Assembly (NCBI GenBank): GCA_000424365.1
Contig: AUJT01000012.1
Span: 1-64,000 of the forward strand
Length of the DNA: 64,000 nucleotides
Direction of reading: 5' to 3'
DNA from: Lachnospiraceae bacterium NK4A144
GTDB lineage: Bacteria; Bacillota; Clostridia; Lachnospirales; Lachnospiraceae
Shown here: positions 1 through 64,000 of the stretch, in pieces
Position numbering within the stretch: position 1 is the stretch's first letter
Layout: every line of letters starts with the position of its first letter
Translations under genes and position numbers: made by a program
The notes under the pieces: generated by a model
Databases searched by the model: none
What the model saw: the letters and a program-made list of their open reading frames with translations, nothing else
Told to the model about the DNA's origin: nothing

Positions 1-325
1 TATTTTCCCAGTTATCAAGGTTTGATTTATATGAACATACTTTTCCGTATGCTTCAGCAATCGCAGCTCTCCTAAGATATGAAGGAAACTTATAAAAGTT
101 TGCAGCAAGATCATAGGTCACAACCGGTCTTTTCTTTGATGTGACACTATAGCTCTCCGCCAGGTTCACAGCCTTGTTCTGATTTGAACATACAGAAAAC
201 TCATCCCATTCTTTAAGCATCACATCAATATAAAAATCAACAGCTCTGCGATAGAGTATGGTCGTATCCTTGAAAATGTGATTATATTCTTTTATTTTTA
301 CCGAATATGTGGACATTATCTTCAT
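1..325 (-). CDS. tnpB: TnpB of IS200/IS605 element, N-terminal part (runs off window)
   Basis: Partial gene; the window starts inside it, so only about 108 N-terminal residues are visible. They are typical of the TnpB/OrfB RNA-guided nuclease family of IS200/IS605 elements (start MKIMSTYSVKIKEY, then LYRRAVDFYIDVMLKEW). The catalytic RuvC part and C-terminal zinc finger lie outside. ATG at 325 was chosen because AGGAGG sits 9 bases upstream; ATG 316 would be too far from it. It lies 21 bases downstream of tnpA in the same direction, so the two form one element. Whether TnpB is intact cannot be told here. Confidence 0.85.
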   Translation of the reverse strand, partial: MKIMSTYSVKIKEYNHIFKDTTILYRRAVDFYIDVMLKEWDEFSVCSNQNKAVNLAESYSVTSKKRPVVTYDLAANFYKFPSYLRRAAIAEAYGKVCSYKSNLDNWEN

Positions 326-346
326 ATCACAGAGCCTCCTTTCACC

Positions 347-775
347 TTAACGTTCTTTTTGTGAGTCGATGTAATGCTTTACCTGCTCAAAACTTCTGTC
401 ACTGACAGTAACAATGCAATAGGATGGATTCCAAAGATGTCCTCCCCACAATTGTTTTTTTAATTCAGGATGTTTCATAAACAGCCATCGTGCCGTATTT
501 CCCTTTAGGATTTTTATCATATCTGAAGGAAAAAACTGCGGTTTGCAGTCTACGAGAATATGTATATGATCCGGCATAACTTCCATTGCAAGTATTGAAA
601 AGGAATACTCCTTTGCCAGCTCATTAAGATATCCCTTAATATCATCATCAATACCATTAGAAAGAACTTTTTTCCGATACTTGGTACACCATACAATGTG
701 ATACTGTAAGGAATATACATAACCTCTACCATATGTAAGTTTTGAGTAATTTGTATTATAAACAGATTTATCCAT
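347..775 (-). CDS. tnpA: IS200/IS605 family Y1 transposase TnpA
   Basis: 142-residue HUH single-strand transposase that cuts and rejoins the ends of the element as single-stranded DNA. Seen: the HUH motif in PDHIHILVDC, the family start VYSLQYHIVWCTKYRKKVL, the WNPSYCIVTV strand and the C-terminal HYIDSQ holding the likely catalytic tyrosine. Length is normal for the family and no frameshift is seen, so it is probably functional. The Shine-Dalgarno site is weak, consistent with low transposase expression. A GC-rich hairpin just upstream (814-857) fits the subterminal hairpin recognised by TnpA. Confidence 0.93.
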   Translation of the reverse strand: MDKSVYNTNYSKLTYGRGYVYSLQYHIVWCTKYRKKVLSNGIDDDIKGYLNELAKEYSFSILAMEVMPDHIHILVDCKPQFFPSDMIKILKGNTARWLFMKHPELKKQLWGGHLWNPSYCIVTVSDRSFEQVKHYIDSQKER

Positions 776-813
776 GTAACCATTATACCATATGTAGGCA
801 TAAAGAAAAAGAA

Positions 814-857
814 GCGGCGGCTAACTCACGACTAAAGTCACGAGAATGCGCCGCCGC
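814..857. mobile_element. Subterminal hairpin, probable left end of the IS200/IS605 element
   Basis: An 8-bp perfect GC stem (GCGGCGGC at 814-821, GCCGCCGC at 850-857) encloses a second imperfect palindrome around GACTAAAGTC. It lies about 40 bases upstream of tnpA, where IS200/IS605 elements keep the hairpin bound by the HUH transposase. The exact cleavage site, probably in 858-900, is not determined. Confidence 0.6.
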
Positions 858-899
858 AGTTATTCAACACAGGCGATTTAATTGGCAAAATCCTTTAAA

Positions 900-914
900 T
901 ACCCGGCAGGGGTA
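900..914. promoter_or_regulatory. Candidate upstream CsoR-type operator
   Basis: TACCCggcagGGGTA is an inverted repeat of the kind bound by CsoR copper repressors (TACCC/GGGTA half sites). It lies 12 bases upstream of the -35 box of the copper operon and matches the half sites inside that promoter. Confidence 0.55.
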
Positions 915-926
915 AAAATAAAATGA

Positions 927-955
927 TTGACATATACCATGAGGGGGTATATTAT
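927..955 (+). promoter_or_regulatory. Copper operon promoter with embedded CsoR operator
   Basis: TTGACA (927-932), a 17-base spacer and TATTAT (950-955) make a near-consensus sigma-A promoter. The spacer holds TATACCatgagGGGGTATA (933-951), a CsoR-like palindrome, so repressor binding would block polymerase. csoR is the third gene downstream, giving an autoregulated copper-inducible operon. Confidence 0.75.
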
Positions 956-1005
956 GAGCGCAGATAAAGTTTGCGGCACCTAATTATGGTGAGAAAGGAT
1001 AGAGT

Positions 1006-1152
1006 ATGGGAAACGGAGATTTCAGGATGTTTCTTATGGTAGTTGCAGTATTTCTACTGATATATTTTGCATTTATCGGAGTGATGGAAGTAAAAAAACT
1101 GATAACAAATCTTTTCAGTAAGAACAAAGAAAAGAAAGATGTGCATGACTGA
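1006..1152 (+). CDS. Small single-span membrane protein, copper operon
   Basis: 48-residue reading frame starting MGNGDFRMFLMVVAVF, with one hydrophobic segment (about residues 8-27) and a strongly basic tail ending KNKEKKDVHD. AGAAAGGA lies 8-10 bases before the ATG. It is the first gene after the CsoR-type promoter and is followed 12 bases later by the HMA protein. I do not recognise the family. A small membrane peptide co-transcribed with a copper pump may help metal handling or assembly, but that is inference from position only. Confidence 0.6.
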   Translation: MGNGDFRMFLMVVAVFLLIYFAFIGVMEVKKLITNLFSKNKEKKDVHD

Positions 1153-1164
1153 GGAGGCTTAAAA

Positions 1165-1512
1165 ATGGCTAATGTAGTTATTGTAGTTATAATTGCAGTG
1201 ATCGTAATTTTTGCGTCACGCGAGGCGATAAAGCATATGAAGGGTGAAGGAGGCTGCTGTGGCGGAGGCGGCGGTATCATTGAGGATAAAAAGAAACTCG
1301 ACAAACCTGAGATAGGAAAAGAGGTTCTGAAGATCGAGGGTATGCATTGTGATAATTGCAGAGTACGTGTTCAGAATGCATTAAACAGGATAGATGGTGC
1401 GGCTGCGAAGGTTGACCTCAAAAAATCAGAGGCTGTGATACGTATGAGCCGTGAAATATCCCGAGAGGAATTCCGCAAGGTAATTGAGGAGGCAGGGTAT
1501 ACGCTTTTATAA
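1165..1512 (+). CDS. Membrane-anchored Cys-rich HMA-domain protein
   Basis: 115 residues in two parts. Residues 1-45 form a membrane anchor (VVIVVIIAVIVIFASREAI) followed by a Gly/Cys patch (GGCCGGGGG), resembling the small Cys-rich proteins found with FeoB. Residues about 50-115 are a heavy-metal-associated fold with the metal-binding motif GMHCDNC. It probably binds Cu(I) at the membrane and passes it to CopA. AGGAGG lies 8 bases before the ATG. The operon position between a CsoR-controlled promoter and csoR/copA supports copper. The anchor plus chaperone arrangement is less usual than a free CopZ. Confidence 0.8.
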   Translation: MANVVIVVIIAVIVIFASREAIKHMKGEGGCCGGGGGIIEDKKKLDKPEIGKEVLKIEGMHCDNCRVRVQNALNRIDGAAAKVDLKKSEAVIRMSREISREEFRKVIEEAGYTLL

Positions 1513-1562
1513 TTGCGTGACCTGCATTGGCAGCGGAGCAAGTTTGTGTTATAGGAGAAATT

Positions 1563-1892
1563 ATGGAAGAAAAGTTGGAAATGGCTGAAGAAATGCACTG
1601 CGAGCACTGTTCACACAGAAAAAAAGAACGGTCTGAGCAGGAAATAAAGAAAATGATGAACCGGCTGAAGCGAATAGAAGGACAGATACGCGGTATTGAG
1701 AATATGCTGGAAAAGGATGCGTACTGTCCGGACATTTTAATACAGGTATCTGCGGTAAATGCAGCATTAAATAGTTTTAATAAGTGCCTTCTTGCAGAAC
1801 ACATAAGAACCTGCGTGGCGACAGATATACGTGAAGGAAAAGATGAATCAATAGATGAACTGGTCACAGTACTGCAGAAGCTTATGAAGTGA
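1563..1892 (+). CDS. csoR: CsoR family copper-sensing repressor
   Basis: 109-residue all-helical repressor that leaves DNA when Cu(I) binds. The metal triad is visible: Cys in DAYCPDIL, and His and Cys in EHIRTC. The DUF156 core RLKRIEGQIRGIENMLE is intact. The N-terminal extension has another CEHCSH cluster, which may add a metal site. A longer frame from TTG 1527 exists, but ATG 1563 has AGGAG 5 bases upstream and gives the usual length. Sited between the HMA protein and copA; it probably controls the promoter at 927-955. Confidence 0.92.
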   Translation: MEEKLEMAEEMHCEHCSHRKKERSEQEIKKMMNRLKRIEGQIRGIENMLEKDAYCPDILIQVSAVNAALNSFNKCLLAEHIRTCVATDIREGKDESIDELVTVLQKLMK

Positions 1893-1954
1893 CGAAGAAG
1901 CACGTGACTGGCGAGGACATAAGAAAGTGCAGATAGAGTGATGAGAGGCAATAT

Positions 1955-4510
1955 ATGGAACAATATAATGTAACGGGAATGAGCTGTGCGGCCTGCAGTG
2001 CCCGTGTAGAAAAGGCAGTATCGAAGGTCCCGGGAGTTACGGGATGTTCGGTGAGCCTGCTCACAAACTCCATGGGAGTCGAAGGAACTGCAAATGAGGC
2101 AGATATTATTTCTGCTGTTGAAAAAGCAGGATACGGAGCATCCAGAAAAGATGCAAAGACGGAAAACAGTGCAGTGTCTCTTTCAGATGAAGAGGAAGCA
2201 TTGAAAGACCACGAAACTCCAAAGCTTTTACGACGGCTGCTTACAAGTCTCGGATTTTTGATCGTGCTCATGTATTTCTCAATGGGGCACAACATGCTGG
2301 GCCTTCCTATACCGATATTTTTTGAAAATCCGGTGTCGCTTGCTCTGCTTGAAATGTTACTTGCGATCATAGTTATGATCATAAATAAAAAGTTTTTTAC
2401 AAGTGGCTTTTCAAGTCTCATGCATCTGGCTCCAAATATGGATACTTTAGTGGCTCTTGGCTCGGCAGCGTCATTTGGATACAGCCTGGTTGTATTATTT
2501 GCAATGACAGATGCAATGGGTAGAGGCGACAGCCATACAGTTATGGCACTTTCAATGGATCTGTACTTTGAGTCAGCAGCAATGATCCCGACCCTCATCA
2601 CTGTTGGAAAGATGCTGGAAGCTATGAGCAAGGGGCGGACGACAGATGCCCTTAAGGGTCTGATGAGACTTGCGCCTAAGACAGCTGTGCTTGAAAGAGA
2701 CGGTGCAGAGGTTACAGTTCCGATAGAAGAAGTTCTGGCAGGTGATATATTTGTGGTTCGTCCGGGAGAAAGTATTCCCGTGGATGGTATCGTTTTTGAA
2801 GGAGAGAGTGCAGTTAATGAAGCAGCACTTACAGGAGAGAGTCTTCCTGTTGATAAAGCGGTCGGAGATACGGTATCTGCAGGTACAGTGAATCAGGAAG
2901 GATTCATAAAGGTAAGAGCCACAAGAGTCGGAGCCGATACGACATTATCACAGATAATAAAGATGGTAAGCGACGCAGCTGCGACAAAAGCGCCCATCGC
3001 GCGTATAGCAGATAAAGTATCAGGTTTTTTTGTACCTGTAGTTATTGGGCTGGCGATCATAGTATTCGCCGCATGGTTGCTTCTTGGTGAGAGCATGACT
3101 TTTGCCATAGCAAGAGCAATCTCAGTTCTCGTTATTAGTTGTCCTTGTGCATTGGGACTTGCAACTCCTGTGGCTATCATGGTCGGTTCAGGGGTAGGGG
3201 CAAAAAATGGAATTCTATATAAGACTGCCGCATCTCTTGAGCAGGCCGGACGTATAGAAATAGTAGCTCTTGATAAGACAGGAACAATTACAAGCGGAAC
3301 ACCTCGGGTTACGGATGTAATACCCGCAGAAGGTATATCTCCGACAGAACTGGTTCATTATGCAGCGTCTCTTGAGAGTTTAAGTGAGCACCCGCTTGCA
3401 AAGGCTGTTACGGAATATGCGCTTGCAAGTGAGATACAGACAGAAAAGATCAGTGATTTTAAGGCTCTTCCGGGACATGGACTTAGAGCCATGCTTGACG
3501 GAGAAGAACTGTACGGCGGTAATCTTAGCTCTGTTTCAGAAATCACGGAGGTGCCTGCTGATCTTCGTAAAATGGCGGATAGAGCAGCACTTGATGGAAA
3601 GACACCACTTTTCTTTTTGAAAGGAAGAAAGGTACTTGGAGTCATAGCGGTTGCGGATGTGATACGAAATGAAAGTCCGGAAGCTATAAAGCAACTTAAA
3701 AATATGGGAATTCATGTAGTGATGCTCACAGGAGACAATGAAAGAACAGCGAAAGCTATTGGCGATAAGGCTGGTGTAGATCAGGTAATCGCAGGAGTGC
3801 TGCCTGACGGAAAAGAGAATGTGATCCGTGCTCTTAAAGAACACGGGAAAGTTGCCATGGTTGGTGACGGTATTAATGATGCGCCTGCGCTTACACGGGC
3901 TGATCTGGGAATAGCTATAGGTGCGGGGACAGACGTGGCAATAGATTCCGCGGATGTTGTTCTTATGAAGAGTAGTCTTTTTGACGTACCGGCAGCTATA
4001 CGTTTAGGACGCGGAACCATCAGAAATATAAAAGAAAACTTATTCTGGGCATTTTTCTACAATGCGATCTGTATCCCTGTAGCAGCGGGATGTTACATTG
4101 CGCTTACCGGTTGGAAGATGAACCCGATGATGGGAGCCGCAGCAATGGCGCTTTCGAGCTTTTTCGTATGCATGAACGCACTGCGCCTTAATCTCTTTAA
4201 GGTGCATGATGCTTCACATGATAAATATGCCGGTAATAAAAAATCTGCCTGGGCAGTTGATCTGATAAAGGCAGATACAGAAGAAAAGGAGACAGAGACA
4301 ATGACAAAGACACTTAAGATCGAAGGAATGATGTGCGGACACTGCGAGGCAAGTGTAAAGAAAGCGCTCGAAGCTCTTGATGGAGTAGCATCCGCAACAG
4401 TTAGTCATGAGCAGGGCACAGCTGTAGTTGAGCTTATACAGGACGTGGATGATTCTGTACTCACAAAAGCAGTTGAGGACAAAGACTACAAGGTTGTTGG
4501 AATAGAGTGA
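1955..4510 (+). CDS. copA: Copper-exporting P1B-type ATPase with N- and C-terminal HMA domains
   Basis: 851-residue Cu(I) efflux pump of the cytoplasmic membrane. Seen in order: N-terminal HMA with GMSCAAC; membrane helices; TGES actuator motif; CPC ion site in SCPCALG (about residue 395); DKTGT phosphorylation site (about 440); GDGINDAP hinge. After the last helices and a charged linker comes a second HMA domain (about residues 783-851) with GMMCGHC. Most CopA proteins keep HMA domains only at the N terminus, so the tail looks like a fused CopZ. Last gene of the copper operon; a bidirectional terminator follows. AGAGG lies 8 bases before the ATG. Confidence 0.95.
4301..4510 (+). CDS. Possible internally initiated CopZ-like copper chaperone
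   Basis: Inside copA and in the same frame, ATG 4301 is preceded by AAAAGGAG (4284-4291) at 9-base spacing, a good ribosome binding site. Starting there gives a 69-residue HMA protein ([18 protein letters not shown]...) with the length and start of a free-standing CopZ. The site sits exactly at the linker/domain boundary. This suggests either a former separate gene now fused with its start site kept, or a locus making both fused and free chaperone. Translation from this start is not shown. Confidence 0.45.
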
Positions 4511-4542
4511 TAGTTTTTGACAATTGTCGTGAATAAAGATTA

Positions 4543-4581
4543 AAAAAAGACGGATCTCTGGATCAGAGATGCCGTCTTTTT
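4543..4581. terminator. Bidirectional terminator between copA and lysA
   Basis: The hairpin pairs AAGACGG-ATCTCTG with CAGAGAT-g-CCGTCTT, with an A-run on the left and a T-run on the right. It can stop both copA (+) and lysA (-), which converge here. Confidence 0.85.
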
Positions 4582-4588
4582 GACAGTA

Positions 4589-5884
4589 TTAGATAAAGTC
4601 CGGAACAACGTTATTCTGGATGATCTGCTCAGGAGTCTGAGGCTTTACGAGCCAGTCGCTCTGTCCGTCCTTAACGAGGACAACTCCCGGGATCGGGTTA
4701 TTATTGTAGTTTGATGCCATGGAGTATCCGTAGGCACCGGTTGAGAAGGTGGCGAGGATATCGCCTGCTTCAACTCCTGCCGGGATCTTAAAGTCAGTTA
4801 AGATGATATCACCTGACTCACAGCACTTACCGCATACGGTAACGGTCTCTGTTGCTTCTGCGTCAGCCTTATTTGCGATAACTGCATCGTATTCTGCCTG
4901 GTAAAGAGCTACACGGATATTGTCGCCCATACCTCCGTCAATAGAGACATACTTGCGAAGACCGGGGATGTCCTTTATCTGACCTATGGTGTAGAGAGTG
5001 ATGCCTGCCTCAGCTACGATGCTGCGTCCGGGCTCGATAACAGCAGCCGGACGCTCGATGCCGATCTCTGCGGAGCGCTTCTCAAGCTCAGCCATGAGCG
5101 GATCCAGGAAAAAGCTGTACGGTTTACGTACTTCGTCAGTGTACTTAACGCCAAATCCACCGCCAAAATTAACCTCGCGGATGGCAACACCAAATTTTTC
5201 TTTGATCTTTGCAGCGTGATCCATTACAACATCAAGTGCCTTGATGAAAGCATCGTTCTCAAAGAGCTGTGAGCCTATGTGCATGTGGAGACCAAGAAAC
5301 TCGATCCACGGAGAATCGATAGCATGCTTTACAACCGGCAGGAAAATATCGTCATCAAGAGGGATTCCGAACTTGGAGTCCTTTTTTCCTGTTACGATGT
5401 AGTCATGGGTGCTGGCTGCTACACCGGGAGTGATACGGATTATCACATTAACTTTCTTCTGATATTTCTCCGCAGCGGCTTCGATGAGAGGAAGCTCCTG
5501 GAGTCCGTCTACGATAAAACGGCCAACACCATAGCGAACAGCTTCATCGATCTCAGCAGGGAGCTTGTTGTTTCCATTAAATTCGATGCGTTCAGCAGGG
5601 AATCCTGCCTTTTCGGCAGCAATGAGCTCACCGAGAGAAACGACGTCGATACTTATGCCGTTCTTTTCACATATTTTATACATACCGACGGTACAAAATG
5701 CCTTAGATGCGTAAGCTACGCGGGTATTTGGGTATTTATCTATGAAATCCCGCTTCAGCTCATCAAAACGGCTTTCGATATCGGTCTGGGACATGACATA
5801 GATTGGTGTGCCATACTTTTTTGCAAGCTCTACCGTATCACATCCGTCAAAAAAGAGTCTTCCGTTTTTAATTTCTCTGATCAT
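4589..5884 (-). CDS. lysA: Diaminopimelate decarboxylase
   Basis: 431-residue PLP enzyme converting meso-diaminopimelate to L-lysine, the last step of lysine synthesis. The PLP lysine is in VAYASKAF near the N terminus; HIGSQ, the Gly-rich NFGGGFG, EPGRSIV and CGKCCESGD (substrate and dimer-site residues) are all present. Length is normal. GGAGG precedes the ATG by about 7 bases. Monocistronic between a terminator and the divergent amidase gene. No lysine riboswitch was recognised upstream. Confidence 0.95.
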   Translation of the reverse strand: MIREIKNGRLFFDGCDTVELAKKYGTPIYVMSQTDIESRFDELKRDFIDKYPNTRVAYASKAFCTVGMYKICEKNGISIDVVSLGELIAAEKAGFPAERIEFNGNNKLPAEIDEAVRYGVGRFIVDGLQELPLIEAAAEKYQKKVNVIIRITPGVAASTHDYIVTGKKDSKFGIPLDDDIFLPVVKHAIDSPWIEFLGLHMHIGSQLFENDAFIKALDVVMDHAAKIKEKFGVAIREVNFGGGFGVKYTDEVRKPYSFFLDPLMAELEKRSAEIGIERPAAVIEPGRSIVAEAGITLYTIGQIKDIPGLRKYVSIDGGMGDNIRVALYQAEYDAVIANKADAEATETVTVCGKCCESGDIILTDFKIPAGVEAGDILATFSTGAYGYSMASNYNNNPIPGVVLVKDGQSDWLVKPQTPEQIIQNNVVPDFI

Positions 5885-5948
5885 TTTTAACCTCCGGTAA
5901 GATGATAGATGATATACGAAATAGTTTATCGTATTAAAGCGTTAAATT

Positions 5949-5966
5949 TGTTATCACATGGTAACA
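5949..5966. promoter_or_regulatory. Imperfect palindrome in lysA/amidase divergent region
   Basis: TGTTATCACATGGTAACA is a near-perfect 18-base inverted repeat in the AT-rich spacer between lysA (-) and the amidase (+). It has the size of a repressor operator, but no regulator can be named. Confidence 0.3.
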
Positions 5967-6117
5967 CATTTTAGGAAAAAAAGAAAACATTTTTTTGAAA
6001 AAATCTCCTTGTGGTTATCAGGTGTTATGGGATAAACTAAGTGATGTATGAAATCGCGTACAAAAAGGAACCCGTAAACAGAGGGGAAAGTATATTCATA
6101 AAGGAGATAACGAGAAA

Positions 6118-6999
6118 ATGATGAAGTTTGTAAAGACCTTTTTGGTCACAGTGGCATTAGGCGTATTCAGTATGGGAGTTTCTGCTCAGGCAGCGACTGT
6201 AGTTATCGATCCGGGACACGGCGGAGCAGGACTGGAGGGGGTAGGAGCAGTTTATGCACCTTATGTAGAGAAAGCGCTTACAATGGATGTAGCTACAAAG
6301 CTTTGTGATGAGCTCAATGCATCAGGTATTTCAACATCCATGACACGTACTACAGACACAGCACTTTCTCTTGCTGATAGAGCTGCAAGAGCAAAGAGCG
6401 AGGGAGCAAAGCTCTTAGTCAGCATTCACTTTAATGCATCAGGCCCGCACGATAAGTCCGGTACAGAAGTATGGACTTCCATGGCAGGAAATCATTATAA
6501 AGTAGGCTCTGAGTGCGGAAATCAGATCCTTGCAAATATTTCAGCACTTGGTCTTTCTAATAAGGGAGTAAAGGTCAGAGGTGGTTCAAGAGGTGACTAC
6601 TACGGTGTTATCCGTTATGGTGTGGCACAGGGAATCCCGACGATCATCGTAGAGCACTGCTTCATTGATAACGCTTACGACAGATCTATCCTTGAAAGCA
6701 AGGGAACAGCAGCTTTCGCTCATGCAGATGCAGTAGGTATCTCAACATTCCTCGGAAGTGCAACAGGTCAGGCTCTTGTAAACGGAACACTTGATGTGTC
6801 ACCTGCAACAGCAGTAGCAGGAGTTCCTGCAGCAACAAGTGTGGCATCATCCAGCCTTAAAGCTAACTTTTCTGCAACTGACTGGCAGTGGCTGTTAAGC
6901 CATTGGGCATACACCGGAAATGCCGAAGCAATCATAAGTCAGGTTCCGTTAGGAGATCTCCAGAGCCTCGTAAGTGAGCATAATAAGGGAAATATCTGA
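6118..6999 (+). CDS. Secreted N-acetylmuramoyl-L-alanine amidase (Amidase_3)
   Basis: 293 residues. A signal peptide (about 1-25, hydrophobic core then QAA) leads to a zinc amidase domain (about 26-220) that cuts the bond between muramic acid and the stem peptide. Zinc and catalytic motifs are visible: VIDPGHGG, the Glu in YVEKALTM, SIHFNAS and VEHCFIDN. The last 70 residues are a Ser/Ala-rich linker and a short helical tail with DWQWLLSHWAY, not a wall-binding repeat I recognise. AAGGAG is 11 bases before ATG 6118; ATG 6121 is an alternative. Probably acts in wall remodelling or cell separation. Confidence 0.9.
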   Translation: MMKFVKTFLVTVALGVFSMGVSAQAATVVIDPGHGGAGLEGVGAVYAPYVEKALTMDVATKLCDELNASGISTSMTRTTDTALSLADRAARAKSEGAKLLVSIHFNASGPHDKSGTEVWTSMAGNHYKVGSECGNQILANISALGLSNKGVKVRGGSRGDYYGVIRYGVAQGIPTIIVEHCFIDNAYDRSILESKGTAAFAHADAVGISTFLGSATGQALVNGTLDVSPATAVAGVPAATSVASSSLKANFSATDWQWLLSHWAYTGNAEAIISQVPLGDLQSLVSEHNKGNI

Positions 7000-7047
7000 T
7001 AAAGATCATAGTTGTATTTGAAATAAAACTTTAAAATTGAGTAAAAG

Positions 7048-7085
7048 AAGAGACGATTCTTTAAGTGATCAAAGAATCGTCTCTT
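7048..7085. terminator. Bidirectional terminator after the amidase gene
   Basis: A 15-bp stem (AAGAGACGATTCTTT and its complement at 7071-7085) with an 8-base loop, ending in CTCTTTTG on the + strand. It lies between two convergent genes and can serve both. Confidence 0.85.
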
Positions 7086-7090
7086 TTGTG

Positions 7091-8968
7091 TTAGCTGAAC
7101 TTAGGTGATTTACCTTTTTGGGCAATGCCGATGTAGGTTTTGCCGGTGTTGAGTTTTATCTCATTTCCTGCGTCGTCGTAGTATTTGGTAGGAGCATAGT
7201 CACCTGTCTTTTTCCAGGTGATGTGGATACATTTTCCCTTTGTGAAGTAGTAGCCGTCTTCGGTTGAATCGATCATTGTGAATCCGAGATAGCCCTTCTT
7301 ATCAAGCTGCTTCCACTTTGTGTTCTGGATGATGACGTTAGCAAAGGAAATCTGCTTTCCGTTTATGGCATCTGTCTGAGCACCGCCGTGGATACTCTTG
7401 TAGTAAACTCCCTGAGAAGCATTGTAGGTGAATTTACTTTTGCTGTAAGGGAAGATTTCAGAGAGGTCGATATTTGTCGCACTCTGTACTCCCGGAGCAT
7501 CTGCAAGAGTATTTACGCCATCAGCAAAAGTAAAGTGCTTTGAGTTATAGTAGCCTGCTCTGAGATTTGTGGAGTAACCCTGCTGCACACAGGCTTTCTG
7601 CACACCGGATGCTGAGATATAAGCATTGTGAGGCGCGGTTCTGTCATTACTTCTGAAAAACTGTCCGGCGCCCGGAGCTTTTCCGCCTACACCATATTCA
7701 TAAGTGCCGGAGATATTGTTCATGTCAGGACCGTTTATCACGCCCTTCATGTAGGCAACTCCTCCGAAGTGGATGAGGATCGGATCCCATTCTTTTGCAG
7801 CATAGATATAGTAAAGTCGGCAGCTTCTTAAGTTTCCGATTCTGGAAAGACCTGTCCAGTTTGGAATGATAGCCATCTGACGGGAAATGCCGCCTTCTTC
7901 CATGATCTCGTAGAGGACATCAGCCTTACTGATACCGTAGGAGGGCTGAGCGGCTTTATCTGTCGGCATCATTACGGCAAGAGGACGGAGATTTGCCTGA
8001 GCGGATGTAACGGTTTCGTTTGTGTAGACGCTCTTAGTACTGTTTTCGGTGTATGTTCCGACAACGTTCTTTGGAGTGGCTGCGGAATTATCCTCTGCAC
8101 CGTCAAGCATCATAGAGTCAATATCGTCATCAGGACCAACGGTTTGAAAATTTGTTCCTGAAGAGGTGCTGCTCTGGGTCAGAGCACCTGCTGTATAGTG
8201 TCCGAGGTATTTTCCATAGTAGTTAGCCCATGAATAGCTGTACTTGCCGGTAGGAGCAGGCTTGCCGGAGCCGAGAGCTTTATAGGATGCGGAAGAGAGC
8301 TGTGTATTTAATACGGAAGCATCCAAACTTGCTGCGTAGGTCGCTACGTTAAAGGAAGCATTTCCGGATTCACCCTTTGCTATGCCGACTTCTACGAAAT
8401 GACGCAGGAGCTCTGCAGGGTTATTGCCGATGCTGGCAGCCAGTTCGGGGTGAGACGCCAGATAATATGCTGCGTCAAAAACTTTTGAATAGTCACGTCC
8501 GTTATAAGTCGTTGCAGTTACAGTGGCTTCCGGACGACCGATCAGATACGGATTTCCGAGACAGCTGTGAAGGATGTTATAAAAGGCATCCGGTGATCCG
8601 TTTTTCTTTGCCAGATACTCATCACAGTAAGAAGAAAGAGTTGAGTAGCTCATGGTGTAGCCATTATCCAGGAGCATTTCGAGATTTCTGTAGTTATTCT
8701 TTGCCATGTCGAGAGTGATTTCCGTACTTCCGAGCATGTTAGAGGGAGCGAAGCTCCAGTAGGTGTTTTCGACTTCTGTAAGGAAAGACGGATTCCACAT
8801 GGTCTTATCCGTGGTGCCAAGTGCGGATGACATGGCTGCGGTTGTGGTAAATACGGTGTTTCGTGTGACCGCTCCATAGGAAACATCAGTAAAGGCAGAA
8901 GTACATAAAAGCCCTGTTGTGAGAACTGTGCATAAAAATGCACTGAACATAGTTCGTAAAGATTTCAT
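7091..8968 (-). CDS. Secreted DUF3048 (YerB-like) surface protein
   Basis: 625 residues from the ATG at 8968, which has GGGAGG 5 bases upstream; the longer frame to 9100 has no such site. A signal peptide (MKSLRTMFSAFLCTVLTTG...) is followed by a helical region, then a short motif (about 160-195; DAAYYLASHPELAAS ... LLRHFVEVGIAKGE) of the type repeated in Lachnospiraceae surface proteins. A Ser/Thr-rich linker leads to a DUF3048 domain (about 328-625; RPLAVMMPTDKAAQPSYG, LSRIGNLRSCRLYY). DUF3048 proteins are exported with unproven function; YerB is the Bacillus relative. There is no lipobox, so it is probably secreted or loosely wall-bound. Confidence 0.75.
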   Translation of the reverse strand: MKSLRTMFSAFLCTVLTTGLLCTSAFTDVSYGAVTRNTVFTTTAAMSSALGTTDKTMWNPSFLTEVENTYWSFAPSNMLGSTEITLDMAKNNYRNLEMLLDNGYTMSYSTLSSYCDEYLAKKNGSPDAFYNILHSCLGNPYLIGRPEATVTATTYNGRDYSKVFDAAYYLASHPELAASIGNNPAELLRHFVEVGIAKGESGNASFNVATYAASLDASVLNTQLSSASYKALGSGKPAPTGKYSYSWANYYGKYLGHYTAGALTQSSTSSGTNFQTVGPDDDIDSMMLDGAEDNSAATPKNVVGTYTENSTKSVYTNETVTSAQANLRPLAVMMPTDKAAQPSYGISKADVLYEIMEEGGISRQMAIIPNWTGLSRIGNLRSCRLYYIYAAKEWDPILIHFGGVAYMKGVINGPDMNNISGTYEYGVGGKAPGAGQFFRSNDRTAPHNAYISASGVQKACVQQGYSTNLRAGYYNSKHFTFADGVNTLADAPGVQSATNIDLSEIFPYSKSKFTYNASQGVYYKSIHGGAQTDAINGKQISFANVIIQNTKWKQLDKKGYLGFTMIDSTEDGYYFTKGKCIHITWKKTGDYAPTKYYDDAGNEIKLNTGKTYIGIAQKGKSPKFS

Positions 8969-9059
8969 GAGACCTCCCATTTTTACATTTTTTTGTGCAT
9001 GATTATTATAACTCATTTTTTTAATGGAAATTGTTTTTATATAGACCAAACGGTTAATG

Positions 9060-9087
9060 TTGAAAAAAAATAAAAAGGTGATATAAT
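9060..9087 (+). promoter_or_regulatory. Sigma-A promoter for the flavin-type oxidoreductase gene
   Basis: TTGAAA (9060-9065), a 16-base A-rich spacer and TATAAT (9082-9087), about 90 bases ahead of the gene at 9181. Confidence 0.65.
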
Positions 9088-9180
9088 AGATTTTGTGCAA
9101 TCTAATTAAATCCTACGAAATGATGGCAGAGCAAGAGCACTTTTACCGCTTGCATCACATTATAATTAAGGAGGAAAATT

Positions 9181-9582
9181 ATGACAGGAGCAGAAAGAGT
9201 TAATCAGTATCTTAGTGAGGCAAAGACCTATTATCTCGCAACAGTAGATAATGATCAGCCGCGCGTTCGTCCTTTCGGAACATCTCTTCTTTTTGAAGGA
9301 AAGGTTTATATCCAGACAGGTCTTAAGAAAGATGTAGCGCATCAGATAGAGAAAAATCCGAAGTTCGAGATATGTGCATGCAAGGGTGCAGACTGGCTCA
9401 GAGTATCAGGAGAACTGGTATATGATGAGAGGATCGAGCCTCAGGAAGCAATGCTCGAGGCATATCCTTCTCTGAAAAATATGTACACACCCGGAGACGG
9501 AAATACAGCTGTATATTACATTAAGAATGCAACTGCAACCTTCTCAAGTTTCACAGCAGCTCCGGAAACTATAAACTTCTAA
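9181..9582 (+). CDS. Pyridoxamine 5'-phosphate oxidase family protein
   Basis: 133-residue split-barrel flavin-binding protein (YATVDNDQPRVRPFG-like opening, KVYIQTGLKKDVAHQI, VSGELVYDE), similar to the small PPOX/NimA-type proteins common in gut anaerobes. It probably binds FMN or F420-like cofactors and reduces an unknown substrate; true PdxH activity is unlikely at this length. AGGAGG-like AAGGAGG is 6 bases before the ATG. Single gene with its own promoter at 9060. Confidence 0.8.
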   Translation: MTGAERVNQYLSEAKTYYLATVDNDQPRVRPFGTSLLFEGKVYIQTGLKKDVAHQIEKNPKFEICACKGADWLRVSGELVYDERIEPQEAMLEAYPSLKNMYTPGDGNTAVYYIKNATATFSSFTAAPETINF

Positions 9583-9659
9583 AGCAAAATAAAAAAAACT
9601 CCGATAAAGGTGATATAAAACGCACGATCTAAACATATGATCCAGAGGAGAGTGAAAAT

Positions 9660-10007
9660 ATGACACCTGAAGAATTTTATAATGAGATAGGCGGCGACTA
9701 TAGTGAAGTGACTCGCAGGATACCCTTACCCAATAAGATCCCGCGTTTCATAAAAATGTTCCTTGAGGATAAAAACTATCAGGAGCTCAAAGTTGCCATA
9801 GAGGACGAAAACGTAGACAACGCTTTCAAAGCAGCCCATAACCTGAAAGGTGTATCAGCAAATCTGGCATTAAAAAATCTATCGGAGCAAGCCTCAGCAA
9901 TAACAGAAGCTCTCCGAAACGGAGACATGGCAGAAGCCAAAAAGATCATGCCCTCCGTCACCGAGAGCTACGAAAAAATAGCCACCCTCGCAGGTGAGCT
10001 GGCATAA
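9660..10007 (+). CDS. Stand-alone histidine phosphotransfer (Hpt) protein
   Basis: 115-residue four-helix Hpt domain. The phospho-accepting histidine is in AAHNLKGVSANLAL (about residue 60). Hpt proteins shuttle phosphate between the receiver of a hybrid kinase and a separate response regulator. The two hybrid kinases just downstream on the opposite strand (10053-15468) end in receivers and carry no Hpt domain, so this protein is a natural partner. Convergent with them; a shared terminator follows. Confidence 0.85.
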   Translation: MTPEEFYNEIGGDYSEVTRRIPLPNKIPRFIKMFLEDKNYQELKVAIEDENVDNAFKAAHNLKGVSANLALKNLSEQASAITEALRNGDMAEAKKIMPSVTESYEKIATLAGELA

Positions 10008-10013
10008 CATATC

Positions 10014-10044
10014 AAAAGACCGCATCCATAGGAGCGGTCTTTTT
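10014..10044. terminator. Bidirectional terminator between hpt and hybrid kinase
   Basis: Stem AAAAGACCGC (10014-10023) with GCGGTCTTTT (10034-10043), a 10-base loop and T-runs on both strands. Confidence 0.85.
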
Positions 10045-10052
10045 GCATTCAT

Positions 10053-12539
10053 TTAATGCATCAAATTCTCTAACGTCTCAAAAAGCAGATCCGGCTCAAC
10101 CGGCTTGCTAAGATGAGCATTCATCCCGGACTGAAGAGAACGCTGTACATCCTCATCAAAAGCATTTGCAGTCAGGGCAATGATCGGAACAGACTTCGCG
10201 TCATCCCGGTCAAGAGCACGGATAGCCTCGGTAGCTTCCAGTCCGTTTATGACAGGCATCCGGATATCCATAAGAATCGCATCATAAAATCCCGGTTCAC
10301 TCTTACTAAACATATCAACGGCAATCTGGCCATTCTCGGCGTGATCCGCTGAAATATCCCTCATATCAAGAACCTCAAGCATGATCTCGGCATTGATCTC
10401 AGTATCCTCAACAAGAAGAATGTGCCTGCCGGAAAGACCGGTCTTAGCGGGCAGAGTCTCTTCATCCGGAGTCTTTGAATTATCATCAGAACTATCCCGT
10501 GAAATCTTCAAAGTAACTGTAACGATAAAAGTTGAACCCTTTCCCTTCTCGGAATCAACCTCTATCTTTCCGTTCATCATATCAATGATATTTTTCGTAA
10601 TAGCCATTCCAAGACCGGTGCTGCCGTATTTATTCGCCAGGTTCTCATCTTCCTGAGAAAAAATATCAAAAATCTTAGGAATAAAATCCTTGCTCATGCC
10701 GATTCCGGTATCCTTCACAGTAAAGCGTAAGGTAGCATTGTCATCAAAATATGTCAATGGTTCCACAATAAAAGTAATAGAACCGCGAGTAGGAGTAAAC
10801 TTCACAGCGTTGCCAAGGATATTCATGAAAACCTGCTTAAGCTTCGTATTGTCGCCTATATAATGGCCATCAACAGACTCCTTGATAAGACATTTGTATG
10901 AAAGTCCCTTATCATCACACTGACTTTTGATCACTGTATTGATCTCGTTTAAAAGTTCACGCATAGAAAATTCTTCATTATTCAGGATCATCAGTCCGCT
11001 CTCTATGCGGCTCATATCAAGGATAGAATTAATGAGCCGTAAGAGATGCTGTGCATTGCTGTTTATCTTTTGCAGATAATCCCGTGTTTGAGGAGTGATA
11101 TTAGGATCTTTTTCCGCAATAGCAGTGAGCCCTATGATAGCATTCATCGGTGTTCTGATCTCGTGGCTAATAGAACTCAAAAAAGAAGTTTTGGCAATAT
11201 TTGCCTCTTTTGCGGCTTCCAGAGCCTTTTGAAGAGCCTGGTTTTTCTCCATGCCGGCACGGGTCTCCTGATCAACATCCGAAAAACCAATGCCAACGGC
11301 GTGAACGATGTTATCATCACGGTCTTCGATACGGCGTACGCCTGCCATGCGGAGCATTTCATAGCGTTCGACACCATTCTTAATAGCCAGATATCTGTGA
11401 GCGATAAGGGCCTCGGATAATAATCGTTTTCTGATATTGTCAGGATTAACAAAGTCCAGAAAAGCCTGACGTTCGGTCTCTGCCACGTAGTCGTTTGCAT
11501 AGTTGGTTATCGTATCCAAATATTTAAAATGAGAACCTTCCTCTATACCATCATTCATTTTGTGATCGGCGCGGAAACAGATACCCTCATCACGATCGAG
11601 ATCAATGTAATAAACCGTACGGTAATCAGAAGCCATAGCAGTGATCATACGGCTTTCCTGAATATTTGAAGCAACGATCTGACGGCGGAGTATATTACGT
11701 ATATACCGTACCTTGACATTCAATGTGCCGATATCATCAAGAGACTCGGAAGGAATGTCGTTTTCATCATTAGAAATATCGTTATCCTCGGAAATAACGG
11801 TATAGCTGCTGTCTTTCGCGTCATCTTTTATCTCATTTATGAGATCTTCGATATCATTAGAAAGCTCACCGAGTTCGTCGTTAAGGAATCTGAGGCGTTT
11901 TCTCATCTTTGTGGTACTTACAAGCACAAGAGAAGCACCGACGAGTAATGATACGATACTAAAAAGAACTACGGTAATGCCATACTTTGACAGCTGCTTT
12001 TCATACCAGTCGGCACTGAAATCGATGCAGACGATACCGCCAACATTTCCTTTAGAATCATAGATAGGGCAGTAGGCACTGTAGAATTTTCCCCAGGCAT
12101 CTTCGTACGGTTCGTCATCAACAGACGGAGTCCCCTGTGAAGCAGCGATAAGTGCCGGAGTGACCTTTACAAGCTCACCATATTCAGCAGCTTCTGTTTC
12201 GTGAGGATCCACCGTAAAGATAAAAGTGCCGTCCTTCATATCACGGACTGTATAAATGAACTCGAGATTGATATTGTCCTGAAACTTTTTCAGCGTATTA
12301 AAGATCCGGTCATATTCGGGAGTACCTTCGCTGTTTTCGTTGATCATCTCAAGCTCATCGCCGTCTATCATATCCGATGAAGTATTTACGATATCAAGCA
12401 TACGGTCATTGATAAACTGTTTTAAAAGCCGCTTAGATTGTGATAAAAGGAGGTAACCTAGCAAAAAATTCCCCAAGAGGAGAAGGGCACATATGAAAAA
12501 GATGGAGCGTGCAGTTGAACTATTATTGCGCTTTTTCAT
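10053..12539 (-). CDS. Hybrid sensor histidine kinase / receiver
   Basis: 828 residues. Helix 1 (about 14-34), an extracellular sensor with a Cache-like feel (SSDMIDGDELEMI ... DFSADWYEKQL), helix 2 (about 190-210), an acidic linker, a PAS-like region, HisKA with SHEIRTPMNAIIGL (His about 458), HATPase with NILGNAVKFTP, DTGIGM and GLGMAI, then a receiver with MDIRMP (Asp about 755) and a conserved Lys in SKP. No output domain, so phosphate must leave through an Hpt protein. AGGAGG stands 6 bases before the ATG. The start overlaps the end of the upstream permease-kinase by 17 bases, implying coupled translation. Confidence 0.92.
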   Translation of the reverse strand: MKKRNNSSTARSIFFICALLLLGNFLLGYLLLSQSKRLLKQFINDRMLDIVNTSSDMIDGDELEMINENSEGTPEYDRIFNTLKKFQDNINLEFIYTVRDMKDGTFIFTVDPHETEAAEYGELVKVTPALIAASQGTPSVDDEPYEDAWGKFYSAYCPIYDSKGNVGGIVCIDFSADWYEKQLSKYGITVVLFSIVSLLVGASLVLVSTTKMRKRLRFLNDELGELSNDIEDLINEIKDDAKDSSYTVISEDNDISNDENDIPSESLDDIGTLNVKVRYIRNILRRQIVASNIQESRMITAMASDYRTVYYIDLDRDEGICFRADHKMNDGIEEGSHFKYLDTITNYANDYVAETERQAFLDFVNPDNIRKRLLSEALIAHRYLAIKNGVERYEMLRMAGVRRIEDRDDNIVHAVGIGFSDVDQETRAGMEKNQALQKALEAAKEANIAKTSFLSSISHEIRTPMNAIIGLTAIAEKDPNITPQTRDYLQKINSNAQHLLRLINSILDMSRIESGLMILNNEEFSMRELLNEINTVIKSQCDDKGLSYKCLIKESVDGHYIGDNTKLKQVFMNILGNAVKFTPTRGSITFIVEPLTYFDDNATLRFTVKDTGIGMSKDFIPKIFDIFSQEDENLANKYGSTGLGMAITKNIIDMMNGKIEVDSEKGKGSTFIVTVTLKISRDSSDDNSKTPDEETLPAKTGLSGRHILLVEDTEINAEIMLEVLDMRDISADHAENGQIAVDMFSKSEPGFYDAILMDIRMPVINGLEATEAIRALDRDDAKSVPIIALTANAFDEDVQRSLQSGMNAHLSKPVEPDLLFETLENLMH

Positions 12540-15468
12540 TTTGACCTCCTTTCTTAGAAAGAACTTTTGATAACTCTTCTTTTATATTGTCAATGTCGAT
12601 CGGTTTTGCGATGTGACCGTTCATTCCTGCATCCTTCGCATTCTGTACGTCATCTGCAAAAGCATTGGCAGTCATGGCGATGATCGGGATCGAAGCCAGT
12701 GTCTTATCGGGAATGGCACGGATGGCTCTTGTCGCTTCGTAACCGTTCATTTCAGGCATCTGTACATCCATCAGAACTGCATCGAGATCGCCCGGAGCAG
12801 AAGCAGCGACAGCTTCGTAAGCTTCTTTTCCGTTTTCGGCGATTGACAGGATAAAGCCGGCATCTTCCAAAATAAGTGATGCAATGTCCCTGTTTATCTC
12901 ATTATCTTCAACGAGCAGCAGTCTAATGCCTGTAAAATCAGTGATCGTGCAGGCGTCAGGTTCATCGTATCCGGGCTGGTCGTTTGGTTCGTCCAGAGCC
13001 AGAGGAAGGGAGAAACATACTGTAAAGCATGATCCCTGTCCGATCTCTGTCTGAACTGAGATCGTTCCTCCCATAAGGTCAACGATACTCTTGGTGATAG
13101 CCATTCCGAGACCTGTACCTTGGATTTCAGACGCGTTTTTGTCGCGGGAATATGCATCAAAAACTTTTTTGGCAAATTCCGGACTCATGCCGATGCCGGT
13201 ATCGCTGATCTTTAATTCATAGGAAGCGGTATCTTCCGTTGAAGAAGTTTCTGCTATATATACATCTACACTTCCGCCTTCGGGAGTATATTTATAGGCG
13301 TTACTCACGAGATTCAGAAGGACACGGTTAAGTCTCTTAACATCACACATGACAAATTTATGTACAATGTCTTGTGAGTCTACCTTAAAGTCAAGATGCT
13401 TTGACTTCATCTGTGTTTCAAATAAGTAATAGGTTTCACTGAGTGCTTTGGACAGATCGGTCTTTACCGGACAAAGCTCTAACTTTCCGTTTTCGATACG
13501 GCTCATATCCAGAATGTCGTTAATAAGAGACAGCAGATGATTACTCGAAAACTCGATCTTTTCAAGGTAATCAACAGCTTCCGGTGGAAGACCGTCCAAT
13601 TTTTTGGTCACGGAAATATAACCGATGATGGCATTCATCGGTGTACGGATATCATGACTCATATTAGAAAGAAAGATGCTCTTTGCACGGTTGCTTTCTT
13701 CGGCTTTTATACGCTTGGTCTCTATCTTTTTCTCACGTTCCGTCATAGAAGAATAAATCTTAAACATGATAAAAAGAGAGATCATGATGATCGCCATTTG
13801 AATACAGCTATGCTGGACAAAGTCATCGTTAACAGTGTCCATCTCGGTTTTCAATTTGTCATCGGTTTCGCGTATATCCTCCAGATCAAGAGTTATATTG
13901 TATTCCTCCAGAGTATCTGAGTGGTAATCGCTAAGGTCACTTAAGACTCTTTCCGTAGCATTTCGTGTAGCTTGTCTCAGCCACAGTATGGATGTGAAAA
14001 ATACGAGGAAAAGCAGAGTTATCCATACGATCGTGGTTTTCCCGAAACGGTTTTCCGTATCATGATTAAATACGATATAGAAAAATAGAAAACCGATGAT
14101 GCTCCAAAAGATCAGTATCATGTAAGATTCTGCAGACAGTCCGGAAACGGTAAAGATATTCGGAATCATGAAGTAAAGCAAGAAGATTAGAGAGATTATC
14201 GCTCCTGTAATACCTGTGATCTGTACGGGCTTGTTTTTATCCTTTTTCGCGATCTTAAAAGCTGCAGCAGAAGTATAGGTGTACGCGATAAGAGCACCTA
14301 TGGTACTGATATCCACGATCCATCCTATGGCAGCTCTGCCTACAAATGGTACAAAAATAGAAATACCGATCAGGAACTTAAGAGCATTTGAAGGAGTATG
14401 ATTTTTATCGAGTTCACCGAACCAGCCGGGCAGGATATTGTCCTCGGTCATAGCGAAAAGCAGACGGCTCGCGGCGATATAGTTACCAATGAGGCCTGTG
14501 ACGATGCCGCCGAGAACGGAAAGCGCCAAAAGTATCTGGCCGGGATAACCAAGATGAGTGATCGCGGCATAGAAGGTCGGGATCGATGAAATATCATCAT
14601 GTCTGGAGAGATTATGTATGTATTCGAACCAGTTGCTGTACTGAGCCGGATAAGTCGATGAAGCCATGAGTGCCAGCAGGATGTAGCACAGTGCTCCGAG
14701 TATCAAGGCAACAGACATGATCTTTAGTGACTTTTTGGGTGAAAAGTTAAACCCTTGCGTTGAATTTGAGATCGATTCAAAACCAACAAAGGCCCATGGT
14801 GCCAGAACTGCGATATTTAAGACCTGAAGAAACAGGTTTTCACCGGATGGAGAAAATGCCGGTGCGGTTTTTTCTAAGCCGCCGTGATAAAAAAGGATAA
14901 CAAAAGCGCAGATCACTATCCCGCAGACCATTACTATAACCATTACGGTCTGGATGATGATAGCAATGTGCTTGTTTTTTATACAGATAAAACCAAAGAG
15001 CAATATGAAAGCGAGAGTCAGCAGGATCTCTCCGAAGTAAACGTGATATCCTGCGACCATATAGTGGAAGCCCCATTGCAGAGCACTGCCAAAAAGGTTT
15101 CGAACGATCAGAACGATGGCTGTAGCATTTGCCCACATGATGGCTATATACACGAGGAGCAGGAACCATGCGCTTAAAAGACCATGATCAAATCCGAAGG
15201 CTCTTATTGAATACGTGAGTGTACCTCCGGCATCCGGATATTTATTCATAAGAAAATGGTAATTAACACCTATTATCAGCATGATGAGAGCACCTATGCC
15301 GATGCCCAGCGCAGTTCCGACAGGACCGGCAAGAGGCAGGAACGTGGTTCCGGGCATGATAAATGCGCCCCATCCTACGGCACATCCGAGAGACAGAGCC
15401 AAAACTTCTATCGGAGAAAGATAATGAGTGAGACCATGTGAAGTGTTTTCATTATTAGAAGCTCCCAT
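12523..15468 (-). CDS. Amino-acid-permease-like domain fused to hybrid histidine kinase
   Basis: 981 residues. Residues about 1-490 form a complete APC-superfamily transporter-like domain (about 12 helices; LSPIEVLALSLGCAVGWGAF at the first broken helix, GFESISNSTQGF further on). After another helix at about 560 come HisKA (SHDIRTPMNAIIGY, His about 606), HATPase (NLVSNAYKYTPEGG, DTGIGMS, GTGLGMAI) and a receiver (MDVQMPEMNG, Asp about 899). It resembles transporter-kinase fusions such as CbrA, but with an APC rather than an SLC5 transporter. It probably senses or carries an amino acid and signals. Overlaps the next kinase gene by 17 bases. Confidence 0.9.
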   Translation of the reverse strand: MGASNNENTSHGLTHYLSPIEVLALSLGCAVGWGAFIMPGTTFLPLAGPVGTALGIGIGALIMLIIGVNYHFLMNKYPDAGGTLTYSIRAFGFDHGLLSAWFLLLVYIAIMWANATAIVLIVRNLFGSALQWGFHYMVAGYHVYFGEILLTLAFILLFGFICIKNKHIAIIIQTVMVIVMVCGIVICAFVILFYHGGLEKTAPAFSPSGENLFLQVLNIAVLAPWAFVGFESISNSTQGFNFSPKKSLKIMSVALILGALCYILLALMASSTYPAQYSNWFEYIHNLSRHDDISSIPTFYAAITHLGYPGQILLALSVLGGIVTGLIGNYIAASRLLFAMTEDNILPGWFGELDKNHTPSNALKFLIGISIFVPFVGRAAIGWIVDISTIGALIAYTYTSAAAFKIAKKDKNKPVQITGITGAIISLIFLLYFMIPNIFTVSGLSAESYMILIFWSIIGFLFFYIVFNHDTENRFGKTTIVWITLLFLVFFTSILWLRQATRNATERVLSDLSDYHSDTLEEYNITLDLEDIRETDDKLKTEMDTVNDDFVQHSCIQMAIIMISLFIMFKIYSSMTEREKKIETKRIKAEESNRAKSIFLSNMSHDIRTPMNAIIGYISVTKKLDGLPPEAVDYLEKIEFSSNHLLSLINDILDMSRIENGKLELCPVKTDLSKALSETYYLFETQMKSKHLDFKVDSQDIVHKFVMCDVKRLNRVLLNLVSNAYKYTPEGGSVDVYIAETSSTEDTASYELKISDTGIGMSPEFAKKVFDAYSRDKNASEIQGTGLGMAITKSIVDLMGGTISVQTEIGQGSCFTVCFSLPLALDEPNDQPGYDEPDACTITDFTGIRLLLVEDNEINRDIASLILEDAGFILSIAENGKEAYEAVAASAPGDLDAVLMDVQMPEMNGYEATRAIRAIPDKTLASIPIIAMTANAFADDVQNAKDAGMNGHIAKPIDIDNIKEELSKVLSKKGGQNEKAQ

Positions 15469-15581
15469 AAAAAGCCCCCCTTTACATACTATATTTATCG
15501 TTTATGGCTTTGAAATTCAAAAGAGTTGTGCCATTGTTTCATCAAAAATGCACAAAGCCTGCCTATTGGCGGGGACGAACG

Positions 15582-15620
15582 AAAAAGCTCCTCCATGTTG
15601 ATGCATGGAGGAGCTTTTTT
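15582..15620 (-). terminator. Terminator after uracil permease
   Basis: Strong stem AAAAAGCTCCTCCATG with CATGGAGGAGCTTTTT, a 6-base loop, and T/A-runs on both sides. It lies 24 bases beyond the uraA stop on the minus strand. Confidence 0.85.
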
Positions 15621-15643
15621 AACTTATTTTAGGAAATTCTACC

Positions 15644-17140
15644 TTAAGCTTCGCTATCGGCAGACTCTGTTTTAGCTGATCTTGATTCAGATACTTCCTT
15701 TTCGGAGATCACGGAATTGATGGCGGCCTTTACAGGAGAGCCATATTTTTCTGAGTTTTCCTCAGTAAGTGTTTTACCCTGAACCAACTCAAACTCAACA
15801 CCTGTATCAACAGGCTCTTCATTTGCGAAGCTGTAATCCTTTCCGGGAAGAACAGCATTCATGATGATTCCTACGAGAGAACCGATCGCGAGACCTGAGA
15901 GGCTGATGGTTGCTGTTCCTACTGTGAAGGAGATGTTTCCTGCTGCTGAGTAGTTGATACCGATGGAAAGAACAAGGATGAGTGCTGCGATGATAACGTT
16001 GCGGCTCTTGCTGAAGTCTACCTTGTTTTCAACTACGTTTCTTACACCTACTGCGGAGATCATTCCGTAGAGTACGAGGGAGATACCGCCCATTGTAGCT
16101 GCCGGCATTACTTCGATGATCGCAGAGAACTTCGGGCAGAAGGACATGAGGATCGCAAAGCATGCTGCGAGACGGATAACCTTAGGGTCGTATACGCGTG
16201 TCAGTGTGAGAACACCGGTATTTTCTCCGTATGTTGTGTTTGCAGGTGCGCCGAAAAGGGATGCTACTGTTGTAGCGATACCGTCACCGGTAAGTGTTCT
16301 GTGGAGACCCGGATCTTTGATGAAGTTTTCACCAACTGTAGAAGAAATAGCGGATACATCACCGATGTGTTCCATCATTGTAGCGAAAGCGATGGGAACG
16401 ATGGTGAAGATAGATGTAATGAGCAGCGCTGTGTTTGTGTTTCCGCCTGTGAAGATGGAGAAAACAGTGCGGTTCATATCAAGAGGGCTGCCGATCCATG
16501 CTGCTTCTGCAACAGGAGTAAAGTCGATGATGCCGGCAGCGGTAGCTGCGAGGTAGGAACCTACGACACCGCAGATGATAGGGACGATCTTTATCATACC
16601 GCGACCCCAGATATTGCAGATAACGATTATAGCGATAGCTACAAGAGCAACCCACCAATGAGTGGAACAATTATCAACGGCTGACTGGGAAAGATTAAGA
16701 CCAATAGCGATAATGATAGGACCGGTTACGACCGGAGGGAAAAACTGCATAACTCTTTGAGCACCAAATGCTTTGAAAAGAGCTGCGAGAATGAGATAAA
16801 GAAGACCGGCGATAGCAACACCGAAACATGCATAGGGGAGAAGTTCTGGCTCTTTATTAGGAGCGATAGCGGCATAGCCTGCAAGAAATGCAAAAGAAGA
16901 ACCAAGAAAAGCGGGAACTTTACGCTTGGAAATGAGATGGAATAGTAAAGTACCGATTCCGGCAAATAACAGTGTTGTTGAAACGGAAAGACCGGTGAGA
17001 ACCGGAACAAGAACAGTGGAACCAAACATTGCAAACATGTGCTGGATACCAAGTGCTGTCATTCTTCCTGCTCCGAGGACGGTTGCATCATAGATGGGCT
17101 GATCGCCAATCGAGATGTTGCCTTTCTTTTTCAGATTCAT
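15644..17140 (-). CDS. uraA: Uracil/xanthine permease, NCS2 family
   Basis: 498-residue inner-membrane nucleobase transporter with about 14 helices. UraA-type signatures are visible: QFFPPVVTGPIIIAIGLNLS, TMMEHIGDVSAISS and the substrate loop NTTYGENTGVLTLTRVYDP. The NTTYGENTGV motif fits uracil permeases better than xanthine ones, but specificity is not certain. The C-terminal 60 residues are a charged cytoplasmic tail beyond the usual length. AGGAGG is 5-6 bases before the ATG. Single gene; a possible structured leader lies directly upstream (17161-17242). Confidence 0.9.
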   Translation of the reverse strand: MNLKKKGNISIGDQPIYDATVLGAGRMTALGIQHMFAMFGSTVLVPVLTGLSVSTTLLFAGIGTLLFHLISKRKVPAFLGSSFAFLAGYAAIAPNKEPELLPYACFGVAIAGLLYLILAALFKAFGAQRVMQFFPPVVTGPIIIAIGLNLSQSAVDNCSTHWWVALVAIAIIVICNIWGRGMIKIVPIICGVVGSYLAATAAGIIDFTPVAEAAWIGSPLDMNRTVFSIFTGGNTNTALLITSIFTIVPIAFATMMEHIGDVSAISSTVGENFIKDPGLHRTLTGDGIATTVASLFGAPANTTYGENTGVLTLTRVYDPKVIRLAACFAILMSFCPKFSAIIEVMPAATMGGISLVLYGMISAVGVRNVVENKVDFSKSRNVIIAALILVLSIGINYSAAGNISFTVGTATISLSGLAIGSLVGIIMNAVLPGKDYSFANEEPVDTGVEFELVQGKTLTEENSEKYGSPVKAAINSVISEKEVSESRSAKTESADSEA

Positions 17141-17160
17141 ATTTTCCTCCTTAGGTTAAA

Positions 17161-17242
17161 ACGGGTGAACATATGCCTTTATGGCATAGTATTGGCAGGC
17201 TATGCGAAGATTGTCGATGTCCATCCTCGGATGCCTGCCCGT
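17161..17242 (-). promoter_or_regulatory. Possible structured 5' leader of uraA
   Basis: On the minus strand, 20-100 bases ahead of the uraA start, GGCAGGC/GCCTGCC (17233-17239 with 17194-17200) and TATGCC/GGCATA (17172-17188) can pair, with a short self-complementary CATCCgaGGATG inside the first. It matches no riboswitch class I can recognise by eye. A pyrimidine-related control is plausible from the gene but not shown. Confidence 0.35.
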
Positions 17243-17359
17243 ACTTCTTGAGAGATTCTAATACAAAATCTTAAAAAAGGAAAGTATAAATATGAATTTT
17301 TTATTAATATTTTTTGTGCGAATTGATGAATTTTAATGTGTTTGTGTTGAAATAGTCAC

Positions 17360-17553
17360 GTGCCGAACATATAAGTATATCCTTCAACGGCTCGGACAGT
17401 ACTAAGCTCACGCACTGTCCTCATAAACACGGTAATTTAGTCTAAACTCGACGCTTTGCGTCTCAAACAGTTATCCTAAATTACCTATTCGGACAGTGTG
17501 TTCACTAAGTGCTGCCGGCTAATTGTTTCAGGATATACTTATCCGCTCGGCAC
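17360..17553. repeat. 194-base nested palindrome between uraA and the glycerol operon
   Basis: Outer arms of 24 bases (17360-17383 and 17530-17553; GTGCCGA...AAGTATATCCT) are complementary with three mismatches. Inside are further pairs: GCACTGTCC/GGACAGTG(17412-17420, 17491-17498), GGTAATTTAG/CTAAATTACC (17431-17440, 17476-17485) and an apical GACGC-TTT-GCGTC (17450-17462). The whole could fold as one long hairpin. No gene, T-run or clear target duplication is seen, so it may be a MITE-like element or a structured RNA. The rest of 17243-17594 shows only AT-rich DNA. Confidence 0.7.
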
Positions 17554-17594
17554 TTAGGTTTTAAACTCCAACAATAATTATTTATAACGCAGCT

Positions 17595-17960
17595 TCACTT
17601 AATCTCAACATTCCGCGTAGCAATCACCGGGACACCTGTACCTGCAACGTTTTCTATTACGATATCACCGATCTTTTTGGGAGCATCGATACGTGCAGCG
17701 TCGATTTCTTTCATGACATCAAAGATCTTGCTCTTTGGTATGTCGGATTTGGTCTTTACGGAGAGTCTTGGCTTGTCGCCGTTACGGATCACTACGGTGC
17801 TGGTAACGATCCTTGTGGGGTTCGTTACCTCTTTCTTTGCATAGCGTTCGCCGTTTGGACAGGTGTTTCCGGTGACGCTTGTGACTTCACCTTTGTCAAT
17901 CTCAACTGTGAGGAGGCAGCCCATAGGGCAGCCGATACACGTTAGTTCTCTTGTTTCCAT
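17595..17960 (-). CDS. DUF1667 protein of glycerol-3-phosphate oxidation cluster
   Basis: 121 residues with conserved cysteines in CIGCPMGC and NTCPNGERYA, typical of DUF1667. This family is regularly encoded after the two flavoproteins of an anaerobic-type glycerol-3-phosphate dehydrogenase, and the four-cysteine pattern suggests a small metal or Fe-S site that could act as electron carrier (inference; the function is unproven). Starts 30 bases after the glpB-like gene, with AAAGGAG 9 bases before the ATG. Last gene of the operon. Confidence 0.88.
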   Translation of the reverse strand: METRELTCIGCPMGCLLTVEIDKGEVTSVTGNTCPNGERYAKKEVTNPTRIVTSTVVIRNGDKPRLSVKTKSDIPKSKIFDVMKEIDAARIDAPKKIGDIVIENVAGTGVPVIATRNVEIK

Positions 17961-17990
17961 TTTGTATAGCTCCTTTCTTCCCTAAGGGCA

Positions 17991-19256
17991 TCAGTCCTTT
18001 TCGATCTTTACAGTTATAGTTTTAAGGTCTTTAAAATCCTTAAGTTTCGCTTTTTGCAGGATCACGTTTTCCATTTCTCCGGGAGCCAGTACACGTTTTT
18101 TATTGTGCATGACTCTTTCGTCATTAAAATATACGCTTACGTAGGAATCCTGATAAACAGCGCCTACACGGAATCTGACTGTCAGGAGATCATCCATGCG
18201 GTTTACGTTTATGGTTGACGGAACAGTGTATCGTGCGCCGTCTGTTGCGATGAGTTTTATCTCGTTCCCTTCGGATCCCTTACCGCCTGCCTGTACGTAT
18301 TTTGCGGCATTTTCGCCGGCCCTCTTTGCTTCTTCTGAAACGTAATCTACGAGGTCATGTACGTGCAGGACATTTCCGCAGGCAAATACGCCTGGAATAC
18401 TGGTTTCGAGGCTTTCGTTTACCACAGGACCGTTTGTTATCGGATTCATCTCGACACCGGCGCTTCTCGAAAGCTCGTTTTCAGGGATGAGTCCTACGGA
18501 GAGCAGGAGAGTATCGCAAGTGTACCTTTCCTCTGTTCCCGGGATTGGTTTGCGGTCAGGACCGACTTCTGCGATAGTCACGGCGGTGACTCTTTCTTTT
18601 CCCTCAATGTCGATAACTGTGTGGGAGAGCTTCAGCGGGATGCCGTAATCGTCAAGGCACTGCACGATATTTCTCTTTAAGCCGCCGGAATAGGGCATCA
18701 CTTCTGCAACGACCTTTACCTTTGCTCCTTCAAGAGTCATGCGGCGTGCCATGATGAGACCGATATCACCGGAACCTAAGATGACAACTTCGCGTCCGGG
18801 GAGATAACCCTCGATATTTACGAGTCTCTGAGCCGTACCTGCGGAGAAAATGCCGGCAGGACGATAGCCCGGAGTGTTAAGCGCTCCTCTGGGACGTTCT
18901 CTGCATCCCATGGCAAGGACAACAGCGCCGGCTTTTATCTGTATCATACCGTCTGTGCGGTTCATTGCAGTTACTATGCGGTCTGCAGAGATATCCATGA
19001 CCATTGTGTTTAATTTATATTCGATTCCGAGGTCGTATACTTCCTTTTCAAAGCGGTAAGCGTACTCCGGACCGGTTAGTTCTTCCTTAAAGGTATGGAG
19101 ACCGAAACCGTTATGGATGCACTGATTCAGGATCCCACCGAGTTCGTGATCACGTTCAAGGATCAGGATGCTGTCTGTTCCGGCTTTTTTTGCTGCGGCT
19201 GCAGCTGCGAGACCTGCCGGACCGCCTCCGATTATGACAATATCGTAAGATAACAT
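17991..19256 (-). CDS. GlpB-like FAD/NAD(P)-dependent oxidoreductase
   Basis: 421-residue pyridine-nucleotide-disulfide-type flavoprotein. FAD-binding GGGPAGLAAA is at the N terminus, a second nucleotide site is VVILGSGDIGLIMARR, and a late FAD motif is PGVFACGNVLHVHDL. It probably accepts electrons from the adjacent GlpA-like subunit and passes them on. Its start codon overlaps the stop of that gene (TAATG), a sign of coupled translation and a complex. It is distinct from E. coli GlpB in fold details; many Firmicutes carry this version. The C-terminal 100 residues include a cap domain I cannot name. Confidence 0.85.
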   Translation of the reverse strand: MLSYDIVIIGGGPAGLAAAAAAKKAGTDSILILERDHELGGILNQCIHNGFGLHTFKEELTGPEYAYRFEKEVYDLGIEYKLNTMVMDISADRIVTAMNRTDGMIQIKAGAVVLAMGCRERPRGALNTPGYRPAGIFSAGTAQRLVNIEGYLPGREVVILGSGDIGLIMARRMTLEGAKVKVVAEVMPYSGGLKRNIVQCLDDYGIPLKLSHTVIDIEGKERVTAVTIAEVGPDRKPIPGTEERYTCDTLLLSVGLIPENELSRSAGVEMNPITNGPVVNESLETSIPGVFACGNVLHVHDLVDYVSEEAKRAGENAAKYVQAGGKGSEGNEIKLIATDGARYTVPSTINVNRMDDLLTVRFRVGAVYQDSYVSVYFNDERVMHNKKRVLAPGEMENVILQKAKLKDFKDLKTITVKIEKD

Positions 19257-20710
19257 TATTCGTCTCCTTTCATTGCCTTTGTGCGCTCAAGAACTATGTT
19301 TGAACTGCCTCCGCTCTTTGTGATCTTTTCCATAGGGATACCGAGTTCACGGTTTATGATCTCCATTACTCGCGGACTGCAGAAACCTGCCTGACATCTG
19401 CCCATTCCGGCACGGGTACGTCTCTTTACACCGTCAAGAGAGCGAGCACCTAAAGGTCTATGAATGGCATCTAATATTTCTCCCTCTGAAATGGATTCAC
19501 AGCGGCAAATGATATTTCCGTATGCGGGATCCTTCTTTATCAGTTCGTTTCGTTCTTCCAGAGTCATGACCTTTGGATCAACGATGCCTTTTCGTTTGCC
19601 GTTCCAGTTTTCCTTCTTTTCGGGTTTTTCTATGTCTGCGATAATACCTGCGACCATCTCTCCGATAGCCGGACTGGAAGTGAGTCCCGGAGACTCAATT
19701 CCTGCGCAGTCGATAAAGTGAGGCGCATCAGGGAGCTCTTTAATGATAAATTCGTGGTGGTCTTCATGAGCCCTAAGACCTGCAAAGCTTGTGATGACTT
19801 TACGCGCAACCGGCAGATCCTTTACGTGAAGTGATGCTTTTGAAATAAGGTCATCGATTCCTTCCTGAGTAGTAGCTGTGGCTTCCTTGTCAGTGATGTC
19901 GATAGCGGTAGGACCTACGATGAGGTTTCCATGAACTGTCGGTGATACAAGGACACCTTTACCGAGTTTAGTGGGCTGTGGGAAGATGGTGTGTGTTACG
20001 TGTGAACCCATTTCTTTATCGAGGAGGCAGTAATCGCCGCGTCTCGGCGTGATGTGGATCTTTTCTGCGGAAACCATGTTGTGGAAGATATCAGCATGGA
20101 CACCTGCGGCGTTCACAACGTATCTTGCGGTATATTCACCATTATTTGTGCGTATGTGCCAGAGTCCGTCATCTTTGCGTTTAAGAGTTTCTACTTCTGT
20201 ATTGAATCGGAAATCAACGCCGTTTACATTGGCATTTTCAGCCATGGCGATATTTAGGATAAAAGGACATACGATACCACCGGTTGGAGCGTAGAGCGCA
20301 CCTTCGACGTTGTCGGAAAGGTTTGGTTCGAGCTCAAGGACTTCTTCGCGGGATAATATCTTCAAACCCTTGACTCCGTTTGCAACGCCTCTGTTATAAA
20401 GGTCTTTCAGACCATCAAGTTCCTCTTTATGGATGCAGACTACGAGCGAACCATTTCTCTTAAAAGGTATATCAAGATCTTTTGAGAGTTCGTCCATCAT
20501 TTCGTTGCCTCTCACGTTTAGTTTCGCCATGAGAGAACCTTCGGGGGCATCGAAACCTGCGTGGATTATGGCACTGTTTGCTTTGCTGGTGCCGGCGCAT
20601 ACGTCCTCGGCTTTTTCGAGGACACAGACATTTAGTTTATACTTTGAGAGCTCGCGCGCTGAAGCTGCTCCGCTGACGCCTGCTCCGATGATGATCACAT
20701 CGTATGTCAT
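19256..20710 (-). CDS. GlpA-like FAD-dependent glycerol-3-phosphate dehydrogenase with BFD [2Fe-2S] domain
   Basis: 484 residues. The N-terminal DAO fold (IIGAGVSGAASARELS) binds FAD and oxidises glycerol-3-phosphate to dihydroxyacetone phosphate. The C-terminal part (about 400-484) has the BFD-like iron-sulfur cysteines in IICRCES and GRCQAGFCSP, as in GlpA of the anaerobic enzyme. First gene of a three-gene operon with the GlpB-like and DUF1667 proteins. AAAGGAG is 8-9 bases before the ATG. The promoter at 21016-21044 and an early leader terminator suggest control by GlpP antitermination. Confidence 0.88.
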   Translation of the reverse strand: MTYDVIIIGAGVSGAASARELSKYKLNVCVLEKAEDVCAGTSKANSAIIHAGFDAPEGSLMAKLNVRGNEMMDELSKDLDIPFKRNGSLVVCIHKEELDGLKDLYNRGVANGVKGLKILSREEVLELEPNLSDNVEGALYAPTGGIVCPFILNIAMAENANVNGVDFRFNTEVETLKRKDDGLWHIRTNNGEYTARYVVNAAGVHADIFHNMVSAEKIHITPRRGDYCLLDKEMGSHVTHTIFPQPTKLGKGVLVSPTVHGNLIVGPTAIDITDKEATATTQEGIDDLISKASLHVKDLPVARKVITSFAGLRAHEDHHEFIIKELPDAPHFIDCAGIESPGLTSSPAIGEMVAGIIADIEKPEKKENWNGKRKGIVDPKVMTLEERNELIKKDPAYGNIICRCESISEGEILDAIHRPLGARSLDGVKRRTRAGMGRCQAGFCSPRVMEIINRELGIPMEKITKSGGSSNIVLERTKAMKGDE

Positions 20711-20885
20711 TTGTTGTTGCTCCTTTCTCTTACCTTGTGTCTTGGATGATATTTGAAGAAGATGAAGTTCGGATAAATATCTCTCTTTTACGTTCTATTG
20801 TTTTTATCGGATGCTTAGGGAAATATTTATCCAAGTTTCATATAGGAAATGCAGATTCAATAAAATCGAAGATACCTCGTTATCC

Positions 20886-20909
20886 ACGTGCATCGCATCC
20901 AATGCACGT
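20886..20909 (-). promoter_or_regulatory. Second hairpin in the glpA leader
   Basis: ACGTGCAT (20886-20893) pairs perfectly with ATGCACGT (20902-20909) across an 8-base loop. It lies downstream of the leader terminator on the minus-strand transcript, and could be part of an antitermination or stability structure. Confidence 0.4.
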
Positions 20910-20924
20910 AAAACATTGCTATTA

Positions 20925-20985
20925 AGGAAAAAAGAAGGAGTCACCAATCAGACACGCTTCCCGCGTGTTGACCGATGACTCCTTC
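20925..20985 (-). terminator. Leader terminator (attenuator) of glpA operon, candidate GlpP target
   Basis: On the minus strand, GAAGGAGTCA pairs with TGACTCCTTC (20976-20985 with 20934-20943), inner ACACGC/GCGTGT (20952-20968) extends it, and TTCTTTTTT follows. It begins about 20 bases after the predicted start of the glpA transcript, so it would abort transcription unless antiterminated. It could also end read-through from glpF, 180 bases upstream. glpP is encoded in the same cluster. Confidence 0.75.
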
Positions 20986-21015
20986 TCTGCATCATTATCT
21001 TATTTAGTTAATATA

Positions 21016-21044
21016 AATATAAAACCCTATACCCTGTTTGTAAA
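21016..21044 (-). promoter_or_regulatory. Promoter of the glpA-glpB-DUF1667 operon
   Basis: On the minus strand: TTTACA (21044-21039), a 17-base spacer, TATATT (21021-21016). Predicted start near 21008 gives a leader of about 300 bases. The rest of this 450-base stretch is AT-rich with no gene. Confidence 0.65.
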
Positions 21045-21122
21045 TGTGTAAAGTAAATTTTTTTTTACTGTTTAGAAATACCCGGTGATTAAAAGATAAT
21101 TGTGCATTTTGTATTGCTAAGC

Positions 21123-21152
21123 ATTATGCGGAAATTCCCGCTTCCGCATAAT
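21123..21152 (-). repeat. Stem-loop just after glpF
   Basis: ATTATGCGGA pairs perfectly with TCCGCATAAT (21143-21152). It starts 13 bases beyond the glpF stop. There is no T-run, so it is more likely a 3' end stabiliser or weak terminator than a strong terminator. Confidence 0.45.
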
Positions 21153-21164
21153 GGAATAGCCTGA

Positions 21165-21893
21165 TCAGTGGAATACACCTGCTGAAATGAGTCCGCCGTA
21201 GAGAAGCGCTGCGAGGACTGTTCCAACGATAGGAGCGAGAGCGGGGATCCATGCGTAACCCCAGTCGGCATCTCTTTCGCCCGGGCAAAGGAGAGCGTAT
21301 GCAAGACGAGGTGCTGTATCTCTGGCTGCGTTCATTGCGTATCCTGTAAGTCCTCCAAATGAAAGACCGATGGACATGATGAGAGCGAATACCAGGAACT
21401 TTCCGCCTACGTCTGAGCAGTCAACAACCTGACCGATACCGAGGATAGTGAACATTAGGAAGAATCCGCAGATGCACTCGGAAAGGAAGTTAAGTACGGT
21501 ATTTCGGGAGGACGGTCCTGTGCAGAAACATCCGCGCTTTACAGCTGCTTCGGGGGTAGCTTTGAGCTGATCATTGTACATAACGATCAGGATAGCTGCA
21601 CCGATGAAACCTCCGAGAAGCTGTGCAATGATGTAGCATGGAACGAGACTCCATGAAACACTTCCGTTTACAGCGAGTGCTATTGTTACAGAGGGATTGA
21701 AGTGTGCTCCTGATGCTGCACCAAAGCAGAAAGCAGGAAGCAGAACTGCAAGTCCCCAGCCGATACCGATATGAACGGTATTTCCGCCCTTCATTCCGGA
21801 CTTATTAAGTGAGATATTACAGCAAACACCATCACCGAGCATTACAAGCATTGCAGTACCGATAAGCTCAGCTAAAAATATTTTCATATCCAT
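21165..21893 (-). CDS. glpF: Glycerol uptake facilitator (aquaglyceroporin)
   Basis: 242-residue MIP-family channel with six helices that lets glycerol into the cell. The two pore boxes are altered: GAHFNPSVTIAL has NPS in place of the first NPA, and MNAARDTAPR has NAA in place of the second NPA, while the selectivity Arg is kept. Such variants occur in Firmicutes GlpF-like channels and may shift selectivity. GGGAGGG is 6 bases before the ATG. It follows glpK by 40 bases on the same strand, so it is co-transcribed with glpP and glpK. Confidence 0.9.
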   Translation of the reverse strand: MDMKIFLAELIGTAMLVMLGDGVCCNISLNKSGMKGGNTVHIGIGWGLAVLLPAFCFGAASGAHFNPSVTIALAVNGSVSWSLVPCYIIAQLLGGFIGAAILIVMYNDQLKATPEAAVKRGCFCTGPSSRNTVLNFLSECICGFFLMFTILGIGQVVDCSDVGGKFLVFALIMSIGLSFGGLTGYAMNAARDTAPRLAYALLCPGERDADWGYAWIPALAPIVGTVLAALLYGGLISAGVFH

Positions 21894-21933
21894 AAGTACC
21901 CTCCCTAATTATTAAATTTTTGTCCTAATTAAA

Positions 21934-24035
<2,102 letters not shown>

Positions 24036-24046
<11 letters not shown>

Positions 24047-24149
24047 GCGCGACTCCTAATGTACAATTTTTTGCTTTTGCCCCTGTTGTTGCATAATAAA
24101 AGAACACAGCATCATACTCAGGGCAGTACAAAAACTGCTCGGTCGCCAT
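24036..24149 (-). CDS. Possible leader peptide overlapping glpP start
   Basis: A 37-residue frame (MATEQFLYCPEYDAVFFYY...) begins in the glpP leader and ends 11 bases inside glpP in another frame. Its Shine-Dalgarno site is weak. It may be a leader peptide that couples to glpP or simply chance; no homologue is recognised. Confidence 0.2.
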
Positions 24150-24305
24150 GTTCTCTCGTCTCAGGTGGCAATTCATTCAACTGTGTTTACTTTATCATAC
24201 AATTGGGCAAAATGCAACATATAATCGAAAATTTGCGGATATAAAATAATATAATGCACAAACAGGAAAATGAAACTCGGGAATTAATAAAGCAAAATGC
24301 CCAAC

Positions 24306-24399
24306 TATAATAAGGACGAGGGTTTGTGATTAAGAACAATGTGTTGTTAATCATTTTGATGCTGTAAAACGTGAGAACGTTTTGCGGCATCTCTTTTTT
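24306..24399 (+). promoter_or_regulatory. Leader with intrinsic terminator ahead of hybrid kinase
   Basis: A TATAAT box (24306-24311, weak -35) is followed by a TGATTAA/TTAATCA stem-loop and then a strong terminator: GATGC..AAAACG-TGAGAA-CGTTTT..GCATC (24358-24391) plus TCTTTTTT. No + strand gene lies upstream to need a terminator, since glpP is divergent, so this is best read as an attenuator of the kinase gene at 24472. 24150-24305 is AT-rich and otherwise empty. Confidence 0.6.
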
Positions 24400-24471
24400 G
24401 TGAATAAAGAAATGCCGATAAAAAACCTAAATGGATTCTTTTCACAAAAGAGAAGAGGGGTAGTTTTACAG

Positions 24472-27400
24472 ATGAAAAAGACGAGGATCCTGGATTGGTT
24501 AAAATATGATACGGATAGAGCCTTTTGGATGGTTGTTATCTGTGCGGCAGGTCTCATTTTGAATCTGGCATTTATGTTTCAGAATGACGGCCTGTTAAGC
24601 GTGCAGTTTACAGGAACACTGTTGGTATCATCTATCTGCGGTGGCTTTTCAGGGGCGACTGTCACGTTATTGTCTTATTTCATTCTCGCCATTACTACGG
24701 GAGCAGGAGTCGGTAAGGGAGTTTTTTTGCTTTTGATCTGCCTGTTGGCGTCTATATTTTCTGCTAAAGGGTGGTTTAGAACTGTTCGCGGTGTTTTCGG
24801 ATATATCGTGCTGATCACCAGTGTAGAAGAGCTATTTATGTTTGTAGTCTATGCTGCGGAATCATATATCGGTGGCAAGGATGCATCCGCTGTTTTAGCG
24901 GGGATGATACGATCGTTTGGCCGTATAATCCCCGGCGTACTCCTTGCGGTTATGCTGATACTTCTTTTTTATAGATATGCACCGGATCGTATTTTGCTCT
25001 TTTTCGGAAACAGTCAGCATTATATAAAGGACAAGAATCTCCGTAAGCATGTAGAGAAGAATATATTTGACAGTGCACACGGATCACTTAGGCGTAAGAT
25101 AACGACGATCATCCTGGTCACTGCAACGACTATGATGATCGCATCTGTAATATTCGTAAATATTCTGATCGTGAACACGATGAACGGAACAATCTCTTTG
25201 CAGCTGGATTTTTGGAAAAAGGAGGCGCACAGACGAGTTGGAGAAATAACATATGAGCAGTGGAAAGACGAATATCTGAATCTTGGTCTGGATGGAGAAA
25301 AATCTCTTAAAACGGCAAAAGAAAAAGAAGATGAAGTGATTGAAAAGATAGAAGAACTTCAGAGCCTGCCGGAGGGAATATCACCGAAAGCAAGGCAGAA
25401 GATAAATGAATTAAAACAGACTATCATAGGTCAGTCAAAAGTGACGAGTACTGAAGAAGATGAGGAAGAAGATGCACACATGGTATTAAATACACTGAAA
25501 AATCAGTTTTCCTTTTACCTTCAGATGATCTTTTCTTTATTAATGGTAGAGATGGTGCTCGTAATCCTAATAGATGCATATGCTCAGAGAAAGATAGTCC
25601 GCCCTATCCTTGGCGTAGCATCTGCGATGGATCAGCTGGCGTATAACAGTGATGAAGAGCGGCGGGAGAGCCTCGCAAAGATACATGCAATGGAAGTAAA
25701 GACCGGTGATGAAGTGGAGTCACTGTACCATGCGGTAGATAAGACTGCGTCGGAACTTCTGACTTATATCGCGGATAAGGAAAAGCAGGTTTTGCTGGAA
25801 AATGAGTTAAAGATCGCAAAGGCAGCGAATGATGCAAAGACGAGCTTTTTGTCCAATATGTCTCATGAGATCAGAACTCCTATAAATGCTGTACTCGGAA
25901 TGGATGAAATGATCCTTCGTGAATCTGAGGATCAGACTATACTCAGATACGCAAAAAATATACAAAGTGCAGGAAAAACACTACTCGGTCTCATAAATGA
26001 TATCCTGGATTTCTCAAAGATAGAGGCAGGAAAAATGGAGATAATCCCGGTTGATTATGAGCTGAGTTCTGTGGTCAACGATCTTGTAAATATGATCCGG
26101 AGCAGGGTTGATGCGAAGAAACTGGATCTGATAGTGGATGTAGACCCTGAGATGCCGCATCTTCTCAGAGGAGATGAGATACGACTAAAGCAGGTTGTGC
26201 TGAATATCCTTACAAATGCAGTCAAATACACGGAAAAAGGAAGTGTAACTCTTGCTATAAAATATGAAAAAAAGAATGAGGAAAAAATTGACCTGAAAAT
26301 TTCTGTGAAAGATACGGGAGCCGGTATAAAAGAAGAAGATGTAAAGAAACTTTTTGCGCCTTTTGAGAGGATCGAGGAGGAGAAAAACCGTACAATAGAA
26401 GGAACCGGCCTCGGAATGAGCATCACTCAGAAATTACTGGGACTCATGGACAGTAAACTGGAATTGGATAGTGTATATGGAGAAGGATCCGATTTTCATT
26501 TCTCTGTTCCGCAGATAGTTAACAGTTGGGAAGCAGTCGGAGATATTTCTCTTAATTTTGACAGATCGTTTAGTGATCAGCCTCGTTATCAGGAGAGTTT
26601 CAAGGCTCCTAAGGCAGAGATACTGGTAGTTGATGATACGGAAATGAATTTAACGGTAGTTCGAGGACTGCTGAAAAAGACTGACGTAAAGATCGACACG
26701 GCTACAAGCGGAAGGCAGTGCCTGAAGATGATCGCAGAGAAGCGGTATGACATAATCTTTTTGGATCACAGGATGCCGGAGCTTGACGGCATGGAGACAC
26801 TGGCTCTCATACGGAAAGATCATGACCATCCAAATCAGGAGACACCGATAGTCGCTTTGACGGCAAATGCCATTTCCGGTGCGAGAGAAAATTATATAAG
26901 TGCAGGTTTTGTGGACTATATGACGAAGCCCATAGACAGTGCCCGGTTAGAAAGGGCGATGATCGGACTGCTTCCACCTGAAAAGGTTGAAATAATACAG
27001 ATTGATGAGTCGCAGGATATTGATGAGATTGAGAAACTTGAGCCGTGGGTTACTGAACTTAATGGGATTGATCACAGAACGGGTATACGTAATACAGGGT
27101 CTGCAGAAGATTTTATGAAAGCGTTACAACTTTTTGCAGATAACATATCAGAAAATATAAAAAATATCCGATTATTTTATGAGAGGGAAGATTTTCATAA
27201 TTATAATATAAAGGTTCATTCGTTAAAAAGTTCTGCAAGGATGATAGGAGCATCGGAACTGTCGAAATTGGCGGAAGAACTGGAAAATGCCAGTGTTGAC
27301 GGGGCTATAGATGATGCAGAGATCGGAGAAAAAACACCGGTTCTTTTAAGAGAATATGAAAAGTATCTGGAGATATTGGCTCCATTTATCCATGATGATA

Positions 27401-27645
27401 CAGCAGAGTGGAAAGCGGAGATGAACGATCCGTCAAAGGAGGAGATCCCACAGGCGGCACTCGCTGAAGCATACGACTCCATAAAAGAATGTGTGGATGC
27501 ATTGGACTATGACAGTATTGATTTTTTGATACAGTCGATCATGAAATATCGTATACCTGATAACGAACAGCAAAAGATCATCACTCTCAGAAAAAAAGTG
27601 TCTGAATTTGACTGGGATTCGGTTGAAGATCTTTTAAATGGATAA
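24472..27645 (+). CDS. Hybrid histidine kinase with receiver and Hpt domains
   Basis: 1057 residues from ATG 24472 (GAGGGG upstream); the longer frame from 24382 starts inside the leader terminator and is unlikely. About five to six N-terminal helices form a membrane sensor, then a helix, an acidic coiled segment, another helix and a HAMP-like region. HisKA has NMSHEIRTPINAVLGM (His about 463), HATPase has NILTNAVKYTEKG and GTGLGMSI, the receiver has FLDHRMPELDG (Asp about 763), and the Hpt domain has KVHSLKSSARM (His about 915). It thus carries a whole phosphorelay. The response regulator at 27663 follows directly and is the likely partner. Confidence 0.92.
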   Translation: MKKTRILDWLKYDTDRAFWMVVICAAGLILNLAFMFQNDGLLSVQFTGTLLVSSICGGFSGATVTLLSYFILAITTGAGVGKGVFLLLICLLASIFSAKGWFRTVRGVFGYIVLITSVEELFMFVVYAAESYIGGKDASAVLAGMIRSFGRIIPGVLLAVMLILLFYRYAPDRILLFFGNSQHYIKDKNLRKHVEKNIFDSAHGSLRRKITTIILVTATTMMIASVIFVNILIVNTMNGTISLQLDFWKKEAHRRVGEITYEQWKDEYLNLGLDGEKSLKTAKEKEDEVIEKIEELQSLPEGISPKARQKINELKQTIIGQSKVTSTEEDEEEDAHMVLNTLKNQFSFYLQMIFSLLMVEMVLVILIDAYAQRKIVRPILGVASAMDQLAYNSDEERRESLAKIHAMEVKTGDEVESLYHAVDKTASELLTYIADKEKQVLLENELKIAKAANDAKTSFLSNMSHEIRTPINAVLGMDEMILRESEDQTILRYAKNIQSAGKTLLGLINDILDFSKIEAGKMEIIPVDYELSSVVNDLVNMIRSRVDAKKLDLIVDVDPEMPHLLRGDEIRLKQVVLNILTNAVKYTEKGSVTLAIKYEKKNEEKIDLKISVKDTGAGIKEEDVKKLFAPFERIEEEKNRTIEGTGLGMSITQKLLGLMDSKLELDSVYGEGSDFHFSVPQIVNSWEAVGDISLNFDRSFSDQPRYQESFKAPKAEILVVDDTEMNLTVVRGLLKKTDVKIDTATSGRQCLKMIAEKRYDIIFLDHRMPELDGMETLALIRKDHDHPNQETPIVALTANAISGARENYISAGFVDYMTKPIDSARLERAMIGLLPPEKVEIIQIDESQDIDEIEKLEPWVTELNGIDHRTGIRNTGSAEDFMKALQLFADNISENIKNIRLFYEREDFHNYNIKVHSLKSSARMIGASELSKLAEELENASVDGAIDDAEIGEKTPVLLREYEKYLEILAPFIHDDTAEWKAEMNDPSKEEIPQAALAEAYDSIKECVDALDYDSIDFLIQSIMKYRIPDNEQQKIITLRKKVSEFDWDSVEDLLNG

Positions 27646-27662
27646 TGGGGAAGGAGCAGGCA

Positions 27663-28433
27663 ATGGAGAAGAAGATAATCCTTATCAGCAAGGGTTCTAC
27701 CTTCATGGTGGGGGCTATTACCTCCAATCTGGAGGAAGCCGGATATGAAGTAGTACCTGCACTGCCGGATGTCGATGATCTTTCGGGAAAGATCGGGCTT
27801 GCCGATATGATCGTTTTCTATCTGGGTGATTATATTGAAGAAATTCAGGATACATTGGATTATCTGAAGGAAGTGGTCCTCGAAAAGGGGAAGCTCCTGT
27901 TCATAATAGGTAGTAATGATGAATTTTTTGACTTTGACAGGAAAGCCACTCCTCAGATCGTTACCAGCCGTTTTTTAAGACCGCTTAACGTGAGAGATCT
28001 TATAGACAAGCTAAATGCTGTGATCGAAGTCAACTCTGAAGAATCAGAGAAAAAGTCTATCATGATCGTAGATGATGATGTTATGTTCCTTAAACTTATG
28101 AAGGAATGGCTGACAGGTCCGTATAAGGTAACTATGGCAAATTCGGGGATGCGTGCCATTACGTATCTGGCGAATAACAGACCGGATCTGATACTTCTGG
28201 ATTATGAGATGCCTGTGACAAACGGCCCTCAGGTTTTGCAGATGATACGCGATGATGCATCGACCAGTTCGATACCGGTCATGTTTCTGACCGGAAAAGG
28301 TGACAGGGAGAGTGTGTTGAAGGTTGTTGGACTGAAACCTGACGGGTATCTGCTAAAATCTATGACCAGAGATGAACTTTTGGCGCAGATAAGAGATTTC
28401 TTTGAAGCACGAAAGATGAAAAAACTTCAGTAA
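27663..28433 (+). CDS. Response regulator with pseudo-receiver N-terminus
   Basis: 256 residues. The C-terminal half (about 130-256) is a receiver with MIVDDDV, LLDYEMPVTNG (phospho-Asp about 178) and YLLKSM as the Lys region. The N-terminal half has a receiver-like fold pattern (ILISKGSTFMVGAI ... MIVFYLGDY) but no phospho-Asp motif. No DNA-binding or enzyme output is visible. ATG 27663 has AAGGAG 6 bases upstream; the ATG overlapping the kinase stop at 27645 lacks one. It is probably the acceptor from the Hpt domain of the kinase just upstream. Confidence 0.85.
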   Translation: MEKKIILISKGSTFMVGAITSNLEEAGYEVVPALPDVDDLSGKIGLADMIVFYLGDYIEEIQDTLDYLKEVVLEKGKLLFIIGSNDEFFDFDRKATPQIVTSRFLRPLNVRDLIDKLNAVIEVNSEESEKKSIMIVDDDVMFLKLMKEWLTGPYKVTMANSGMRAITYLANNRPDLILLDYEMPVTNGPQVLQMIRDDASTSSIPVMFLTGKGDRESVLKVVGLKPDGYLLKSMTRDELLAQIRDFFEARKMKKLQ

Positions 28434-28451
28434 GATCAGTAAATAATATCA

Positions 28452-28480
28452 TTCTGCGATACACCGTTCTATGGTATAAT
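28452..28480 (+). promoter_or_regulatory. Probable proB promoter
   Basis: TATAAT (28475-28480) with a poor -35 (TTCTGC) at 17 bases; about 80 bases ahead of proB. Confidence 0.45.
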
Positions 28481-28526
28481 CAATCTGTTTATGCGCGTAA
28501 AAAATGGACATCCGAGGATGGTTACC

Positions 28527-28559
28527 ATGACTAAACGGGTGTTTATAGAGGAGGCATGA
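28527..28559 (+). CDS. Possible 10-residue leader peptide before proB
   Basis: GAGGATGG then, 5 bases later, ATG starts a ten-codon frame (MTKRVFIEEA) that runs through the proB ribosome binding region and stops 7 bases before the proB ATG. Reinitiation or translational coupling is possible; it may also be chance. Confidence 0.25.
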   Translation: MTKRVFIEEA

Positions 28560-28566
28560 TAAGGCT

Positions 28567-29364
28567 ATGGGACTTAAGAGAAGACGTATTGTGGTAAAGG
28601 TTGGTACGTCCACGCTTACAAATGAGCTTGGACATAGTAATCTGCGCAGGATGGAAAAACTGGCACTTGTCCTTTCAGATATTCAGAATATGGGAAATGA
28701 AGTTGTTCTGGTTTCTTCCGGAGCGATCGCTGTCGGGGCAAATAAGATGAGACTCCCGGAGCGACCGACTACCATGAGGATGAAACAGGCGGCGGCAGCG
28801 GTCGGACAGTGCGAGAATATGTTTCTCTATGATAAGTTCTTTGGTTATTATGATAAGACAGTCGCACAGATACTTTTGAATGCTGAGGATATCAGACAGG
28901 AAGAAAAGAAAGAGAATCTTACAAATACATTTAATGCTCTTTTAGAGCAGGGTATTATACCCATAGTTAATGAAAACGATTCGGTAAGCTATACGGAGAT
29001 CGAGTCGGCAGACAGGCTATTTGGTGATAACGATATGCTGTCGGCAGTGGTTTCTGTTCTCTGTCAGGCAGATATCCTTGTAATCTTTTCTGATATTGAC
29101 GGATTTTTTGATAAGGATCCGCGACTTTACAAGGATGCAAAACTGATCGACAGGATAGACAAGATCGACGATAGTCTGTATGAACTTGCAGGCGGCGCAG
29201 GTTCTAGGAGAGGTACCGGCGGCATGCGGACAAAGATACAGGCAGCAGACCTTGCGACCGGTCAGGGCATCAGTGTCATCGTTACAAACGGAGAAAGACC
29301 TGAGGCTCTCTACGACATCGTAGATGGTAAAAAGGTCGGGACATTGTTTAAGGGAAATAGATAA
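28567..29364 (+). CDS. proB: Glutamate 5-kinase, short form without PUA domain
   Basis: 265-residue amino-acid kinase that phosphorylates glutamate, the first step of proline synthesis. VVKVGTSTLTNE, LVSSGAIAVGA, PIVNENDSVS, FGDNDMLSA and GTGGMRTKI motifs are all present. Most ProB proteins have about 370 residues with a C-terminal PUA domain; this one ends after the kinase domain, as in some Firmicutes. proA is not next to it. GAGGAGG lies 12-13 bases upstream, a long spacing, with AAGG nearer. Confidence 0.93.
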   Translation: MGLKRRRIVVKVGTSTLTNELGHSNLRRMEKLALVLSDIQNMGNEVVLVSSGAIAVGANKMRLPERPTTMRMKQAAAAVGQCENMFLYDKFFGYYDKTVAQILLNAEDIRQEEKKENLTNTFNALLEQGIIPIVNENDSVSYTEIESADRLFGDNDMLSAVVSVLCQADILVIFSDIDGFFDKDPRLYKDAKLIDRIDKIDDSLYELAGGAGSRRGTGGMRTKIQAADLATGQGISVIVTNGERPEALYDIVDGKKVGTLFKGNR

Positions 29365-29377
29365 ATAAAAGAGTTTT

Positions 29378-29415
29378 AAGGGCTTTTCTTTTCGTCTGGA
29401 AGAGGAAAGCCTTTT
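29378..29415 (+). terminator. Terminator after proB
   Basis: Imperfect hairpin AAGGGCTTTTCTTTT / AAGAGGAAAGCCTTTT with a U-rich 3' end, 14 bases past the proB stop. Confidence 0.7.
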
Positions 29416-29639
29416 AATTTTGTAATTGGTTATTGATTTAAATTTTCATGTTCAAAAAAATGATTTTTATATAAAAAATGGCTTAGATACAGCCGATAAA
29501 AAACATTGCAGACATATTTGCATTAAGAAAGATCAACACAACATATTAAAATTGTCCCTACACTTTATGCGGTTAAAGTGATAACATAACATACATCAAA
29601 AAAGTTGACGGTTTTGCTTCTAAGGAGGTCGAAGCAGTT

Positions 29640-31631
29640 ATGTATGATGAAAACAAGTATGCCATTCAATATTTTATGCCGAAAAATCCTACTTACAATT
29701 GGGTAAAGAAGGATCATATAGAGAAGGCTCCTATCTGGTGCAGTGTTGATCTTAGAGACGGAAATCAGGCGCTTATCGAGCCGATGAGTCTGGAAGAGAA
29801 ACTGGATTTCTTCCGTATGCTTGTTGACATCGGATTTAAGGAAATAGAAATAGGTTTTCCTGCTGCATCCGAGACCGAGTACAAATTTGCACGAACCCTT
29901 ATCGAGAAAAAGATGGTTCCGGATGATGTTACGCTTCAGGTTCTGACACAGGCCAGAGATCATATCATCCGTAAGACCTTTGAGGCAGTAGAGGGCGCAC
30001 CGAGAGCAATAATCCATCTTTACAATTCAACTTCGGTCGCTCAGAGGGAACAGGTATTTAAGAAAAATAAAGAGGATATCAAGCAGATCGCCATTGATGG
30101 CGCAAAGCTCTTAAAGAAGCTTGCGGATGAGACAAAGGGTAATTTTTCCTTTGAGTATTCTCCGGAGAGTTTTCCGGGAACAGAGGTTGAGTATGCAGTA
30201 GATGTATGTAACGCGGTTCTCGACGTATGGCAGCCGAAGGAGGATAACAAAGTTATCATCAATATCCCGACAACCGTTGAAAATGCCATGCCGCATGTAT
30301 TTGCCACACAGGTTGAATATATAAGCAACAGCCTGAAATACAGAAATGCAGTGACACTTTCGCTTCATCCTCATAACGACAGAGGATGCGGTATATCTGA
30401 TGCAGAGCTTGGAATGCTTGCAGGTGCTGACAGAATAGAGGGAACACTTTTCGGAAATGGTGAGAGAACAGGTAATGTTGATATCGTAACACTTGCCATG
30501 AATATGTTTACTCACGGTGTTGATTCAAAGCTCGATTTCTCACATATTAATGAGATCGGAAGCATATATGAGAAACTTACCAGAATGGAGATCCCGACAA
30601 GACAGCCGTATGCCGGACAGCTTGTGTTCACAGCTTTCTCAGGTTCTCATCAGGATGCTATCGCAAAGGGATTTGCATGGAGAAAGTCACATATGGACCG
30701 TCCGTGGAGCGTACCGTATCTGCCGGTTGATCCAAAAGATCTCGGTCGTGAGTATGACGGAGATGTCATCCGCATCAATTCACAGTCCGGAAAGGGCGGC
30801 GTAAGCTTTATCCTTAAGCAGAATTACGGTCTCCAGATACCGAAGACCATGCAGGAAGATGTGGGATACACGGTTAAGGGCATTTCGGACAGAGAGCACG
30901 CAGAGCTTTCACCGGAACGCGTATATCATATTTTTGAAGATAAATATGTCCACAATGATGGTGTATTTACTATTAAAGAATGTCACTTTGAGCAGATCGA
31001 CGGTATCCTTGTAAAAGCTACGATCTCCAGAAACGGAAAAGATGTTATCGTGGCTGCAAACGGAAATGGTCGTCTGGATGCGGTAAGCAATGCGATCAAG
31101 TCTTATTTTGATATCAGTTATGAGCTTACTACTTACGAAGAGCATGCGCTGAGCCACGGCTCATCCAGTAAGGCGTGCACATATGTTGGTATCACTGCTA
31201 ACGGAAAGCACTACTGGGGCGTAGGAATTGATGAGGATATCATCACTTCATCCATCAATGCGCTTATAGTAGCAGTAAATCAGCTCGAGGCGATCCGTGA
31301 CAATCGAAATGATAAGGATCAGCGTATCACAGAGATCGTAAACTATATCCAGGAAAATTATCTGTCGGTGACACTTGACGATCTTTCTAGAGAATTTTTC
31401 CTGTCAAAGCCGTATCTTTCTAAATATATTAAGGAAAAGAGCGGTGCAACCTTCAGCGAAAACGTGCAGAAGATAAGACTTAAAAAGGCATGTACGCTTC
31501 TCAGGAACGGAAATATGAAAGTAGAGAAGGTTGCGGAGAATGTAGGCTATCCAAGTGTTGAGCACTTTAACCGTCAGTTTAAGAAGAGATATGAGATGAC
31601 ACCGGTTCAATACCGCAATTCAAAAAGATAA
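29640..31631 (+). CDS. leuA: 2-isopropylmalate synthase fused to AraC-type DNA-binding domain
   Basis: 663 residues. Residues about 1-550 are a complete type-2 LeuA (acetyl-CoA + 2-oxoisovalerate to isopropylmalate, first step of leucine synthesis): VDLRDGNQALIEP, SLHPHNDRGCG metal site, GNGERTGNVD, and the C-terminal leucine-binding regulatory domain. Residues about 562-663 are an AraC-type double helix-turn-helix (LSREFFLSKPYLSKYIKEKS; VAENVGYPSVEHFNRQFKKR). LeuA normally ends at about 560 residues. The fusion is in frame with no stop between. It could be a leucine-sensing enzyme that also binds DNA. AAGGAGG is 11 bases before the ATG. No leuB/C/D nearby. Confidence 0.93.
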   Translation: MYDENKYAIQYFMPKNPTYNWVKKDHIEKAPIWCSVDLRDGNQALIEPMSLEEKLDFFRMLVDIGFKEIEIGFPAASETEYKFARTLIEKKMVPDDVTLQVLTQARDHIIRKTFEAVEGAPRAIIHLYNSTSVAQREQVFKKNKEDIKQIAIDGAKLLKKLADETKGNFSFEYSPESFPGTEVEYAVDVCNAVLDVWQPKEDNKVIINIPTTVENAMPHVFATQVEYISNSLKYRNAVTLSLHPHNDRGCGISDAELGMLAGADRIEGTLFGNGERTGNVDIVTLAMNMFTHGVDSKLDFSHINEIGSIYEKLTRMEIPTRQPYAGQLVFTAFSGSHQDAIAKGFAWRKSHMDRPWSVPYLPVDPKDLGREYDGDVIRINSQSGKGGVSFILKQNYGLQIPKTMQEDVGYTVKGISDREHAELSPERVYHIFEDKYVHNDGVFTIKECHFEQIDGILVKATISRNGKDVIVAANGNGRLDAVSNAIKSYFDISYELTTYEEHALSHGSSSKACTYVGITANGKHYWGVGIDEDIITSSINALIVAVNQLEAIRDNRNDKDQRITEIVNYIQENYLSVTLDDLSREFFLSKPYLSKYIKEKSGATFSENVQKIRLKKACTLLRNGNMKVEKVAENVGYPSVEHFNRQFKKRYEMTPVQYRNSKR

Positions 31632-31680
31632 ACTTGCAGGCGAGGCAGGTATTGTTTATAATTAGGATAACTATGTAGAA

Positions 31681-31713
31681 GAACAGGCTATGGTAGGGAA
31701 CCATGGCCTGTTC
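31681..31713 (+). terminator. Stem-loop after leuA
   Basis: GAACAGGC-TATGG pairs with CCATGGCCTGTTC across a short loop. It has only a weak T-run and may act with the stronger hairpin at 31768 to end leuA transcripts. Confidence 0.45.
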
Positions 31714-31729
31714 TGTTCGATTGTGCGGA

Positions 31730-31760
31730 GCACTTAGCGAGGTTTTTTCGAGCATAGTGC
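31730..31760. repeat. Copy 1 of GCGAGGTTTT-type hairpin repeat
   Basis: CACTTAGCGAGG-TTTTTT-CGAGCATAGTG. A second, closely related unit follows at 31773. The shared core CACTTrGCGAGGTTTT..TCGAGC..AGTG suggests an intergenic repeat family. Confidence 0.55.
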
Positions 31761-31767
31761 GTGCCAT

Positions 31768-31816
31768 GCAAATTCACTTGGCGAGGTTTTGTCGAGCCTA
31801 GTGAAATTTGCTTTTT
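31768..31816 (+). terminator. Terminator built from copy 2 of the GCGAGGTTTT repeat
   Basis: GCAAATTCACTTGGC at 31768 pairs with GCCTAGTGAAATTTGC ending 31811, around GAGGTTTTGTCGA, followed by TTTTT. It ends the leuA transcript or acts as an attenuator for yicC, whose start is 35 bases on. Confidence 0.65.
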
Positions 31817-31850
31817 CAAGTATCCTGAGGGGAAGAAAGGATTCTTAGAA

Positions 31851-32729
31851 TTGATTAAAAGCATGACCGGTTTCGGCAGAGCCGAGACAGAGGGCGAAGG
31901 AAGACGGTATTCTGTTGAGATCAAGACCGTTAACCACCGTTATCTTGAAGTAGGCATAAAGATGCCAAAAGTACTGGCTCCCTTTGAGGGGGCTATCCGT
32001 ACTCTCCTTAAAGAATATATGGAGAGAGGTAAGGTTGACGTATTCATTTCATTTGAAAGCATGGACGGCAATACTGAGACTATCCGCTATAATAGCGCAG
32101 TCGCTCATGATTATTACCGTTACCTTCAGCAGATGGCTGAAGAATTTGGAATGGAAAATGATGTGAGGATCTCCGGACTTTCACGTTATCCTGATGTATT
32201 TACAGCTGAGTCTGCGGAGATCGATGAGGATGCTATCTGGAGAGAGCTTCAGAAGTGTATTCGTAAGGCATGTGAGCAGGTTGTCCGCACCAGAAAGGCA
32301 GAGGGAGAAAATCTCAGCAGGGATCTCATCGCAAAGCTTGATGAGATGAAAGAGCAGGTTGCTTTTGTAGAGCAGAGATCTCCTGAAGTTGTTGAGGAAT
32401 ACAGGCGCAAGCTCAGAGAGAAGGTAGAAGATCTTCTCGGAGACGCACAGGTTGATGAAGCGCGTCTGGTTCAGGAAGTGACGATTTTTGCCGACAGAAT
32501 ATGTGTCGATGAAGAAATCGTTCGTCTTAAGAGTCATATCGACAGTATGAGAAAAGCCATTACCGATGGCGGAACGATTGGCCGTCGCCTTGATTTTATC
32601 GCTCAGGAGATGAACCGTGAGGCAAATACTACTCTGAGCAAGGCAAATGATCTGGCGGTCAGTGATGCTGCCATTGATTTAAAGACCGGAATTGAAAAGG
32701 TCAGAGAGCAGATACAGAATATTGAGTAA
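31851..32729 (+). CDS. yicC: YicC/YloC family endoribonuclease
   Basis: 292 residues from TTG 31851 (LIKSMTGFGRAE, the usual family start; AAAGGA 9 bases upstream). An ATG frame from 31761 would begin inside the terminator hairpin and is rejected. C-terminal DUF1732 motifs are kept: DEARLVQEVTIFADRICVDE, RLDFIAQEMNREANT and KTGIEKVREQIQN. The family has endoribonuclease activity linked to mRNA decay. First gene of the conserved yicC-remA-gmk-rpoZ cluster; its end overlaps remA by 8 bases. Confidence 0.92.
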   Translation: MIKSMTGFGRAETEGEGRRYSVEIKTVNHRYLEVGIKMPKVLAPFEGAIRTLLKEYMERGKVDVFISFESMDGNTETIRYNSAVAHDYYRYLQQMAEEFGMENDVRISGLSRYPDVFTAESAEIDEDAIWRELQKCIRKACEQVVRTRKAEGENLSRDLIAKLDEMKEQVAFVEQRSPEVVEEYRRKLREKVEDLLGDAQVDEARLVQEVTIFADRICVDEEIVRLKSHIDSMRKAITDGGTIGRRLDFIAQEMNREANTTLSKANDLAVSDAAIDLKTGIEKVREQIQNIE

Positions 32730-32973
32730 ACTATTTAATATTGGTTTTGGAAATATCGTAAATGCTGAAAAGATCACAGCAATCATAATGCCTGATTCTG
32801 CGCCTGCAAAGCGTCTCATGCAAAACGCAAAGAAAAGCGGGACTGCCATTGACGCGACACACGGACGAAAGATCAAGGCTTGTATCATATTGGAAAATGG
32901 TCAGCTTGTTTTTTCTGCACTGACACCTGATACGCTGCTTGAGCGATTCAGGGAAAAAGCAGAAGAAAAGTAA
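32722..32973 (+). CDS. remA: RemA / DUF370 regulator
   Basis: 83 residues from TTG 32722, giving the family start SKLFNIGFGNIVNAEKI. RemA is a small DNA-binding protein that activates matrix genes in Bacillus; the core IDATHGRKIKACIILENG is kept. A longer ATG frame from 32692 lacks family similarity in the added part. The start lies inside the end of yicC (8-base overlap), so translation is coupled. Followed 15 bases later by gmk, as across Firmicutes. Confidence 0.9.
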   Translation: MSKLFNIGFGNIVNAEKITAIIMPDSAPAKRLMQNAKKSGTAIDATHGRKIKACIILENGQLVFSALTPDTLLERFREKAEEK

Positions 32974-32988
32974 CAAAAAGGAGTAAAA

Positions 32989-33609
32989 GTGGTTCAGAAA
33001 GGTATTCTGGTGGTAGTTTCCGGATTTGCCGGAGCAGGCAAGGGAACTATCATGAAGCAGCTCGTATCAGAATATGATAATTATGCACTTTCCGTATCAG
33101 CTACTTCCAGAAATCCCAGACCGGGTGAAGTAGACGGAGTTAATTATTTCTTTAAATCCCGCGAGGAATTTGAAGAAATGATAAAGAATGATGAATTGAT
33201 AGAGCATGCAGAGTATGTAGGTAATTATTACGGTACACCAAAGGCTTTTGTAGAAAAGCAGCTTCAGGAAGGAAAAAATGTTATCCTTGAAATAGAGATT
33301 CAGGGAGCCATGCAGATAAAAAAGAAATTCCCCGAAGCTTTATTGGTATTCATCATGCCTCCGAGTGCAGCGGAGCTTAAGCGCCGCCTTGTAGGACGCG
33401 GAACAGAGACCCCTGAGGTGATCGATATGCGCATGAAGCGTGCGATCCAGGAATCAGAGGGTATAGAAAACTATGATTTCATCGTTGTTAACGATGTGGT
33501 TGAAGATTGTACGAAACGGCTTAATGGAATGATCGAGGCGTCACGTTATACGCCGTCCAGACAGGCTGATTTCATAAATGAGGTTCGTGCGGGACTCAGA
33601 GAGATCTGA
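32989..33609 (+). CDS. gmk: Guanylate kinase
   Basis: 206 residues from a GTG start with AAAAGGAG 5 bases upstream. Converts GMP to GDP. P-loop GFAGAGKGT (a variant of the usual GPSGAGKGT), SATSRNPRPGEVDGVNYFF for GMP binding, and EIEIQGAMQIKKKFP are visible. Third gene of the yicC-remA-gmk-rpoZ cluster. Confidence 0.95.
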   Translation: MVQKGILVVVSGFAGAGKGTIMKQLVSEYDNYALSVSATSRNPRPGEVDGVNYFFKSREEFEEMIKNDELIEHAEYVGNYYGTPKAFVEKQLQEGKNVILEIEIQGAMQIKKKFPEALLVFIMPPSAAELKRRLVGRGTETPEVIDMRMKRAIQESEGIENYDFIVVNDVVEDCTKRLNGMIEASRYTPSRQADFINEVRAGLREI

Positions 33610-33656
33610 TAAACGTACATTTAGCAGTTTACTGGTGTTAAGAAAGAGAGGCATCT

Positions 33657-33902
33657 ATGTTACATCCATCCTATGGTGATCTGATGGAAGTTGTTAATTC
33701 AGAAGTTCAGGAAGGAGAGGCTCCTATCGTAAACAGCCGTTATTCCATCGTGCTGGCTACAGCTAAGAGAGCTCGTCAGCTTATCGGCGGAAGTGCGCCT
33801 ATGGTAGATCCTAAGGCTAGAAAACCCCTTTCTGTTGCAATTGATGAGCTGTATCAGGGAAAACTCAAAATTGTCAGCAAAGATGAGGACGAAGAGGACT
33901 GA
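33657..33902 (+). CDS. rpoZ: RNA polymerase omega subunit
   Basis: 81 residues; omega helps assemble RNA polymerase and binds the beta' subunit. NSRYSIVLATAKRARQLI and RKPLSVAIDELYQGKLKI are the family signatures. GAGAGG lies 6 bases before the ATG. Last gene of the cluster, followed by a terminator. Confidence 0.95.
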   Translation: MLHPSYGDLMEVVNSEVQEGEAPIVNSRYSIVLATAKRARQLIGGSAPMVDPKARKPLSVAIDELYQGKLKIVSKDEDEED

Positions 33903-33944
33903 TCGTCTTTGGAGAGAAACTTTTCCCCGATGATATCAGGGCTT

Positions 33945-33981
33945 AAAGGGAGAAGCAGTATTGTACTGTTTCTCCTTTTTT
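33945..33981 (+). terminator. Terminator after rpoZ
   Basis: AAAGGGAGAAGCAGTA pairs with TACTGTTTCTCCTTTT (one G-U), tiny loop, then a T-run. Confidence 0.85.
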
Positions 33982-34075
33982 AACTTATGGGAAAACTCGC
34001 GGGTGTTCTTGTAAGTTAAAAAAGCAATGCGTGTATTGTATGTACGTGATGCGCGCGGATAGAAAGAGGTAAGAT

Positions 34076-35413
34076 TTGAAAATATTTTTTATTTCACTTG
34101 GCTGTGATAAGAATCTGGTAGACTCTGAAAAGATGATCGCACTTCTGCGTGACAGAGGATATGAGTTTACAGATGATGAGAATGACGCAGATGTGGCTGT
34201 CATTAATTCATGCTGCTTTGTGAAGGATGCCAAGCAGGAAAGTATCGATGCCATACTTGAGGTTTCTGAGTTAAAAAATACTGGAAAGCTGAAGTGCATC
34301 GTAGTTGCGGGATGCCTGGCACAGCGTTATGCGGATGAGATCCATGAGGAAATACCTGAGGTGGATGCCATCGTCGGTACAACAGCTTTTGATAAGATCA
34401 CAGAAGCAGTAGATGAAGTTCTCAAGGGTAAAAAGATCGACATTCGTGAGGATATAGATCGTCTCGCTAATCCCGAGGCTGAGCGCAGCATAACAACAGA
34501 GGGCGATTACGAGTATCTGAAAATAGCAGAAGGCTGCAACAAGCGCTGCACTTATTGTATCATTCCGTATGTGCGTGGTTCTTTCAGAAGCGTACCCATG
34601 GAGAGCCTATTAAAGGATGCGAGAGAACTGGCTGATAAGGGAGTTAAAGAACTTATCCTTGTTGCACAGGAAACAACTCTTTACGGAGTAGATATTTACG
34701 GTAAAAAGATGCTTCCGGAACTCCTTCATCGTTTGTGCGAGATCGAGGGATTCAGATGGATACGTATCCTTTACTGCTATCCGGAGGAGATCACTCCCGA
34801 ACTTATACAGGTCATGAAGGAAGAGCCGAAGATCTGTCATTATCTCGATCTTCCGATCCAGCATGCGTCTGATCGTGTGCTTAAATCTATGGGACGCAGG
34901 ACTTCGCACGATGATCTTGTACACATTATAAAAACTCTTCGTGAGGAGATTCCGGATATTGCACTTAGAACTACTCTGATTTCAGGCTTCCCGGGCGAAA
35001 CAGAAGAAGATCATAAAGAACTTTTGAAATTCGTCGAAGAAATGCGCTTTGACAGGCTTGGAGATTTTACATATTCGCCTGAAGAGGGAACACCTGCGGA
35101 GAAATTTGCGGATCAGGTTGAGGAAGATGTCAAGGAACGCCGCAGAAATGAGATAATGGAGCTTCAGCAGGGTATCGCATTTGAAAATGCTGAAAATGAG
35201 ATCGGAAAAACGATGGATATAATCATTGAAGGCAGGATACCGGAAGACCATGTATATATAGGCAGAAGCTACAGAGACTGCCCGGGTGTTGACGGATATG
35301 TATTTGTAAGAGATGAAAATATCCGTGGAGAGCTTATGACCGGTGATTTCATAAAAGTTGAGATCACAGGATCAAATGAATATGATCTTATCGGAGAACC
35401 GATATCAGATTAA
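34076..35413 (+). CDS. rimO: Ribosomal protein S12 methylthiotransferase RimO
   Basis: 445 residues from TTG 34076 (GAGGT 5-6 bases upstream). Radical SAM enzyme that adds a methylthio group to the aspartate of ribosomal protein S12. N-terminal UPF0004 with SLGCDKNLVDSE, the radical-SAM cluster CNKRCTYCIIPYVRG, and a C-terminal TRAM domain (about 370-445). The SLGCDKN...NSCCFV start is that of RimO rather than MiaB. Followed 16 bases later by pgsA, a common order in Clostridia. Confidence 0.94.
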   Translation: MKIFFISLGCDKNLVDSEKMIALLRDRGYEFTDDENDADVAVINSCCFVKDAKQESIDAILEVSELKNTGKLKCIVVAGCLAQRYADEIHEEIPEVDAIVGTTAFDKITEAVDEVLKGKKIDIREDIDRLANPEAERSITTEGDYEYLKIAEGCNKRCTYCIIPYVRGSFRSVPMESLLKDARELADKGVKELILVAQETTLYGVDIYGKKMLPELLHRLCEIEGFRWIRILYCYPEEITPELIQVMKEEPKICHYLDLPIQHASDRVLKSMGRRTSHDDLVHIIKTLREEIPDIALRTTLISGFPGETEEDHKELLKFVEEMRFDRLGDFTYSPEEGTPAEKFADQVEEDVKERRRNEIMELQQGIAFENAENEIGKTMDIIIEGRIPEDHVYIGRSYRDCPGVDGYVFVRDENIRGELMTGDFIKVEITGSNEYDLIGEPISD

Positions 35414-35429
35414 GGGAGGAAATTGAAAA

Positions 35430-35972
35430 ATGAATTTGCCAAATAAACTGACAGTGTTCCGGGTAATACTGATCCCATTCTTTATTGCAGTGTTAATGAC
35501 GAACTGCGCAGGAGAAATGTCCAATTGGATCGCGCTGGCCATCTTTATCATTGCCAGCCTTACGGACATGCTCGATGGAAAGATCGCCCGTAAATATAAT
35601 CTTGTCACAAATTTCGGAAAATTCATGGATCCGCTGGCAGATAAGATGCTTGTGTGTTCTGCGCTTATCTGTCTCACAGCTATGGGAAAGATCCCGGCAT
35701 GGATGGTAATAGTCATTGTCGCAAGAGACTTTGTAATAAGCGGATTTCGTCTGGTCGCAGTTGAACAGGGTAAGGTCATTGCTGCAAATTACTGGGGAAA
35801 ATTCAAGACAGCTGCTCAGATGGTAATGATCTGTCTGGTGGTTGCGGATATAAAGATCGGTGCAGTGCAGATGATCACTGAAGCATTTAAGTGGATCGCT
35901 GTTATCCTTACGATCATTTCCCTCGGAGTATATCTGGTTCAGAACAAGGATGTAATGAAGGATACAGACTGA
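35430..35972 (+). CDS. pgsA: CDP-diacylglycerol-glycerol-3-phosphate 3-phosphatidyltransferase
   Basis: 180-residue membrane enzyme making phosphatidylglycerol phosphate. The CDP-alcohol phosphotransferase signature is complete: DMLDGKIARKYN..TNFGKFMDPLADK. About five membrane helices. GGGAGG lies 10 bases before the ATG. Same strand as rimO and the CinA-like gene, probably one operon. Confidence 0.95.
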   Translation: MNLPNKLTVFRVILIPFFIAVLMTNCAGEMSNWIALAIFIIASLTDMLDGKIARKYNLVTNFGKFMDPLADKMLVCSALICLTAMGKIPAWMVIVIVARDFVISGFRLVAVEQGKVIAANYWGKFKTAAQMVMICLVVADIKIGAVQMITEAFKWIAVILTIISLGVYLVQNKDVMKDTD

Positions 35973-36018
35973 CAATTCGAGATCAGTGCGCGGTTAAGAC
36001 TTTATAAGGAGCAATAAA

Positions 36019-36786
36019 ATGGCTGATGAGAAAAACCTGGAAGAAAAAAGCGCAGAAGCATTAATGAAGCTCGTCGGAATTGATCCGGAGAAGATAAGTG
36101 ATACTATTTCGGATCTGATACAGTCGGGAAACCCTTCGGCTGAGATCAGCGAAAAAAATGGTGAAGTTCATCTGAAGCTCACGGCAGAGGCAACAGAGGA
36201 AAAGAGTGCCAAAAAAGTACTGAAACCTGTAGTTAAAGAAATTAAATCCCGCCTCGGGGAGATGATATATACAACGGATGAGAATGAAAATCTCGAAAAC
36301 TCCGTTGTTCGTCTCCTTCGTGAAAATCATTTTACGATCACGACAGCAGAGAGTTGTACGGGAGGGTTATTTACAGGTCGTCTCGTAAATGTTCCGGGTA
36401 CATCGGATATATTGAAAGAGGGATTTATCACCTATTCTGACAGGGCGAAGAGAAAGTACCTCGGCGTTCACAGACATACACTTGAGAAATATACTGCCGT
36501 AAGCGAAGCAACGGCAAAGGAAATGGCTAAGGGCGCATGTGCGGCTGCAAAGGCGGATTGCAGTATAGCGATCACAGGCTATGCAGGTCCTGACGATGGT
36601 TCCGGAACAGAGCCGGTAGGACTGGTATTTATCGCATGCTGCGTTCATAAAAAGACTGTTGTAAAAGAATTTGATTTCAACGGTGATCGTCAGTCTATCC
36701 GCGAGCAGGCTGTAACTGAGGCATTGTCGTTACTCAGGCTTTGCCTGCTTCAGTACTTCTCGGAAGTAACCTTTAGCAAGATATGA
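36019..36786 (+). CDS. CinA C-terminal (nicotinamide-nucleotide amidase-like) protein lacking the MoeA-like domain
   Basis: 255 residues. The C-terminal 160 form the PncC-type domain (TTAESCTGGLFTGRLVNVPG, YAGPDDGSGTEPVG), which deamidates nicotinamide mononucleotide. Residues about 25-95 look like the middle KH-like part of full CinA (EISEKNGEVHLKLTAEA; EIKSRLGEMIYTTDE), but the N-terminal COG1058/MoeA-like domain is missing. The gene sits where cinA follows pgsA in other Firmicutes, so it is probably a shortened cinA. No frameshift remnant is seen just upstream. Confidence 0.85.
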   Translation: MADEKNLEEKSAEALMKLVGIDPEKISDTISDLIQSGNPSAEISEKNGEVHLKLTAEATEEKSAKKVLKPVVKEIKSRLGEMIYTTDENENLENSVVRLLRENHFTITTAESCTGGLFTGRLVNVPGTSDILKEGFITYSDRAKRKYLGVHRHTLEKYTAVSEATAKEMAKGACAAAKADCSIAITGYAGPDDGSGTEPVGLVFIACCVHKKTVVKEFDFNGDRQSIREQAVTEALSLLRLCLLQYFSEVTFSKI

Positions 36787-36796
36787 TGATAAAGTC

Positions 36797-36854
36797 GCAA
36801 TGAAGCAATCCGTGACATCAGTAAGGGGCATAATTTACTTTTGACCCTTACATC
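36797..36854. repeat. Solo right end of the 190-bp MITE family
   Basis: 58 bases identical at 57 positions to the right end of the element at 39244-39433, ending CTTTTGACCCTTACATC. It starts 10 bases after the CinA-like gene. The left part is missing or shortened (GATGATAAAGTC near 36785 may be a decayed left end). Confidence 0.75.
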
Positions 36855-36912
36855 ATTGATTTTTTTGAGCATTAGGATTAACATTATCATTCGGAAAGGC
36901 AGGTGGTTATTC

Positions 36913-37011
36913 ATGTCAGATGTTCCTGAACGATCGTGGACACTTGAAAACAAAACTAAAAAAATGAATAGTAATACCGCCTGCAGAGCGATTTTGGAAT
37001 ACCGGAAGTGA
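36913..37011 (+). CDS. Possible 32-residue upstream peptide of mgtE
   Basis: ATG 36913 opens 32 codons (MSDVPERSWTLENK ...) ending inside the folded leader of mgtE. GGTGG lies about 6 bases upstream. Peptides in Mg2+-transporter leaders can control expression in other bacteria; here it is only suggested by position. Confidence 0.3.
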   Translation: MSDVPERSWTLENKTKKMNSNTACRAILEYRK

Positions 37012-37051
37012 ACTTCCGTCTCTTTCGTATGCCTCCCCATTCTGCAGACGG
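36977..37051 (+). promoter_or_regulatory. Structured leader in front of mgtE
   Basis: CCG-c-CTGCAGA (36977-36987) pairs with TCTGCAG-a-CGG (37041-37051), closing a domain that holds the hairpin CGGAAG-TGAA-CTTCCG (37003-37018). The helix ends next to the ribosome binding site GAGGGAGG of mgtE. It does not match the M-box pattern I know. Mg2+ control is a guess from the gene. Confidence 0.45.
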
Positions 37052-37068
37052 AGAGGGAGGGATTCGTT

Positions 37069-38412
37069 ATGAGACCAGAAGAGGCTCAGGTATTAATTGA
37101 TGAGAAGAGATACAACGAACTCAGAGTTCGCCTTCAGGATTTGAATGAGGCGGATATAGCGGCACTTCTTGAAGAGCTTTCAAGAGAAAATCAGCTGCGT
37201 GTATTCAGGCTGCTGCCAAAGGATATGGCTGCGGATGTTTTTGCGTACCTGTCTACAGATGTAGAGCAGGAGATCATTACATCCCTGACCGATGCCGAGG
37301 CTACGAACATTATTAACAACCTGATGGCTGATGATGCTGCGGATCTGATGGAAGAAATGCCGGCGTCAGTTGTAAAAAAACTTTTATCTAATGCTAATGC
37401 GGAAACACGAAGGGATATCAATCATCTCCTTAAGTTTCCGGAGGATTCCGCAGGCTCTGTAATGACTGTGGAGTTTGTGGATCTGAGAGAGGATCTTACT
37501 GTTGCGGATGCACTTGATAAGATCCGTCGAACGGGTATTGACAGAGAGACCATCAATACCTGTTATGTTCTTGATAATCAGAGAAAACTTATCGGTATCG
37601 TGGCACTTCGTGCACTTATCCTAAGCAAGCCGGAGACGCTTATCAGAGATATCATGGAAGAAAATGTCATCTCTGTTGATACCCTTACTGACCAGGAAGA
37701 TGTTGCTCGTGTGATCAGTAAATATGACTTTGTTTCTATTCCGGTAGTTGACTCGGAGAAGCGTCTCGTAGGTATCATCACAGTCGATGACGTTGTGGAT
37801 ATCATTCAGGAAGAGGCAACAGAGGATATCCAGAAGATGGCTGCTATCATCCCTACGGATGAGCCCTATGATAAGATGACTCCGCCAAAGCTCTTTAAGA
37901 AGAGGATAGGATGGCTCTTACTCCTCATGGTATCTGCCACATTTACAGGAAAGATCATTACGAGTTATGAGGCAGCTCTTGGATCATATCTTGTTCTTAC
38001 GGCATACATACCTATGCTCATGGATACAGGAGGAAACTGCGGTTCACAGGCTTCTACGACTGTTATACGTGCACTTTCTCTTAGAGAGATCGAGTTTAGG
38101 GATCTTGGAAAAGTTCTTGGCAAGGAATTTATAACAGCGCTTATCTGCGGTCTGACACTTGCTTTAGCTAACTTTATAAAGCTTCAGATAGTTGATAAGG
38201 TTTCTGCTACAGTTGCTGCGGTAGTATGTCTTACAATGATAGGTGCGGTGATATCTGCAAATCTTGTGGGCTGTGCGCTTCCCATGTGCGCGAGAAAACT
38301 GGGCTTTGATCCCGCGGTAATGGCATCACCGATGCTCACAACAATAATCGATGCAGTAACACTCACGATCTATTTCCAGTTCGCGATCCATATGCTGCAT
38401 ATAGTTATGTAG
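37069..38412 (+). CDS. mgtE: Magnesium transporter MgtE
   Basis: 447 residues. An N-terminal superhelical domain (about 1-130), paired CBS domains (about 135-255) that gate the pore by Mg2+, a connecting helix, and five membrane helices (about 285-445) with the pore motif PMLMDTGGNCGSQAST and GFDPAVMASPMLTTIID. Length is normal. Strong GAGGGAGG ribosome site. The leader may be regulatory (36977-37051). Confidence 0.95.
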   Translation: MRPEEAQVLIDEKRYNELRVRLQDLNEADIAALLEELSRENQLRVFRLLPKDMAADVFAYLSTDVEQEIITSLTDAEATNIINNLMADDAADLMEEMPASVVKKLLSNANAETRRDINHLLKFPEDSAGSVMTVEFVDLREDLTVADALDKIRRTGIDRETINTCYVLDNQRKLIGIVALRALILSKPETLIRDIMEENVISVDTLTDQEDVARVISKYDFVSIPVVDSEKRLVGIITVDDVVDIIQEEATEDIQKMAAIIPTDEPYDKMTPPKLFKKRIGWLLLLMVSATFTGKIITSYEAALGSYLVLTAYIPMLMDTGGNCGSQASTTVIRALSLREIEFRDLGKVLGKEFITALICGLTLALANFIKLQIVDKVSATVAAVVCLTMIGAVISANLVGCALPMCARKLGFDPAVMASPMLTTIIDAVTLTIYFQFAIHMLHIVM

Positions 38413-38460
38413 CGTAATTACGCATAATTCGTGTTATCGAAAAAAGTAAAAAGATAAGTA

Positions 38461-38489
38461 TTGACAGATTCGAATTTTTAAATTATATT
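38461..38489 (+). promoter_or_regulatory. Promoter of rpsT
   Basis: TTGACA (38461-38466), a 17-base spacer, TATATT (38484-38489). Near-consensus, about 95 bases ahead of the gene. The leader contains CCAAGTGTCAGGCCTCGG, not identified. Confidence 0.8.
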
Positions 38490-38580
38490 TTTCAAGTATG
38501 CATAAACCCTGTGCCAAGTGTCAGGCCTCGGAAAAAGCAACGTGAATAAATTAAAATTTCGAGGATAGGAGGTAATCGAG

Positions 38581-38844
38581 TTGGCAAACATCAAATCTGC
38601 AAAGAAAAGAGTTCTTACTAGCGCAAAGAGAGCAGAGCTTAACAAGGCTGAGAAGTCTGGCGTAAAGACCGCTGTAAAGAAGGTATACGCAGCTATCGAC
38701 TCTAACGATAAAGCAGCTGCTGATGCAGCACTTAAGAATGCAATCTCTGCTATTGAGAAGGCTGGTTCCAAGGGAGTTTATCACAAGTGTACAGCTTCCA
38801 GAAAGGTTTCCCGTCTTACAAAGGCAGTAAACAAGATGGCATAA
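38581..38844 (+). CDS. rpsT: 30S ribosomal protein S20
   Basis: 87 residues from a TTG start with AGGAGG 9 bases upstream. Lys/Ala-rich helical 16S rRNA binder: ANIKSAKKRVLTSAKRAE and KGVYHKCTASRKVSRLTKAV are typical. Own strong promoter and terminator. The TTG start recalls S20 genes where a weak start supports autoregulation. Confidence 0.95.
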   Translation: MANIKSAKKRVLTSAKRAELNKAEKSGVKTAVKKVYAAIDSNDKAAADAALKNAISAIEKAGSKGVYHKCTASRKVSRLTKAVNKMA

Positions 38845-38870
38845 GTCATTTTTAGAATGCATGAGTAAAC

Positions 38871-38913
38871 AAAAGCTTCGGCGGTATCCCTCTATACCGT
38901 TGGAGCTTTTTTT
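38871..38913 (+). terminator. Terminator after rpsT
   Basis: AAAAGCTTC-GGCGGTAT / ATACCG-TTGGAGCTTTT stem with a T7 run. Confidence 0.88.
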
Positions 38914-38976
38914 GACATATATACAGGAAGATCCGTTGGAATTCCTGATACTTTGAATTAAAGAGGCGAAAAATCC

Positions 38977-39219
38977 ATGAGAGAAATGGAATTTAAGATG
39001 GAAATCGAGTACGAGCATATCAAGCCCGGAGCAGAGGTCGAGGTTGAAAAATCGGAGCTACAGGGAGGACTCGTAGTTTATTATACAATTATTCCGGCAA
39101 TAGCCATGTCAGGTAATTTCAGAAAACAGGAAGCATTGAAAGAACTTCATGGTACGGTAAAGTCTGTCCGCGTAGGTGATGGCGGCGGATGGTACGTTAC
39201 GGTAGAATTTCCGGAATAG
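38977..39219 (+). CDS. Small protein of unknown function
   Basis: 80 residues, acidic, no signal peptide or helix in a membrane. The predicted pattern is beta-rich, with a hydrophobic [12 protein letters not shown] strand and an ending [19 protein letters not shown] stands 11 bases before the ATG; a second ATG nine bases on is possible. I do not recognise the family. It stands alone between the rpsT terminator and a MITE, so context gives no function. Confidence 0.6.
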
Positions 39220-39243
39220 ACAGGTACTTTACATCATAAGTAT

Positions 39244-39433
39244 GATGTAAGGGTCAAAAGGTCAAAATCCGATTGTGCTTGCACAAAGAGGATTGAGACC
39301 TTGGGACCCGCAAAACACGAGCAAGTAGCGTTATTACGCGGAATGCGAGTGTTTTAGGATTGCGGGAATTGCGTAGCAATGAAGCAATCCGTGACATCAG
39401 TAAGGGGCAAAATTTACTTTTGACCCTTACATC
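39244..39433. mobile_element. 190-bp MITE with 17-bp inverted ends and 7-bp target duplication
   Basis: Perfect terminal inverted repeats GATGTAAGGGTCAAAAG (39244-39260) and CTTTTGACCCTTACATC (39417-39433), flanked by direct repeats TAAGTAT (39237-39243, 39434-39440), the mark of transposition. No coding frame inside. Internal hairpins: TTGTGC-TT-GCACAA, GCGT..ACGC, ATTGC-GTA-GCAAT, and GTAAGGGGCAAAA with the right end. It lies 20 bases before lepA. A solo right end occurs at 36797. Confidence 0.88.
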
Positions 39434-39453
39434 TAAGTATAGAGGAGCAAAGG

Positions 39454-41262
39454 ATGCAGCAGGATCACATCAGAAATTTTTGTATCATCGCACATATTGA
39501 CCATGGAAAGTCTACGCTGGCTGACCGGATCATTGAGAAAACAGGACTCCTTACAGAGCGTGAGATGCAGGAGCAGGTCCTGGATAACATGGAGCTTGAG
39601 AGAGAACGTGGTATAACGATCAAGTCTCAGGCTGTCCGTACGGTATATCAGGCAAAAAACGGTGAAGAGTATATCTTTAATCTGATCGATACTCCCGGTC
39701 ATGTGGATTTCAATTATGAAGTGTCAAGAGCACTTGCAGCCTGTGATGGAGCGATCCTCATTGTAGATGCAGCTCAGGGAATCGAGGCGCAGACACTGGC
39801 AAACGTTTATCTCGCACTGGATCACGATCTGGATGTTTTTCCTGTTATAAACAAGATCGATCTGCCGAGTGCTGAGCCTGAGAGAGTTGCTCAGGAGATT
39901 GAGGATGTGATCGGTATCGAAGCAATGGATGCTCCGCGTATCTCAGCAAAGAACGGTATCGGTATCGAGGAAGTTCTTGAGGAGATCGTGCATAAGATAC
40001 CTGCACCCTCGGGAGATGTGAATAAGCCTCTTAAGGCACTTATCTTTGACTCACTTTATGATCCGTATCGTGGAGTAATAGTATTTATGCGTATCATGGA
40101 CGGCTCTATTAAGAAGGGCGACAAAGTACGCTTCATGGCTACAGGAAGTGAAAATGAAGTAGTTGAAGTTGGCTATTTTGGAGCAGGCAGATTTATACCT
40201 TGTGACAGTCTGGAAGCCGGAATGGTTGGATATTTCACAGCTTCGATAAAGGATCTTAAGGAAACACGAGTGGGTGATACTGTAACAAGTGCCGTAACTC
40301 CTTGTGAAGAGGCACTTCCCGGATACAGAAAGGTTAATTCCATGGTTTACTGCGGAATCTATCCTGCTGATTCTGCCCGTTATCCGGATCTTCGTGATGC
40401 ACTTGAGAAGCTGCAACTTAACGATGCTTCGCTGACTTTTGAACCGGAGACATCGGCAGCGCTTGGTTTTGGTTTCCGATGCGGTTTCTTAGGACTTTTA
40501 CATCTGGATATCATCCAGGAGAGACTTGAGAGAGAGTATGATCTTGATCTGGTAACGACTGCTCCGGGCGTAGTATACAAAGTGTTTAAGACTGACGGAA
40601 CAGAGATGGATCTTACTAATCCGGCAAACCTTCCGGATCCTTCTGAAATCGAGCATATGGAAGAACCTATAGTATCTGCCGAGATCATGGTAAATACAGA
40701 GTACCTCGGTGCTATTATCGGTCTTTGTCAGGAACGACGCGGTATCCAGACAGGAATGGATTATATCGAGACTACACGTGTACTCCTTAAGTATGATCTG
40801 CCGCTTAATGAGATCATCTATGATTTCTTTGATGCATTAAAGAGCCGTTCAAGAGGCTATGCTTCCTTTGATTACGAGATGAAGGAATACAGGACTTCAG
40901 AACTCGTTAAGCTGGATATCCTGATAAATAAAGAATACGTGGATGCTCTTTCTTTCATAGTATTTAAAGATAGTGCCTATGAGAGAGGCAGAAAGATGTG
41001 CGAGAAGCTCAAGGACGAGATACCGAGACATCTTTTTGAAATCCCTATTCAGGCAGCAGTCAGTGGAAAAGTAATTGCCCGTGAAACAGTTCGTGCGGTT
41101 CGTAAGGACGTACTTGCAAAGTGCTACGGTGGTGATATTTCCAGAAAGAAGAAGCTGCTTGAGAAGCAGAAAGAAGGAAAGAAAAAGATGCGTTCTATCG
41201 GAACCGTAGAAGTACCGAAGGAAGCATTCTTAAGCGTACTTAAGCTGGATTCTGATAATTGA
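39454..41262 (+). CDS. lepA: Elongation factor 4 (LepA)
   Basis: 602-residue translational GTPase that back-translocates or remodels stalled ribosomes. GTP motifs: [17 protein letters not shown] and INKIDLPS. Family parts: [35 protein letters not shown], and the C-terminal domain with [26 protein letters not shown] lies 6-7 bases before the ATG. Followed by hemW after 7 bases, a standard pair. The MITE ends 20 bases upstream, so any lepA promoter may lie within it. Confidence 0.97.
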
Positions 41263-41269
41263 GGATAAT

Positions 41270-42403
41270 ATGAAAAAGTCTCCATTATCGATATATGTTC
41301 ACATTCCATTTTGTGTAAAAAAATGCAGTTATTGTGATTTCTTGTCTTTCGCAGGAACGGAAGAAGAAATGGAACATTATCTCACCGCTGTCCTTAGAGA
41401 AATCGAGGAAGCGGAGGAGAGTGGACTGCAGTATGAAGTGCAGACTGTTTATATTGGCGGCGGAACACCTTCGAGGGTTCCGCCTCATTTGATTGCAGAG
41501 ATCATGGATTCTCTGAGAAAGAAATATACTTTTGCAGAGAATGCAGAGATATCGATGGAAATGAATCCCGGAACGCTGAAAAGGGATGCGCTCAGAATTT
41601 ACAGGGAATGCGGTATAAACAGGCTCAGTATAGGCTGTCAGTCTCTTAATGATGAGGAACTGCGGCTACTTGGCCGTATTCATACGGTGGAGGATTTTAA
41701 GAAGACTTATCATGAAGTCAGAGAAGCGGGATTTAAGAATGTAAGCGTAGATCTCATGTCATCTATACCGGGACAGTCTGCTGAAAAATTCAGGTCTTCG
41801 CTTGAAGGCATATTGGCTCTTAAGCCGGAGCATATTTCGGTATATTCACTTATCGTTGAGCCCGGAACCCTGTTTTATTCAAAGTATGAAAAGGGCGAGC
41901 TTGATCTGCCGTCAGAGGAGTCTGTAACCGAGACAGACAGAATGGTACGTGATCTGTTATCTGAGCGAGGTTACAAAAGATATGAGATATCCAATTATGC
42001 AAGAGACGGATATGAGTGCAGACATAATCTTGTTTATTGGAATAGGGGTGATTACAGAGGTTTTGGTCCCGGAGCGGCATCTCTTATCGGTGATCACAGA
42101 TTTACAAATATAAGATCTTATGCGTCTTATATGGAACATCCCGGAAAAACACGCGAAGATGATTTTGTTCTCTCTGTCAGGGATGCAATGGAAGAGTTTA
42201 TGTTCCTCGGACTCAGAACCTGTGAAGGGGTTTCGGCGACTGATTTTTACAGAAATTTCGGACAGGATATTACGGAAGTTTTTGGAAAAATACTTGAAAA
42301 GCAGGAAAGGGACGGATATTTGATCCATAAAGGGGAACGGTATTCGTATACAGACGAAGGTCTGGAAGTTTCCAATATCCTTATGAGCGAATATTTGGAA
42401 TAA
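41270..42403 (+). CDS. hemW: HemW-like radical SAM protein
   Basis: 377 residues. The Cx3Cx2CxF cluster motif is visible in PFCVKKCSYCDFLSF, with YIGGGTPSRVP and SIGCQSLNDEELRLLGR. The family is related to HemN but binds heme and probably acts as a heme chaperone rather than an oxidase; older annotation calls it oxygen-independent coproporphyrinogen oxidase. Starts 7 bases after lepA, same operon. Confidence 0.93.
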   Translation: MKKSPLSIYVHIPFCVKKCSYCDFLSFAGTEEEMEHYLTAVLREIEEAEESGLQYEVQTVYIGGGTPSRVPPHLIAEIMDSLRKKYTFAENAEISMEMNPGTLKRDALRIYRECGINRLSIGCQSLNDEELRLLGRIHTVEDFKKTYHEVREAGFKNVSVDLMSSIPGQSAEKFRSSLEGILALKPEHISVYSLIVEPGTLFYSKYEKGELDLPSEESVTETDRMVRDLLSERGYKRYEISNYARDGYECRHNLVYWNRGDYRGFGPGAASLIGDHRFTNIRSYASYMEHPGKTREDDFVLSVRDAMEEFMFLGLRTCEGVSATDFYRNFGQDITEVFGKILEKQERDGYLIHKGERYSYTDEGLEVSNILMSEYLE

Positions 42404-42455
42404 GGTGTTTCTGCAACACGAAGGTGTACATTTCACAGAACAAATTGTCAATCTA

Positions 42456-42484
42456 TTGTTAAAAAAAATGTAAATTGCTAGAAT
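42456..42484 (+). promoter_or_regulatory. Promoter of the GGDEF/EAL gene
   Basis: TTGTTA (42456-42461), a 17-base spacer, TAGAAT (42479-42484). About 68 bases ahead of ATG 42552. Confidence 0.6.
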
Positions 42485-42551
42485 ATAGTCAAACTGTGTA
42501 CAGACGTCTTTTGGGGTAGGGGCATCTAATTTCGTTTGTGAGGGGGAGTAC

Positions 42552-45500
42552 ATGGAGGCGATCGTATTTGAGTATGACATCCAGTCTGATGTCATGAATT
42601 TTTCGAGAAATGTTGTGAAATTCATTCCGTGTCAGGTACGGATAATGGATTTCAGTGAATCTCTGGAGCTCGCGGGGAAAATCTGCCCCGATGATCTAAA
42701 GCGGGCCATCATGTTTTTTCATCCCATTTTTTATAATACAAATGAGACGCAGGAGTTCTTCAGGTGCATGGACTTTGAGGGGAAATTCTGCTGGTACAGC
42801 GTCATTGGAAAGACTATCCTTGACGAAAACAATCGCCCTGCGCTTTTATACGGAACCTACACAAAGCTGTCTGATGAGGATGTAGGTAAGATTTCGGAAA
42901 AAGTGGACATTCTCACCGGACTTGACAGCGCTCTAAATGCTGAAGCGAAGATACAAGAAGCTTATTCTGACAGTACAGAATCGGCGATCTATAACCTGAT
43001 GTATGTGGAACTGACAGATTACTGCACATTACTTAATCGAAATGGTAAAGAGCAGGTGGACAGGGCAGTTCTCGAGATTGCCCGGATCTTTAGGCGGTCA
43101 CTTCGCTCGTATGATGTGATCGGACGCGCAGATGAAAATAGATTTGTCGTATGCATGCGGAATATAAAGGACAGGGAAATTGTTTACGACAAAGCATCTT
43201 ATCTTATCCGCGCAGTCGGAAATCTATGGATAAACTACAGGGTTGCAGATGACTCTGTTATAAATATAGGAATCGCGGTTGAACCTGCAGGGGCAAAACC
43301 GGGATTTGAAATGATGCTTGAGAAAGCGGAGAAGGCGCTTTTACATTCGATCGAAAGTAAAGCAAATTCTTATGCAGTATATGATTCGGAGATCAGAGAG
43401 CAGGATAATCTTATATCAGAGCCGCAGGAGATGACGCATGTGGAGCGTATCAGGAGCATACTGGATGCTCTGCCTACAGAAGCTTATGCAATGGACATTA
43501 ACGGTCGGATCGTGTATATGAATTCCTTCATGAAGAATATGGAACCGGAGCTTCTTGAAGATATCCGATTGGAAGTGCCCGGAGAAGAGGATGATTCGTG
43601 GATCTCGGGAGATGATCCGGATAGTTTACAGAATAGATTCGCGGAAGTGTGGTTCGGAGATACAGGAAGAGCAAAAAAAGCAAAAAAAGCAAGGATCTAT
43701 CATGTTTCCGGAGGAAAGAATGGCGTCTGGCTCGTAGTGCTTCAGCGGGTTGATCCGGAAAAAGAAAGAATAGAACTTATAAGAAGCCGTAAGAATTTTG
43801 ACATAGCATTAAGTGAAACTGCGGATCTGGTGTGGGAGATCGATCTGACAGAGAATTCCTGTATCCGTTTACAGGAAAAAAATGTGATGGCTGTTATGTC
43901 AGAGCAGCTCACGGACTATCTCGGGCTTAGGAAATATTTTTTGGATCATGTAGTTCATTACAGGGATCGTGGGGAATTTTTGTACGTAACTGATCCCGGA
44001 TACTTAAGAGAAGCGGTTAGAAAAGATAAAAGACGTATGCGTAAGCATATCCGTTTTATCCATCAGGATGGGAGCTGGCACTGGTACAGTATCAGCACTA
44101 CGGTAAGTATAGACAGTCGAAATGAGGGCGGTATAGAAAAAATATTCCTTATGGCGACTGATATTAATGAACTGAAAAAAGATCTGGACAGAAATCAGCT
44201 TCTGGAGTCACGTTACAGGGCAATGCTCGACAACAGCACATTTATGAGCGAGCTTGCGAGGGATAATGAGAGATATGAGCATGTAAATGAGCTGACAGGC
44301 ATCTATGTTTTTGAATATGATGTGCTGAAAAGGGACTATTATATCTGCACGACTTTTGAGAATATGTTTACGGTCACTCCGGAGATGAAAGAAAACGAGT
44401 GGTCAATGCTCTCAGGATTAAAGCCGGTACAGGAGGACTTAGACAGCTTCAGAAAATTCTTAAAGAGTGTGAAACGTGAACCGGATACGCATGAAGTGGT
44501 AGTGAGGCTCTTAAACAAATTTGGAATATCCAGATGGTTCAGGATCACAGTACAGACTCTTAATGGCCTAAATAACCAGCTTTCACGAGTTACGGGTATT
44601 TTGCAGGATGTTAACTCTGAAATGGAAGTAAAGAAAGAGCTGGAATTTAGAGCAGACTATGATGAATTAACGAGGCTTTTTAATGCGGAAGCCTTTTATC
44701 GTAATGTCAGTAAGCGGCTGAAAATGTATCCTGATCGCAATTTTGCCATAATTGCCATGGATATAGAACACTTTAGGATCATCAATGACCGCTTTGGGGT
44801 AGAGACAGGAAACAGATGTCTCGAATATGCCGGAAGATTAATACAGGCATCTCTTCCCAAGGATGGGATAGCCAGCCGTTATGAAGCGGATATGTTTTCG
44901 GTGCTTGTGGAGTTCGCTGAGGATAATGATATCCTGAAGTATGTGACAGAGCTTAGTGAAGGTTTTCAGTTTGAAGAGGCGAAACGCTGCGGTTCGACGC
45001 TGTGCTTTGGAATATATAAGGTGGATGACAGGGATATACCGATACGCCTTATGTGTGACAGGGCAAGGATAGCAAAGAGAGAAGTTAAGGGCAATAAATT
45101 GTCCAATGTTTCAGTATACGATGACAGTATACGTCTGCATCAGAGGAAGGTCGCTCAGATGGAGAGCGAGATGCAGAGAGCGCTTACAGAGCATGAGTTT
45201 GTCATGTTCCTGCAGCCAAAGGTGGAGCTCTCTACAGGGAAAATATGCAGTGCGGAAGCTCTGGTACGTTGGCAGCATCCGAGCAGCGGACTCAGGATGC
45301 CGGGAGAATTTTTGCCGTACTTTGAAAGCAACGGGTTTATAAAGAAACTTGATGAGTACATGTGGGAATGTACGGCAAAGTATATTTCGGAATTGTCAAA
45401 AGAAGGTTATGAGATACCGATTTCCGTTAATGTCTCAAGATTTCATGTAAATCATACAGATCTTCTCGATAAGCTCACGGGGCTCACGAAGAAATATGAG

Positions 45501-45905
45501 ATCGATAACCGTCTGCTTCATCTGGAGATAACGGAGACACTTTTTACGGAAGACGTAAATCAGCTTTACAAGACCATGGGTGAGCTAAAGGAACTTGGTT
45601 TTGTAATAGAAATGGATGACTTTGGTTCGGGATATTCTTCTCTAAATATGCTTAGAGAAGCACCTGTGGATGTGATAAAGATCGACAGGTATTTTGTTGA
45701 CGAGATAATGGCAACTAAGCGCGGCAGGATAATCATAGAAAATGCGATCACTATGTCAAAGCAACTGGGAATGGTAGTGGTTGCAGAGGGGGTAGAGACA
45801 AAGGAACAGGTGGAATTCCTAAAAGAAGCGAAATGTGATATTGCGCAGGGATACTATTATTCAAAACCTGTACCTGCGGAACAGTTTAAAGAGTTGCTGA
45901 AGTAA
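42552..45905 (+). CDS. c-di-GMP phosphodiesterase with PAS and degenerate GGDEF domains
   Basis: 1117 residues, no membrane helices. A PAS-like start (1-105), a degenerate GGDEF (about 110-275; VIGRADENRFVVCM at the active loop), two to three PAS domains (about 295-690), a second degenerate GGDEF (about 695-845; ASRYEADMFSVLV in place of GGDEF) and an EAL domain (about 870-1117). The EAL site residues are kept: SAEALVRWQH, ISVNVSR, LEITETLF, MDDFGSGYSS, VIKIDR, VVAEGVET. So it should cleave c-di-GMP, not make it. GGGGAG lies 4 bases before the ATG. Same strand as the HD and PilT-like genes. Confidence 0.9.
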   Translation: MEAIVFEYDIQSDVMNFSRNVVKFIPCQVRIMDFSESLELAGKICPDDLKRAIMFFHPIFYNTNETQEFFRCMDFEGKFCWYSVIGKTILDENNRPALLYGTYTKLSDEDVGKISEKVDILTGLDSALNAEAKIQEAYSDSTESAIYNLMYVELTDYCTLLNRNGKEQVDRAVLEIARIFRRSLRSYDVIGRADENRFVVCMRNIKDREIVYDKASYLIRAVGNLWINYRVADDSVINIGIAVEPAGAKPGFEMMLEKAEKALLHSIESKANSYAVYDSEIREQDNLISEPQEMTHVERIRSILDALPTEAYAMDINGRIVYMNSFMKNMEPELLEDIRLEVPGEEDDSWISGDDPDSLQNRFAEVWFGDTGRAKKAKKARIYHVSGGKNGVWLVVLQRVDPEKERIELIRSRKNFDIALSETADLVWEIDLTENSCIRLQEKNVMAVMSEQLTDYLGLRKYFLDHVVHYRDRGEFLYVTDPGYLREAVRKDKRRMRKHIRFIHQDGSWHWYSISTTVSIDSRNEGGIEKIFLMATDINELKKDLDRNQLLESRYRAMLDNSTFMSELARDNERYEHVNELTGIYVFEYDVLKRDYYICTTFENMFTVTPEMKENEWSMLSGLKPVQEDLDSFRKFLKSVKREPDTHEVVVRLLNKFGISRWFRITVQTLNGLNNQLSRVTGILQDVNSEMEVKKELEFRADYDELTRLFNAEAFYRNVSKRLKMYPDRNFAIIAMDIEHFRIINDRFGVETGNRCLEYAGRLIQASLPKDGIASRYEADMFSVLVEFAEDNDILKYVTELSEGFQFEEAKRCGSTLCFGIYKVDDRDIPIRLMCDRARIAKREVKGNKLSNVSVYDDSIRLHQRKVAQMESEMQRALTEHEFVMFLQPKVELSTGKICSAEALVRWQHPSSGLRMPGEFLPYFESNGFIKKLDEYMWECTAKYISELSKEGYEIPISVNVSRFHVNHTDLLDKLTGLTKKYEIDNRLLHLEITETLFTEDVNQLYKTMGELKELGFVIEMDDFGSGYSSLNMLREAPVDVIKIDRYFVDEIMATKRGRIIIENAITMSKQLGMVVVAEGVETKEQVEFLKEAKCDIAQGYYYSKPVPAEQFKELLK

Positions 45906-45962
45906 TACGATATTGTTGAATCTTAGGTCATGTTTTTGGGGGAAAGAAGGGGTATAGAAACT

Positions 45963-47069
45963 ATGATCTTTGTGAAGCAGGAAAAACTCAAAACAGGTAT
46001 GCGCCTTGCTAAGCCGATTTATGATAAAAAAGGCGTACTTTTGTATGACAGAAATTCAAAATTGACGCATCAGGGTATAGAAAGTGTGCGTAATTTCGGA
46101 ATCATAGGTTTGTATATTTTGGAACCTGCGGAGCCGGTTCCTCCGATATCTGATGAAGATCTTGAATTTGAACGCTTTCAGATGATGTCAACCTTTGTGA
46201 TAAAGGATGAATGGAAGGCAATCAAAGATGGAAAAAAGCCGGAGGCTTTACCGGGGCTTGTAAGTCAGATAATGAAAAACTACGGACGCCTCGATCACAA
46301 GATAAATTTTGTCCAGTCACTAAGAAGTGCAGAGGATACGTGGTATAAGCATGCCCTTAATGTGGCGATCTTAAGCGCCATGATAGGACATCAGATGAAT
46401 ATAAAGATCGCGGAACAGAATGATCTGATAACTGCAGCGCTTGTTCATGATATTGGAAAACTCGACATACCGCCGGAACTGCAGGGCAAGGGTGCGAAAG
46501 ATGAAGATGACAAGATATCAAAATATGAATCTGCCGGTTTCAAGCTGTTTGACGAGGCTTTCTCTTCTTCGCCGTCCATAAAAAGGATATGTCAGCAAAG
46601 TTTCCGCTCCCTTAACGATATCAGGAAGGGAAATGTAGATAAGGGCGCAAAGATCGTGAATGCTGCAAAGATCCTTATGATCGCAGATACCTTTGACATG
46701 ATGACAGCAATGAACGATTACAGGGAACCAAGTTCGGAAATAAGCGCTATCAGGGAAATAATTAATCATCCGGAGTTTTATGATGCAAATGCGACGGATG
46801 GTTTGGTTCACAGTATAAACATACTCGTTCCGGGTGCGACGATAGAGCTTACGAATGGTGAAAAGGGTCTGGTCATCACCGAAAATGAAGCTGATATGTT
46901 GAGACCTTGTGTACTTACTTTTTCGGATAATGCGATAATCGATCTTTCACAAACACTGATATACGGTACTTTGGGTATCAAAGATGTAATGAAGACCATG
47001 GATAACAGGTGCATAATCGATGATTCGACACTTAGAGAAGTAGGATATGTAAGGAAAGGCAGGAGCTAA
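45963..47069 (+). CDS. HD-domain protein, HD-GYP-like with degenerate GYP part
   Basis: 368 residues from ATG 45963 (GAAGGGG upstream; the frame from 45930 has no site). The N-terminal 60 residues (KLKTGMRLAKPIYDKKG ... IGLYIL) match the leader region of many HD-GYP phosphodiesterases. HD metal residues are kept: KHALNVAILS, ALVHDIGKLDIP, MIADTFDMMTA. The usual HHExxDGxGYP stretch is replaced by CQQSFRSLND, so GYP specificity is lost or changed. It lies between the EAL protein and the PilT-like gene, which suggests a c-di-GMP-related role, perhaps as receptor. Confidence 0.82.
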   Translation: MIFVKQEKLKTGMRLAKPIYDKKGVLLYDRNSKLTHQGIESVRNFGIIGLYILEPAEPVPPISDEDLEFERFQMMSTFVIKDEWKAIKDGKKPEALPGLVSQIMKNYGRLDHKINFVQSLRSAEDTWYKHALNVAILSAMIGHQMNIKIAEQNDLITAALVHDIGKLDIPPELQGKGAKDEDDKISKYESAGFKLFDEAFSSSPSIKRICQQSFRSLNDIRKGNVDKGAKIVNAAKILMIADTFDMMTAMNDYREPSSEISAIREIINHPEFYDANATDGLVHSINILVPGATIELTNGEKGLVITENEADMLRPCVLTFSDNAIIDLSQTLIYGTLGIKDVMKTMDNRCIIDDSTLREVGYVRKGRS

Positions 47070-47072
47070 GGT

Positions 47073-48137
47073 ATGCTTGACATATATGCATTGCTTCATC
47101 AGGCATCAGTGGAACATGCGTCTGACGTACATATCAGTGTAGGTGCTTTTCCGAAATTCAGGATACACGGTGAACTTGTAAATACAAATTTTCCGCGTAT
47201 GACGCCGTCCGATACACTGGAAGTCCTGCTGAACCTAATGAATCCGGAACAGCGGGAAAAATTTGATGAAGATGGAGAGATAGATCTTTCCGTGTCTATA
47301 CCGGAAGCAGGAAGATTTCGTGTAAATGCGTATAAACAGAGGGGCAGTATATCACTGACACTTCGTCTCGTGGATATGGAGATCCCTGATGCGGAAACTC
47401 TTAATATACCAAAAGAGGTGATGGATCTCTGCACGGAAAAAAGAGGTCTGATACTGGTCACCGGACCATCGGGATCCGGTAAGTCTACGGTCATCGCGTC
47501 CATGGTAGACAGGATAAATGCCACTAGAGCCTGTAACATCATCACGCTTGAGGATCCGATCGAGTATCTGCATTCTCATAAAATGTCCATAGTTAATCAG
47601 CGTGAGATAGGTCTCGATGTTAAAGATTATGAAACAGCCATGGCAGCGGCTCTGAGGCAGGACCCCGATGTACTGGAGATAAGCCAGCTGACTAACTCTA
47701 CGGAGGTACGTCAGGCACTTATGGCTGCTGAGACCGGACGTCTGGTTTTTTCGTCCATGTATACGCTGAGCGCAGTGGAGACAGTAGAAAATCTGATAGA
47801 TCTGTTTCCTGAACAGCAGAGGATACAGGGTAGAAATCGGATCGCTAATGCACTTAAGGCTACAATATCAAGGCAGCTCCTTGTAACGACAGACGGAGAG
47901 CGAATTCCGGCATATGAGATCCTTCTCGTGGATAATCAGGTCCGTGAGATAATCAGGCATGGGGATATATACACACTTTTTGAGCTTATGAAAAAAAACC
48001 ATGACAAGGGTATGATCACTATGGATGAGTCGGTGCTTGAGCTATACAGAAAAGGTCTGATACCGAGGAATGAGGCACTTCAGGCTGCGAGTGATCAGGA
48101 AGCTCTGTTAAAGGAAATAGAAGGTAGTAAGTCTTGA
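47073..48137 (+). CDS. PilT-like secretion ATPase with substituted catalytic motifs
   Basis: 354 residues of the PilT/GspE family. The N-terminal PAS-like domain (1-100; SDVHISVGAFPKFRI) and Walker A GPSGSGKST (about residue 135) are normal, and EDPIEYLHSHKMSIVNQREI is kept. But the Walker B/catalytic region reads DVLEISQLTN instead of the family VILVGEMRD, so the catalytic Glu is Gln and the Arg finger is gone. The His box reads TGRLVFSSMYT instead of TGHLVFATLHT. It may bind ATP but hydrolyse it poorly. No pilin genes are near. Starts 3 bases after the HD gene. Confidence 0.88.
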   Translation: MLDIYALLHQASVEHASDVHISVGAFPKFRIHGELVNTNFPRMTPSDTLEVLLNLMNPEQREKFDEDGEIDLSVSIPEAGRFRVNAYKQRGSISLTLRLVDMEIPDAETLNIPKEVMDLCTEKRGLILVTGPSGSGKSTVIASMVDRINATRACNIITLEDPIEYLHSHKMSIVNQREIGLDVKDYETAMAAALRQDPDVLEISQLTNSTEVRQALMAAETGRLVFSSMYTLSAVETVENLIDLFPEQQRIQGRNRIANALKATISRQLLVTTDGERIPAYEILLVDNQVREIIRHGDIYTLFELMKKNHDKGMITMDESVLELYRKGLIPRNEALQAASDQEALLKEIEGSKS

Positions 48138-48208
48138 TGTAACTATTTAGAACATGAAAGATTCTGAACAGTTATGTCTTGACAATAAAGAAAAAGCAAG
48201 TTAATCTA

Positions 48209-48242
48209 ATTCGCGGAAATCTGATAAGAGGTTTCCGCGAAT
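48209..48242. repeat. Perfect stem-loop in the pilT/comM spacer
   Basis: ATTCGCGGAAA (48209-48219) pairs with TTTCCGCGAAT (48232-48242). No T-run. The spacer 48138-48399 also has GGCAG-TTC-TGCCG-like and CCGG/CCGG hairpins near 48284 and 48328, the latter followed by TCTTTTT and perhaps a weak terminator. Confidence 0.6.
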
Positions 48243-48399
48243 CATCTTAAATCGCAGGGGTTCTTCCCTGATCGGTTATTTTCGGCAGTTCTGCCGGGAT
48301 ATTCATTTATAAAAATATATATGAAAGCCGGAGCAAAGTTAATGCCGGTCTCTTTTTCGAGCCCTCATTTTCGTATTCCGGAAGGAAAGGAGAAGAAAT

Positions 48400-49950
48400 T
48401 TGTTCAGTAGTATTCATACCATGGCTATAAACGGTATGGCAGTTCAGGAGGTTCAGGCAGAGACAGATCTGTCAGAAGGCGGACTTCCTGTTTTTGAAAT
48501 GGTCGGTTTCCTTGGAAGCGAAGTAAGGGAATCAAGAGAGAGGATAAGGACCGCATTAAAGAATAGTGGATTTCTCATCCCGCCAAGGCGTATCACGGTA
48601 AATCTGTCTCCTGCTGATCAGAAGAAGAGCGGAACTTCGTTTGATTTGGCAGTTGCTGCATCACTTTTATGTGCAATGGGAGTGATAGATCAGAAGGAAT
48701 TAAATGACACAGTAGTTGCTGGAGAAGTGAGCTTATCGGGGGAAGTCAGACGGGTAAACGGCATACTTCCTATGGCGAGAAAAGCTAGAGAAAACGGATA
48801 TAAGAAATTTATACTCCCAAAAGAAAATGCAAATGAAGGGGGCGCAGTTGATGGTATCGAAGTTATAGGAATTGCTACACTCCGGCAGTTTGTAGAGTTT
48901 CTTACGGGTGAGGAAAAAATAGAACCTACAGTTTTTTCTGTAGAGGAAAGTCTGTCTAAAAGGACAGACAGTGCAGATGATTTTTCGTCCGTTCAGGGAC
49001 AGGCAGCGGTGCGTCGCGCAATGGAGCTCGCTGTGAGCGGAATGCATAACATCATGATGATAGGACCTCCGGGAAGCGGAAAAAGCATGATGGCAAAATG
49101 TCTGCCGTCAATACTGCCGCCTCTTTCGCCAGAGGAATGTCTGGAAATATCTGAGATATATAGTGTATCAGGACTTCTCGGAGCAGATGGACTGAAAACA
49201 GAGAGACCGTTTGTGAGCCCGCACCATACGGCATCTCCGGTGTCTCTGAGTGGTGGAGGGAAGGTTCCGCGTCCGGGACAGATAAGCCTGGCACATCGCG
49301 GAGTACTGTTTCTCGATGAGCTTCCGGAATTTGATCGGCAGACGATAGAGATATTGCGTCAGCCTTTGGAAGACAGAAAGATATGTATCTCACGAGTAAA
49401 TGGAACATATACGTTCCCTGCGGATTTCCTTCTGGCAACAGCTTTGAATCCCTGTAAATGCGGATATTATCCTGATAGAAACAGGTGCACCTGCTCGGAA
49501 AATGAAGTGCATAATTATCTGTCGAGGATCAGCAGGCCGCTGCTTGATCGTATTGATATATGTATAGAAGCTCATGAAGTTAGTTTTGAAGAATTGGCAC
49601 ATGCGGATCGCCTGCCTCCGCCTGAAAACTCAGAGACAATACGTCACAGAGTGGAAGAAGCTGTGAGAATACAGAAAAGAAGGTTTGAAGGAACAGGGTT
49701 AAGGTTTAATTCGGATATCAGATCATCGGATATCCGTAAGTATTGTAGCATAGGACTAAAAGAGGAGCGCTTTATGGAAAACGCATTTAGAAAGCTAGGA
49801 TTAAGTGCCAGAGCGTATCATAGGATACTTAAATGCGCAAGAACGATAGCGGATCTCGATCATCAGGAAAAAATAAAAGTGCATCATATAGCAGAAGCTG
49901 TTGGTTACAGAGCAATAGACAGGAGGTACTGGGGTGGAAGGGAACAGTGA
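48400..49950 (+). CDS. comM: ComM / YifB family Mg-chelatase-like AAA+ ATPase
   Basis: 516 residues from a TTG start with AAAGGAG about 6 bases upstream. A Lon-like N-terminal domain (residues 1-170), then an AAA+ core with GPPGSGKSMMAKCLPS (Walker A), FLDELPEF (Walker B) and a C-terminal Mg-chelatase subdomain with CNPC-like cysteines (ALNPCKCGYYPD). In Gram-negative competence ComM is a branch-migration helicase for integrating DNA. Overlaps dprA by 17 bases, a natural transformation pair. Confidence 0.94.
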   Translation: MFSSIHTMAINGMAVQEVQAETDLSEGGLPVFEMVGFLGSEVRESRERIRTALKNSGFLIPPRRITVNLSPADQKKSGTSFDLAVAASLLCAMGVIDQKELNDTVVAGEVSLSGEVRRVNGILPMARKARENGYKKFILPKENANEGGAVDGIEVIGIATLRQFVEFLTGEEKIEPTVFSVEESLSKRTDSADDFSSVQGQAAVRRAMELAVSGMHNIMMIGPPGSGKSMMAKCLPSILPPLSPEECLEISEIYSVSGLLGADGLKTERPFVSPHHTASPVSLSGGGKVPRPGQISLAHRGVLFLDELPEFDRQTIEILRQPLEDRKICISRVNGTYTFPADFLLATALNPCKCGYYPDRNRCTCSENEVHNYLSRISRPLLDRIDICIEAHEVSFEELAHADRLPPPENSETIRHRVEEAVRIQKRRFEGTGLRFNSDIRSSDIRKYCSIGLKEERFMENAFRKLGLSARAYHRILKCARTIADLDHQEKIKVHHIAEAVGYRAIDRRYWGGREQ

Positions 49951-50842
49951 TATAAGGTGTATAACACCGCTTGATAAGGAATTTCCGGACAGGCTCAGAG
50001 AAATTCCTGATTGCCCCGATGTCCTTTATATAAGAGGGAATCTGCCTGATCCCAATCGCCCTACTGTCGGGATAATAGGCAGCAGAAATGCATCGCAATA
50101 CGGGATAAGTACTGCGAAATATTTCGCAGCCTGCCTGTCGGACGCAGGAGTACAGATCGTTAGCGGCATGGCGCGCGGAATAGACGGAGTTGGACAGAGA
50201 GCTGCTATGGAAGCCGGTCATCCGACCTTTGCGATACTGGGATGCGGTGTAGATGTATTGTATCCCAAAGAAAACAGCGATCTATTTTGTCATATACCGG
50301 AAAAAGGCGGGATCATAAGTGAGTTTCCGCCGGGAACGCAGCCGATCGCAAAATTTTTTCCTTCAAGAAACAGGATAATTTCCGGATTATCGGATATACT
50401 GCTGGTTGTAGAGTCAAGGATCAGGTCAGGCACGGGCATAACCGTAAAAAGAGCACTGGAACAGGGAAGGGATGTGTACGCGGTTCCTGGGCGCATTACA
50501 GACCCGCTGAGCGCCGGCTGCAATAAATTAATAGCAGACGGTGCAGGAGCAGCTCTTTCACCTGATATAATATTGGAAGCACTGGGGATTTATCCGGAAA
50601 ATGTGCCGGGAATGTCGCTCGTTAATGGTAAAAATCTTGAGAAGGAAAAATCAGTCCGTCTTGCAAAGGATGAAAAAATGGTGTATAGTTGCTTGGATTT
50701 GTATCCCAAAACGCTGGATGAGCTTGTCTATGCAACACATCTAAGTGTACAGAAGCTCCTTCCGGCGCTGCTACAGCTAATATTGAAGGGATTTGTTGCA
50801 GAAACAGGGAAGAATAATTATTACAGAAAGAGTCAGGGGTAA
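49934..50842 (+). CDS. dprA: DNA processing protein DprA
   Basis: 302 residues from a GTG start inside the comM end (AGGAGG about 8 bases upstream). Loads RecA on incoming single-stranded DNA. Rossmann-fold motifs: GIIGSRNASQYG, SGMARGIDGVGQRAAMEAG, FPSRNRIISGLSDILLVVE. A C-terminal winged-helix DprA_WH part (about 240-302; LYPKTLDELVYATHLSVQKL) is present. Its stop overlaps the topA start (TAATG). Confidence 0.95.
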   Translation: MEGNSDIRCITPLDKEFPDRLREIPDCPDVLYIRGNLPDPNRPTVGIIGSRNASQYGISTAKYFAACLSDAGVQIVSGMARGIDGVGQRAAMEAGHPTFAILGCGVDVLYPKENSDLFCHIPEKGGIISEFPPGTQPIAKFFPSRNRIISGLSDILLVVESRIRSGTGITVKRALEQGRDVYAVPGRITDPLSAGCNKLIADGAGAALSPDIILEALGIYPENVPGMSLVNGKNLEKEKSVRLAKDEKMVYSCLDLYPKTLDELVYATHLSVQKLLPALLQLILKGFVAETGKNNYYRKSQG

Positions 50843-52935
50843 TGGCAAAGAATCTCGTTATCGTGGAGTCACCGGCGAAGGTGAAGACCATCAAAAAGTT
50901 TTTAGGAAGTACCTATCAGGTAGTGGCATCTATGGGTCACGTAAGGGACCTGCCAAAGAGTCAGATGGGTATCGATATTGAGCAAGACTTTGAGCCGAAG
51001 TACATCACTATCCGTGGAAAGGGTGAGCTGCTCGCATCTCTTCGAAAAGAAGTAAAAAAAGCAGATAAGATCTATCTCGCAACTGACCCGGACCGTGAGG
51101 GAGAAGCTATTTCATGGCATCTTATGAAAGCTCTGAAGCTCGAACCCGGTGTCACGGATAAAAAAGTCGAGAGGATCACATTTAATGAGATCACGAAGAC
51201 AGCGGTTAAAAATTCGCTCAAGGCGCCTCGTGAACTGGATATGAACCTCGTGGATGCACAGCAGGCGCGTCGTGTTCTTGATCGTATGGTAGGTTACGGA
51301 ATTTCGCCGCTCCTGTGGGCAAAGGTAAAGCGTGGCCTTTCGGCGGGACGAGTACAGTCCGTTGCTCTTCGCATCATTTGTGAGAGAGAAAATGAGATAG
51401 AGGCATTCATTCCCGATGAATATTGGACAATGGATGCGATCCTTGATGTAAAGGGTGAGAAAAAGCCGATCACAGCCAAGTTTTCCGGAGACAGGAACGG
51501 AAAGATCACGATCCATAATAAGCAGGAAGCTGATGAGATCCGGGAGTTCTGCGAGAAGGCATCCTATGTTGTGACTGATGTACGAAAGGGAGAACGTGTC
51601 AGAAAAGCGCCGCTTCCTTTTACAACAAGTACACTTCAGCAGGAAGCATCGTCTGTTCTCAACTTTTCAACACAGAAGACGATGAGGATCGCTCAGCAGC
51701 TGTATGAAGGTGTGGATATCAAGGGCAGCGGAACCGTAGGTATGATATCTTATCTTCGTACTGATTCGACCCGTGTTTCTGAAGAAGCAACTGTAGCTGC
51801 AGCAGAATATATCAAGGAAAATTATGGTGAAGAATTCCTGGCAGCTCCTGTAAAGGCTAAAAAGAACCAGGAGAGGATTCAGGACGCACATGAGGCTATC
51901 CGTCCTACAGATATAAACAGGACTCCGTTTGATGTTAAGGACAGCCTTTCAAGAGACCAGTACAGACTTTATCAGCTTATATGGAAGAGATTTGCAGCGA
52001 GTCAGATGGCTCCGGCAAAGTACGGTACAGTAAGTGTAAAGATCGAAGCCGGTGAGAAGTATTTATTCACTGTTTCTGCGTCAAAGCTGAAATTTGACGG
52101 ATTCATGTCCGTTTATTCAGTTAAGGATGAGGAAAAAGAAGAAGGAAATGTTCTTGTCGGAGATATAACTAAGGAGAGTGAGCTTTCTCTTAACGATATG
52201 GAAGAGAAGCAGCATTTCACACAGCCGCCGGCACATTATACTGAGGCTTCTCTCGTTCGTACTCTTGAGGAACTTGGTATAGGCCGACCGAGTACTTATG
52301 CTCCTACGATAACGACGATCCTTGCTCGCCGTTATGTTACAAAGGAACAGAAAAATCTCTTTGTGACAGAAATCGGTCGTGCGGTTGACAATATCTTAAA
52401 AGATGCATTTCCGAGTATTGTTGATGTGAATTTCACAGCTAATTTCGAAACACTTCTCGATGGAGTGGAAGAAGGAAAGGTGCAGTGGAAGACCATCATC
52501 CGTAATTTCTATCCGGATCTCGATGAAGCTGTTAAGAGAGCTGAAAAAGAAATCGCTGAAGTTAAGATACAGGATGAAGAAACCGATGTGGTGTGCGAGA
52601 ACTGCGGACGCCATATGGTAATAAAATATGGTCCTCATGGTAAATTCCTTGCATGTCCCGGTTTTCCGGAATGCAGAAATACCAAGCCGTATTTTGAAAA
52701 GATAGGTGTGTCGTGTCCGAAGTGCGGAAATGATATCGTAATGAAGATGACCCGTAAGGGCAGGAGATATTATGGCTGTATCGGATTCCCGGATTGCGAC
52801 TTTATGAGCTGGCCAAAGCCAAGTGCGGTTAAGTGCCCTGACTGTGGTTCTATGATGGTAGAAAAGGGTAACCGCCTTGTATGTACCAATGAAGAATGTA
52901 AGAAAGTCCTTGATCGTAAGAATCAGGAATCATAG
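50842..52935 (+). CDS. topA: DNA topoisomerase I
   Basis: 697-residue type IA topoisomerase relaxing negative supercoils. The TOPRIM domain is N-terminal (VIVESPAKVKTIKKFLG, ATDPDREGEAISWHL), the active tyrosine lies in GMISYLRTDSTRVS, and three C-terminal zinc ribbons show Cys pairs (CENCGRHM, CPKCGNDI, CPDCGSMM). Length normal. Start overlaps dprA by one base; the order dprA-topA-codY-flgB region matches the Bacillus fla/che neighbourhood in part. Confidence 0.97.
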   Translation: MAKNLVIVESPAKVKTIKKFLGSTYQVVASMGHVRDLPKSQMGIDIEQDFEPKYITIRGKGELLASLRKEVKKADKIYLATDPDREGEAISWHLMKALKLEPGVTDKKVERITFNEITKTAVKNSLKAPRELDMNLVDAQQARRVLDRMVGYGISPLLWAKVKRGLSAGRVQSVALRIICERENEIEAFIPDEYWTMDAILDVKGEKKPITAKFSGDRNGKITIHNKQEADEIREFCEKASYVVTDVRKGERVRKAPLPFTTSTLQQEASSVLNFSTQKTMRIAQQLYEGVDIKGSGTVGMISYLRTDSTRVSEEATVAAAEYIKENYGEEFLAAPVKAKKNQERIQDAHEAIRPTDINRTPFDVKDSLSRDQYRLYQLIWKRFAASQMAPAKYGTVSVKIEAGEKYLFTVSASKLKFDGFMSVYSVKDEEKEEGNVLVGDITKESELSLNDMEEKQHFTQPPAHYTEASLVRTLEELGIGRPSTYAPTITTILARRYVTKEQKNLFVTEIGRAVDNILKDAFPSIVDVNFTANFETLLDGVEEGKVQWKTIIRNFYPDLDEAVKRAEKEIAEVKIQDEETDVVCENCGRHMVIKYGPHGKFLACPGFPECRNTKPYFEKIGVSCPKCGNDIVMKMTRKGRRYYGCIGFPDCDFMSWPKPSAVKCPDCGSMMVEKGNRLVCTNEECKKVLDRKNQES

Positions 52936-52966
52936 AATTGAGTGTTTTTGAGTTTGAAAGGATATT

Positions 52967-53746
52967 ATGAGCAGTGTTGAATTATTGGACAGGATCAGAA
53001 ATGTAAATGTACTCCTGCACCAGAACAAAAAAGGAAAGGTAGCTTTTACAGATATTTGCGGAGTTCTCCATCACCTTCTTTCGGCAAATGTAATGGTCAT
53101 CAGCCGTAAGGGAAAAGTTCTTGGAGAAGATGCAGAGACATCCGAGGAAAGCTGTCTTCTTCCCGAAGTAAAAGTCGGATCATTCCTGAATGGTGCGCTT
53201 AATGACCGTCTTCTTGGAATCCTTTCCATGCAGGAAAATGTTAATCTTCAGACTTTAGGTTTCGATCAGGAGACTGCAGGAAAGTATCATGTACTGGTTG
53301 CGCCGATCTTTATAGCAGGAAGAAGACTTGGAACACTTATTGTGAGCCGCCTTTCTGATATGTATTCGATCGAAGATATCATTGTATGTGAATATGGCAC
53401 GACTGTGGTCGGACTTGAGATGCTTCGTTCCCTTAGTGAAGAGGACGCAGAGGAGAATCGTAAGGAAAAGGTTGTTCGTTCAGCATTTGCATCTCTTTCA
53501 TACTCAGAGGCAAAAGCAGTAGTACATGTCCTTGATAGTCTTGAGGGCAAAGAGGGTACTATCGTTGCATCCAGAATTGCAGAAAATATCGGTATCACAC
53601 GTTCTATCATCGTTAATGCGATGAAGAAACTTGAGAGTGCAGGCATCATAGAGACACGTTCCGCAGGTATGCGAGGAACCAACATCAAGATCATTAATGA
53701 TGATGTTTACGATGAAGCACATTCATGGCAGTCGGAGATGGGTTAA
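52967..53746 (+). CDS. codY: GTP-sensing transcriptional repressor CodY
   Basis: 259 residues. The N-terminal GAF domain (1-155) binds branched-chain amino acids; the C-terminal winged helix (about 180-259) has ASRIAENIGITRSIIVNAMKKL, the CodY recognition helix. Represses nutrient-scavenging and amino-acid synthesis genes when GTP and Ile/Leu/Val are high. The leucine-synthesis fusion gene 20 kb away is a plausible target, but no good CodY box (AATTTTCWGAAAATT) was seen. Located directly before the flagellar operon, as in Bacillus. Confidence 0.96.
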   Translation: MSSVELLDRIRNVNVLLHQNKKGKVAFTDICGVLHHLLSANVMVISRKGKVLGEDAETSEESCLLPEVKVGSFLNGALNDRLLGILSMQENVNLQTLGFDQETAGKYHVLVAPIFIAGRRLGTLIVSRLSDMYSIEDIIVCEYGTTVVGLEMLRSLSEEDAEENRKEKVVRSAFASLSYSEAKAVVHVLDSLEGKEGTIVASRIAENIGITRSIIVNAMKKLESAGIIETRSAGMRGTNIKIINDDVYDEAHSWQSEMG

Positions 53747-53765
53747 ACCCATCTCCATTTGTTTT
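53734..53765 (+). terminator. Terminator overlapping the codY stop
   Basis: GGAGATGGGT-TAA-ACCCATCTCC (53734-53756) then ATTTGTTTTT. The codY stop codon TAA lies in the loop, so the hairpin overlaps the last codons. It separates codY from the flagellar promoter at 53791. Confidence 0.8.
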
Positions 53766-53790
53766 TAATGAGGTGCAACGGCTCATTTCG

Positions 53791-53818
53791 TTGACTTCTA
53801 CCCTGAAATATTTATAAT
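53791..53818 (+). promoter_or_regulatory. Sigma-A promoter of the flgB operon
   Basis: TTGACT (53791-53796), a 16-base spacer, TATAAT (53813-53818). Predicted start near 53825, leader about 80 bases. Matches a vegetative promoter for the early flagellar operon. Confidence 0.75.
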
Positions 53819-53906
53819 TGAAATTGAGACTCTGAAGTATACTAAATGCGTATTGGGGAACGCGGTCGTTGCTTCAGTTTTTTGCAGGGAGTCGGGGGGT
53901 GAGCTT

Positions 53907-54296
53907 ATGATCAATACCAATATTTACGATTATATTAATGTCCTGGACAGGGCTGCTGATGCGTCATATCTGCGCAACAAGGCGATAGCGAACAACTTCG
54001 CCAATATCAACACGCCCGGCTATAAGCGCCAGGACGTTTCTTTTTCAGCAAATCTTGAGAAGGCACTCAGACATTCCAGATATAAAAGTCTCGACGAAAA
54101 GGTTGGATCAGTGAGACTTGATCACCTTAAGGGAACAGTTTTTACAGATCATGAGAATTTTTCCTATCGTCTTGACGGAAATAATGTCGATATAGAAACA
54201 GAGAGTGCGCATCTCGCATCTAATACAACTCTCTATAATGGACTGACACAGAGCATAAATGCCGAGTTTGGTAATATCAAGCTGGTTGCAAAGTGA
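53907..54296 (+). CDS. flgB: Flagellar basal-body rod protein FlgB
   Basis: 129 residues from ATG 53907 (GGGGGGTGAG upstream); a longer frame from 53853 adds unlikely residues. Proximal rod protein. LRNKAIANNFANINTPGYKRQDVSF is the rod signature (not all shown), with the C-terminal LYNGLTQSINAEFGNIK. First gene of the operon. Confidence 0.95.
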   Translation: MINTNIYDYINVLDRAADASYLRNKAIANNFANINTPGYKRQDVSFSANLEKALRHSRYKSLDEKVGSVRLDHLKGTVFTDHENFSYRLDGNNVDIETESAHLASNTTLYNGLTQSINAEFGNIKLVAK

Positions 54297-54364
54297 TCAT
54301 AGTCTGTATATTTACATCAAAGTTACACAGGGTAGAACAAGGGTAGAAAAGTGAGGGGTGCTTT

Positions 54365-54823
54365 ATGGGAGCTTTTGATGTGTTTAGTATCAATACATCC
54401 GGATTAACGGCTGAACGTTTTCGGATGGATATCATTTCTGAAAATATCGCAAACGCAAACACCACAAGGACGGGAAATGGTGGACCATATACAAGGAAAG
54501 TAGTGACATTCGAGGAAAAAAATGATCCTCATGCCACTTTTAATGCTGTCCTGACAAGCAATATGAGTAAGTACAATCGTACAGGGATGGCAGGAGTAAA
54601 GGTCGGCGGTGTATATGAGGATACACATACTGACTACAAGATGGTATATGATCCTTCACATCCGGATGCAGATGAAAACGGCTATGTTCACTATCCGAAT
54701 GTAAATACCATAACGGAGATGACTAATCTTATAGACGCAAGCCGTGCGTACGAGGCAAATGCAACAGCATTTAACGCAAGTAAGAGTATCGCACAGAAGG
54801 GGCTTACGATAGGTCAGGCATAA
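54365..54823 (+). CDS. flgC: Flagellar basal-body rod protein FlgC
   Basis: 152 residues. Rod protein after FlgB. N-terminal FSINTSGLTAERFRMDIISE and ANANTTRTGNGGPYTRK, C-terminal MTNLIDASRAYEANATAFNAS coiled region. Slightly long for FlgC. GAGGGGTG lies 6-7 bases before the ATG. Confidence 0.95.
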   Translation: MGAFDVFSINTSGLTAERFRMDIISENIANANTTRTGNGGPYTRKVVTFEEKNDPHATFNAVLTSNMSKYNRTGMAGVKVGGVYEDTHTDYKMVYDPSHPDADENGYVHYPNVNTITEMTNLIDASRAYEANATAFNASKSIAQKGLTIGQA

Positions 54824-54865
54824 GCAGCATAAAACAGGGGTTTAGTTTTTTGAGGGGGATAAAAA

Positions 54866-55174
54866 TTGGATATTACAAAATTATATAACGTTTCTTCTGA
54901 GGCTATAAAAAATGCGGCACCTGCATATACAAGGATTGAGGATAGCGGGAACTTTAATTCTTTTTTGCAGGCAGCGGTAAATCAGGTCAATGAGACAAAT
55001 TCATATCTCCAGGATCAGGAAGATGAAGAGATAAAGCTTGCGCTGGGACTTACAGAGAATACACATGATCTGGCAATAGCACAGGCAAAGGCTTCAGCAG
55101 CACTTACATATACGACTGCACTTAGGGATAAATTTTTAGAAGCATATCGTGAGATCATGCAGATGCAGATTTGA
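54866..55174 (+). CDS. fliE: Flagellar hook-basal body protein FliE
   Basis: 102 residues from TTG 54866 with GAGGGGG 7 bases upstream. Links the MS ring to the rod. The C-terminal pattern LAIAQAKASAALTYTTALRDKFLEAYREIMQMQI is typical. A short GTCAGTG/CACTGAC hairpin (55188-55217) lies in the spacer before fliF. Confidence 0.93.
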   Translation: MDITKLYNVSSEAIKNAAPAYTRIEDSGNFNSFLQAAVNQVNETNSYLQDQEDEEIKLALGLTENTHDLAIAQAKASAALTYTTALRDKFLEAYREIMQMQI

Positions 55175-55259
55175 TTTTGTAAGGAATGTCAGTGTTTTGG
55201 GGTGAGTTGGCACTGACCGGAATCCTGTTAGTTTTAGTATTGGAATCGGGGGCTTTCTG

Positions 55260-56867
55260 ATGCAGGAACGTTTGGGGAAATTACAGGAGAGACTGAAGGA
55301 ATGGTGGAATAAGTTTACGATCAAGCAGAAGACGCTGATAGTATCTGTGGCGGCTGCTGTCGTAGTGGCTATTACTGTTTTTGTATGGGCACTTACTTCA
55401 CCGCAGTACGTTGTACTGGCAATAGCAGAAAATACAAAAGAAACAGCTGAGATAAAGGGGCTGCTGGAAGATCAGAAGATGGATTATAAGATCTCGGATG
55501 ATGGTCTTACCATTCAGATCAATAAAAAGCAGCTTTCTGATGCAAATATCCTTCTCGGTGCAAATAATATCACTGCGGAAGGGTATGACATCGCTAATGT
55601 GTTCAGTGGCGGCTTTTCCACAACAGAGGCTGATAAACAAAAGAAATATCAGGTCTATCTGGAAAAACACATCGCAGAAGATTTGGAAAAGCAGGAATAT
55701 ATCGATAAAGCCACCGTTAATTTAAGTATTCCGGAGAATGATGGAACTCTCTTAAATGAGCAGCAGGAATCATATGCAAGCGTAATGCTGGAAGTGAAAG
55801 ATAAAACTGCCATGACAGATGACGTTGCATCGGGACTCGCAAAGTTTATCGCAACAGCCATAGGTAATGACACTACTACTAACGTGGTGATCATGTCTCA
55901 GGATGGTTCGATGCTCTTTGCGGGAGAAGATGACGGAACATCATCCGGAAGCGCGTCAAACAGACTTTCCTACAAGAAGAAATATGATGATCTCGTTAGG
56001 AGTGAGATAAGGGATGCACTTGTCGGGGCAAAGATCTACGATAACGTGCAGGTAGTGCCAAATCTAAATCTTAACTGGAGCAATATAGAGACTACTGAGC
56101 ATTTGTATTCGCCGGCAGACGGACAGGATCAGGGTGTGCTTTCACATCAGGATACCTATAGCCAGACAGCTGAAAATGCCAGCGGGCAGGTGCCGGGAAC
56201 CGATACAAATGGTGATAACACCTATGTATACGCCGATAATGGCAGTTCCACAACAACTACTGATGAAACTTCAAGAGATTATCTGCCGAATGAAACCATA
56301 AGGCAGACAAAGGAAGCTGGCGGTGCGATACAGTATGATTCTTCATCAATTGGTATCACAGCTATCCACTATGTGATCTATAACGAGGATGATCTCAAAG
56401 CACAGGGGAAACTGGACGGAATGACCTTTGATGAGTTCAAAGCCCAGAATGGGGAAAGACTCAAGACAGAAGTTGATGAGGATGTAAGCAATGTCGTATC
56501 AAAGGCAACAGGAATACCGGTAGCAAATATACAGATCGTTGCATATGATGAACCGGTATTTATCGACAGTGAGAAGACAGGTGTATCATGGCAGATGATC
56601 CTGATGATCGGTCTTATAGTACTGATCCTCGGATTACTGGCATTTGTAGTACTTCGTTCAATGCGTGCGGAGAAAGCAGCAGAACAGCCACAGGAGGAGA
56701 TACAGCTTAATGATCTGCTCCAGAGTTCGCAGGAGGCTGCATTGGAAGATATTGATCTGGAAGAACAAAAATCTGAAGCAAGAGTTCTGATCGAAAAATT
56801 TGTTGATGAAAACCCGGAAGCCGCCGCAAGTCTACTAAGGAACTGGCTTTCCGAGGATTGGGGGTAA
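55260..56867 (+). CDS. fliF: Flagellar MS-ring protein FliF
   Basis: 535-residue membrane-ring subunit. A helix at about residues 25-45, the YscJ/FliF domain (SPQYVVLA ... ILLGANNITAEGYDIANVF), ring-building domain 2, a C-terminal helix (about 440-460, WQMILMIGLIVLILGLLAFV), and a cytoplasmic tail that binds FliG (EARVLIEKFVDENPEAAASL). The ATG lies 6-7 bases after GGGGG. Confidence 0.96.
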   Translation: MQERLGKLQERLKEWWNKFTIKQKTLIVSVAAAVVVAITVFVWALTSPQYVVLAIAENTKETAEIKGLLEDQKMDYKISDDGLTIQINKKQLSDANILLGANNITAEGYDIANVFSGGFSTTEADKQKKYQVYLEKHIAEDLEKQEYIDKATVNLSIPENDGTLLNEQQESYASVMLEVKDKTAMTDDVASGLAKFIATAIGNDTTTNVVIMSQDGSMLFAGEDDGTSSGSASNRLSYKKKYDDLVRSEIRDALVGAKIYDNVQVVPNLNLNWSNIETTEHLYSPADGQDQGVLSHQDTYSQTAENASGQVPGTDTNGDNTYVYADNGSSTTTTDETSRDYLPNETIRQTKEAGGAIQYDSSSIGITAIHYVIYNEDDLKAQGKLDGMTFDEFKAQNGERLKTEVDEDVSNVVSKATGIPVANIQIVAYDEPVFIDSEKTGVSWQMILMIGLIVLILGLLAFVVLRSMRAEKAAEQPQEEIQLNDLLQSSQEAALEDIDLEEQKSEARVLIEKFVDENPEAAASLLRNWLSEDWG

Positions 56868-56873
56868 TTGCAT

Positions 56874-57947
56874 ATGCCAGATGCTGCAAATGGGGCGCCT
56901 GAACAGGCTGCAAAAGGTGCACCAGCTCCTTCCAGGTCCAGTGCCGCAGCGAATTTGTCCGGATTGCAGAAAGCCGCAATTTTGCTGATAGCATTAGGAC
57001 CGGAGAAGTCGTCTAAGATCTTTAAGCATTTAAAAGAAGATGAAATCGAAGAGTTGACGCTTGAGATTGCCAATACCAGGTCGATTACGCCTCAGCTTAA
57101 GGAAGATGTGATAAATGAATTTTATCAGGTCTGCCTTGCTCAGCAGTATATTGCAGAAGGTGGTATCGGTTATGCGAAAGAGCTCTTGGAACAGGCACTC
57201 GGCGCAGAAAAAGCTGTCGATGTTATTTCCAAGCTTACTGCATCTCTTCAGGTTAAGCCTTTCGAATTTATCAGGAAAACAGATCCTTCGCAGCTCCTGA
57301 ACTTTATTCAGGAGGAGCATCCTCAGACGATCGCACTTATTTTGTCCTATTTGTCACCGGGACAATCGGCGATGACGATAGGTGCTCTGCCGCCTGACAA
57401 ACAGGCAGAGGTTGCGAAACGTATCGCAAAGATGGACCGGACAAGCCCGGATGTAATAAAGGAAGTGGAGAAAGCATTGGAATCCAAACTGTCCTCGCTT
57501 GTTAATCAGGATTACACGATCGTCGGTGGTGTTGACGCTATCGTTGAGATCCTCAATACGGTTGACAGAACAACTGAAAAGCACATCATGGAGACTCTCG
57601 AGATCGACGAACCGGAACTTGCGGACGAGATCAGAAAGAAGATGTTCGTATTCGAGGATATTCTTCTTTTGGACGATCGTGCTATTCAGCGTGTGCTCAG
57701 GGATGTTGATAATAATGATCTTGCTCTGGCACTTAAGGGCTCGAACGAAGAAGTTCAGGGCGCAATATTCAAGAATCTGTCAAAGCGTCTTGCTGCTATG
57801 ATCAAGGAAGATATGGACTTCATGGGTCCTGTACGTATGAAGGATGTAGAGGAAGCTCAGCAGAAGATCGTAAATATCATAAGAAAGCTGGAAGATTCGG
57901 CAGAAATCGTTATTTCCAGAGGCGGAGGAGACGAGATCGTTGTCTAA
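56874..57947 (+). CDS. fliG: Flagellar motor switch protein FliG
   Basis: 357 residues from ATG 56874 (GGGGG 9 bases upstream; TTG 56868 is an alternative). Converts ion flow and CheY binding into rotation. N-terminal FliG_N (AAILLIALGPEKSSKIFKHL), the middle EHPQTIALILSYL motif, and the C-terminal torque helix (LALALKGSNEEVQGAIFKNL). An Ala/Pro-rich leader of about 25 residues is extra. Overlaps fliH by 8 bases. Confidence 0.96.
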   Translation: MPDAANGAPEQAAKGAPAPSRSSAAANLSGLQKAAILLIALGPEKSSKIFKHLKEDEIEELTLEIANTRSITPQLKEDVINEFYQVCLAQQYIAEGGIGYAKELLEQALGAEKAVDVISKLTASLQVKPFEFIRKTDPSQLLNFIQEEHPQTIALILSYLSPGQSAMTIGALPPDKQAEVAKRIAKMDRTSPDVIKEVEKALESKLSSLVNQDYTIVGGVDAIVEILNTVDRTTEKHIMETLEIDEPELADEIRKKMFVFEDILLLDDRAIQRVLRDVDNNDLALALKGSNEEVQGAIFKNLSKRLAAMIKEDMDFMGPVRMKDVEEAQQKIVNIIRKLEDSAEIVISRGGGDEIVV

Positions 57948-58809
57948 TAACTTACTGAAAAGCAGATATGTAATGGTTGAGTCGCCAGAGCGACGCGTCA
58001 TAGATTCCAATCAGCAGGTTGCCGACAGGATTCAGGAACTGGCGGCCGAGCTTGAGGATGCGTCTGTAGACGCGGATGGCTTTTCGTTGGGACTTAATGC
58101 GGAGAAAGTTGAGCTGCTTGTTCACGATGATGAGGAGGAAGGTGATACGGAGCCTTCCTCTGTAATACAGGCTGCATCAACGGAAGAAATGCTGGCGTCG
58201 GCGCAGGCTGATGCCGATGAGATCATAGAAGAAGCGCAGGCAGAGGCGGAACAGATAATTTCTTCCGCTAATGCTGAAGCTGAGCAGATCCGTGCCCTTG
58301 CAGAGAAGGAAGGACACGAAAAAGGCTATAACGAAGGCTATCAGGCCGGCCTTTCTGAAGTTGAATCCATGCGCAATGAAGTCATGGAAAAAGAAAAAAT
58401 GCTTCAGGAAGAATATGATAAAAAAATAGAAGAATTGGAACCCATGTTCATAGATACTCTTACAGATATTTATGAACATATTTTTCATGTACGGTTCGGT
58501 GATACAAAGAATGTGATCTTTTATCTGATACAGGATGCGGTTAGAAAAGTTGAAGGCAATTCAAGTTTCATAATACACGTATCAAAAGAAGATTACGGTT
58601 TTGTGTCCATGCAGAAAAAAGAACTGCTGGCAGGTGCTTCGGCAGCTGACGGAGCGGAAATAGTTGAAGATATGACATTGAAACCTAATGAGTGCTTTAT
58701 CGAGACCGGCGGCGGTATTTTTGATTGCTCACTTGAAACACAGCTTGCAGGCTTAAAAAGAGAACTAAAGCTTCTGTCCTATACCAAGTCGGAGAGCGCG
58801 GATGATTAG
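57940..58809 (+). CDS. fliH: Flagellar export apparatus protein FliH
   Basis: 289 residues from TTG 57940 inside the fliG end (GGAGGAG about 10 bases upstream). Controls the FliI ATPase. A long alpha-helical, Glu/Ala-rich middle (about 85-150; AQAEAEQIISSANAEAEQI), then the C-terminal FliH domain (EKGYNEGYQAG, VRKVEGNSSFIIHVS). Longer than the usual FliH because of the acidic N-terminal part. Confidence 0.9.
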   Translation: MSNNLLKSRYVMVESPERRVIDSNQQVADRIQELAAELEDASVDADGFSLGLNAEKVELLVHDDEEEGDTEPSSVIQAASTEEMLASAQADADEIIEEAQAEAEQIISSANAEAEQIRALAEKEGHEKGYNEGYQAGLSEVESMRNEVMEKEKMLQEEYDKKIEELEPMFIDTLTDIYEHIFHVRFGDTKNVIFYLIQDAVRKVEGNSSFIIHVSKEDYGFVSMQKKELLAGASAADGAEIVEDMTLKPNECFIETGGGIFDCSLETQLAGLKRELKLLSYTKSESADD

Positions 58810-58817
58810 GAGGATTG

Positions 58818-60161
58818 ATGGTCCAGCACGTCATTGATTTTAATAAATATACAAAGGTCAAAGAACTGACCTTTTATAAAAAACTTGGAAAAGTGGTCAA
58901 TGTTGTGGGTCTTACTATTGAGTCACTGGGACCGGACGCAAAGCTGGCGGATCTGTGCCAGATAATGCCTGAGGATGAAAGTAAGAAACCGATACTCGCG
59001 GAAGTCGTAGGATTTAAGGATAGTAAGACGCTGCTCATGCCTTATGAGGATACGGAGGGAATAGGCGCCGGATGTACAGTGGAAAATCTGGGACATCCGC
59101 TTACCGTAACAGTAGGTGATGAGCTTTTAGGAAAGACTCTTGACGGACTGGGACGCCCGACAGATGGAACAGTCCTGCATGCGGGACTGGAATATCCTGT
59201 GGAAGCTGCACCGCCGGATCCGATGGAACGTGTGATCATAAATGAAGTGCTGCCTCTTGGAGTAAAAGCAGTTGATGGTCTGATGACAGTCGGAAAAGGT
59301 CAGCGTGTAGGTATCTTTGCCGGTTCAGGTGTTGGCAAGAGTACACTTATGGGTATGTTTGCCCGTAATACAAAGGCAGATATAAATGTTATCGCTCTTA
59401 TAGGTGAGCGTGGACGAGAAGTTAGAGAGTTTGTCGAACGTGATCTCGGACCTGAAGGTATGAAGAGATCGGTAGTGGTCGTGGCTACATCCGACAGACC
59501 TGCACTTGTACGAAATAAAGCGGCTAAGACTGCAACGGCGGTCGCAGAGTACTTTAGAGATCAGGGCAGAGACGTGCTTCTCATGATGGATTCACTTACA
59601 CGTTTTTCTATGGCTCAGCGTGAGATCGGTCTTGCGAGTGGAGAACCTCCTGTAACGAGAGGTTATCCGCCGTCGGTTTATTCGGAAATGCCGAGACTGC
59701 TTGAGAGAGCCGGGAACGGAGCCAAGGGCTCCATTACAGGACTATATACGGTCCTTGTAGACGGTGATGATTTTAATGAACCGATAACAGATACGGCGAG
59801 ATCTATCCTTGACGGACATGTTATGCTGAACCGTGCGCTTGCGCAGCAAAATCATTATCCTGCGATAGATGTGCTCCAGAGTATATCCAGATGTATGAGC
59901 CAGATAGCTGCAAAAGATCATAAGATGCTGGCAGGTAAAATGAAATCTGTGATGGCTACCTATCATGAAGCGGAAGACCTTATAAATATCGGAGCCTATC
60001 AGAGAGGATCAAATCAAAAGATCGATTATGCAATAAAGATGATCGATAAGATAAATGATTTTCTACAGCAGGACGTAGAAACAAAGTATGGTTTTGACGA
60101 AGTCTTAAGCCTCTTAAATCAGGTGTTTGAAGAAGAGGAAGATACGGATGACGGGAGCTGA
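58818..60161 (+). CDS. fliI: Flagellum-specific ATPase FliI
   Basis: 447 residues from ATG 58818 (AGGAGG 4 bases upstream; TTG 58815 is too close). Powers export of flagellar proteins. Walker A is GIFAGSGVGKST, Walker B VLLMMDSLTRFSMAQ, with the ExR-like ERGREVREFVERDLG and GEPPVTRGYPPSVYS. F1-beta-like. Length normal. Confidence 0.97.
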   Translation: MVQHVIDFNKYTKVKELTFYKKLGKVVNVVGLTIESLGPDAKLADLCQIMPEDESKKPILAEVVGFKDSKTLLMPYEDTEGIGAGCTVENLGHPLTVTVGDELLGKTLDGLGRPTDGTVLHAGLEYPVEAAPPDPMERVIINEVLPLGVKAVDGLMTVGKGQRVGIFAGSGVGKSTLMGMFARNTKADINVIALIGERGREVREFVERDLGPEGMKRSVVVVATSDRPALVRNKAAKTATAVAEYFRDQGRDVLLMMDSLTRFSMAQREIGLASGEPPVTRGYPPSVYSEMPRLLERAGNGAKGSITGLYTVLVDGDDFNEPITDTARSILDGHVMLNRALAQQNHYPAIDVLQSISRCMSQIAAKDHKMLAGKMKSVMATYHEAEDLINIGAYQRGSNQKIDYAIKMIDKINDFLQQDVETKYGFDEVLSLLNQVFEEEEDTDDGS

Positions 60162-60166
60162 GGCAT

Positions 60167-60637
60167 ATGGCTAAATTCCGTTATAAAATGCAAAATATAC
60201 TGGAATTAAAGGAAAAACTCGAAAATCAGGCAAAGATGGACTATGCGCTGCAGAGAAAAAAACTTACAAAAGCGCAGGAAAAAGAACAGGAATTAAGAAA
60301 TTTCAGAGAAGAAATGTGGGAAGAAGCTGCTTCTCTCCGTTCAGAAAAGCTGAGTGTGCGGGATATGCGTATCATAGACCGTGGAATAGAGGGCATGGGT
60401 GACCGGATAGAAGAACAGCAAAAAGTTGTACGTCTTGAAGAAGATGAGCTTGAAAACCGCAGAGCTGCGCTGGAAAAGGTGATGAAAGAGAGAAAAGCGC
60501 AGGAAAAACTCCGGGAACATGCATTTCAGGTATTTCTTCAGGAAGTCGAAGCGATGGAGAGCAAGGCTATCGACGAATTAACGAGTTTCAAATATGGATT
60601 GGAAGCGCGTAAAGGGGAAAAGACAGATAGGCAATAG
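60167..60637 (+). CDS. fliJ: Flagellar export chaperone FliJ
   Basis: 156-residue, almost wholly coiled-coil protein (FRYKMQNILELKEKLENQA), the stalk-like partner of FliI in the export ATPase. Family proteins vary greatly in sequence; the call rests on the helical pattern, start motif and place between fliI and ylxF. Spacing 5 bases from fliI. Confidence 0.9.
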   Translation: MAKFRYKMQNILELKEKLENQAKMDYALQRKKLTKAQEKEQELRNFREEMWEEAASLRSEKLSVRDMRIIDRGIEGMGDRIEEQQKVVRLEEDELENRRAALEKVMKERKAQEKLREHAFQVFLQEVEAMESKAIDELTSFKYGLEARKGEKTDRQ

Positions 60638-60649
60638 GGGTAGAGTATA

Positions 60650-61570
60650 ATGGCAGATAAGGGTAATGCTCCTGAAAACGGAGAAGAGAACAAGAAAAAG
60701 TCAAAAAAGAAGGAAGACAAAAAATTAAAGAAAAACGGTGATCCGAATGCGCCTGAAGAGGAAGAGGATGATGACAGTGGTGCGTTATCCGTTGTACTCG
60801 TGACCATTTTCATAATCCTGATCTGGCTTGCTATCCTTGCGCTTCTGGTAAAGCTCGATGTAGGAGGTTTTGGATCCGGAGTTCTGACGCCGGTGCTTAA
60901 GGATGTGCCTGTGATAAACAGGATACTTCCGGGATACACTGGAGTCAGTGAAAACGGCATAGGCGAAGATGGTGCGGAAGCCGCAGGATATGACAATCTC
61001 GACGATGCGGTGGCACGTATCAAAGAGCTTGAGAATCAGCTGACCGATGCACAGAAAAACTCCAATATGCAGAACCAGACCATTCAGGACCTGCAGGCGG
61101 AAGTTGCGAGGCTCAAGACTTTTGAAGCAAATCAGGTTGAATTTGAAAAGATCAAGGATGAGTTTTACAACGAAGTCGTATTTAATGATAATGCTCCTTC
61201 GGTTTCCGAATACAGAAAGTACTATGAGGAGATCGATCCTACTAATGCACAGATCCTGTATAAAGAGGCTGTGAAGAAAGAGGCGGAGGACGAGGAGATT
61301 CAGGAGTATGCAAAGGCATATTCTTCAATGAAGGCAAAGGAAGCGGCAGGTATATTTGATACCATGACGAATAATCTGACGCTGGTTGCGAAAATCCTGA
61401 AGAATATGGGAACAGATGCCAGAGGTTCTATCCTCGGAGCCATGGATCCTGAAATAGCAGCGCAGGTTACAAAGATCATGGAACCTGAAACAACCTCAAG
61501 TTCATCGGGAGGAAGCAGCGGCGGATCGCTCGCAAACCTTTCGACTACAAGTGGTAATAGTGCGAATTAA
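60650..61570 (+). CDS. MotE/YlxF-like flagellar membrane protein
   Basis: 306 residues. A highly charged Lys/Glu-rich cytoplasmic start (about 1-42), one membrane helix (about 43-68; LSVVLVTIFIILIWLAILAL), a coiled coil (about 125-175) and a MgtE_N-like domain (about 215-280; AKEAAGIFDTMTNNLTLVAKIL, SILGAMDPEIAAQVTKIM), then a Ser/Gly tail. This is the layout of MotE and Bacillus YlxF, encoded between fliJ and fliK. Possibly a stator-stabilising factor. Confidence 0.82.
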   Translation: MADKGNAPENGEENKKKSKKKEDKKLKKNGDPNAPEEEEDDDSGALSVVLVTIFIILIWLAILALLVKLDVGGFGSGVLTPVLKDVPVINRILPGYTGVSENGIGEDGAEAAGYDNLDDAVARIKELENQLTDAQKNSNMQNQTIQDLQAEVARLKTFEANQVEFEKIKDEFYNEVVFNDNAPSVSEYRKYYEEIDPTNAQILYKEAVKKEAEDEEIQEYAKAYSSMKAKEAAGIFDTMTNNLTLVAKILKNMGTDARGSILGAMDPEIAAQVTKIMEPETTSSSSGGSSGGSLANLSTTSGNSAN

Positions 61571-61582
61571 ACAAATAATGAG

Positions 61583-61613
61583 CCGGAAGCCTTTTAAAGA
61601 CTTCCGGTTTTTT
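61583..61613 (+). terminator. Terminator inside the flagellar operon
   Basis: CCGGAAG (61583-61589) pairs with CTTCCGG (61601-61607), with inner CTTTTAAAG, then TTTTTT. It separates flgB...ylxF from fliK-flgD. A CCGATAA motif (61638-61644) like a sigma-D -10 element follows, but no matching TAAA -35 was seen. Confidence 0.8.
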
Positions 61614-61722
61614 AGGTTCAGAATCGGATTCGTTTGACCGATAAAAAAATTAGTAAAGGAAAAATGGTTCAAAATAATTTCTTTACTTGTTCCTTAAAAA
61701 TTTAAGAGAAAGGAGGAAACAG

Positions 61723-63375
61723 ATGACAACAGCAAATGTCAGACTGCAGACTCTGCGCGGAGCCGCGGATGTTTCGGGGGTAATTCCCGCAACCGGAAAG
61801 GTTGAAAAAGAAGATGGAACTTCCTTTGGTGACATCCTTAAAGGAGCGGCTTCAGATCAGTCCAAAGCATCATTGCAATCATCCTTAAAGCCATCGACTG
61901 GCAGTAAGAAGCTGATGGATCAGGTGAGTAACCTGAATCGGAATGATAAAAGTAAAGCAGTGAATAATCCCCAGGCTAAGGGCGGAGCAGATTCAAAGAA
62001 CGCAGAGAAGTCAGCAAATGTTACTGACAACGGTACAAAATCTGTTTCGGATGACGGAACACCGGATAATAACATTCCGGATGATGTAAGGGATGCGATC
62101 GACAAGATCAAAGAAGAGATCACAGAAAAACTTGGTGTTTCAGAAGAAGATATCGAGAATGCGATGGAAGTTCTGGGACTCACAGTAATGGATCTCCTTA
62201 AGACTGAGAACATGACCTTACTGGTATCCGAACTATCGAATACAGATCTCGCAGCGCTGATCACTGATGAATCACTTTACACAGTGGTAACTGAATTACA
62301 GGCATTGCAGAGAGAGACGGTGGCAGACCTTTTACAGGAACTGGATCTTACTCCGGAAGAATTTGAAGGTATGCTTAAGGAACTCGAAGCACGTATACAA
62401 GGAAATGATAATCCCGCAGAAAAGTCTCAGATAAACGATGAGCCTGTACAGAAATTTGAACTTCCTAAAGAGGAAGGACCACAGGTGGTAGTGATCGATA
62501 ACAGGGAAAAAGAAATCCCTGAAGAAAAACAGGATGACACAGAAAAAGCAGTTGAAAAGGACGCTAAAGAAAATCCGATACTCTCTAAAGAGGATAAAGA
62601 TACGGCAGGGACCCCAGCGGAAACCGTAAAAACTTCCTCGGAGATCGTCAGACCGGACAGTCAGCCGGAGAGGATCCTTGAGAGAGAAGAGGATAAAAAT
62701 GTAACGGAAAACCGCTTTGCAGTACCGGAAGAGACGAAAACAGGAGCTCGTTCGGAGAACAAAGGCTTCTCGGAGAACGGCTTCCAGCAGAATGCTTCAC
62801 AGGGTGCTTCAAATCTTTTCGAACAGAATCTTAACAGCGCAGTAAATGAAACTGCTTCTGAAACCACAATATCTTATGCCGATACCTATGAACAGATTCG
62901 GGACATTATGAACCAGATCGAGAGTCAGGTGAAGATCTCGCTAAATGCAGAATCAACATCCATGGAGATGCAGCTTAATCCTGCATCGCTCGGAAAACTG
63001 GCACTTCATATCGAATCAAAGGCAGGTGTTATAACAGCACAGCTTATGGCTCAGAATGCAGCCGTAAAGGCAGCTCTTGAAACACAGGTCGCAGAACTGA
63101 GAGAAACACTTCAGTCTCAGGGATTAAAGGTAGAGCATGTGGAAGTCACGCTGGCAAGCCATGAATTTGAGAGAAATCTTATGGGAGACCAGCATCCGGG
63201 TCAAAATTCTGAAAGTACTAACGACGCACATAAAAGTGCGAGACTTAGAAGGATAAATCTCAGTAACGGCGGAGATGAGGCTGATGAGTTATCTTCCGTT
63301 GCAGAGGATGAGAGCGAAGCTCTTGCCCGCAGGATAATGAGACAGAACGGCAATAGAATTGACTTCACGGCTTAG
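61723..63375 (+). CDS. fliK: Flagellar hook-length control protein FliK
   Basis: 550 residues from ATG 61723, with AAAGGAGG 6-7 bases upstream; the frame from 61687 has no site. A long, low-complexity, charged ruler region (1-410), then the conserved C-terminal Flg_hook domain (about 420-505; SMEMQLNPASLGKLALHIES and LKVEHVEVTLASHEFERNL), which flips the export switch when the hook is long enough. Length and composition of the ruler vary by species. Confidence 0.93.
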   Translation: MTTANVRLQTLRGAADVSGVIPATGKVEKEDGTSFGDILKGAASDQSKASLQSSLKPSTGSKKLMDQVSNLNRNDKSKAVNNPQAKGGADSKNAEKSANVTDNGTKSVSDDGTPDNNIPDDVRDAIDKIKEEITEKLGVSEEDIENAMEVLGLTVMDLLKTENMTLLVSELSNTDLAALITDESLYTVVTELQALQRETVADLLQELDLTPEEFEGMLKELEARIQGNDNPAEKSQINDEPVQKFELPKEEGPQVVVIDNREKEIPEEKQDDTEKAVEKDAKENPILSKEDKDTAGTPAETVKTSSEIVRPDSQPERILEREEDKNVTENRFAVPEETKTGARSENKGFSENGFQQNASQGASNLFEQNLNSAVNETASETTISYADTYEQIRDIMNQIESQVKISLNAESTSMEMQLNPASLGKLALHIESKAGVITAQLMAQNAAVKAALETQVAELRETLQSQGLKVEHVEVTLASHEFERNLMGDQHPGQNSESTNDAHKSARLRRINLSNGGDEADELSSVAEDESEALARRIMRQNGNRIDFTA

Positions 63376-63403
63376 TAAGTATTATTCGTGAAAGGATAAA
63401 TAT

Positions 63404-64000
63404 ATGGCTACAAGTGCAATAGTTAGAGATGGGCAGATCATAAATGCCGGTACTGAAACCGAGAATAATAAAAAGAGTAACTCTATGGTGGAAAAGGAGC
63501 AGTTTCTTCAGCTCCTCGTTGCACAGATGAAGTATCAGGATCCGCTGGAGCCGATGGATAATACCGAGTATGTTTCACAGCTCGCAACATTCTCACAGCT
63601 TGAGCAGATGCAGAATATAAGCCTTACCACCGAGATGCAGAGAGCAACCCTTATGGTGGGAAATCTGGTAACGGTTGATTATACAAATCCGGCTACAGGA
63701 GTGACAACTCAGATAACCGGAAAGGTTGATTACGTGACTATGCAGGGATCAAAGGTAAAGGTATCTGTAAATGATAATCTTTATGATCTGGATTCCGTGA
63801 CCGAAGTATTGGATGCAACCTATGCGGATGCTGTAGAGCTGGCAAATAAATTTAAGGCAGCATATGCTAAGCTTCCGAATGTCAATGCTATCAACGTTAA
63901 TAATGCGGCTGATTACTATGACCAGATAAGCAGCATGAATGCGATATACAATGCTATGAGCACTTATCAGAAGACATTCCTGCCTGATGATATCCAGAAA
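63404..64000 (+). CDS. flgD: Hook-capping protein FlgD, N-terminal part (runs off window)
   Basis: Partial; about 199 codons visible, open at the window edge. FlgD scaffolds hook assembly. The conserved start QFLQLLVAQMKYQDPLEP followed by DNTEYVSQLATFSQLEQMQN is diagnostic. GAAAGGA lies 7-8 bases before the ATG. The Ig/tudor-like later part is interrupted at the edge. It follows fliK by 28 bases, as in Bacillus. Confidence 0.93.
   Translation, partial: MATSAIVRDGQIINAGTETENNKKSNSMVEKEQFLQLLVAQMKYQDPLEPMDNTEYVSQLATFSQLEQMQNISLTTEMQRATLMVGNLVTVDYTNPATGVTTQITGKVDYVTMQGSKVKVSVNDNLYDLDSVTEVLDATYADAVELANKFKAAYAKLPNVNAINVNNAADYYDQISSMNAIYNAMSTYQKTFLPDDIQK

Follow-up and report, generated by a model that had tools for sequence, protein, structure and literature searches.

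Lachnospiraceae bacterium NK4A144 (genome G000 in our sample) carries a gene for 2-isopropylmalate synthase (LeuA) that appears to continue in frame into an AraC-type DNA-binding domain. The gene lies within the window analysed here, a stretch of 64,000 nucleotides at the start of contig AUJT01000012.1. The locus raises the question of whether the tail makes a feedback-sensing enzyme into a regulator of transcription and, if so, of which genes and in response to which signal.

The fusion gene (29640..31631, + strand) is a single open frame of 663 amino acids with an ATG start and no internal stops. Over residues 5–548 the product matches the LeuA family PRK03739 at full length (796.6 bits against an NCBIfam cut-off of 455), and all of its Pfam domain matches lie above their cut-offs. 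The HMGL-like catalytic domain (residues 31–307; 29730..30560, +) is followed by IPMS_D2 (residues 328–393) and by the allosteric LeuA_dimer domain (residues 422–549; 30903..31286, +; E 6.5e-26), the presumed leucine sensor. The predicted DNA-binding tail (residues 560–663; 31317..31628, +) contains HTH_18 (residues 582–660; 31383–31619, +; E 3e-19, 69.5 bits against a cut-off of 33.6) and HTH_AraC (residues 621–660; E 5.2e-13, 49.2 bits against 26.6), the pattern of an AraC-type double helix-turn-helix, and can be aligned to AraC-type domains whose structures are known. The enzyme part matches the Mycobacterium tuberculosis LeuA structure 1sr9 (E 1.9e-149), LeuA_dimer included, and the alignment stops at residue 548 of the query. 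Across 27 aligned proteins the motifs DLRDGNQ, HPHNDRG and GNGERTGN, which we take to have roles in LeuA catalysis, are invariant or almost so.

The same open frame is present in Lachnospiraceae bacterium MC2017 and in a metagenome-assembled genome (L038 and L063, each 99% identical), and other assemblies carry it at 93–99% identity. Since separately named assemblies hold the same frame, the join is real and an assembly artefact is ruled out as its origin; the stop or frameshift between the two parts that might have undone the fusion is absent. The predicted protein is therefore confirmed as a complete 2-isopropylmalate synthase reading in frame into an AraC-type double helix-turn-helix, as the initial annotation had described it. 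The boundary given there, residue 562, was close: residues ~550–559 are variable, and strong conservation begins at D560/R562. A search of the genome with the fusion protein gave 23 matches, 22 of them to the tail end only (residues 519 onward), such that the fusion is the sole LeuA-type match in NK4A144. Its neighbours are proB upstream and a yicC-type gene downstream, and both leuC-type genes of the genome sit on another contig (C33), which bears out the description of the gene as standing alone, away from leuBCD. The two leuC-type genes are arranged in tandem (C33:18297–19523 and C33:20071–21303).

The fusion is widespread in the family, the full-length form being found in at least 89 of 397 sampled Lachnospiraceae genomes, with one further match cut by a contig end; this answers how common it is among relatives of NK4A144. 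At E ≤ 1e-225, a class-level draw of 391 genomes gave the full-length form in 13, three of which lie outside the home family (families f14, f14 and f73), and a phylum-level draw of 398 genomes gave it in four, one outside the home family (f197, which shares only the phylum). The fusion thus extends to four sampled genomes in three other families. Open frames of at least 640 residues occur in 112 of 190 loci, comprising the 89 sampled loci and 23 named loci that share species with them, and these related genomes are not independent. In one congener of NK4A144 (G079) the best LeuA match (E 3e-172) is much weaker than that in the other congener, which suggests another leuA.

When the enzyme parts of 70 fused and 58 tail-less rows were placed in a quick tree (support from SH-aLRT only), all fused rows fell in one group (SH-aLRT 97) in which 18 tail-less rows are nested. 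The tail label requires 13 changes on this tree, ten of them forced by well supported branches, or 11 changes if two frame-broken genes are counted as tail-bearing. We infer, the direction of change included, a history of one gain and about ten losses.

Mean column conservation in 53 fused proteins is 0.79 for the helix-turn-helix part, the corresponding figures being 0.77 for LeuA_dimer, 0.88 for the catalytic domain and 0.61 for the linker. Residues Y592, S594, K595, I597, E641, H642, F643 and R645, which presumably lie in the two recognition helices, are 98–100% identical. Among 11 gene pairs the dN of the tail is lower than that of the catalytic domain in six, about equal in four and higher in one (L013/L017). 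Tail dN/dS is 0.007–0.012 in the five pairs where an estimate was possible, values which are rough because dS is near saturation. On these comparisons the tail is strongly conserved and kept under selection. That the fusion is an accident devoid of any regulatory role would agree with the repeated loss of the tail, seen in the 18 tail-less rows nested among fused ones, but its long conservation and low divergence, together with the conserved element described below, make such an origin scarcely credible.

EM motif discovery in the upstream regions of 95 non-redundant fused genes returned one strong motif, present at 12 bits or more in 69 of the 95, in one of 58 tail-less genes and in none of the single-base shuffles. 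An alignment of the 66 best sites needs few gaps and reads TAAAAnAnATCAAnnAAAnTGATTAAATTTnTCncTT, then ~18 bases, then TGnTAnnAT. At the NK4A144 locus the model matches 29522–29590 (E 5.6e-10). The conserved element itself (29524..29559, +), delimited by the EM motif, the 66-site alignment and the genome scan, consists of tandem half-sites like TnAAAnnnRTCA 22 bp apart and is the proposed site for a LeuA-HTH dimer; its self-similarity is moderate (0.34 at offset 22 and 0.32 at offset 23). It lies inside the leader (29365–29639) put forward earlier as the first DNA to be tested for binding by the protein, so that this proposal now has a gene-specific matching element, a candidate binding site, to point to.

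Downstream of the element is the extended -10 (TGaTAACAT; 29579..29587, +) of the predicted leuA promoter. It is conserved across the 66 aligned sites, 62 of which have the TG; transcription would start near 29594. At the best -35 match 3.15 of 6 positions agree on average, against 2.54 in shuffles, and the -35 is therefore weak, not wholly absent. In nine aligned loci the start of a T-box leader falls in the range from 1 base before to 40 bases beyond the end of the 70-base block, and leaders that begin just past the extended -10 support the predicted promoter as real. With the -10 taken as -12 to -7, the element occupies ~-70 to -35, ahead of the extended -10.

Biosynthetic genes are more commonly repressed by their end product, and the element borders the -35 region; the tail could on these grounds bind it as a repressor and, with leucine as co-repressor, block RNA polymerase. 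The element, however, ends upstream of the -10 and the start, and in class II AraC-family activators such as AraC and MarA, as described in the consulted sections of PMC6900184, the site likewise overlaps or borders the -35. The site position therefore makes activation the likelier sign, and repression is improbable.

The association of element and tail was scored with every locus excluded from the model used to score it, by searching 1 kb upstream and using doublet-block shuffles (five per sequence). The element was found ahead of 74 of 88 scorable fused genes (89 loci, one too near a contig end), with no shuffle reaching that cut-off; the other 14 have no clear element at leuA. It also precedes 19 of the 23 named fused loci and two of 77 tail-less genes (L179 and L187, in genomes G061 and G078). 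In both of these the stop is immediately followed by out-of-frame tail-like DNA, whereas the rest of the 23 tail-less loci examined keep none there (three of the 23 had little downstream DNA). They represent a recent loss, a real split or a sequencing error. With L179 and L187 counted as tail-bearing, the tree rows comprise 54 with tail and element, 17 with the tail only, none with the element only and 56 with neither. Across eight independent pairs, element and tail agree in an average of 5.3 and disagree in none (median p 0.06). Two other tail-less genes have a weak partial match upstream (G266, E 0.02; G112, E 0.003). In the fused genomes of other families, which were not used in the model, the element is present at the fused gene in 4/4 (E 1e-12 to 4e-6), and in the ten remaining fused Lachnospiraceae genomes it was found at leuA in four (G077, G005, G116 and G163), with no clear site in six.

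Many AraC-type proteins are encoded in the genome, as the 22 further tail matches indicate, and one of them might read the element while the tail has a different DNA target or none. Such a regulator is very unlikely, since element and tail are kept or lost together and the element accompanies the fused gene into other families. Most likely the tail reads the element, and its main target, as predicted from these associations, would be its own promoter.

A sequence-only model of the element was then run on 80 fused genomes. By hand count, leuA has a match within ~850 bases upstream in 76 of them, at E ≤ 1e-3 in 73, and the top match in this blind scan is usually leuA's own promoter; four genomes (G203, G216, G233 and G292) have no match near leuA. 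Twelve matches at E ≤ 1e-3 lie away from leuA. Five of the six strongest precede leucine or branched-chain genes at 46–89 bases: leuB (75 bases), ilvE (55 bases) and leuC (46 bases), all of which pass their family cut-offs, leuD (72 bases), which passes a subfamily cut-off, and the binding protein of a branched-chain ABC transporter (89 bases), for which the family match is below cut-off and permease- and ATPase-like genes follow. The remaining seven of the 12 look by eye unrelated to leucine (pspA-like, trkA-like, rho, cstA and others). A further match precedes leuC of G216 (E 0.0014). The 80 control genomes, 60 with a tail-less LeuA match listed and 20 from weaker matches, gave ten matches at E ≤ 1e-3. 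Two belong to G061 and G078, at their frame-broken leuA; the other eight lie away from leuA, and none of the seven inspected among these stands before a recognisable branched-chain gene; gene names at such background matches were assigned by eye.

In genus g207 the leuC site is present in all five genomes, where it seems to overlap the 3' end of the upstream open frame, which could explain part of its conservation. Among 69 leuC upstream regions from 69 of the 80 genomes, 65 were scorable and two contain the element (G207 and G216). A model search of 70 loci gave five forward matches at E < 0.05, among them the leuD-first operon of G202 and partial matches in G036 and G353. Because only 2/65 scorable leuC regions have it, the element was rejected as a general leuC switch or leucine-regulon site. 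In the scan of the NK4A144 genome leuA alone has a clear site, the next match having E 0.057, and a relaxed scan of 40 genomes gave no new second target. The earlier idea that the fusion might control the ilv and leuBCD promoters finds its counterpart in sites before leucine genes of some other genomes; in NK4A144, where leuA alone has a clear site, control of leuDC or ilv genes would be speculative.

Two other features of leucine loci were recorded. The leuD-leuC leader of NK4A144 (L329; contig C33, ~1310–1400) contains a 35–36 bp island identical to that of a congener (G380), with ATTAAAA repeats that resemble the leuA half-sites in a different layout; the model match there is 9.9 bits and not significant. 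G202 (L232) has two LeuD/LeuC-like pairs.

Other known controls were considered at the same loci. A T-box was rejected for NK4A144 leuA, as none is present in 28400–32000, where the search gave just a weak unrelated match. T-boxes were found in 14 of 17 fused loci chosen for T-box-like or odd leaders, a selected set and not a rate, and in those genomes the tail therefore comes on top of other controls. In nine loci (L054, L056, L127, L015, L022, L032, L130, L155 and L169) an element-type promoter leads directly into a T-box leader, a predicted arrangement in which one gene is under leucine control at two levels. A CodY gene is found on the same contig as the fusion (52982–53716, +; PRK04158 at 270.5 bits against a cut-off of 255, TIGR02787 under its cut-off), and CodY has therefore not been lost. 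Of the two roles first suggested for the tail, replacing or complementing CodY, replacement by loss of CodY is contradicted, and an additive role has its parallel in the T-box loci of other genomes.

Taken as a whole, these results favour, at a probability of about 0.6, a LeuA that would be at once a working leucine-sensitive enzyme, a sensor and a dedicated activator of its own gene, with leucine as the probable off-signal. The reading builds on what is visible in the sequences, namely the architecture, its conservation, the element and its position, the association with the tail and the leucine-gene targets; DNA binding, activation instead of repression and leucine as ligand are the predictions it adds. 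The enzyme dimer would set two AraC-type tails on the tandem site that immediately precedes the leuA promoter, where, given the extended -10 and weak -35, the bound tails would help RNA polymerase to start. Leucine bound in the LeuA_dimer domain beside the tail would inhibit catalysis and cause the tails to leave or shift on the DNA, so that a single binding event would switch off the enzyme's activity and its production alike. The same site also stands before leuB, leuC, leuD, ilvE or a branched-chain transporter gene in some genera.

Among the possible signals leucine ranks first, because the domain that binds it in ordinary LeuA adjoins the tail. The same site and autoregulation could instead answer to 2-ketoisovalerate, to acetyl-CoA, to 2-isopropylmalate or to the enzyme's turnover state. 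Yeast Leu3p senses 2-isopropylmalate. As a regulator in the leucine pathway, Leu3p serves as a biosensor (PMC8755756) and so lends this alternative some weight; against it, the domain joined straight to the tail is of the leucine-binding type, and we consider a signal other than leucine possible and rather unlikely. The leucine-contact residues of LeuA were sought in the excerpts of PMC11057210 and were not found there. For the preferred reading as a wider proposal, we lean slightly towards a committed-step enzyme that is catalyst, end-product sensor and own-gene activator through one allosteric domain, a loop of single origin which spread through the Lachnospiraceae, other families and another class, was repeatedly lost together with its operator and captured other leucine genes in some genera.

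If this is correct, a single leucine-binding event both inhibits the enzyme and halts its synthesis. The passage from allosteric enzyme to transcription factor could then be studied cleanly in a natural setting, since the fusion seems to have arisen once and to have been lost repeatedly, its tail-less sisters can serve as controls, and the DNA site is sharply predicted. The same reading would also predict how leucine synthesis is controlled in a large share of gut and rumen Lachnospiraceae.

Searches of open-licence PMC papers found no account of a LeuA–AraC fusion, and the excerpts of PMC9026213 make no mention of one. What is new in the present comparison is a promoter element common to the fused genes, in the usual position for an AraC-family activator. 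Leucine-inhibited M. tuberculosis LeuA (1sr9), whose catalytic and regulatory domains align with the fusion protein, has, unlike it, no DNA-binding tail. Escherichia coli Ada combines enzyme activity with an AraC-type DNA-binding part in one protein and activates its own promoter; it acts in DNA repair, is switched irreversibly by methylation and has no metabolite sensor. AraC and MarA share the AraC-type domain and the predicted site position with LeuA-HTH, whereas the part with which they sense is no enzyme. T-box and CodY control in Firmicutes concerns the same genes and signal area, but acts through RNA or a separate protein and not through the enzyme. In the consulted sections of PMC6978683, PutA and BirA are trigger enzymes, that is, metabolic enzymes that also control genes of their own pathway, and both are described as repressors. 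The fusion protein would resemble them in uniting an enzyme with predicted gene control, although their folds are unrelated to it. To our knowledge, an AraC-type tail on a feedback-inhibited enzyme of a committed step is found in neither PutA nor BirA. The fusion of NK4A144 may accordingly be likened to a trigger enzyme, one built from LeuA and an AraC-type domain.
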